Shown here piece by piece: positions 1-34,170 of a stretch of DNA of 34,170 nt. The DNA is taken from assembly GCF_010672085.1 (NCBI RefSeq), contig NZ_JAAHHT010000066.1, positions 3,063 to 37,232 of the forward strand. The letters run 5' to 3'. The notes beneath the pieces are model-generated. The model made no database searches. It was not told the origin of the DNA and saw nothing but the letters and a program-made list of their open reading frames with translations. This stretch comes from Okeania sp. SIO3I5 (GTDB lineage Bacteria > Cyanobacteriota > Cyanobacteriia > Cyanobacteriales > Microcoleaceae). Both the position numbers and the translations under genes were made by a program. Position 1 is the first letter of the stretch, and the number at the start of each line of letters is the position of its first letter.

Positions 1-936
1 AAATTTTAGTAGAATCGACCTTTCTTTGATTCATTAATTATTAAGAAATATTCTGATAACTGTTCCCTATTCCGAGTTAAGTGTTCCCTAATTTTTGAGT
101 AGGGGTTTGGTCTCCCAACCCCTATTTCCCTGATAAGTAGAAAAGTTCAATGGTTAGTCAAAGCACTCTTAAATATGCCAATAGCCTTAACTAGAAATTT
201 TAGTAGAATCGACCTTTCTTTGATTCATTAATTATTAGGAAATGTTCTGATAACTGTTCCCTGTTCCCAGTTAAGTGTTCCCTAATTTTTGAGTAGGGGT
301 TTGGTCTCCCAACCCCTATTTCCCTGATAAGTAGAAAAGTTCAATGGTTAGTCAAAGCACTCTTAAATATGCCAATAGTCTGAAGTAGAAATTTTAGTAG
401 AATCGACCTTTCTTTGATTCATTAATTATTAGGAAATGTTCTGATAACTGTTCCCTATTCCGAGTTAAGTGTTCCCTAATTTTTTAGTAGGGGTTTGGTC
501 TCCCAACCCCTATTCTCCTGATAAGTAGAAAAGTTCAATGGTTAGTCAAAGCACTCTTAAATATGCAAATAGCCTTAAGTAGAAATTTTAGTAGAATCGA
601 CCTTTCTTTGATTCATTAATTATTAAGAAATATTCTGATAACTGTTCCCTATTCCGAGTTAAGTGTTCCCTAATTTTTTAGTAGGGGTTTGGTCTCCCAA
701 CCCCTATTCCCCTGATAAGTAGAAAAGTTCAATGGTTAGTCAAAGCACTCTTAAATATGCAAATAGCCTTAAGTAGAAATTTTAGTAGAATCGACCTTTT
801 TTTGATTGATTAATTATTAGGAAATATTCTGATAACTGTTCCCTATTTCCTGTTCCCTACTATAAATCAATAAGTACAAATTTTAGTAGAATCGACCTTT
901 TTTTGATTCATTAATTATTAAGAAATATTCTGATAA
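1..936. repeat. 194-bp tandem repeat array (about 5 units plus a shortened one)
   Basis: The phrase aaattttagtagaatcgacc starts at 1, 195, 389, 583 and 777, an exact 194-bp period, and again at 878 after a shortened 101-bp unit. The array runs off the left edge, so the copy number is a minimum. Each full unit holds an imperfect hairpin, aggggtttgg-tctc-ccaacccct, close to the hairpins at about 28609, 28951 and 29543. Units differ by a few substitutions. No credible reading frame runs through it. Confidence 0.95.
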
Positions 937-995
937 CTGTTCCCTATTCCCTATTCCCTATTCCCTATTCCCTATTCCCTATTCCCTATTCCCTG
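937..995. repeat. Heptanucleotide repeat TTCCCTA (STRR)
   Basis: At least seven consecutive copies of the 7-mer ttcccta abut the 3' end of the MscS-like gene. Such short tandemly repeated heptamers (STRRs) are a known cyanobacterial genome feature. The same heptamer recurs at 17511-17560 and about 29202-29225. Confidence 0.9.
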
Positions 996-2441
996 CTATA
1001 AATCAAACAGATTTTTGAGACGATTTCTTACCCAAACTACAGGATTTTTATCATCTTCTTCTGCATCAACTAATCCCAAATCTCTAAGTTCATTTTGACG
1101 CTCAGATAATTCCTCTTGATGTTTAGCCAACTCTTGCACAATTACCTCTGCTAATTCTGGATTTTCATGCAATATTTTTTCAAAGCCTTTTTTATGAATC
1201 GCAAATAAAATAGTATCTTCAATTGCTCTAACAGAAGCTGTACGAGGAATACCTAACATTAAAGCTAATTCTCCGAAAAATTTCCCTGCTTTTAGAGTAG
1301 TCAAATGTTTATTAATTTTTTCCACAAAAACTTCTACTGAACCGGAAAGAATAATATAAAAAGCATCACCAGGATCTCCTTCATGGAATAAAAAATCTAA
1401 TGGCTTGAGACGTTTTCTATATCCTACTTCTATGAGTTTTCTTAACTCCACTTTAGTAAAGTTTTCAAAATAAGTAACTTGTACTAATAAATCCCTAGCT
1501 GATAGAGGTTTATTAGATATAGAATGATGATTTTTTAACCCATGAAGAAGAGTATTTTGAGATGATTCTAAATTGTTAGAATCCTGTGGATGATGAAGAT
1601 ATATATTAAAATGATCCCAAGGAATTAAAATACCTTGTTGATGCAAATTATGCTGAATTAGAAACCGTAAAGAACTCATATAAACCGGTTGATTATAAAT
1701 TTCATTTACCCATACCCATAATTGAAATTTAAAAGCATTATCTTGAAACCCTAAAAACAAAACCTTTGGAGGAGGTTCTCGTAATACTGCTGGTTCCATA
1801 TAAGCTGACATTAATATAGCTTCCGTAACTAATACTGGCTCACTATCATCAGAAACAAAAACATCAACTTCAATCCTACCTTTAAAATTATCGTAGGTTA
1901 AATTATGTATTTTCCCTTCTATTAACATTCCATTAGGAATAATTACATGACTATCTTTTAATGTTCTAATTCTAGTTGAACGCAAACCAATTTCTTCCAC
2001 AAAACCTAAATCATTCTCTAATTTAATAAAATCTCCTATTTTAATAGGTCTTTCTATTAGTACATTCAAACCACTAATAAAGTTTTTAGTAATGTTCTGA
2101 AATCCCAAACCAATACCTACACCCAAACCCCCAGCTAAAACTGCTAATGAGGAGACATTAAAGCCTTGTGTTTGGAGAATAATTATTATACCTAGAGTGC
2201 TGAGTCCATAGCTAAATATTGTAGATATTGCCTCTCGGTTAGCTTTATCTATGCCTAGTTTTACTAACAATACTTTTTTGAGTAAATTTTTGAATAGTCT
2301 ACCTAAGAGCAGGACTATAATTAAATATATACCTAATTGGAAAAGTAAACTTAAAGATATATAAGTATCCCCTATGAAAAGTAGAGGAGTTGTAAACATT
2401 TGAGCTAGATTTACTAATAATTTTTGTATTGTTTCAAGCAT
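996..2441 (-). CDS. MscS-family mechanosensitive channel with C-terminal cyclic-nucleotide-binding domain
   Basis: 481 aa inner-membrane protein. Hydrophobic segments lie at about residues 28-48 and 72-92, followed by the Gly/Ala-rich pore helix at 98-118 (LAGGLGVGIGLGFQN), the MscS hallmark. The beta domain follows (RPIKIGDFIKLEN at 131-143, TRIRTLKDSHVIIPN at 156-170). A cNMP-binding fold occupies about 318-450, with a phosphate-binding-cassette-like stretch FGELALMLGIPRTA at 390-403 that includes the Arg expected to contact the phosphate. The family opens on membrane tension to release solutes; fusion to a cNMP domain implies ligand gating, as proposed for bacterial cyclic-nucleotide-gated MscS-like channels. 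It starts at ATG 2439-2441 and stands alone, with repeats on both sides. Ligand (cAMP or cGMP) and gating are inferred. Confidence 0.93.
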   Translation of the reverse strand: MLETIQKLLVNLAQMFTTPLLFIGDTYISLSLLFQLGIYLIIVLLLGRLFKNLLKKVLLVKLGIDKANREAISTIFSYGLSTLGIIIILQTQGFNVSSLAVLAGGLGVGIGLGFQNITKNFISGLNVLIERPIKIGDFIKLENDLGFVEEIGLRSTRIRTLKDSHVIIPNGMLIEGKIHNLTYDNFKGRIEVDVFVSDDSEPVLVTEAILMSAYMEPAVLREPPPKVLFLGFQDNAFKFQLWVWVNEIYNQPVYMSSLRFLIQHNLHQQGILIPWDHFNIYLHHPQDSNNLESSQNTLLHGLKNHHSISNKPLSARDLLVQVTYFENFTKVELRKLIEVGYRKRLKPLDFLFHEGDPGDAFYIILSGSVEVFVEKINKHLTTLKAGKFFGELALMLGIPRTASVRAIEDTILFAIHKKGFEKILHENPELAEVIVQELAKHQEELSERQNELRDLGLVDAEEDDKNPVVWVRNRLKNLFDL

Positions 2442-2495
2442 AGATTTTTAATTTTTTATATATAGCAATCCTGTTTAGGTTGTAATGTTTTTGTG

Positions 2496-2523
2496 GTAGG
2501 GGTGATTCGGGAATCACCCCTAC
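2496..2523. repeat. Perfect 12-bp inverted repeat (hairpin)
   Basis: gtaggggtgatt at 2496-2507 and aatcacccctac at 2512-2523 pair perfectly around a cggg loop. No T-tract follows, so it is a dispersed hairpin rather than a terminator. It lies upstream of the MscS-like gene in a 1.9-kb gene-free stretch (2442-4383) that holds only repeats. Confidence 0.85.
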
Positions 2524-2605
2524 AGGAGTCAGGAGTAAGAATTTTCAATATTTTCAGCTTAAATTAACTATTATAAAACTTGTTAGCGAAAAATTGTTGT
2601 TTAAA

Positions 2606-2713
2606 GCCTCCCCTTGGATAGGGGATAATAAATAAAAATTTTCATGATTAGTCAATCCTCTTCTTTTGAAGGAGAGGTAATTATTAATTATTAATTATTA
2701 ATTATTAATTGTT
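2606..2713 (-). repeat. Dispersed AATTAT / CCTCTCC repeat family, copy 1
   Basis: Pattern: aaagcctcccctt, about 40 bp, agtcaatcctcttc-ttttgaaggagagg, then a run of taattatt. The same ordered modules occur at 3215-3435, 3589-3725, 5858-6050, 18390-18525 and 26214-26312. Minus strand is used for the orientation opposite to 5858-6050. Confidence 0.75.
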
Positions 2714-3214
2714 GAAGACCAATTTAGGATTGCTATATAGCAATTAGACCAATTTGAAAAAAAAATAGTACGTTTTCTGGAGAGTAGGGAGTAAGAATAA
2801 GATATCTTCACTCTTAGGAAACGAATCGTTAAAAATATTGCTCTTACTTACTTATTAATTAATAACTGAAGTCTTTAGCAAGGTCTTGCACTATTTTTCC
2901 GAACCGGTACTAGATTATAATTATTTTATGTCAAGTGCTTATGCAAAATTAATTACACATTAGTGCTGATGCAAAATTAATTACATATTTTATTATAAAT
3001 CTCCAATCTTATTCATAAATTATCAATTATTCCTCTCCTGGGAGGGGTTAGGGGTGGGTTCCCTATTCTCTATTCGCTGTTCTCTCTCAACTAGGAAATT
3101 CATAAAAGCACGACTACTTATGGAGAGTTATCTGTCATAATTAATCATATTTTTTTCTAGTCATACAACTGACAAGGTAAATATTTTTTGCTTGTTATCG
3201 ACCCATCTTCCTTA

Positions 3215-3435
3215 CCGAATAATTAATAATTATTAATTAAATAATTCACCCTTAAAGCCTCCCCTTTCAAGGGGAAAAAACGGTCGTTGGCGGAGCATGA
3301 CCTAGGATGGGATGGATGGGTTCCCTAACCATATCAAATCTCCACTTGAGAAATAATTTTTTTTCCTTTTTGGTCAATCCTCTTCCTAAAAGAGAGAGGT
3401 AATTATTAATTATTAATTGTTAATTGTTAATTGCT
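3215..3435 (-). repeat. Dispersed AATTAT / CCTCTCC repeat family, copy 2 (long form)
   Basis: Starts taccgaataattaataatt, then aaagcctcccctttcaaggggaaaa, then an extra internal module (cggtcgttggcggagcatg followed by gggatggatgggttccctaac), then gtcaatcctcttcctaaaag and a taattatt tail. The extra module also occurs, inverted, in the copy at 5858-6050, so the family has long and short forms. Confidence 0.8.
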
Positions 3436-3463
3436 GAATTCCTACTCCCTAATAAGAAAATTA

Positions 3464-3494
3464 AAAACCCAGTTTCTAGAAGAAACCGGGTTTT
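3464..3494. repeat. 13-bp hairpin with one mismatch
   Basis: aaaacccagtttc at 3464-3476 pairs with gaaaccgggtttt at 3482-3494 around tagaa, with one mismatch. It is flanked by A-rich and T-rich sequence, so it could end transcripts in either direction, but no gene ends here. Confidence 0.7.
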
Positions 3495-3588
3495 GATAAA
3501 TTAATTATTTACAGAAAAAATTATCATCAAAAAAGGTAAACATTCAGCCGTCAACTATAACTATTATTTAGCCTCTTGCAGAGGAGCT

Positions 3589-3725
3589 TTACCGAATAAT
3601 TAATAATTAACAATTAATAATTAATAATTAAATAATTCAGGTTAAAAGCCTCCTCTTTTAAGGAGAAAAAAATAAATTTTTTCCTTTTAGTCAATCCTCT
3701 CCCTAAAAGGGAGAGATAATTATCC
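3589..3725 (-). repeat. Dispersed AATTAT / CCTCTCC repeat family, copy 3
   Basis: taccgaataattaataatt, then aaaagcctcctcttttaagg, then gtcaatcctctccctaaaag and ggagagataattatcc. Same order and orientation as copies 1 and 2, without the internal module of copy 2. Confidence 0.75.
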
Positions 3726-3768
3726 ATTACAGCGGTTTAATGATGAATAAACCACAATGATACTGACT

Positions 3769-3842
<74 letters not shown>

Positions 3843-3987
3843 ACAATGAATTTAGTGGTCTACTCAACTGAAAAGCGCTGTAATGAATAATATTTTTCAT
3901 ATAGCATAACGAAACAGCTATGAGTGATTAACCCATTCTCACGTTTATCAGGAATTAGTCTCAAAGGAGAACTAAAACTGTAGGTAT

Positions 3988-4252
3988 TCAGCTATTAGCA
4001 TTTAGCATTCAGCTTTTGTAAAGAATCAAGTAACTCTAAGGTTAGCTGATTACCAATTTCATTCTTATGTAACTCTTTAGATGCTAATTCCTTTTTCGGT
4101 GTGATAATGAGTTGATAATTCATAGCTAATAGCTTTTAGCTGACAGCTGAATGCTTACCTAAAAATTATGAATAAAATTGTTCATTAGCTCAACTTATAG
4201 TTACTTTAATATTAAAAAGCTGAGAGCTGACAGCTCATAGCTGAACGCTTAT
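3988..4252. repeat. AGCTNNN degenerate heptad clusters
   Basis: Three clusters (3988-4016, 4129-4155, 4219-4252) in which agct-like words recur every 7 bp, for example agctaat-agctttt-agctgac-agctgaa. The first is roughly inverted relative to the other two. The same arrangement occurs at 26455-26695. Confidence 0.7.
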
Positions 4253-4262
4253 CAAAAAAGAT

Positions 4263-4373
4263 GGGGTTGCACATTCAAGAATGATAATAGATTTTCAACT
4301 GTACATATATTGAGGAAATAGTTATCCAAAAATATCTACTTTCGGTTTTCATCATTCCTAATTGTGCAACGCC
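4263..4373. mobile_element. 111-bp MITE with about 23-bp terminal inverted repeats and 8-bp target duplication
   Basis: Left end 4263-4285 begins ggggttgcaca and ends gaatgat; right end 4351-4373, reverse-complemented, begins ggcgttgcaca and ends gaatgat. The inverted repeats match over most of 23 bp. The octamer aaaaagat flanks the element directly on both sides (4255-4262 and 4374-4381), a clean 8-bp target-site duplication. It is too short to encode a transposase and must have moved in trans. It sits just 3' of the SLH gene stop codon. An 8-bp duplication fits IS66, IS256 or ISAs1-type transposases; the family cannot be decided from the ends alone. Confidence 0.82.
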
Positions 4374-4383
4374 AAAAAGATAG

Positions 4384-5640
4384 CTAATTCTCTTTTTTCG
4401 GACTCACAATATACTTAGATGAAACCTGTTTAACCTTTCCTAATTTTACCAACGCCTGATAAAAAATTGCAGAAACTTCAGCACGAGTAGCAGGTTGATT
4501 CGGATTCAAATTTTTCACATCTGGATGATTCACGACTAATCCAGCAGAAGTTGCGGCAGCTATTTTTTCCTTCGCCCAATCCGGTATTTTTTCCTTGTCT
4601 TTGTAAATGCTTAAAACCTCATCAAAATTAGATGGAATTTCCAGATTTAAGCCACTAGCTAAAGAAACTAATACCTGTAATCGTGATACTTCCTGTTCTG
4701 GGCGAAAAACATTTCCTGGATACCCACTTAAAAAACCAGATTTAGTCGCTCTTTGAATTTCCGTTTGAGCCGTTGAATCTGCTTTTACATCTTCATAATT
4801 AACAGATTTTCTAATTGATTTTTCCTCAAATACTTTAGGAATTTGAGCAGCAAATTCAGCTCGCGTTACAGGTTTATTTGGCTCGAATTTATCATTATTA
4901 ACCTGAGTAATAATATCCCGTTCTGCCAAAGATTGAATAAAATTACTTGCCCAATAACTATTAGGAACATCAGAAAACTTAACCCTGCCACTAGGAGATG
5001 GCACTGTTGTTGGAGGTAAAGAAGTTTCAGTTACTTGGGGCGACTCTTTTCTTGGAGTAGGAATAGGAGGTGCAACAGGTAAAGTCTCAGTTGCTATGGG
5101 AGAATTTTTAACTTCCGGTGATGTAGTAGGTAGAGATTCAGATAATATTTTCCCAATGCCTAATGCTGTTAAATTCTTGGCAACTCGTGGAGCAGTTTCT
5201 TTCTTACTTGTTTCTCGAGTTTGAGCTAATTTAGGTTTTCTCTCAATTTTAGTCTTGACTCGATCCAAATCCTCAGTATTTGCTTCTAACTTCTCAACAG
5301 TATCAGTAATAGGAGTTAAAGTAGCTAGACTTGTTCCTAATTCTTCAGAACTTAGAGATGCTCGATCGAGATTTGATGCTGACTCACCATTAGGAGTCTT
5401 AAGTTGAGGTGTGCCTAAGCTAAAGATTGATCCTTCAGCAGCAATATCGGGACTATCAACAGTGTCAGATAGAGGTGAAGAAAGCATGGGTTTAGAAAGT
5501 AGATTAAACCCGTTATTTTCTCTAGTTGTTGCCCAGAAAAATATACTGCCAAAAGTCGCGAAGGCTACAAATATTGCAATCCACTCATCAAATTTTACTG
5601 GCCTTGGCCTTGAGGGTGGTTTTGTAGGTGTATTTGTCAT
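4384..5640 (-). CDS. SLH-domain protein with N-terminal membrane anchor
   Basis: 418 aa. A short cytoplasmic Pro/Arg-rich start is followed by one transmembrane segment at about 20-38 (EWIAIFVAFATFGSIFFWA). Next comes a long low-complexity linker rich in Ser, Thr, Pro and Lys (about 40-218), then three S-layer-homology repeats at about 220-268, 281-328 and 345-395. Their signature words are visible: SDVPNSYWASNFIQSLAERD, VTRAEFAA, and ATRAEVSAIFYQAL. SLH repeats bind cell-wall polysaccharide, and cyanobacterial versions often link the outer envelope to peptidoglycan. Here the anchor would be the inner membrane and the SLH part periplasmic. It starts at ATG 5638-5640. A MITE lies immediately downstream. 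Function beyond envelope attachment is unknown. Confidence 0.9.
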   Translation of the reverse strand: MTNTPTKPPSRPRPVKFDEWIAIFVAFATFGSIFFWATTRENNGFNLLSKPMLSSPLSDTVDSPDIAAEGSIFSLGTPQLKTPNGESASNLDRASLSSEELGTSLATLTPITDTVEKLEANTEDLDRVKTKIERKPKLAQTRETSKKETAPRVAKNLTALGIGKILSESLPTTSPEVKNSPIATETLPVAPPIPTPRKESPQVTETSLPPTTVPSPSGRVKFSDVPNSYWASNFIQSLAERDIITQVNNDKFEPNKPVTRAEFAAQIPKVFEEKSIRKSVNYEDVKADSTAQTEIQRATKSGFLSGYPGNVFRPEQEVSRLQVLVSLASGLNLEIPSNFDEVLSIYKDKEKIPDWAKEKIAAATSAGLVVNHPDVKNLNPNQPATRAEVSAIFYQALVKLGKVKQVSSKYIVSPKKEN

Positions 5641-5857
5641 AGCTATTCTATAGTTATATAGCGATAGCTCTAGATTAGACTAAATATGAGGAATTAAAAA
5701 AAATCAGCCCAAAGACATATAAAGTTGTAGTGGACTGGACTGATACAGCTAACTTTGTAGCTAAACTTTCCCCCTACTGAATTTGATATTATTAATTTGA
5801 AAAACCAACCCGCCCCTACTAAATGTTGATATTATTAGGAAGGATAATTGGCTCTTC

Positions 5858-6050
5858 AATAATTAATAATTAATAATTAATAATTACCTCTTCTTAAAAA
5901 GAAGAGGATTGGTTAAAAAGGAAATTTTTTTTCTTGTCTTGGTCGATTGGATATGGTTAGGTAACCTATCCATCCCATCCTAACGGACTGCTCCGCAAAC
6001 GACCGCTTTTTTCTCCTTGAAAGGAGAAGCTTTAAACCTGGATTTTTCGG
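5858..6050 (+). repeat. Dispersed AATTAT / CCTCTCC repeat family, copy 4 (long form, inverted)
   Basis: Tail of aattaataattaataatta, then cctcttcttaaaaagaagaggattgg, then the internal module (aacctatccatcccatcc ... ctgctccgcaaacgaccg), then tctccttgaaaggagaagctttaaac. It is the reverse complement, in module order, of copy 2 at 3215-3435. Confidence 0.8.
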
Positions 6051-6124
6051 TAATATTGCGACATTTTATAGCAGTTACCATTACTGGTGCGGATATTTGA
6101 GAAACGCTATATTCTCAAATTGGT

Positions 6125-6223
6125 GAGATACAGTTTTAGATCCCCCCTGCCCCCCTTAAAAAGGGGGGAGTCTTCAAAGTCCCCCTTTTCAAGGGGGATT
6201 TAGGGGGATCGTAACTGTACCTC
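6125..6223. repeat. Long GATCCCCC inverted-repeat element
   Basis: gagatacagttttagatccccc at the left and gggggatcgtaactgtacctc at the right are inverted copies. Between them lie two internal C/G-run hairpins (cccccttaaaaagggggg and cccccttttcaaggggg). This kind of nested hairpin repeat is common between cyanobacterial genes. The whole 5641-6302 spacer holds this and copy 4 of the dispersed family; no gene is seen. Confidence 0.8.
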
Positions 6224-6302
6224 ATCTTTATGAGAAATGCTATATCAAATAATAGTAACAGTAAGAATTCAACTTCTGACTTCTGATTTCTAATTTTTGA
6301 TA

Positions 6303-7019
6303 ATGACTATTAAACCATTAATTATTGCTCACCGGGGTGCATCTGGCTTGGTGAAGTTTGAAAATACTTTAGCATCTTTTGCCAAAGCCATTGAGTTAGG
6401 AGTTCCAATGGTAGAATTTGATGTTAGAAAAACTCAGGATAATTTATTTATTGCCTTTCACGATGAATCAATTGATGGGATAAAAATTAACGATTTGACT
6501 TATCAACAACTTTTAGATATTTCACAGCAAAAAGGTTTTGAAGTACCATTGGTAGAAGATGTGCTGAAGTTGTGCCAGGGGAAAATTAAACTTGATATTG
6601 AATTGAAAGAAGCTGGATATGAATTGGAGATAATTAATTTAGTCAAAAAATATTTAGATTATCAAGATTATGTAATTAAATCTTTTCTTGATGCTGCGAT
6701 TATTGCTGTTAAAAAAGTAGATAATAAAATTACAACTGGGTTGTTATTAGGACTTGGAAAACCCAAAAATTTAATCGCTACTCGATTATCAGAAATTTTC
6801 CCAGAATTTCGTTTATTTACAACTAAAGCTGATTTTGTTTCCCCTAATTATCAGTTAATCAAATTAGGTTTTGTAGGGCGGATGAAACTGATCAAAAAGA
6901 ATATCTATGTTTGGACAGTTAATGATGAAAAATTAATGGCTGAAATTGTCAAACAAGGAGTATTCGCATTAATTACAGACAGACCAGATTTAGCTTTAAA
7001 GTTATTTTATAGCAATTAG
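6303..7019 (+). CDS. Glycerophosphodiester phosphodiesterase family protein
   Basis: 238 aa. A GDPD TIM barrel, cytoplasmic since no signal peptide is seen. It hydrolyses deacylated phospholipids to glycerol-3-phosphate and an alcohol. Motifs: IIAHRGASG near the N-terminus (catalytic His and Arg), then VEFDVRKTQDNLFIAFHDES with the metal-binding Glu/Asp and second catalytic His, then LDIELKE, and VWTVND with ALITDRPD near the C-terminus. The length matches short bacterial members. ATG 6303 is preferred over TTG 6297, which would add only two residues. No clear ribosome-binding site is visible. A repeat-filled spacer lies on both sides, so it is probably monocistronic. Confidence 0.93.
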   Translation: MTIKPLIIAHRGASGLVKFENTLASFAKAIELGVPMVEFDVRKTQDNLFIAFHDESIDGIKINDLTYQQLLDISQQKGFEVPLVEDVLKLCQGKIKLDIELKEAGYELEIINLVKKYLDYQDYVIKSFLDAAIIAVKKVDNKITTGLLLGLGKPKNLIATRLSEIFPEFRLFTTKADFVSPNYQLIKLGFVGRMKLIKKNIYVWTVNDEKLMAEIVKQGVFALITDRPDLALKLFYSN

Positions 7020-7767
7020 TCTTAATTAAATAGGGAGTAGGAAATAGGGAATAGGGGGGAAATAATTGATTATTTATGAATAATAATTAGGGTTTACTGA
7101 AAAAGTCTTATGGGTGAGGGTAGGAGTCAGGAGACTCGAGACTCGAGACAGGAGGAGTAAGGAATTTAGAGGAGGAAGAAGGAAGAATTATCCCTTGATT
7201 TTTCGGCTCTTGTAAACCTAAAATCCTAACATCCATGAGCTTTAATGAGCAAAAACCTTGTACTTTTTCAAAACCATTACCGCCTAAAACCTTTAGTGAA
7301 GAGAACTACTGTATTATATCGCTTACACACGTAAATTGTTAACTAAGTCGAAACTCTCTAACGTTCTTTCTACTCATACTAGACTGTAACACTTGCTCCA
7401 GCTTTAATAGTAGTACCAGAAAATAAATTAGCTGTACCTGAGGCAAAAAAATCTCATCCTACTTTAAGTGCCTAACTTTATACAAAAAATCAGGCGATCG
7501 CATCACAAATCAGACACCTGTTGAAAAAGAACGTAATGCCGTGCCAAGTCTTAAATGTTACTTTTCCGGTAACATCGTTTGTCTATAGAATTAAGTCACA
7601 ACTGGAAGAAACCCTTCTGCCTTCCTTCCAGCAAAGTATAAATATTCCAGCGGACATGATATAACCACCATGTCTAGTAGGGGTTAATAGCTGTTAACCC
7701 TTACAGATGGTGTACAATTCCATTTTTGTCGTAAGTCCTATACTTAAATTAATCAGGAAAATAATTA
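7020..7767. other. Gene-free spacer with hairpin and heptad remnants
   Basis: 750 bp with no convincing gene. Visible features are ggagtca-like heptad remnants at about 7110-7140, a HIP1 octamer near 7494, and a perfect 7-bp hairpin gggttaa-tagctg-ttaaccc at 7681-7700 just before the transporter. A 31-codon open stretch near 7389-7480 reads plausibly but has no start and no recognisable family. Confidence 0.5.
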
Positions 7768-8652
7768 ATGCCTTGGCTTTTTTTAGCAACTTCAGTAGCT
7801 TTTCTTCAATCTGTTAAAGATGTTTATAACAAAACACAACTCAAAAGTTTTGATGAGTATATTATTGGATGTAGTCTAACATTTTTTACTGCTCTATTTT
7901 TAAGCCCTCTATTATTTTTGATTGACATTCCTCAGTTGGGAAATAATTTTTGGTTTCCTTTATTTATCAGTAGTTCTTTGAATGGGATATGTTACATCTT
8001 TTATTTCAAAGCTATAAAAATTTCTAACTTATCAGTTGTTGCTCCTATCTCCACTCTTAGTCCCTTATTTTTGTTAATAACTTCTCCATTAATTTTGCAA
8101 GAATTCCCTCAACCACTCGGTATCATTGGGTTGTTATTTATTGTAGTAGGTTCCTATCTATTTAATCTCAAAGAAAAACAGAAAGGATATTTAGCTCCTT
8201 TCCGAGCAATAATTATTGATCGAGGTTCGCGATTAGCCCTGTTAGATGCCTTTCTTTGGAGTATTAGCACTAATTTTGATAAAATAGGTATACAAAATTC
8301 TTCACCTATTTTTTGGGGAATTTCCTTGTTCTTCACAGTATCAATCATGCTATTACCAATTGCTTTATATAAATCTCATCAGAATCTATATAAACTGAAA
8401 ACTGGTGGCTGGAAATTAATAATATATGGTATCATTAATTCCGTAGCAATGGGATGTCAAATGATAGCTATAAATTTAACTTTTGTTGCTTATGTAATTT
8501 CAGTCAAAAGAACAAGTGCATTATTTAGTATAGTTCTCGGAAAAATAATTCTCAAAGAAAAAGGCTTCAGAGAACGATTATTAGGTGCAGCAATTATGGT
8601 ATCAGGACTATTTTTAATTACTATTTCCCAACTTGAATTTGGAAAAATATGA
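7768..8652 (+). CDS. EamA/DMT-family transporter
   Basis: 294 aa inner-membrane protein with about ten hydrophobic segments in two homologous halves (about 3-133 and 150-289). Typical DMT wording is visible: FKAIKISNLSVVAPISTLSP at the end of the first half, and YVISVKRTSALFSIVLGKII with LKEKGFRERLLGAAIMVSG in the second. EamA proteins export or import small metabolites such as amino acids; the substrate is unknown here. ATG 7768 is chosen because it opens the first hydrophobic helix directly. The product ends 113 bp before the broken M28 gene; a heptad repeat between them argues against tight co-transcription. Confidence 0.9.
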   Translation: MPWLFLATSVAFLQSVKDVYNKTQLKSFDEYIIGCSLTFFTALFLSPLLFLIDIPQLGNNFWFPLFISSSLNGICYIFYFKAIKISNLSVVAPISTLSPLFLLITSPLILQEFPQPLGIIGLLFIVVGSYLFNLKEKQKGYLAPFRAIIIDRGSRLALLDAFLWSISTNFDKIGIQNSSPIFWGISLFFTVSIMLLPIALYKSHQNLYKLKTGGWKLIIYGIINSVAMGCQMIAINLTFVAYVISVKRTSALFSIVLGKIILKEKGFRERLLGAAIMVSGLFLITISQLEFGKI

Positions 8653-8737
8653 CCAAAAAATTATGGTTTCAAGGCTCCTATTTGAAGAGGATAAAAACAG
8701 CGGATTTCGTATTTTAAGCCTCGCTATTATGGCAGGT

Positions 8738-8764
8738 ACTGATAACTGATAACTGATAACTGAA
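8738..8764. repeat. GATAACT heptanucleotide repeat
   Basis: gataact repeats in 7-bp register directly abut the ATG of the M28 gene at 8765. The same heptamer abuts the DGR target start (30944-31028) and the RT remnant (33171-33185). Confidence 0.9.
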
Positions 8765-9622
8765 ATGGAATTTTACTTACAAACAAAATTACATAATCAT
8801 CTAAAAGAAATAGTGCGCGATCGCGACCCATATTTAGCATCAGCAGGACATTTTTACGCCAGACAATATATTAATCAGCAATTATCACAGTTCGGAAATG
8901 TAGAAATCGATGAATTTCAGGTTAGAGGCAAAACCCATCAAAATTTCATCTTAAATTTACCCTCTTTGAACAACAATAAAAAACGAGAATTACCACCAAT
9001 ATTAATTGGCGCTCATTATGACACAAAACCAGGTACACCAGGAGCAGATGATAATGCTACTGGAGTAGCAGTTTTACTAGAATTAGCCAGAGAATTTTCC
9101 TCTCAACCCTTGAAATATCCAATTAGTTTAGTTGCCTTTGATATGGAAGAATATGGATTATTAGGAAGTCAGCATTATGCAGAAAAACTCAAACAAAAAC
9201 AACAACAACTTAGACTAATGATATCTTTGGAAATGCTTGGTTATTCTGACTCTACTCCCAATTCCCAAAGTTATCCTCCTGGATAAAAATATTTTAATCC
9301 AGATCGGGGTAATTTTATTGCATTAATTGGCAACTTATTTACAGTTATTGATATGTTCCAAATCAGTAGAAATATGAATAAAATAGGAACTAATTGTCAG
9401 TGGTTGGCAGTGCCAAATAGAGGTTTAATCGTTCCTGATATTCGTCGCAGTGATCATGCACCATTTTGGGATAGAGGATATAAAGCTATAATGATTACTG
9501 ATACTGCGAATATGCGAAATCCTAATTATCATCAAAAAAGTGACACTATTGAAACTTTAGATTTAGATTTTCTCACAGGAGTTTTTCAAGGATTAATGAC
9601 TGCTATGAGAAATATTTTGTAA
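8765..9622 (+). pseudogene. M28-family Zn metallopeptidase interrupted by one in-frame TAA
   Basis: A single reading frame of 286 codons interrupted once, by TAA at 9284-9286 (codon 174). Both halves lie in the same frame and are open through the junction (YPPG-stop-KYFNPDRGNFIALIGN). Family motifs flank the stop: GAHYDTKPGTPGADDNATG (first Zn His and bridging Asp), DMEEYGLLGS (catalytic Glu and Zn ligand), then after the stop SDHAPFWDRGYKA and NYHQKSDTIETLD with the last His. M28 enzymes are di-zinc aminopeptidases. Without readthrough the first 173 residues lack the last metal ligands, so the gene should be inactive. A single base change (such as TTA to TAA), or a sequence error, explains it. 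The start ATG follows a heptad repeat with no clear ribosome-binding site. Confidence 0.88.
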
Positions 9623-9695
9623 TTCTCCTTGGAGAATAATTAGGGTTTGCTAACCAGCTAATTAATAAAATAATTCTCAATTATCAATTATATTT

Positions 9696-10964
9696 ATGTA
9701 CAGAAAATCTCAGTTTCCCAAGATATTATTAGGATTAATTTTGGCGATTATCGGAAATTCCAAAAACTTAGCAGTTGCCAAGAATAACTCAACTAAATTC
9801 AGCCAACTAAAAACTAATAATTGCCAAACTAACCGACAAGAACCAAATTTTTTAGTATTTGGAGGAGGTGGTACTAAAGAACAAAATGAAATTGCCATTG
9901 AAAAAAATGTACTTTACTTTCAACGCACCCTAAAAAAAATGGGATATAACCCATTAACAGCTTCAATATTTTTCGCAAATGGCAATGATGGAAAAGCAAC
10001 AATTCGCTACATTAATGAACAAGGAAACCAACAATTTAAAGCACCAGAAATTCCTGATGTTCAAGGTAAAGCAACTTTCACAAATCTCCAGAATTGGTTC
10101 CAAAAAACCGCTGGAGAAACATTTCGTCGCCCCATATTTTTTTACTTTACAGGTCATGGAATTAAAAACCCCAACAATTCTAATGACAACGCTCTAATGC
10201 TTTGGGAAAATCAACCTGTAACAGTCCAGGAATTATCACAAATGTTAGATAAATTACCCCAAGATACTCCAGTAGTAACAATGATGGCTCAATGTTTTTC
10301 CGGCTCATTTGCTAATATCATTTATCAAGGTGGCGACCCCAATAAACCTCTGGCACTTCAGACTCGTTGTGGTTTTTTTGCTACTATAAAAACCTTACCT
10401 TCAGTTGGTTGTACTCCAGAAGTAAATGAAGCAGATTACAAAGATTATAGTTCCAGCTTTTTTGCCGGATTAAGTGGTTATAGTCGTACAGGTAAAATAG
10501 TAACTTCAGCAGATTATAATCAAGATGGAAAAATTAGTTATGCTGAAGCTCATAGCTTTGCCAAAGTAGATGAAGAAACAATTGATTTGCCCGTTTCAAC
10601 TTTAGAAGTTTGGTTACAAAATCAGGCAACTAAAGCTGATATTGAATTAATTTGGGAACAACCAATAATTAATCTTTTATCCAATGCAAGACCAGAACAA
10701 CAATATGTAGTTAAATCAATAGTGAAAATGCTTAACTTAGATCTCCAAAAATCTTACCTAGAAAATGGTTTAGGAATTATAATTGAACAAGAAATTAATA
10801 ATCAAATTGAACGTGCATATTTTCTCCGTTTAGGAATGGAATTAATTAATATTGGTGTAGAACAAAAGATTAGATTATCTTCAGATCAAGAAGCGATCGC
10901 TATCTCGGAGCGTTTAATCAAATGCGAAGGAGGTTCGTGGGAAGAACATTACTTTCTTCAGTAG
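9696..10964 (+). CDS. Secreted caspase/C13-like cysteine peptidase with EF-hand loop
   Basis: 422 aa. A signal peptide is likely at 1-28 (basic start, hydrophobic LLGLILAIIG, then AVA-KN), so the product is probably periplasmic or exported. A caspase-fold core follows: PNFLVFGGGG at 50-59, FFYFTGHGIKNP with the catalytic His at 154, and VVTMMAQCFSGSF with the catalytic Cys at 200. This His-Gly...Gln-Cys-Phe-Ser-Gly arrangement is typical of clan CD (C13/C14-like). At 273-284 a canonical 12-residue EF-hand loop, DYNQDGKISYAE, has acids at positions 1, 5 and 12, suggesting calcium dependence as in metacaspases. The C-terminal 130 residues are helical and unrecognised. It lies 73 bp after the M28 gene in the same direction. 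Substrate unknown. Confidence 0.82.
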   Translation: MYRKSQFPKILLGLILAIIGNSKNLAVAKNNSTKFSQLKTNNCQTNRQEPNFLVFGGGGTKEQNEIAIEKNVLYFQRTLKKMGYNPLTASIFFANGNDGKATIRYINEQGNQQFKAPEIPDVQGKATFTNLQNWFQKTAGETFRRPIFFYFTGHGIKNPNNSNDNALMLWENQPVTVQELSQMLDKLPQDTPVVTMMAQCFSGSFANIIYQGGDPNKPLALQTRCGFFATIKTLPSVGCTPEVNEADYKDYSSSFFAGLSGYSRTGKIVTSADYNQDGKISYAEAHSFAKVDEETIDLPVSTLEVWLQNQATKADIELIWEQPIINLLSNARPEQQYVVKSIVKMLNLDLQKSYLENGLGIIIEQEINNQIERAYFLRLGMELINIGVEQKIRLSSDQEAIAISERLIKCEGGSWEEHYFLQ

Positions 10965-10982
10965 GCGTTCCATAAATGCGCT

Positions 10983-11043
10983 GTGGAATGGGCATCTTGC
11001 CCATTATTAATAGTTTTGTGGAAGTGGAATGGGCATCTTGCCC
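10983..11043. repeat. Two direct copies of a GTGGAATGGGCATCTTGCCC repeat
   Basis: Copies at 10983-11002 and 11024-11043 with a 41-bp period. Each contains a gggca-tct-tgccc mini-hairpin. An 81-codon open frame that starts inside the first copy reads this repeat twice and has no protein-like features, so it is not annotated as a gene. Confidence 0.85.
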
Positions 11044-11044
11044 G

Positions 11045-11230
11045 TTATAAGAATTTGCCCTGGCTTTCATCCCGACGCTCCCCTAATAACTGCCGCACTT
11101 GCTCCGCCAATGGGAGAGCGCGGGACTTCCCGCCAGGGAAGTTAAAATCAAGACTCTCACCACCAGAAATACCATCAGTATCAGCACCAAACAATACGCC
11201 ATATATAGCGGTGCTGCATAAGTCCTGATT
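11045..11230 (-). pseudogene. Possible gene remnant (C-terminal fragment), unidentified
   Basis: On the minus strand about 62 open codons end at TAA (11045-11047). The predicted end reads GVLFGADTDGISGGESLDF ... PLAEQVRQLLGERRDES, which looks like real protein. Its GC content is higher than the surroundings. There is no start codon in context and an upstream stop lies near 11244. It may be the tail of a lost or transposed cyanobacterial gene. I do not recognise the family. Confidence 0.35.
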
Positions 11231-11442
11231 AAAAACTGATTACACTATTAATTATTTTTGTCCCCAACAATAAAGGTAAAAAAAATTTCAGTTTTTGTTT
11301 AAAATCTTTATTCAAGGAATTATAACAAACTAAAAAATCTGTAAGTCTTACACAGTAAATGATACAGTCTTGATTTTAGGTGAGTTATTGTCTTGAGATG
11401 TAAAGGAATGTTACAATAATAGAGTTAAAGCGGTTTAACGGC

Positions 11443-11471
11443 TTGACATTTCCGAAAATAGCCGTTAATGT
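11443..11471 (+). promoter_or_regulatory. Candidate sigma-70-type promoter for the RHH gene
   Basis: A perfect -35 hexamer ttgaca at 11443-11448, a 17-bp spacer, and a weak -10 taatgt at 11466-11471. It lies about 35 bp upstream of the ATG of the RHH gene. The -10 is poor, so this is only a candidate. Confidence 0.45.
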
Positions 11472-11479
11472 AAGATATA

Positions 11480-11489
11480 TACCCGGGTA
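11480..11489. promoter_or_regulatory. Candidate operator: palindrome TACCCGGGTA
   Basis: A perfect 10-bp palindrome in otherwise AT-rich DNA, just after the candidate -10 and 17 bp before the RHH start codon. RHH dimers commonly bind short palindromes near their own promoter, so autoregulation is a reasonable inference. Confidence 0.4.
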
Positions 11490-11506
11490 AACAAGTTGAC
11501 TGTCAT

Positions 11507-11857
11507 ATGCAAGACAAGCAAAAAGTTACATTATATATTAAACCAGAACTGCATCGCAAGCTCAAAATAAGAGCTGCAGTTGACTCGGAACCAATGTCAT
11601 CAATAGCAGAAAGGGCTATCCTTTTTTACTTAGAAAACCCAGAAGTAATTGATGAGCAAAGTTCAAGATATGGACAGACCCACCGGGTATACAGTTGTCC
11701 AGAGTGTACAACCTCAGTTGTAATCAGAGAAGGAGAACTGGTCTCCACAAAAAATCAGCCAAGTGTATTGGCCGAAAAAAATATCCCACTTAAACAAGTC
11801 CCAGAATTGGAAAAGTCTGAGGCTCAACCGGGAGAGCAAGAGTTAGTTCCCTGCTAA
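11507..11857 (+). CDS. Small ribbon-helix-helix (Arc-type) protein with CxxC motif
   Basis: 116 aa. Residues 5-45 fit a ribbon-helix-helix DNA-binding fold: the strand KVTLYIKPEL, a first helix HRKLKIRAAV, then SMSS-like turn and a second helix SSIAERAILFYLENPE. A CPEC pair at 64-67 gives one half of a possible zinc site, and the protein ends in Cys. The last 40 residues are Lys/Glu/Pro-rich and probably disordered. It is 154 bp upstream of ycf46 in the same direction. Role as a repressor of itself and perhaps ycf46 is inferred from the fold and the nearby palindrome. A toxin-antitoxin antitoxin is an alternative, but no toxin gene follows. Confidence 0.75.
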   Translation: MQDKQKVTLYIKPELHRKLKIRAAVDSEPMSSIAERAILFYLENPEVIDEQSSRYGQTHRVYSCPECTTSVVIREGELVSTKNQPSVLAEKNIPLKQVPELEKSEAQPGEQELVPC

Positions 11858-12011
11858 TATTGGTTGACTAAATTGAAGAGGTAATATTATTGAGATTTCT
11901 GACAAAAAGAGACAATAATAAAGCTCTCACAAGTCATAAGTGGTAGGGAAAAAAATCAAACATTAATTCAGCCACTGTAAACTTTGTACCGTCTCTATTA
12001 GATCGAGGACT

Positions 12012-13583
12012 ATGAAAGAAGAACTCAATATTCTCATCCAAGCTCAATATCCTCTGATCTACCTCGTAACCTCCGAGGAAGAGCGGTCAGAGCAAGCAAT
12101 TTCAGCATTAGCTCAAGCAAAACCTCACCCAAAAGTATTTGTTTGGACAGTAACTCACGGTATTGTTGAGTATGGCCAGAGCAAAAATGTGACTCAGCAT
12201 AATACAGTCTCGCCAGAGGCAGCTATAGAATGGGTAGTCAGGCAGCGAGACCCTAATACTGGTGCTGGAATATATATATTCAAGGATTTACATCCATTTA
12301 TCGACTCACCACCAGTTACTAGGTGGTTAAGAGACGCGATCGCTAGTTTTAAAGGTACAAACAAGACAATCATATTAATGTCTCCTGTGCAAAATGTGCC
12401 CATAGAATTAGAAAAGGAAGTAGTTGTCCTTGACTTTCCACTGCCAGACATGAAGGAATTGAATCAAGTTCTGTCACGACAACTAGAGTATACTAGAAAC
12501 CGTCGTATTTCGACAGAAACAAGAGAAAAACTTTTGAAAGCAGCTTTGGGTTTGACAAAAGATGAAGCAGAAAAAGTATATCGTAAAGCCCAAGTAACAG
12601 CAGGACGCCTAACTGAACAAGAAGTTGACATTGTACTTTCTGAGAAAAAACAACTCATCAAGCGCAACGGCATTCTAGAGTATATAGAAGAGGATGAGAC
12701 TATAGATGCTGTAGGTGGTCTAGAGGAATTAAAACGTTGGTTAAGACAACGTTCCAATGCCTTTACAGAGCGTGCCCGAGAATATGGACTACCTCAACCA
12801 AAAGGGATGTTAATTTTGGGAATACCTGGATGTGGTAAGTCTCTAATAGCAAAGACTACATCTCGTCTTTGGGGTCTACCTTTACTACGCTTGGATATGG
12901 GACGGGTATACGATGGTTCAATGGTAGGGCGATCAGAGGCTAACTTGCGAAATGCTCTCAAGACAGCTGAATCTATTTCACCTGCTATTCTCTTTATAGA
13001 CGAGTTAGATAAAGCCTTTGCAGGTAGTACAGGTTCCGCTGATTCTGATGGAGGTACTTCTAGTCGCATATTTGGTTCATTCCTAACTTGGATGCAGGAA
13101 AAAGTTTCTCCAGTATTTGTGATGGCAACTGCGAACCGGGTAGAACGTTTACCAGGAGAATTTTTAAGAAAAGGTAGGTTTGATGAAATTTTCTTTGTAG
13201 ATTTACCAACCAAAGAAGAACGCCAAGATATTTTCAAAATTCACCTAATAAAAAGACGTCGAGATATTGAACGCTTCAATCTGGATCAATTATCTACTCC
13301 TAATTTATCCGAGGGCTTTTCATCCGATGGCTTTTCAGGTGCAGAAATAGAGCAAGCCATAATCGCTGCTATGTATGAAGCATTTGCTCAAAATAGAGAA
13401 TTTACGCAGCTAGATATTATTGCCGCAATTAAAGCTACACAACCGTTGTCAAAGACCATGGAAGAGCAAGTTACTGCTCTCAGGGAATGGGCTAGAAAAC
13501 GTGCGCGGCCTGCTGCAGCTCCAGCCGAAGAAGATAAAGAAAAAAAAGAAAAAGAGGAAGAGTATAGAAGGCTGGAGTTCTAA
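12012..13583 (+). CDS. ycf46: Ycf46-type AAA+ ATPase
   Basis: 523 aa. An N-terminal non-ATPase domain (about 1-210, starting EELNILIQAQYPLIYLVTSE) precedes one AAA+ module. Walker A is GIPGCGKS at 270-277, Walker B ILFIDELD at 326-333, a sensor-1-like MATANR at 371-376, and an arginine-finger-type RKGRFDE at 386-392. The C-terminus is a highly charged tail of Lys and Glu. Length and order match Ycf46 of plastids and cyanobacteria (Synechocystis slr0374). That protein has been linked to inorganic-carbon and stress responses; its biochemical substrate is unknown. It lies between the RHH gene and ycf35, all on the same strand. A 6-bp hairpin at 13591-13609 follows the stop but has no T-tract. 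Confidence 0.93.
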   Translation: MKEELNILIQAQYPLIYLVTSEEERSEQAISALAQAKPHPKVFVWTVTHGIVEYGQSKNVTQHNTVSPEAAIEWVVRQRDPNTGAGIYIFKDLHPFIDSPPVTRWLRDAIASFKGTNKTIILMSPVQNVPIELEKEVVVLDFPLPDMKELNQVLSRQLEYTRNRRISTETREKLLKAALGLTKDEAEKVYRKAQVTAGRLTEQEVDIVLSEKKQLIKRNGILEYIEEDETIDAVGGLEELKRWLRQRSNAFTERAREYGLPQPKGMLILGIPGCGKSLIAKTTSRLWGLPLLRLDMGRVYDGSMVGRSEANLRNALKTAESISPAILFIDELDKAFAGSTGSADSDGGTSSRIFGSFLTWMQEKVSPVFVMATANRVERLPGEFLRKGRFDEIFFVDLPTKEERQDIFKIHLIKRRRDIERFNLDQLSTPNLSEGFSSDGFSGAEIEQAIIAAMYEAFAQNREFTQLDIIAAIKATQPLSKTMEEQVTALREWARKRARPAAAPAEEDKEKKEKEEEYRRLEF

Positions 13584-13755
13584 AAGCTTTCTCCTGGTCC
13601 AAACAGGAGTAAAGGCTAGTAAACTAGATAAAGTTGCTAGCAGTTCCCAAAAAAACCACATATACTCACAATAAATTCAAGGATTATGAGTTGTGGTTGT
13701 TCGATAAAAACCGTTGTTGTTTCTGTTTCGATTTTAAATTTAGGAGGAAACCCAA

Positions 13756-14109
13756 ATGTCTCACTTCAGCACACTACGTACTAAGATCACTGACGCTGAA
13801 ATCTTAAAAACTTCCCTAAGCGATTTGGGAGTTACAGTGAAAACTAATGCTGATGTTCGTGGCTACAATGGCCAACGTGTACGTTCCGATATCGTTGCTG
13901 TTCTCGAAGGCGAATATGATTTAGGTTGGTCTCGTAATAGTGATGGTTCCTTTGACTTAATCGCTGATTTATGGGGTGTTGCTAAGAAGCATAATCAAAC
14001 TGAGTTAATAAACTCCATCAACCAGAAGTATGCCGTTAACAAAACCTTAGCTGCTGTTAAGCAACGTGGTCTACAAAACGCTAATGTTAAGTTGGTAGTG
14101 CAGAAGTAA
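13756..14109 (+). CDS. ycf35: Ycf35 / DUF1257-family protein
   Basis: 117 aa, soluble. Starts MSHFSTLRTKITDAEILKTS, the standard DUF1257 opening, and ends with the family's Gln-Arg-Gly...Val-Val-Gln-Lys type tail. The family is conserved in cyanobacteria and red-algal plastids and its function is unknown. A strong ribosome-binding site, aggagg at 13742-13747, lies 8 bp from the ATG and fixes the start. This and the compact coding sequence suggest good expression. It is 172 bp after ycf46 and ends at a rho-independent terminator, so ycf46-ycf35 may form a transcription unit or ycf35 may have its own promoter. Confidence 0.95.
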   Translation: MSHFSTLRTKITDAEILKTSLSDLGVTVKTNADVRGYNGQRVRSDIVAVLEGEYDLGWSRNSDGSFDLIADLWGVAKKHNQTELINSINQKYAVNKTLAAVKQRGLQNANVKLVVQK

Positions 14110-14133
14110 TCTATTTGCGCGTTCCCAAGTTTG

Positions 14134-14168
14134 CGGGTTAACCAAAATCGGGTTAGCCCGTTTTTTTA
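14134..14168 (+). terminator. Rho-independent terminator after ycf35
   Basis: cgggttaacc (14134-14143) pairs with ggttagcccg (14151-14160), ten pairs including one G-U, around a 7-nt loop. It is followed at once by a run of seven T. Confidence 0.92.
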
Positions 14169-14440
14169 GCTATTTTGATCGGAACTTGTATTAAGCCTGA
14201 ACTAGATTATACCAAATTTTAAAATCGGAATTAAATATTTTTTTATGATTACTTGATGAAAAAAAGGGCGTTGCTGATTGGTAATGATTTTTAGATTAAG
14301 TAAAACGCGGAAAAAGTATAGTTATACTTATCAAGTTATATAGATTATGGTAAGATCCGGCAAACAGAGTAGTTTGTGGTTTAAAACCAGGCCACGCTTG
14401 TTACCGCTATTGGGAAAAGATAAGTTATAGTATATATTTA

Positions 14441-14597
14441 AACCCCGCCCGCTCAGGCGAGGTATTATTGTCCCAGGTGGGCAAACCGAGACATTAAATG
14501 GACGCGGAGGGAAGCGTCACCCACCCTCTTGAGGGATGTGTGCATTACCCTGTGAAACGTCAACCCACCGAGTGATATTCACGCTCGGTTGTTTTTC
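14441..14597 (+). ncRNA. Candidate structured RNA or attenuator upstream of the Crp-like gene
   Basis: A GC-richer island in an AT-rich spacer (14110-14659). It holds accccgcc/ggcgaggt (14442-14463, one mismatch) and gacgc/gcgtc (14501-14518). agggatg-tgtg-cat...ccct forms another hairpin near 14532-14551. The final hairpin accgag/ctcggt (14567-14589) is followed by gtttttct, a terminator-like end. ggtggg at 14476 can pair with either of two cccacc copies (14520, 14564), and aaccgag at 14484 competes with accgag at 14567 for ctcggtt. It may be a stand-alone RNA (6S-like candidates should be tested) or a switchable leader of the gene at 14660. The 5' end is a guess; structure may begin near 14341. 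Confidence 0.55.
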
Positions 14598-14659
14598 TGT
14601 GGCTTTAGGCTGGGGAAAATCAAAAAATAAACAAGATACCATAAAGAGTCCTAATTTTC

Positions 14660-15343
14660 ATGCAGACAGAAGCTTTCAGTGAGCTTTTTCCTCTATTTAA
14701 GGGAGCTAACCCAGAAACCTTGGAATGGCTCCTATCTGTTGCAGTAAAACACGAATATCCCTCAGATAGATTAGTATTAATGGAAGATGCTTGGGGTAAT
14801 GCTGTTTACTTTGTGGTATCGGGCTGGATTAAAGTCAGACGCAGGTTATCAGGAGACAACTCAGTTGCACTCGCTATTCTGGGGAGAGGAGATTTTTTTG
14901 GTGAAATGGCCATCTTAGATGAATCGCCCCGTTCAAATGATGTTGTTGCCCTATCTCCAGTTCGTTTGATTAGTATTTCGGCTCAAAGATTTATTCAAAC
15001 TCTTTTTAAAGACCCTCAGTTACATCACCGAATGCTTCAACTGATGGTTAAGCGTCTCAGACAGACAAATGTTCGTTATCAATTGCGTCATAGACCTCCA
15101 GCAGTAAAACTTGCTAATACATTAGTAGAATTAGCTGAAAACTACGGTCAGACTACTGAAAAAACCTGTGAAATATTTAATATTTCTGACCAAGATTTAG
15201 CAGATGTAACAGATATCACAATTGAGGAAACTAGCAAAATTATGGCAAAATTACATACTAAGGGTTGGATTAGTAGAGATTCAGAACATCAGATAATGCA
15301 CTTACTTAATCTAAAACATTTAATGCATTTAGCCAGTCAGTAA
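14660..15343 (+). CDS. Crp/Fnr-family transcriptional regulator
   Basis: 227 aa. An N-terminal cNMP-type beta-roll (about 10-130) includes GDFFGEMAILDESPRSNDVV. Next come the dimerisation helix (LFKDPQLHHRMLQLMVKRLR) and a C-terminal winged-helix region (about 150-227). The recognition stretch DLADVTDITIEETSKIMAKL is degenerate relative to classical Crp. The first 20 residues and overall length match a cyanobacterial Crp/Fnr subgroup. The cassette has SNDV where cAMP-binding Crp has R(S/T)A, so true cAMP binding is doubtful. It is preceded by the structured RNA candidate, whose terminator-like hairpin ends about 60 bp before the ATG, so attenuation is possible. Target genes unknown. Confidence 0.9.
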   Translation: MQTEAFSELFPLFKGANPETLEWLLSVAVKHEYPSDRLVLMEDAWGNAVYFVVSGWIKVRRRLSGDNSVALAILGRGDFFGEMAILDESPRSNDVVALSPVRLISISAQRFIQTLFKDPQLHHRMLQLMVKRLRQTNVRYQLRHRPPAVKLANTLVELAENYGQTTEKTCEIFNISDQDLADVTDITIEETSKIMAKLHTKGWISRDSEHQIMHLLNLKHLMHLASQ

Positions 15344-15541
15344 ACTAGATCAATGATTTTTGACACACTAAAATTTATGTTATAAAAAAAATTAAAAACT
15401 TGATAAAATTATAGCTATTTTTTTGGGAAAATTTAGATTAAAATCATAGATTAATATTATCTTAAAAAGAGAAAGAAAAAAAGAAAATAAGATATATATT
15501 TAAGTCAAAATTCAATAGATTAAGATTAAAAATTAATAACT

Positions 15542-17344
15542 ATGACTGAAGCTAGAATAGTACCCCTCAGTCCCACAATTACAACTCCAGCAATTCAATA
15601 TAAAGTATCTATGCCTCATCCAGAATCCCATCTGTTTGAGGTTAGTTTGTCTGTTAAACTTGAGCAATTAACTCCTTCTTTATTACAAGCATCTAAAAAA
15701 CTGGATTTAAAAATGCCAGTATGGACGCCAGGGTCTTACTTAGTTAGGGAATATGCTAAACATTTACAAGATTTCTGTGCCTATAGTGAAAATGAACGAC
15801 CTTTACCTTGGCAAAAATTTAGCAAAAATCATTGGCAAATAGAAACATTGGGAGTCTCGGAAGTAATAGTTCAATACAGAATATTTGCTAATGAATTAAC
15901 GGTGCGCACTAATCATTTGGATTCTACACATGGTTATTTTAATGGTGCAGCTTTGTTTTTTTATATTCCTGAATGTGAGAAAAATTCGATTAGGATAAAG
16001 GTTATTCCACCTAAGTCTGATTGGCAAGTAAGTACATCTTTACCAAGGATTCCAAATACAGAAAATACGTTTGAAGCAGAAGATTTTGATACTTTAGTAG
16101 ATAGCCCTTTTGAGATAGGTAATCATCAATTATATGAATTTAACGTACAAGGAAAAAAACATCAATTAGCTATTTGGGGAAAGGGTAATGCAGAACCAGA
16201 AAAGTTAATTCCTGATATACAAAAAATTATTGAGGTAGAAGCAGAATTTTTTGGTGGTTTACCTTATGAAGAATATTTATTTTTGCTGCATATATCTGGA
16301 AAAGGTTTTGGTGGTTTAGAACATAAGTTTAGTTGTACTTTAAATTATCCGAGATTTAGTTTTAGGAATAAGGAAAAACGCGCTCGCTTCATGCAGTTAG
16401 TCGCCCATGAATTTTTCCACTTATGGAATGTTAAACGTATCCGTCCTAAAGCATTAGAAGTGTTTGATTATGAACGGGAAAACTATACTCCTTCTCTATG
16501 GTTTTGTGAAGGTACAACCAGTTATTATGACTTATTAATTCCTTTGAAAGCTGGTATTTATGATGTGAAAACTTTCTTGAAAGGATTAGGAAAAGAAATT
16601 ACACTTCTACTAACAACAATAGGAAGAAAAGTACAACCAGTAAGTGAGTCTAGTTGGGATGCTTGGATTAAGTTATATCGTCGGGATGCTAATAGCAATA
16701 ATTGTCAGATTTCCTATTATTTAAAGGGAGCAATGATATCTTTATTGCTTGATTTGTTAATCCGAGAAAAACATCAAAGTCAACGCTCACTTGATGATGT
16801 GATGCGTCAAATGTGGCATAAGTTTGGTAAGTCAGAAATAGGTTTTACTCCAGAACAATTAAAAGGTGTAATTGAAGAGGTAGCAGAATTAGATTTAGGC
16901 GATTTCTTTAAAAGGTATATTGATGGTGTAGATGAGTTGCCTTTTGATGAATATCTTAGACCTTTTGGCCTGCAACTTAAAAGCGAAGATAATGAATGGC
17001 CTGATATGGGTATGAATGTTGTTAGTGAGAATGGTAAAGAAATAATTAAATTTGTGGCAAATCAGGGGCCAGCACAGTTGGCGGGATTAGATGCGGGGGA
17101 CGAGTTAGTGGCGATAGATGGTTTTCGGGTAAATGCTGATAAGTTGAGCGATCGCCTCAAGGATTATCAACCAGGGGATGTTTTGGAGGCAACGGTTTTC
17201 CATCAAGATGAACTTATTACTCATCAAGTAATTTTGGCTCACCCTAGTCCCAGTCGTTACCAAGTTGTACCAGTGAAAAACCCTACGGCAAAACAAGAGA
17301 AAAATTTTGCTGGGTGGTTGGGAGTTTCATTAGAGTCTATTTAA
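15542..17344 (+). CDS. M61-family glycyl-aminopeptidase-type metallopeptidase with PDZ domain
   Basis: 600 aa. An N-terminal beta domain (about 17-200, with MPVWTPGSYLVREYAKHLQD) is followed by a zinc-peptidase domain. GGLEHKFS at 257-264 and VAHEFFHLWNVKRIRP (HExxH, His289, Glu290, His293) are visible, with the third ligand in WFCEGTTSYY (Glu323). A PDZ domain lies at about 475-565 (GPAQLAGLDAGDELVAIDG). M61 members are zinc aminopeptidases preferring N-terminal Gly or Ala. No signal peptide is seen, so the enzyme is probably cytoplasmic. The length agrees with cyanobacterial members. Start ATG 15542 follows a 200-bp AT-rich leader without an evident ribosome-binding site. Confidence 0.93.
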   Translation: MTEARIVPLSPTITTPAIQYKVSMPHPESHLFEVSLSVKLEQLTPSLLQASKKLDLKMPVWTPGSYLVREYAKHLQDFCAYSENERPLPWQKFSKNHWQIETLGVSEVIVQYRIFANELTVRTNHLDSTHGYFNGAALFFYIPECEKNSIRIKVIPPKSDWQVSTSLPRIPNTENTFEAEDFDTLVDSPFEIGNHQLYEFNVQGKKHQLAIWGKGNAEPEKLIPDIQKIIEVEAEFFGGLPYEEYLFLLHISGKGFGGLEHKFSCTLNYPRFSFRNKEKRARFMQLVAHEFFHLWNVKRIRPKALEVFDYERENYTPSLWFCEGTTSYYDLLIPLKAGIYDVKTFLKGLGKEITLLLTTIGRKVQPVSESSWDAWIKLYRRDANSNNCQISYYLKGAMISLLLDLLIREKHQSQRSLDDVMRQMWHKFGKSEIGFTPEQLKGVIEEVAELDLGDFFKRYIDGVDELPFDEYLRPFGLQLKSEDNEWPDMGMNVVSENGKEIIKFVANQGPAQLAGLDAGDELVAIDGFRVNADKLSDRLKDYQPGDVLEATVFHQDELITHQVILAHPSPSRYQVVPVKNPTAKQEKNFAGWLGVSLESI

Positions 17345-17510
17345 TAAATGAGAGACTGTTTGTAAAATAAATATTAAGAGAGGATACGACTGGCTAAAAT
17401 CTAAAAGCGGTAATACTTCAAGGGATTGAAAGTTGGTAGATAGAGAAGTATTCAATACTTATGTTCCGAGACTTTTTCAAACAAATATTTGTCTTGATTG
17501 TTTTCTCTTT

Positions 17511-17560
17511 ATTCCCTATTCCCTGTTCCCTATTCCCTGTTCCCTTTTCCCTATCTCCTT
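17511..17560. repeat. Heptanucleotide repeat TTCCCTA/TTCCCTG (STRR)
   Basis: Several ttccct(a/g) heptamers in register, the same family as 937-995. A 71-codon open frame spanning them (17433-17648) encodes only this repeat and is not taken as a gene. The spacer 17345-17891 holds this and the TATAGC element. Confidence 0.85.
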
Positions 17561-17683
17561 TTTATATTTCCTGATGCATTCAATCTCTGAGATTTTTTGT
17601 TTTTCCTACGAAAATGAAATATTTAAAATTTGCCTAACGATTGGATAATAACTATTAGCTTGATGATAGGTTAAAGGTTGATC

Positions 17684-17864
17684 TATAGCACTACCCATTT
17701 AGGTCGCGGACATTGGTAAATCCTGTTTGCGAAGCATTTCTGGAGGAAAAACTTAGTCAGAGATTATTTTTAACTTTTGACTATCTTGAGTGCGTCTTAC
17801 ATTCTGAGGAGACCTCAGAATTACGCACTCGCTTTTAACTTTTGACTTGCGCGTAGCGCTATAT
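17684..17864. mobile_element. TATAGC(A/G)CTACGC inverted-repeat element, copy 1 (MITE-like)
   Basis: Left end tatagcactaccc, right end gcgtagcgctata, an inverted pair. The internal segment (ggacattggtaaatcctgtttgcg, then agcattt, then ggaggaaaa) matches the element at 29121-29239. Non-coding. It ends 28 bp before the TerB gene and may influence its promoter. Confidence 0.7.
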
Positions 17865-17891
17865 AAATAGCCAATAATTGAGGAAAAATCT

Positions 17892-18380
17892 ATGGCAGTC
17901 CAACCACCTCCACCCCCATCTATTACTCCACGTCAAATGAATTTGTTGCGAATTGTTGCTTATATGGCATGGTCGGACGGACAACTGGCGCAAGAGGAAG
18001 TCGATCTAATGTTGAATCGTTTTAGTAGTTTATTTGCTACGGGAGATTCCCAACAACAACTGCAAGGGGAATTACGGGATTATCTAATGCAAAATATTCC
18101 ATTGGAGGAATCAATTCCCAAATTAGAAAGCCAACAAGAAAAGGAAGTGGTATTAAAATTAGGGTATGAAGTAATTGCTTGTAGTGCTAGAACTCCTGAT
18201 GAACCTAATATTAATGAAGAGGAAGAAGTCGCTTATCAAAAGTTAAAGCAGTTACTTAATCTTTCACGGGATGTAGTAGAGCGTGTAGAAACTGAGGCAA
18301 ATGCTGAACTTAATCAACCACATCAAGAGGGAATAGTTGAGATGATGGCTCGTGGTTTACAGCAGTTTATGCAAAACTAA
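17892..18380 (+). CDS. TerB-like (tellurite resistance TerB fold) protein
   Basis: 162 aa, soluble and helical. After a proline-rich start, residues 15-150 match TerB/DjlA-N type helical bundles: MNLLRIVAYMAWSDGQLAQE at 18-37, with the conserved (A/S)DGxxxxxE pattern, then regular helices. In tellurite-resistance and phage-stress operons TerB is a membrane-associated scaffold. Most cyanobacterial single-domain relatives are uncharacterised. The kinase gene follows after 380 bp containing a dispersed repeat. Start ATG 17892 has agga at about 17880. Role in phospho-signalling is suggested only by neighbours. Confidence 0.85.
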   Translation: MAVQPPPPPSITPRQMNLLRIVAYMAWSDGQLAQEEVDLMLNRFSSLFATGDSQQQLQGELRDYLMQNIPLEESIPKLESQQEKEVVLKLGYEVIACSARTPDEPNINEEEEVAYQKLKQLLNLSRDVVERVETEANAELNQPHQEGIVEMMARGLQQFMQN

Positions 18381-18389
18381 ATTGATTGA

Positions 18390-18525
18390 TGTTCAACAAT
18401 TAATAATTAATAATTAATAATTAATAATTACCTCTTCTTGAAACCGATAGGATTGACTCAAAGAAAAATTTTTTCTTGTTTCTCCTTTAAAGGAGAGGCT
18501 TTAAACCTTAATTATTCAGTAAATA
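18390..18525 (+). repeat. Dispersed AATTAT / CCTCTCC repeat family, copy 5
   Basis: attaataattaataattaata tail, then acctcttcttgaaa, gataggattgactc, a short T-rich stretch, and tctcctttaaaggagaggctttaaac. Same orientation as copy 4, short form. The remainder of 18526-18761 shows nothing recognisable. Confidence 0.75.
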
Positions 18526-18761
18526 CAGCAACTTATTTCTTGTTGCTTTTTTGAATCCTCTTTTACTTTTTTTTTTAATTAGGAAGTAACTGAGGGTTTA
18601 TATTTTTATGGGATTTATATTTGAGAGCTGAATATAAACAGGTTAAATTTATTATAGGGTTCTCCTTTTGCTCGAATCGCACTACCAGTTATAATTAAAT
18701 ATAATTGATTATATTCCTATTGAGATAAATTTTATAGTATAAAAATTGCTGATTTAAGGAT

Positions 18762-20783
18762 ATGCTTTTTAGTTCAGGACAAAAACTATATGGCGATCGC
18801 TACGAAATTATTAAACAAATTGGTGAGGGAGGTTTTGGAATTACTTATCTAGCTAAAGATAGTAAAGGTAAGCAGGTAGTAATTAAAACTTTGAATGAAA
18901 ATGCTCAAAATAGTCCTGGCGTAGAACAGTTAAAGGTATCTTTTAAAGATGAAGCTCTTAAGTTAGCTTCTTGTAATCATCCTCATATTGTTAAATATGA
19001 AAATTTTTTCAATCAAGATAAACTTCCTTGTTTAGTTATGGAGTATATTGATGGTCTAAACTTATGGGAAATTGTCAACAAACAAGGTGTATTAGATGAA
19101 TTTAAGGCATTATTATTTGTTCAGCAAATTGGTTCTGCTTTAATGGAAACTCATAGTCAAGGTTTACTTCATCGAGATGTGAAGCCAAACAATATTATAT
19201 TGCGTCGAAGTAACTGGGAGGTAGTATTAATTGATTTCGGTTTATCTAGACAATTTCATAATCAAAATCAAGCTAAAAATGAACTTTTGAATCATGGTTT
19301 TGCTGCTCTAGAACAATATATTCAAGGTTTACCCCAGGGAGAATTTACTGATGTTTATGCTTTAGCTGCTACTTTATATTATTTATTGACGAAAATAGTG
19401 CCTACTCCGTCTTTTACTAGAGCAAGTAAAGCAAAAGGTGTTGTTTTAAAACCACCAAGAGAAATTAATCCTGATATTAATTTGGTTGTTAACCAAGCAA
19501 TTATGATGGGAATGACTCTCGATCCTAATGATGATAATCGTCCTAAAAATATTGAAAAATGGTTAGATTTATTTGGAGAGTTAATTCCTTCAATTGATTC
19601 TAATGCACCTACTTGGAAAATATCTGGAGTTCAATTTTTAAATGAGTTAAAATCAGAGAATCGTGTTGAGACAGAAAGCAAAGTTGCTCGGTTGGGAAAG
19701 TTAGAATTATTTAAAAAAATTGCTAATATTTTTCAAGGTATTTTTGAGACAAAATATTCAAACAATTTAGTTAACTCTAAAGGTGCTGAAGTTAATTTAC
19801 TAAGTCAATCAAAATATAAATCTCCTCAGATTTTACAGCCAAAACGAGATTATAATTTACGAGAAAAAAATATTGCCGATTTACTCATAGCTAGAAATTT
19901 ACCAGGATTATTTGAAAAGTTATTAGAGCTGAAAGGATTACAGATTAATCAAGATTATACTTTACGTTGGTTATATGCTGTTGGTGGTCAAAGTATTGTT
20001 TATTTAGCTGAAAAATCTAATCAAGACCTTGTAATTGTTAAAATTCCTTATCTTGACTATCATCGCCCTGCTTATATTAGTCAATCACAAATTAATAAAA
20101 ATCGTTTTCATTTAGTTAAGGAAGGTGAATTACTTAAAAAGTTTAATCATACGAACTTACCTAACTTTTTTGAATTGATTTATAGTTTTAATCCACTTCA
20201 CAATGGTTATAGAAGTGATGAAATAGTCAATCAAGAACCTTATTTAGTAATGGAGTTTATTAAAGGGGTAGATTTATTAGAACTAACTCGTGATTTTCAT
20301 AATCAACCTTCAATAGATTATGAAGAATTAGAATTATTAGCATGGGAAATAATATCGAAAATGAATTATTTTTGTATAACTATTTTTCAGGAAGGTTATT
20401 TATATTCTGATATTAATCCTCTCAATTTAATCTTAACTGCTAATGATGCTCAGATTAGAATTTTAGATGCTGCTTCATTAATTCCTATTAACCAAGATGG
20501 AAATATCTCACCACCATTTACTGAAAGTTACATTTCGGTGGAATATTGGGAAGCTTATGAACAGGGAAAAATTATTTATCCTAATTCTCAAGATGTGATG
20601 TATGCTATGGGGAAAATGTTATGGGAAATGTTAACTAATAAACAACCTTATCCTGGTGAAAATCCTAATCTCTCTGAACCTGTTTTTCAAAAATATTCTG
20701 CTGATTTACAGAATTTAATTAATCATCTTATTCACAGCAAATATAATAATTTTGAAGATTTACAAAAAGCATTAATTCGATAA
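18762..20783 (+). CDS. Ser/Thr kinase with a second, degenerate kinase-like domain
   Basis: 673 aa. Domain 1 (about 13-275) is a complete Hanks-type kinase: GEGGFGITYL glycine loop at 21-30, VVIK lysine at 42, LHRDVKPNNIIL with Asp139, and IDFG at 157-160. A linker of about 95 residues follows. Domain 2 (about 370-673) is kinase-like: AVGGQSIVYLAE as the glycine loop, IVKIP lysine, YLVMEFIKG hinge, then YSDINPLN at 548-555 in place of HRDxxxxN, and LDAAS (Asp569) in place of DFG. Thus the second domain keeps the Asp, Asn and second Asp but loses the His-Arg and Phe-Gly, and is probably a pseudokinase or weak kinase. No membrane segment is seen. Decayed copies of the domain-2 coding DNA follow directly. 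Confidence 0.9.
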   Translation: MLFSSGQKLYGDRYEIIKQIGEGGFGITYLAKDSKGKQVVIKTLNENAQNSPGVEQLKVSFKDEALKLASCNHPHIVKYENFFNQDKLPCLVMEYIDGLNLWEIVNKQGVLDEFKALLFVQQIGSALMETHSQGLLHRDVKPNNIILRRSNWEVVLIDFGLSRQFHNQNQAKNELLNHGFAALEQYIQGLPQGEFTDVYALAATLYYLLTKIVPTPSFTRASKAKGVVLKPPREINPDINLVVNQAIMMGMTLDPNDDNRPKNIEKWLDLFGELIPSIDSNAPTWKISGVQFLNELKSENRVETESKVARLGKLELFKKIANIFQGIFETKYSNNLVNSKGAEVNLLSQSKYKSPQILQPKRDYNLREKNIADLLIARNLPGLFEKLLELKGLQINQDYTLRWLYAVGGQSIVYLAEKSNQDLVIVKIPYLDYHRPAYISQSQINKNRFHLVKEGELLKKFNHTNLPNFFELIYSFNPLHNGYRSDEIVNQEPYLVMEFIKGVDLLELTRDFHNQPSIDYEELELLAWEIISKMNYFCITIFQEGYLYSDINPLNLILTANDAQIRILDAASLIPINQDGNISPPFTESYISVEYWEAYEQGKIIYPNSQDVMYAMGKMLWEMLTNKQPYPGENPNLSEPVFQKYSADLQNLINHLIHSKYNNFEDLQKALIR

Positions 20784-20813
20784 TTTTTTATTTTTAACTT
20801 CTTCCCATAGTGG

Positions 20814-21380
20814 TTCAGTAGATTATGAAGAATTAGAATCATTAACATGGGAAATCATATCGGGAATTAATGATTTTTGCATAACTATTTTTCAGGAAGG
20901 TTATTTATATTCTGATATTAATCCTTTGAATTTAATTTTTACTGCCAATGATGGTCAAATTAGAATTTTAGATGCTGGTTCATTAATTCCGGTTAACCTA
21001 GATTAAAATATCTCACCACTATTTACTAAAAGTTATATTCCGGTGAAATATTTTGAAGCTTATGAACGGGGAAAAATGATTTATCCTAATTCTCAATATC
21101 TGAATGTGATGTATGCTCTGGGTAAAATGTTATGGGAAATTTTAACTAATAAACAACCTTATCCAGGAGAAAATCCTCATATTTCTGAACCTGGTTTTCA
21201 ACAATATTCTCCTTTCTGAACCTGGTTTTCAAAAATATTCTGCTGGTTTGCAAAAATTAATTAATCATCTTATTCAAAATAAATATTATGGTTTTGAAGA
21301 TTTAAAAAAAGCATTGAATTAATTAATCATCTTATTCAAAGTAAATATAATAGTTTTGAGGTTTTGGAAAAAGCCATATA
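20814..21380 (+). pseudogene. Degenerate duplicate of the kinase gene's 3' third
   Basis: From gattatgaagaattagaa at 20820 the DNA parallels the kinase CDS from about 20318 to its end. It includes tattctgatattaatcc (the YSDINP motif) and attttagatgctgg (LDAG instead of LDAA). It is broken by TAA at 21004-21006, by a small internal duplication at about 21180-21240 and by a second repeat of the terminal 60 bp ending about 21380. There is no start codon in context. Confidence 0.88.
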
Positions 21381-21704
21381 AACTATCAGTTTGACATTTT
21401 AAAATACTCTTCAAAAAAGGGTATTTCTTAGACTATATTTTGATATTTACCTACTTATCTTAGACCGGAATTACCGATAAACTCTCAAAGCATTTATCTG
21501 TAAATCCTTTAGCATTTTTGAAGTTAAAAAAGTGCTAGATTTTTCAGTCTAAAAATCTCAAAAAGTTAGGTTTATAAGCAAACAAGGGCGGAAAAATCAA
21601 GGTATAATTTATATTCCTATATCCTCTATCATTCCTACTTTCTTCTGACTTATGACTCCTACTCTCACTCATAGAACTTTTTCATCAAAATGTGTGAAAA
21701 TTCT

Positions 21705-21832
21705 CATATTTCTGAACGTGGTTTTCAAAAATATTATGCTGGTTTGCAAAAATTAATTAATCATCTTATTCAAAGTAAATATAATAGTTTTGAAAGTTTA
21801 CAAACAGCTATAACCATAAATACTTCGTTTTA
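21705..21832 (+). pseudogene. Third partial copy of the kinase gene's 3' end
   Basis: ctcatatttctgaacgtgg through ttacaaacagctata matches the last about 120 bp of the kinase gene and of the first duplicate. It lies 320 bp further on, beyond unrelated DNA (21381-21704), so the 3' end was copied more than once. Confidence 0.8.
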
Positions 21833-21897
21833 AAATACAGTTTTTATTGAAATAATGAGATACACTATGACAACCTAATCATTGTATTTCAGATAAT

Positions 21898-23175
21898 TCA
21901 TCTGTTGACTCTTGTACCTATTCTACTTATATCACTAGCTCGTAATCGACGTTTTTCTACTTCTGATAATCCATCTAAAGTTCCTTCTTTGCTTAGTTTA
22001 TTAATAACTTTTTCAATAAGTTCAATTTGAGCTGAATCAGCACCATCACGACGTAATATTTTTAATCGTGCTTGTAAACTAGCCATTTGTGTTTTAGGAT
22101 CATTAGTGCGTAATCCATCTAACCAAGAAAACCAACCTGAAATTTCATCATCTTTCATAAAATAACGAAACTCTTCTTTAGTTCGATTAACAAAAATTTC
22201 CTGAGTAATTATTTCTTGTTGTCCTTGAAACTTATAACGTAAAGTTGCAGTAGCAATTTGTTCTCGATCTTTTTTTGATTCTCTTAGTCTAGTTTCAAAA
22301 CAATATTTATAAATTCTACCCTTTTCTAAACTACCAATTTGAGTTGAAAAAAGTCTGGTTCTATTATCTATTGCACCAAACCAATATGTACCTGGTTCAA
22401 ATCTAAACGCATCTCCAGGAATAACATTAGGAGATAATCTTAATTCTAATTCAGCATCAGTCGCAATTAAATTACCTGCTACTTTTCCAATATAAGCAAA
22501 TTCTTTAGGTAATTCATTTTGATGATAAATACATTTAACACGACCACCCGAACAACCATTCATAATTTGACGCATAGTTTCTTCTGCAAAATCTTGACCA
22601 AATCCATAAGAATTAATTTCTAAGTTAAGATTACGCAATTCTTGATTAAATTCATAACAAATATCAGCATCATGTAACTGACCATCCGTAAGAATATATA
22701 ATCTATTAACAGCATCAGGATAATATTGAGAAAAGTATTTAATTTCATTAATAGCTAAACGTAAACCTTGGGATAAATAAGTCTGCTCAAACTTAACTCC
22801 AGATTGTTCAATTCTTTCTATAATTTATTCTTTACGAGTACGACTACTGCCAATATCATTAGACCAGATTAATTCGCTTCGAGTTGAAAATAAAATAATA
22901 GAAAGCCAATCATTATCGGAAAGAGAATCAATAATAGAAGGTATTGCCTGTAAAAGAAGTGGATATTTATCAGTCTTGTTCATACTGCCACTAATATCTA
23001 ATACTAAACAAATATGAGCAGTAACATCAATTTCTGATAAATCTACATCATCTTGATTACTGAAAGTAATAGCAAATTGAACTAAAGGATCGCTCTCCAT
23101 TGGTACATAAGAATGAACAAATCCGTAGTTAATTCTAAAAGGAGTAATTTGTTTCGGTTTCTTTTGAAAAAACAT
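21898..23175 (-). pseudogene. VWA-domain protein interrupted by one in-frame TAA
   Basis: One reading frame of 426 codons from ATG 23173-23175 to 21898, interrupted only by TAA at 22825-22827 (about codon 117). The frame is open and protein-like on both sides (SSRTRKE-stop-IIERIEQSGVKFEQ). A VWA fold spans about residues 50-250. LDISGSMN at 59-66 is the metal-binding DxSxS motif, and YILTDGQLHDAD after the stop carries the later MIDAS Asp. The C-terminal 170 residues are a beta-rich plus helical extension. VWA proteins usually act as metal-dependent protein-interaction modules. Neighbouring kinase and TerB genes recall TerY-type systems. The stop would leave a truncated VWA; it may be a recent mutation or a sequence error. 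Confidence 0.85.
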
Positions 23176-23407
23176 TAGGGCAGTATTATACTTAAATTTT
23201 AGTTTAAGTCTTTACAATAACTGATAAATCTACATCATCTTGATTACTGAAAGTTACAGCAAATTGAACTAAAAGATCGCTCTCCATTGGTACATAAGAA
23301 TGAACAAATCCGTAGTTAATTCTAAAAGGAGTAATTTGTTTCGGTTTCTTTTGAAAAAACATTAGGGCAGTATTATACTTAAATTTTAGTTTAAGTCTTT
23401 ACAATAA
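23034..23407. repeat. 187-bp tandem duplication of the VWA gene's 5' end and promoter
   Basis: 23034-23220 and 23221-23407 are almost identical (period 187). The copied unit holds the first about 47 codons of the VWA gene, its ATG and about 45 bp upstream. The outer copy therefore encodes a short orphan N-terminus (MFFQKKPKQITPF...) that runs into a stop. Two copies of the same start region now lie in series. Confidence 0.93.
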
Positions 23408-23528
23408 CTGAATTTTAACAATATTTACTATAGTAATTATTTTATCCTTACTTCTCCTTAAAGGAAGACCGATTTTAGCCTAGTTAATTAGCTTTATTTC
23501 CTTTGAAAATTATTGAAAAATTAAACAT

Positions 23529-23556
23529 CAAAAAGGAGAGAAATTTTTCTCTCCTA
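23529..23556 (-). terminator. Rho-independent terminator of leuD
   Basis: aggagagaaa (23534-23543) pairs with tttctctcct (23546-23555). Read on the minus strand it is followed by TTTTTGATGTTT, and it lies 15 bp past the leuD stop. Confidence 0.85.
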
Positions 23557-23570
23557 CTAAAAAGAAAAAT

Positions 23571-24122
23571 TTAACCCTCTTTTTGAGCAATCATACCTGT
23601 CTGACGAGCATAGGCAAAAAGACCTCCAGCATCAATCACAGGTTTTACTTCTCCCAAAGACTTCAACTCATAAGTTTGACCAAGAGTATGATTAGTTATT
23701 TTATTTTCTTCAAAATCAATAGTAACTTCTTGACCAGTTTCAAATAACTCACACAGGCGATCGCTAGATTCCCAAGGATATAGCTCTCCAGTGGCGGAAC
23801 AATTGCGGAAAAATATACGAGCATAAGATTGAGCCACTACTGCTTCGACGCCAGAAGCACCCAGAGCAATAGGTGCGTGTTCCCGTGAAGAGCCACAACC
23901 AAAATTTTCTCCAGCCACAATAATTGGATACTGGGTTTTCATTTCTCCTGGTTCAATAAACTTACCGTGGCGATCGGGCAATCCACACAAAGCATAACTT
24001 CCTAGTTTATCATATTCATCTGGCTTGGAAGGAACCAATGTTAGATACTCAGCGGGAATAATTTGGTCAGTATCAATATTGTCATCTAGTACAAAGATTT
24101 TGCCACTTAGAGATTTTGCCAT
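23571..24122 (-). CDS. leuD: 3-isopropylmalate dehydratase small subunit
   Basis: 183 aa, cytoplasmic. With LeuC it isomerises 2-isopropylmalate to 3-isopropylmalate in leucine biosynthesis. The swivel-domain motif GENFGCGSSREHAP is at 71-84, containing the Ser/Arg that bind substrate in aconitase-fold small subunits. The start KIFVLDDNIDTDQIIPAEYL is the classic LeuD opening. Length is usual for the archaeal/cyanobacterial short type. LeuC is not in the window, as is common in cyanobacteria. It starts at ATG 24120-24122 and ends at its own terminator, so it appears monocistronic. Confidence 0.97.
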   Translation of the reverse strand: MAKSLSGKIFVLDDNIDTDQIIPAEYLTLVPSKPDEYDKLGSYALCGLPDRHGKFIEPGEMKTQYPIIVAGENFGCGSSREHAPIALGASGVEAVVAQSYARIFFRNCSATGELYPWESSDRLCELFETGQEVTIDFEENKITNHTLGQTYELKSLGEVKPVIDAGGLFAYARQTGMIAQKEG

Positions 24123-24318
24123 ATTTAATTTCCTGTTTTCCGTTCTTAGAAGCCTACGATTATCTATAGAAACATAAGATTATCTGTTCTATTTTCAAGC
24201 TACATAATTATATATCAAAGGTTCCTTAAGGTTTTTGCTCAACTATTACTCCTCTTGTTGCATAAGCATAAGGCATGAAAAAAATCAATTTTAGAATTTT
24301 CTTGCCGGATGTTTCAGC

Positions 24319-25222
24319 AGAAGGTACTGAAATGAATATTTATAAATGTCCGCTCCCTATTTGCGTAGTGCTATAGTTTTACAGTTTCTTTAAACTGTTG
24401 CTACAAAAACTGTATAACAGGAACTTAGAATATATCTTTTTTTCCCTGTGCTATCTTTCTCTATCTCTTATAAATACTTAGTTATGGCTTTTATTGCGTA
24501 TGCCGCAATAGGAATTTTTACTTAGAATTATCTGAGATATTGTGTAGCAATAATATAAAGAAATAATCTTTATATGAACTAAGAATAATATTCAATATTT
24601 AATAAGTATTAAATCAATAGAAGGTACTGAAATGAATATTTATAAATGTCCGCTCCCTATTTGCGTAGTGCTATAGTTTTACAGCTTCTTTAAACTGTTG
24701 CTACAAAAACTGTATAACAGGAACTTAGAATATATCTTTTTTCCCCTGTGCTATCTTTCTCTATCTCTTATAAATACTTAGTCATGGCTTTTATTGCGTA
24801 TGTCGCAATAGGAATTTTTACTTAGGATTATCTGAGATATTGTGTAGCAATAATATAAAGAAATAATCTTTATATAAACTAAGAATAATATTCAATATTT
24901 AATAAGTATTAAATCAATAGAAGGTACTGAAATGAATATTTATAAATGTCCGCTCCCTACCCTATTTGCATAGTGCTATAGTTTTACAGTTTCTTTAAAC
25001 TGTTGCTACAAAAACTGTATGACAGGAACTTATAATATATCTTTTTTTCCCTGTGCTATATTGCTCTATCTCTTATAAATACTTAGTCATGGCTTTTATT
25101 GCGTATGCCGCAATAGGAATTTTTACTTAGAATTATCTAATATGTTGTGTAGCAATAATATAAAGAAATAATCTTTATATAAACCAAGAATTATATTCAA
25201 TATTTAATAAGTATTAAATCAA
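24319..25222. repeat. Three tandem copies of a 300-bp repeat
   Basis: agaaggtactgaaatgaat begins at 24319, 24619 and 24919, an exact 300-bp period; the third copy has a 5-bp insertion near 24960. Each copy holds gcgtagtgctatag (resembling one end of the TATAGC element), a hairpin acagttt-cttt-aaactgt (24381-24398 in copy 1; one base change in copy 2) and tattgcg-tatgc-cgcaata (24492-24510). Copies differ at a few positions. No gene is read through them. The array ends 16 bp before the next CDS. The rest of 24123-24318 shows nothing recognisable. Confidence 0.95.
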
Positions 25223-25237
25223 TTACAGTAACTATCA

Positions 25238-26104
25238 ATGAAAAATCAAACTAATGATATATTTACCCAAGCACGTCGGGGTAGCGTAGCAGCAATTATT
25301 CAAATTTTGAATGAACAGCTAGCTACATTAGATGTCAGAATTAGAGCTATATTTTCTGATGGTGTTTTGCAAGTTTTATGTGAAGCACCCCAAGTTCAAC
25401 AATTAGAAAAATCGAATATTGTAGAAGAGGTTAAACATACCCTTGAAGAAATTTCACCTCGTAATATTCAGCAAGTAAAAATTAACAGTAGAATTCTCCA
25501 AGAACAAAAACTACTTTGGCTAGAAGATATTACTAGAGATCCAGAAAATCAATTACTTTGGTCTCAACAAATTACTTTAGCTAAACCCAATATTTTCAAA
25601 CAAATAGCAAATAATTTTCAGACAAATAAGCCTAAACCAACTAAAATACCTATGTCTAAAAATGTTGATTCTAAAGGAATGCCAAAGCCAAATCAATTCC
25701 AACCTGATGTAATAGGCATTTTTTTTATAAGTCTGCTGATGCTAACTTTAGGTATCCAAGTTAATAGATGGTTTAACCTTTCCGAAATAGATCAAATAAC
25801 AACTTCAGAAAATACAATTTCCCAGTCTCCATCCCCTACTAATAAAAAATCTACAGAAGATACTCAGGCTAAATCAAAAGCAGCTTTTAATCAAGCAGTA
25901 CGACTTGCTCAAAAAGCTGTTGCTGATGGTAAAATAGCTCAGTCTCAACAAGAGTGGGTAGCGATCGCCAGGACATGGCAAAAAGCATCAGAACTAATGG
26001 CCTCTGTTGCACCTAGTTATTCACGGTATGATGTGGCAGTGAATAGAGCTGAACTTTATCAAAAAAATAGTGAAATTGCCAAAAAAGAAGCAGAGAAAAT
26101 TTGA
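25238..26104 (+). CDS. Single-pass membrane protein of unknown function
   Basis: 288 aa. The N-terminal about 130 residues are a soluble alpha/beta domain (FTQARRGSVAAIIQILNEQL ... VLCEAPQVQQLE). Next is a Lys/Pro-rich linker, then one transmembrane segment at about 163-180 (VIGIFFISLLMLTLGIQV). The C-terminal 75 residues are a helical region (KSKAAFNQAVRLAQKAVADG ... WVAIARTWQKASELMASV) resembling tetratricopeptide-like helices found in other cyanobacterial membrane proteins. I do not recognise the family. It starts 16 bp after a 300-bp repeat array, so its promoter probably lies in repeat DNA. A GATCGC site occurs within it. Confidence 0.8.
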   Translation: MKNQTNDIFTQARRGSVAAIIQILNEQLATLDVRIRAIFSDGVLQVLCEAPQVQQLEKSNIVEEVKHTLEEISPRNIQQVKINSRILQEQKLLWLEDITRDPENQLLWSQQITLAKPNIFKQIANNFQTNKPKPTKIPMSKNVDSKGMPKPNQFQPDVIGIFFISLLMLTLGIQVNRWFNLSEIDQITTSENTISQSPSPTNKKSTEDTQAKSKAAFNQAVRLAQKAVADGKIAQSQQEWVAIARTWQKASELMASVAPSYSRYDVAVNRAELYQKNSEIAKKEAEKI

Positions 26105-26213
26105 AGAAGAAAATAGAGACTATAGTCATTTCAAATAAGGATGAAACACTTTTTTGACTGAAACCCTTTCAAGGAAAGAAATACTCGTCCCAGTCTTATT
26201 CAGAATGACTATA

Positions 26214-26312
26214 ATTAACAATTAACCATTACCTCTCCCTAAAAGTTAGAGGATTGACACTCTAGTAAAAAAATATTTTTTCCCTTATTAGGAGAAGCTT
26301 TTAATCGGAAAA
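26214..26312 (+). repeat. Dispersed AATTAT / CCTCTCC repeat family, copy 6 (degenerate)
   Basis: aattaacaattaaccattacctctccctaaaag, then agaggattgac, an A/T stretch, and attaggagaagctttt. Module order as in copy 5, with more substitutions. The spacer 26105-26908 holds this and the heptads below; no gene is seen. Confidence 0.65.
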
Positions 26313-26454
26313 CCTTTACCTAAAAATTTCATCTCAGTAAATGCTATATTTAGTTCTTTTAAAGCTTATTGTCAAACTTAAGCATTTACTGACTTTAATC
26401 TAGGATTAGTTTTCTTAGCTATCATTAAACTTTGAACTTGATAATTAGTAACTA

Positions 26455-26695
26455 TTCAGCTATTAGCACTCAGAAATCAGCTTTTTTTGTGAACAAATTA
26501 AACACATTTACTATCAACAGTTAAGGTTTTCATATTTGGTTTAAACCATTAGGTAAAAATTTTAGTATTTCAATCTAATTTCCTGAATATCTAAAGCTAA
26601 TAGCTAATAGCTGAAGGCTGATTACTGACCATAATTACAGCTAAAATAATTATTATTATAAATCTCTGATAGCTGACTGCTAAAAACTGAATACT
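26455..26695. repeat. AGCTNNN degenerate heptad clusters
   Basis: Clusters at 26455-26482, 26592-26625 and 26668-26695 (for example agctaat-agctaat-agctgaa-ggctgat) match those at 3988-4252 in both period (7 bp) and internal arrangement. Confidence 0.65.
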
Positions 26696-26908
26696 TACAG
26701 TTAAACTAATCACGATTATGATGAAAATTATTTCCCTTTCCTGATACAATTAAAACGCAAAAACAAATGTTTCGTACTTCGACCCGAATATATTTTCTGG
26801 TTGAAATTCATCTCACCGTTAAATCCTTGACTTATCTCTTTTGTAAGAAAGATTATAATGGGAGTATTCTTTCAAGATTTTCTGATAGATTTACATAACT
26901 GAAATAGT

Positions 26909-28588
26909 ATGCTCACTAAAAAAGCTTCTAAGTCCCTTCCTTGGCAACGCACGCAATATTCTCCTTTGACCAGACAAATAGATGTTTTTAGTGCCGCCGG
27001 AAAATTTTTTTTCTTCTTATGGTGGGATAATTTACTTCAAAATAAATCTTCTTCTATCAGAAAGCGACGTGCTCAGTGGTTAGTGAAAACTATGCTAAAT
27101 TTAGGTCCGACTTTTATTAAAATAGGTCAATCTTTATCTACACGAGCTGATATATTGCCCAAAGAATATGTAGAAGAACTAGGAAAATTACAAGACCAAG
27201 TGCCTCCTTTTGAAACTACAGAAGCGATCGCTATTATTGAGTCGGAATTTGGCAAGTCTCTTTATTCTCTGTATCGAGATTTTCAGGAACGCCCCATTGC
27301 TGCAGCAAGTCTTGGACAAGTACATAAAGCTAATTTACAAACGGGAGAGGAAGTTGTTGTTAAAATACAACGTCCTGGATTAAAAGTTTTATTTGACTTA
27401 GATGTGAAAGCTGTCAAAAATGTTATCCGTTTTTGTCAAAAGTATTTTGCTTGGTCTAAAAAGTACGATTTAGATGCTATTTATTATGATTTTTTTACGA
27501 TTCTTTATCAAGAAATTGATTATGTAAATGAGGGGAAAAATGCCGATCGCTTTCGGGAAAATTTTCAAGCATATCCTGAAATAATTGTGCCTCGTGTTTA
27601 TTGGACTCACACTACGAAAAAAGTTATAACTCTTGAGTATTTACCTGGAATAAAAATTAATGACCGGACGCAAATAGAAGCTCGTAATCTTAATCCGAAA
27701 CGGATTAATCAAATCGGAGTTTGTTGTTATTTGAAGCAGTTATTATTGGATGGTTTTTTTCAAGCTGACCCCCATCCGGGAAATTTAGCGGTTAGTTTAA
27801 ATGGTGATGTTATTTTTTATGATTTTGGCATGATGGCTGAGGTAAAGTCTTTGACTAAAGACCAAATGATTAAAACTTTTTTTGCTGTCTTAAGAAAGGA
27901 TGTTGAACAGGTGTTGAATACTTTAATTACTATTGGTTTAATTGAACCAATGTCGGATATGATGCCTGTCAGAAGATTGGTTAATTTTTTATTGGAAAAT
28001 TTTACTGATAAACCTATAGATTTTTATAATTTTGATGAAATAAAGGAAGAGATTTATTTGTTATTTGAGAAGCAACCATTTCGTCTACCTCCTCAAATGA
28101 CTTTTATTCTTAAATCACTATCTACTTTAGATGGCATTGCTAGAGAGCTTGACCCTGAGTATAGTTTGGTTAGTTGTTCTCAACCTTTTGTGAAAAGTTT
28201 AACTGTTGCTCAAGGTAGAAGTAGAGTTGTGGGCGAACTGGCAAAACAGACAAGAGATTTTATTAAGTATAAGTTACAACAACCAAGTAAAAGTGAGGTT
28301 TTAATTCGTCAATTAGAAACAAGAATTGAAGATGGTGAAATTCAATTTAGAGTTCGTTCTATTGAAAATGATCGCTTATTAAAACGGATTAATTTGGCTT
28401 TGAAAACTTTGATTTTTACTTGTATGACTGGTTTTACTTTTCTATCGGGTTCTATTTTATTAACGAGGGGTTATATTAAAGCTGCAATTATCGTTTTTGC
28501 CTTATCTGGATTGGGATTTATTTTGCTATTAAAGTCAGGATTTCAGTTATCTGTTAGAGAAAGATTAGACAAAATGGCAGAAAAGTAA
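26909..28588 (+). CDS. ABC1/AarF/UbiB-family atypical kinase
   Basis: 559 aa. ABC1 hallmarks: PTFIKIGQSLSTRADILP at 68-85 (KxGQ), the Ala-rich loop AAASLGQVHKA at 131-141, VVKIQRPG with the ATP lysine at about 152, QADPHPGNL, and FYDFGMMAE as the DFG equivalent. Two C-terminal hydrophobic helices (about 505-545) anchor it in the membrane. Family members support quinone biosynthesis (UbiB, COQ8) or tocopherol/prenyl-lipid metabolism in plastids, where several paralogues occur; the exact role cannot be assigned. A 320-bp tract upstream is repeat-rich. The C-terminal residue run matches cyanobacterial lengths (about 550-580 aa). Confidence 0.93.
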   Translation: MLTKKASKSLPWQRTQYSPLTRQIDVFSAAGKFFFFLWWDNLLQNKSSSIRKRRAQWLVKTMLNLGPTFIKIGQSLSTRADILPKEYVEELGKLQDQVPPFETTEAIAIIESEFGKSLYSLYRDFQERPIAAASLGQVHKANLQTGEEVVVKIQRPGLKVLFDLDVKAVKNVIRFCQKYFAWSKKYDLDAIYYDFFTILYQEIDYVNEGKNADRFRENFQAYPEIIVPRVYWTHTTKKVITLEYLPGIKINDRTQIEARNLNPKRINQIGVCCYLKQLLLDGFFQADPHPGNLAVSLNGDVIFYDFGMMAEVKSLTKDQMIKTFFAVLRKDVEQVLNTLITIGLIEPMSDMMPVRRLVNFLLENFTDKPIDFYNFDEIKEEIYLLFEKQPFRLPPQMTFILKSLSTLDGIARELDPEYSLVSCSQPFVKSLTVAQGRSRVVGELAKQTRDFIKYKLQQPSKSEVLIRQLETRIEDGEIQFRVRSIENDRLLKRINLALKTLIFTCMTGFTFLSGSILLTRGYIKAAIIVFALSGLGFILLLKSGFQLSVRERLDKMAEK

Positions 28589-28599
28589 ATCAGCTTTTT

Positions 28600-29720
28600 C
28601 AGTGAATCGTAGGGGTTTGGTCTCCAAACCACATTAGTTACCAATTTTTCTTGACTTGTGTTGAATAAAAAGTCTAGTAAATGGGCGAGTTACACCCACT
28701 AACATAATACTATCAGAGTTAGTTCAAGGATGCAACCCTAATTTTGTCACCGATTTTTTTGGGGGAGCTTAAGAGAATGAAAATGTTTTGTTGCCTATGA
28801 GATTTGGAAAAGTCAGAATTTATCCTGGAGTGAGTTTGAGGGTTTAATTATAAATTTCGGTTTTCTATTTGCTTGTTTGTATCGCTGCTTTACTTTGATG
28901 GTGGCGATCGCCTTTTTCAGTTATCAGTTATCAGCTTTTTCCATGAACCGTAGGGGTTTAGTCTCCAAACCCAATTAGTTACCATTTTTTTAGTTGAATA
29001 AAAAGTCTAGTGCATGGGCGAGTTACAACCACTAACATAATGCTACCAGATTCAGTTCAACTATGCAACCCTTATTTTCTTTCCGTTTTTTTGGAGCTTC
29101 AGGAAATGAAAAATTGGGGCTATAGCACTACGCATTAAGGTTAGGACATTTCTAAATCCTGTTTGCGCAGCATTCCGCAGGAAAAGCCTTTGACAGTTCA
29201 CTATTCCCTATTCCCTATTCCCTAGCGCGTAGCGCTATATATATGTAGATTTCGAGAGATCGGAGAATAGCTTCTAACTTTTTAGAGCTTCAGGAAATAA
29301 TTTTTTTTTGGGGGAGAGAGGAAATTTTTATTACTCTAAAGAAGAACTTCTGAGATTTGGGTGCTTCAGAGAATGATTTTTTTTGGGGAGGGAGGAAATT
29401 TTGAGGAATCAGAAGTTGTTCTTGAGTGAGGAGAGAGTATCTATAAATTTCGGCTTCCTATTTACCTACTCCTATAACTACTGACTTTTGTTGTAGCGAT
29501 CGCCTTTTTCGGTTATCAGTTATCCGTTTTTTCCATCAACCATAGGGGTTTGGTCTCCAAACCCAATTAGTTACCAATTGTTATTTTTTTTGTTGAATAA
29601 AAAGTCTAGTGTGTAGGCGAGTAACCCCATTTAAACTAATCATATCATAGTTATTTTTAGAACGCAAACCTTATTTTCCTCTCGGCGCCACTTTTTTTTT
29701 GGGTGTTTCAGGAAATGATT
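28600..29720. repeat. Degenerate about 590-bp repeat units
   Basis: Each unit has a hairpin like ggtttgg-tct-ccaaacc, then ttgaataaaaagtctagt, then a (g/t)gggcgagtta-type stretch, then a core like gagcttcaggaaatgaaaa. Units begin near 28606, 28948 and 29541. The latter two are each preceded by a gcgatcgcc...agttatcagttatc block (28907, 29497). The middle unit is interrupted by the TATAGC element at 29121-29239. No gene is supported in 28589-31029. Confidence 0.75.
29121..29239. mobile_element. TATAGC(A/G)CTACGC inverted-repeat element, copy 2 (MITE-like)
   Basis: tatagcactacgc at the left and gcgtagcgctata at the right, 119 bp apart, form an inverted repeat with one mismatch. The interior shares ggacatt, taaatcctgtttgcg and agcatt with copy 1 and includes ttcccta heptamers. 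No coding capacity. Confidence 0.7.
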
Positions 29721-29752
29721 TTGGGGAGCGATGGGAAGGAAATTTTCATTAG

Positions 29753-30640
29753 TCAAAGAACAACTTCTGACTTTCGAGTGCTTCTCAGAATGAAAAATTT
29801 GGGGAAGGGAGGAAATGTTCGAGAGCCTCAAAAGCAACTTCTGACTTTCGAGTGCTTCTCAGAATGAAAAATTTTTGGAAGGGAGGAAATTGTCGAGAGT
29901 CTCAAAAGCAACTTCTGACGTTCGAGTGCTTCTCAGAATGAAAAATTTGGGGAAGGGAGGAAATTGTCGAGAGTCTCAAAAGCAACTTCTGACGTTCGAG
30001 TGCTTCTCAGAATGAAAAATTTGGGGAAGGGAGGAAATTGGCGAGAGTCTCAAAAGCAACTTCTGACTTTCGAGTGCTTCTCAGAATGAAAAATTTTGGG
30101 GAAGGGAGGAAATTGTCGAGAGCCTCAAAAGCAACTTCTGACTTTCGAGTGCTTCTCAGAATGAAAAATTTTTGGAAGGGAGGAAATTGTCGAGAGCCTC
30201 AAAAGCAACTTCTGACTTTCGAGTGCTTCTCAGAATGAAAAATTTTTGGAAGGGAGGAAATTGTCGAGAGCCTCAAAAGCAACTTCTGACTTTCGAGTGC
30301 TTCTCAGAATGAAAAATTTTTGGAAGGGAGGAAATTGTCGAGAGTCTCAAAAGCAACTTCTGGCTTTCGAGTGCTTCTCAGAATGAAAAATTTTGGGGGA
30401 GGGAGGAAATGTGCGAGAGCCTCAAAAGCAACTTTTGACTTTCGAGTGCTTCAGAGAATGAAAAATTTTGGGGAAGGGAGGAAATGTGCGAGAGCCTCAA
30501 AAGCAACTTCTGACTTTCGAGTGCTTCTCAGAATGAAAAATTTGGGGAAGGGAGGAAATTGTCGAGAGTCTCAAAAGCAACTTCTGACTTTCGAGTGCTT
30601 CTCAGAATGAAAAATTTTTGGGGAAGTAGAGAGACTTTCA
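29753..30640. repeat. 74/75-bp tandem repeat array (about 12 units)
   Basis: ctcaaaagcaacttctgac (or one-base variants) starts at 29827, 29901, 29975, 30049, 30124, 30198, 30272, 30346, 30421, 30496 and 30570: a 74-75 bp period. A related partial unit precedes it from about 29753. Each unit includes tgcttctcagaatgaaaaa and a gaagggaggaaat stretch. Since 74 is not a multiple of 3, repeated peptides in open frames (for example at 30038-30610) are incidental. Spacers between the conserved words are themselves repeated, so this is not a CRISPR array. Confidence 0.95.
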
Positions 30641-30790
30641 TTACTCAAAGAACAACTTCCATCTTCCCGGTGCTTCAGAGAATGAAAAAAATTGGGGGAA
30701 AAATAAATTTTTTGGGGGGAAGTAGAGAGACTTTCATTACTCAAAGAACAACTTCCATCTTCCCGGTGCTTCAGAGAATGAAAAAAATTG
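30623..30790. repeat. Two 96-bp units with GTGCTTCAGAGAATGAAAAA cores
   Basis: gaagtagagagactttcatt starts at 30623 and 30719 (period 96). Each carries cggtgcttcagagaatgaaaa. The core is a close match to the array at 29753-30640 and, inverted, to the arrays at 33565-34170. Confidence 0.85.
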
Positions 30791-30943
30791 GGTAGTCGAA
30801 GAGAGATTTTCCTGAGTCAAATCACAACTTCTGACTTCTGAAGGAAAACCGACCCACGCTATAATTGCAGCAAACCTTTTAACTTCTAACTCCCAACTTC
30901 TGACTAAAAAATAAAATCTCAAGTCTTTTACTTCAGCAAAAGG

Positions 30944-31028
30944 TACTGATAACTGAAAAAGCTGATAACTGAAAAAGCTGATAACTGAAAAAGCTGATAA
31001 CTGATAACTGATAACTGATAACTGAAAA
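30944..31028. repeat. GATAACT heptad and 16-bp tandem repeats immediately before the DGR target gene
   Basis: Three copies of a 16-bp unit (gctgataactgaaaaa) are followed by four gataact heptamers that run into the gene's start codon. They occupy the normal ribosome-binding-site position. The last 19 nt including the ATG (31014-31032) recur exactly at 33171-33189 at the RT truncation point. Confidence 0.92.
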
Positions 31029-31960
31029 GATGCGTTGCCTAAACTGCCATACCGACAGTCTTCCACTAGACACAGAAATATGCCCCGAATGTGGCGCATA
31101 TCTACCATCACTCATGCGCGACCTTCTAAAACCAGATAGCCAACTCCGCGCCGAGACCTATCAAATAGACTACCCCCTGGGTAGAGGAGGGTTCGGTGTT
31201 ACCTATAGAGGACACCATACATTATTACAACAAGTAGTCGCCATCAAAGAATACTATCCCCAAAACTACGCCCTGCGCCACCCTACCACTGGCGGTTTTA
31301 CCATTCCCACAAATCAACAAGAAATATTTCAACGGGGCTAAAAAGGTTTCTGCGGGAAGGGCGAATATTAGCAAAACTCAATCATCCTCATGTGGTAAGG
31401 GTGACAGATTTATTTCAAGAAAATGATACAGCTTATCTCGTGATGGAATTAGTCGCAGGTAAAAGTCTCAGAAAAGAATTAGACACCCAACCTCAGAAAA
31501 AATTTTCCCCTGAAAAAGTTAGAGAAATAATTTATCCTCTCGTATCGGCATTATCGGCAGTACATCAACAAGGAATATTTCACCTGGATATAAAACCGGA
31601 TAATATCTTACTTACTCCCGAAGGGCGGTTAGTCTTGATCGACTTTGGCTCGGCAAAACAAACCTTCGGTACGCGGATGGGTAGTTCCAGCACTCGGACT
31701 TTTACCGAAAATTATGCCGCACCAGAAGTTATCGCCGGAGGAGAAGTGGGAGTGGAGAGCGATATTTTTGAAGTGGGGATGATGGTCTATGAAATGTTGA
31801 CTGGGCAGTTACCTCCTAATGCTTTGCAACGTTTATTATTAAAAGGAAAAAGTTGGCAACCGGAAGGTTTACAGTCACCTTGGCAAGAGTTGGTAATGTC
31901 AGCTTTGGTTTTTGAACCGGAAAGTCGTCCTAGAAATATTCAGGAATGGTGGGAGATACA

Positions 31961-32066
31961 ATTCAAAATTCAAAATTCAAAATTCAAAAGTCAGAAGTTA
32001 GGAAGTAGAAGTGAGGAGATAGGAAGTAGGAGTCAGGAGATAGAAAGTAGAAGTGAGGAGTTAGAA
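31961..32066 (+). repeat. In-frame heptanucleotide repeats encoding a heptapeptide linker
   Basis: Four attcaaa heptamers (31961-31988) then, after one base, eleven heptamers of the (g/a)(t/a)(c/t/g)agga/gaa type (31990-32066) inside the coding sequence. Three 7-mers equal seven codons, so the protein gains a 7-residue period: LGSRSEE, IGSRSQE, IESRSEE, LEEI. Hydrophobic Leu/Ile recur every seventh residue. Confidence 0.88.
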
Positions 32067-32866
32067 GAAATATCTGCCTTTTCTTCTCTGGGAAAGATAA
32101 ATTTACCTTTATTTTCAAGAGGGAAGACGTCGAAAAAGACTTCTGAAAAAATATCTCCTTTTCCCAAGGGAGTAAGGAGGGATAAATTTAGTTTTGAGGT
32201 AATAAAGGTTGACTCACGAGGGAAAAAAACTAACCGCCGTCGCCACGAAGCAGAATTTTTTACGGAAGATTTAGGTAGGGGGGTGGTATTAGAAATGGTT
32301 TATATTCCTGGGGGAAGTTTTCTCATGGGTTCGCCGAAAAATGAGGCAGAAAGATATTCTGATGAAAGTCCGCAACATGAAGTAACTCTCCAACCTTTCT
32401 TTATGAGCAAATATCCTATTACTCAAAACCAGTACCAAGTCATTATGGGAAAAAATCCTTCTCGGTTTAAAGGAGGAAGTCGCCCAGTGGAAAGGGTGAG
32501 TTGGCATAACGCTACAGAGTTTTGTCAAAAGCTATCTAAGAAAACTGGGAAAATTTATACCCTGCCTAGTGAGAGTCAATGGGAATATGCCTGTCGCGCC
32601 GGAACAACTACTCCTTTCTATTTTGGAGAAACTATAACGTCTGACTTAGTTAACTACAACGGTAACTTTCCTTATGGCAATGCTCCTAAAGGAAAGTATC
32701 GAAAAGAAACAACGGATGTGGGAAGTTTTCCTCCTAATGCTTTTGGTTTATACGATATGCACGGGAATGTTTGGGAATGGTGTCTAGATATTTGGCACGA
32801 TAATTATGATGGAGCGCCTACCGACGGAAGTGCTTGGGAGACTGGGGGAGATAATAATAGAAGACT

Positions 32867-32985
32867 GCTCCGTGGCGGTAGCTGGATCAACATTTCTAGG
32901 TATTGCCGTTGCGCCAGGCGTAACTACTACGATGCCGTCTACCTCTTCAACCTTTGGGGTTTTCGGATTGTCTCGTCTGTCTCGG
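32867..32985 (+). other. Inferred DGR variable region (VR) at the 3' end of the target gene
   Basis: Codons after RGGSW are dominated by NNC/NNT: atc aac att tct agg tat tgc cgt, then aac tac tac gat gcc gtc tac, then ctc ttc aac ctt, before TGG GGT TTT CGG. In DGRs the corresponding template has AAY codons; the RT mutates A, so the third base stays C or T while the first two vary. That is the pattern seen. Position (lectin-fold C-terminus, RGGSW...GFR) is the canonical VR site. No template copy exists in the window to prove it. Confidence 0.7.
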
Positions 32986-33009
32986 TCGTTTCTGTCTCTC
33001 GTTCCTAGG

Positions 33010-33102
33010 ATTCTTCCCCTTTATTCTTTTCCCCTTTTCCCCTTTATTCTTTTTTCTTTTTTCTTTTTCCAGTTCCGCTAAAGCGGATCGAAATTTTTTT
33101 TA
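33010..33102 (+). other. Pyrimidine tract and CCGC-TAAA-GCGG hairpin downstream of the VR
   Basis: 33010-33070 is almost purely C and T with an internal repeat of cccctttattctttt. It is followed by tccgc-taaa-gcgga at 33074-33087 and a T-run at 33094-33101. The hairpin could be a terminator or the type of stem-loop that marks DGR target sites; both are inference. Confidence 0.5.
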
Positions 33103-33162
33103 CAGAGAATGTTTAAATAAATCAAACCTATGGAAAAATAATTATGGGACTGACCAAACAAA

Positions 33163-33170
33163 GCTCCGTG
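33163..33170 (+). other. Possible stub of the DGR template repeat
   Basis: gctccgtg here equals the first bases of the inferred VR (32867-32874), directly abutting the 19-nt heptad junction at 33171. In a complete DGR the template repeat lies between target and RT. Eight bases are weak evidence. Confidence 0.3.
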
Positions 33171-33182
33171 ACTGATAACTGA

Positions 33183-33542
33183 AAAGATGATTTTGCCTTA
33201 TTCTCCGACAACAAAGAATTTTTAGCGATCGCTAGACAAAAAATCGAAACATACCTAGCTAACTTTCGCCTCAAAATTCATCCCGTTAAAAGCCAATTAT
33301 TTCAAACAAATCAAGGAGCCAACTTTGTCGGTTTCCGAGTATTGCCAGACCGCATTAGAATACGTTCCGAAAATTTAAGAACAGCCAGAAAAAAATTCAG
33401 ACAATTGCAGAAAGACTACCAACTGGGAAAAATAGAATCTAGCCAAATTCAAAAGTCTCTACAAAGTTGGTTTGCTCATTTAGACCACGGCAATACCTGG
33501 CATTTGAAACAAAAAATATTAACACTATCGAACCTTCCTTGA
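33183..33542 (+). pseudogene. Truncated reverse transcriptase (DGR-type), C-terminal part only
   Basis: 119 open codons with no start of their own, preceded by a stop (33180-33182). The frame opens KDDFALFSDNKEFLAIARQK, that is, exactly at the Asp-Asp of the YxDD catalytic motif. It continues with LRLKIHPVKSQLF and FVGFRVLPDRIRIRSENLR (RT motifs 6-7), and a C-terminal helical region with SLQSWFAHLDHGNTW, typical of DGR and related bacterial RTs. All N-terminal RT motifs (1-4) and the YA of YADD are absent, so it cannot be active. Its position after a lectin-fold target gene identifies it as the retroelement's RT. An ATG exists at 33187 but in another frame; ATG 33342 gives only 66 aa. Confidence 0.85.
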
Positions 33543-33564
33543 CTACTCAACCAATTCATTTCAA

Positions 33565-34170
33565 CCAATTCATTTTCTGAAGCACTCCTAGAAAAAGTCG
33601 AAATTTCCTTTTCCATCCAATTTCCTTTAACTACTCAATTTTTTTCATTCTCTGAAGCTCTAAAAGAAAAAGTAGTAAAACCCAATCCATCCGTGTATCT
33701 CTGGTAAAGTCTTTGTCTGCGCGTTTTCATTCTCTGAAGCTCTACAGGAAAAAGTAGGGAAACCCAATCCATCCGTATATCCGTGGCAAAATCCTTGTCT
33801 GCGCATTTTCATTCTCTGAAGCACTCCAGAAAAACGCCGATTCTCTGAAGCACTGCGAAAGAAAGTAGCGATCGCCTCTTCTCTCCAACTTTACCTTAAC
33901 TACTCAACCAATTCATTCTCTGAAGCACTCCTAGAAAAAGTCGAAATTTCCTTTTCCATCCAATTTCCTTTAACTACTCAATTTTTTTCATTCTCTGAAG
34001 CTCTAAAAGAAAAAGTAGTAAAACCCAATCCATCCGTGTATCTCTGGTAAAGTCTTTGTCTGCGCGTTTTCATTCTCTGAAGCTCTACAGGAAAAAGTAG
34101 GGAAACCCAATCCATCCGTATATCCGTGGCAAAATCCTTGTCTGCGCATTTTCATTCTCTGAAGCACTCC
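33565..34170. repeat. 343-bp tandem repeat with inverted GTGCTTCAGAGAATG cores
   Basis: ccaattcatt(t/c)tctgaagc starts at 33565 and 33908 (period 343); the second copy matches the first almost perfectly and runs off the window end. Each contains four or five copies of ttcattctctgaagc(a/t)ct, which is the reverse complement of the core in the arrays at 29090-30790. No gene is supported in 33543-34170. Confidence 0.92.

What the first reader, a model, noticed from the sequence alone, without database searches (positions are those of the whole stretch)
31030..33542. Damaged diversity-generating retroelement with a kinase-FGE target
Seen: a Zn-ribbon/kinase/FGE-sulfatase fusion whose 3' end is full of NNC/NNT codons between RGGSW and WGFR, followed at 175 bp by a partial reverse transcriptase. 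Established: DGRs diversify lectin-fold (often FGE-sulfatase) C-termini by A-specific mutagenesis from a template repeat, and cyanobacterial DGR targets include kinases. Inference: the target may still be diversified in trans by an intact RT/template elsewhere in the genome, since multi-target cyanobacterial DGRs are known. If so, a ligand-sensing domain is being tuned on a signalling kinase.
Basis: partly seen in the sequence, partly recalled or inferred. Interest (0 to 1): 0.78.

Follow-up and report, generated by a model that had tools for sequence, protein, structure and literature searches.

The report
Dead diversity generator with orphaned targets
A filamentous cyanobacterium carries the wreck of a gene-diversifying retroelement: its template and most of its reverse transcriptase are gone, yet about a dozen genes elsewhere in the genome still bear the mutations it appears to have made.

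Summary
The window has a kinase/FGE-sulfatase gene ending in a DGR variable repeat (VR, 32867-33008). An intact cassette in Okeania sp. SIO2C9 (VR gene - TR1 - Avd - RT - TR2) shows what is missing.

Mutation is A-specific. Against the Okeania TR1, 13 of 29 A positions and 2 of 71 others differ; against an own-genome paralog, 15 of 30 A columns and 0 of 69 others (one more beyond these 99).

Thirteen VRs lie in this genome, but genome-wide searches found no intact TR, spacer or DGR-RT, so diversification in trans today is not supported. The kinase is frameshifted.

Across 12 genomes of the group (own included) this RT is intact in 1, broken in 5, not found in 6; VR-like places remain in 12. 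In two, the TR start is joined at the same nucleotide to a four-helix-bundle (S23/IVP) gene between inverted heptamer arrays. Such arrays flank 13 of 42 S23 loci against 2 of 3000 random segments: a new lead on TR loss.

The parts
30945..31032 (+). tandem heptamer (TAACTGA-type) array ending 'GATAACTGAAAAG' directly before the kinase ATG
   Evidence: Tandem Repeats Finder, 30945-31025; exact 16-mer GATAACTGAAAAGATG at 31017 and again at 33174
31030..31341 (+). 5' fragment of the target gene: CxxC motifs and kinase N-lobe (glycine loop), closed early by a stop
   Evidence: ORF; relative's protein aligns in frame 2 up to about 31365
31335..31365 (+). frameshift separating the kinase N-lobe from the rest
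   Evidence: tblastn of a relative's kinase protein switches frame here
31392..33008 (+). kinase C-lobe (HLDIKPDN) fused to FGE-sulfatase (CLec-type) domain
   Evidence: Pfam 4.7e-35 and 5.1e-56
32867..33008 (+). variable repeat (VR); changes against TR1 lie between 32887 and 32955 in the first 99 columns compared; 3' part nearly constant
   Evidence: 13/29 A vs 2/71 other columns against Okeania TR1; against own paralog C133 15/30 A and 0/69 others in the first 99 columns, plus one difference at 32987
33071..33092 (+). small hairpin downstream of VR (stem 33074-33078 / 33083-33087, loop TAAA); its first T-A pair is C-G in the Okeania locus
   Evidence: similar string behind the cassette target of G000, G050, G047, G006, G001, stem imperfect in some; the loose pattern also matched other loci; role inferred
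33129..33170 (+). TR1 5' flank plus the first 8 bases of the template repeat (33163-33170); rest of TR1 lost
   Evidence: C526:36190-36232 matches Okeania TR1, 93%; alignment to L079 ends at 6202
33171..33185 (+). heptamer filler ACTGATAACTGAAAA at the deletion junction
   Evidence: sequence; 19-bp exact match (33171-33189) to an array in G002
33186..33542 (+). C-terminal third of a DGR reverse transcriptase (starts inside YVDD); first start codon in its frame is TTG 33342
   Evidence: 90% over 113 aa to Okeania RT residues 233-345; PHROG 1423 1.6e-25; ORF list

Best explanation
This is the relic of a multi-target DGR of the Trichodesmium/Hydrocoleum/Okeania group. Shown: the presumed ancestral layout (VR gene - TR1+spacer - Avd - RT - TR2+spacer) is intact in Okeania sp. 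SIO2C9; in the window TR1 is cut after 8 bases and joined through 15 bp of heptamer repeat to the last third of the RT, so the rest of TR1, its spacer and RT residues 1-232 are missing, Avd is not found in the window or the rest of the contig's end, and no TR2 follows the RT; the VR still carries adenine-specific changes. Inferred: the DGR worked as usual (TR RNA copied with errors at A, cDNA retrohomed into VRs), went on diversifying after this lineage split from the relatives, and was then lost, probably recently, by recombination or insertion at heptamer repeats. The VR genes left behind are an orphaned, fixed repertoire.
For: VR vs TR1: 13/29 A vs 2/71 non-A. Window VR vs own paralog C133: 15/30 A columns differ, 0/69 others, with one further difference in the last 43 bp, although the 300 bp upstream differ at 47/300: expected if both VRs were overwritten from one template after the genes diverged. 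Cassette targets of the window and of G050 and G047 differ at 20/30 A columns each but at 3/69 and 2/69 others. Twelve own-genome VRs without indels differ pairwise by 0.60 per A column and 0.14 per other column. Positive control, Okeania with intact RT and TRs: its four DGR-like VRs differ from their TR at 10, 14, 9 and 9 of 29 A positions and at 0, 0, 2 and 5 of 71 others; four more FGE places of a tandem array do not fit (8-18 A, 14-21 others). TR1 flank remnant. No other DGR-RT, TR or spacer found in the own genome. The RT fragment has no stop in 113 codons and 16 synonymous vs 12 nonsynonymous codon differences from Okeania, in keeping with recent loss.
Against: The assembly has 562 contigs, so an intact cassette in a gap cannot be excluded outright. 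The TRs compared are those of relatives. No reads or strains were available to show that the VRs are fixed now. Avd was sought only in the window, the contig end and six relatives' loci, not genome-wide. Some of the 13 VRs have many non-A mismatches (up to 14/71), i.e. old or other divergence.
Confidence: 0.87

Rival explanations
1. One reading: the targets are still diversified in trans by an intact DGR elsewhere in the genome or in an assembly gap.
For: 13 VRs with a strong A-specific pattern; fragmented assembly; T. erythraeum IMS101, of a related species, has two DGR-RTs and metagenomic signs of activity (PMC8867640, section 9 read).
Against: Genome marked 99.98% complete; RVT_1, full Okeania RT, TR1+spacer and TR2 queries find no second DGR core. 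The one cassette locus present is itself deleted.
Confidence: 0.08
2. Assembly artefact: the junction at 33170-33186 is a misjoin and the true locus is intact.
For: Heptamer repeats lie at the junction.
Against: The repeat at the junction is only about 15 bp; no hit at high identity to RT residues 1-230, to the TR with flank, or to the spacer was found elsewhere in the assembly; TR loss at heptamer arrays is also seen in G002 and G050.
Confidence: 0.04
3. The VR-like ends are ordinary divergence among FGE paralogs and the RT piece is a group II intron remnant.
For: The genome is full of group II intron RTs and of FGE genes; NCBIfam's only hit to the fragment is group_II_RT_mat, 24 bits against a cut-off of 300, and the same model is the best NCBIfam hit of the Okeania RT.
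Against: 15/30 A against 0/69 other differences; fragment 90% identical to an RT that sits beside Avd, TR and VR.
Confidence: 0.01

Closest known systems
Multi-target DGRs of cyanobacteria with kinase-CLec variable proteins (PMC7517822; passages read)
   Same: kinase-CLec/FGE targets, remote VR paralogs, TR/VR relation; the paper also reports a putative degraded DGR in Anabaena sp. 90 (RT only) and remnant TR-VR homology in Nostoc PCC 7120 all3226
   Different: here TR and most of the RT are deleted while 13 VRs remain; the TR flank and the deletion junction are visible
DGRs of Trichodesmium erythraeum IMS101 (Tery_1035, Tery_1728; PMC8867640, section 9 read)
   Different: IMS101 shows hypervariable VRs in metagenomes; the MAG's related RT is frame-broken and the window's is deleted. 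IMS101 itself was not compared here
TAACTGA heptamer repeats of Beggiatoaceae and cyanobacteria (PMC4679880; passages read)
   Same: same heptamer unit as at the junction and before the kinase; the paper speculates on mobile carriers
   Different: 'S23', '23S' and 'four helix' do not occur in the text; inverted arrays around S23 genes were found here

Membership tests
Diversity-generating retroelement (functional) | DGR-type reverse transcriptase | tested here: not met
   only residues 233-345 of 353 align; no other found in the genome
Diversity-generating retroelement (functional) | template repeat | tested here: not met
   flank plus 8 bases left; no TR with flank found in the own genome
Diversity-generating retroelement (functional) | spacer RNA downstream of TR | tested here: not met
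   query L079:6160-6410 gives no own-genome hit beyond query position 170; none in the window or fetched own loci
Diversity-generating retroelement (functional) | accessory protein Avd | tested here: inconclusive
   not in window or contig end L041; not searched genome-wide; Okeania's passes NF033474 (137 bits, cut-off 80)
Diversity-generating retroelement (functional) | VR with adenine-specific differences in a CLec/FGE C-terminus | tested here: met
Diversity-generating retroelement (functional) | ongoing retrohoming | not testable with these tools
   no reads or strains
Relic of a DGR | recognisable parts in the order of an intact cassette, with disabling lesions | tested here: met
   VR gene - TR1 flank - RT end in the order of Okeania L079, core deleted
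Functional Hanks-type kinase | N-lobe and C-lobe in one frame | tested here: not met
   frameshift 31335-31365 in this assembly; a sequencing error is not excluded

The most novel reading that the evidence does not exclude
S23/IVP-like four-helix-bundle genes bounded by inverted arrays of tandem heptamers are a class of small mobile element that spreads the heptamer repeats of cyanobacteria. Twice they landed at the same nucleotide of a DGR template repeat; in the one case where the far side aligns (G050), about TR plus spacer was replaced. The window's heptamer junction would be a third, decayed case. S23 is a distant relative of Avd, so the element may recognise the DGR template RNA or DNA. 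Its landing would switch the mutator off and freeze the target repertoire.
Probability: 0.17. Interest if true: 0.78.

Novelty: new member of a known kind. Interest (0 to 1): 0.5.

Why it matters
DGR targets are usually studied where the mutator is alive. Here the mutator seems to have died recently while its targets remain, and several sister genomes show other stages of decay. That makes it possible to ask whether a hypermutated receptor set is kept, frozen or lost once mutation stops. The S23-heptamer association, if it holds, would also offer a carrier for heptamer repeats whose spread is unexplained.

Tried and rejected
Looked for an own-genome TR with a partly A-wildcard pattern, up to 3 mismatches (only the VR itself) and by ungapped A-wildcard scans of fetched loci (VR paralogs; the other high scores are A-rich chance stretches). 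The C22 hit looked like a TR tail but lacks the TR body: rejected. C35:54908, the own-genome place most like TR2 (88%), lies in a 667-aa ORF: a VR, not a TR.

Kept as weak: identical or near-identical VR pairs between genomes. G000:C35:57048 and G049:C88:302054 (0/30 A, 2/69 other), G004:C304 and G005:C37 (0/30, 2/69), G048:C35 and G050:C44 (0/30, 3/69). The first two pairs are 99% or more identical over the adjacent 600 bp upstream, the third 96% over 300 bp, so little time may have passed; they show only that no DGR rewriting happened since. The window VR has no such partner among the places compared; its nearest differ at 15.

Dropped or biased rows: one search kept places with at least 66% of the non-A TR positions; TRs were left out of its tallies; tandem FGE arrays (G047:C24:54xxxx, G048:C112, G049:C66, G050:C212) and truncated places (G046:C556, G005:C441) were left in and raise the non-A rate. 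C38 (indel) was dropped from the pairwise mean. First S23 flank tests used poor motifs and missed most of 29 loci; replaced by tblastn-anchored tests. Of 42 S23 loci, 29 do not meet the inverted-array test; six have direct arrays, three of them also inverted. The random control was drawn from DGR and FGE loci and the window, not matched for intergenic position, and the S23 loci are not independent.

Papers: PMC4143802 (Pfreundt 2014) is not held, known only through PMC8867640. Searches that could have shown DGR loss or S23 with heptamers gave capped listings (titles and abstract starts) with no description of the latter seen; a weak negative. That the GxxxSQ motif marks DGR-RTs is recalled, not from a call.

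Full report
WHAT IS THERE. The window is part of contig C526 of a 10.5 Mb assembly of 562 contigs, marked 99.98% complete. ORF 31392-33008 has kinase and FGE-sulfatase domains. Its 5' part, ORF 31030-31341, is in another frame; a relative's protein switches frame at 31335-31365. So the target as assembled is a broken gene, or carries a sequencing error there.

THE MISSING CORE. RTs like the fragment (33186-33542) occur in the same or neighbouring genera: 5 of 7 genomes of the genus (own included) and 15 of 61 of the family have a match at E 0.001, a few of them weak. Okeania SIO2C9 has the whole cassette: VR gene, TR1 (L079:6195), Avd (NF033474, 137 bits), RT of 353 aa, TR2 (L079:8477), with a spacer 91-92% alike behind the two TRs and detectable in other cyanobacterial and two Thiomargarita-type loci. 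Aligned to it, the window runs from the FGE domain to the eighth base of TR1, then 15 bp of heptamer repeat, then RT from residue 233 on. No TR2 follows the RT.

ADENINE-SPECIFIC MUTATION. Against TR1 the window VR differs at 13/29 A and 2/71 other positions (p = 6.9e-7). Within the own genome, the window VR and the VR at C133 differ at 16 of 142 places: 15 are among the 30 A columns of the first 99, none among the other 69, and one lies at 32987; the 300 bp upstream differ at 47/300. In Okeania, where the machinery is whole, four DGR-like VRs differ from their TR at 9-14 of 29 A and 0-5 of 71 other positions; two of the four show 0/71. Cassette targets in the window and in G050 and G047 differ at 20/30 A columns each, and at 3/69 and 2/69 others. 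The DGR therefore worked after these lineages parted.

THIRTEEN TARGETS, NO MUTATOR FOUND. One search finds 13 VRs in the own genome (the window's included), with 189/377 A and 98/923 non-A mismatches summed. In the ORF reading nine are long (541-668 aa). The other four: C526 (frameshift), C133 (171 aa, near a contig end), C92 (136 aa, kinase motif upstream outside the ORF), C201 (430 aa, cause not examined). Of 31 RVT_1 places in the genome one is the fragment; I compared the other 30 with an own group II intron RT and with the Okeania DGR-RT: 29 are far nearer to the former, one (C3) is retron-like and near neither. TR queries with flank and spacer hit only VRs and the remnant.

A DYING SYSTEM IN THE CLADE. 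Over 12 genomes, own included: this RT is intact in 1 (G047); broken, truncated or interrupted in 5 (G000, G001, G002, G003, G006; G006 also holds a run of N); no match above 33% identity in 6 (G004, G005, G046, G048, G049, G050). TR whole in 3 (G047, G006, G001), cut at its start in 3 (G000, G002, G050), not found in 6; of these six, G005 has a spacer at a contig end, so its TR may lie just beyond. VR-like places remain in 12 of 12, some of them FGE arrays that are not DGR targets. G001 also has a second, different DGR-RT (61%, one stop flagged). Several genomes are draft or metagenome bins, so breaks may partly be assembly errors. Low-identity RTs of the other genomes were not classified.

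A LEAD ON HOW. In G050 (TR1) and G002 (TR2) the TR stops at the same base (GGTAGCT) and continues into heptamers (CAGTTATC), an S23/IVP-like ORF, and heptamers in the other orientation. In G050 the Okeania sequence resumes at L079:6510, so 298 bp, about TR1 plus spacer, are replaced by 475 bp; Avd, RT and TR2 are missing further on. In G002 the far side does not align to Okeania. The same S23 subfamily lies at C142 in the own genome with such arrays. Over 42 S23 loci from two searches, 13 have inverted tandem heptamer arrays on both sides, with different heptamers in different lineages, against 2 of 3000 random segments; six have direct arrays, against 16 of 3000, three of the six being among the 13. 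S23 shows weak similarity to Avd (NF033474 5.4e-5, 23 bits, cut-off 80). Whether these are mobile elements is inference. The window's 15-bp filler fits the right end of such an element but equally any heptamer array, such as the one before the kinase.

COMPARISON. Kinase-CLec targets, remote VRs and a degraded DGR are already in print for cyanobacteria (PMC7517822, passages), as are the two DGRs of T. erythraeum (PMC8867640, section 9). What is added here is the anatomy of one loss, the orphaned 13-VR set, the decay across sister genomes, and the S23-heptamer junctions.

Noticed in passing
L233 (G000:C142), L192 (G050:C61), L081 (G002:C377), L249-L290: S23/IVP-like four-helix-bundle genes flanked by inverted tandem heptamer arrays (units AGTTATC, ACAGTTG, AATTACG, AGTTTTG by lineage): 13 of 42 loci vs 2 of 3000 random segments; candidate mobile element.
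   Followed up: partly
window 29753-30626 and 33642-34165: 74-bp tandem repeat, 11.7 copies, with the motif GTGCTTCTCAGAATGAAAA upstream; downstream of the relic 82-bp and 75-bp units carry CATTCTCTGAAGC in the opposite sense.
   Followed up: no
L084 (G001:C237): second DGR-type RT in the T. erythraeum MAG (61% identical to Okeania's) beside its own RGGSW...GFR genes.
   Followed up: no
L167, L169, L171: Thiomargarita/Thiotrichaceae contigs hold RTs 54-58% identical to the fragment; L169 and L171 also have spacer-like DNA, suggesting exchange between these groups and cyanobacteria.
   Followed up: no
L079:6320-6490 and relatives: conserved noncoding spacer behind the TR, detectable at about 69-82% in several distant cyanobacterial DGR loci; could be modelled as an RNA family.
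   Followed up: no
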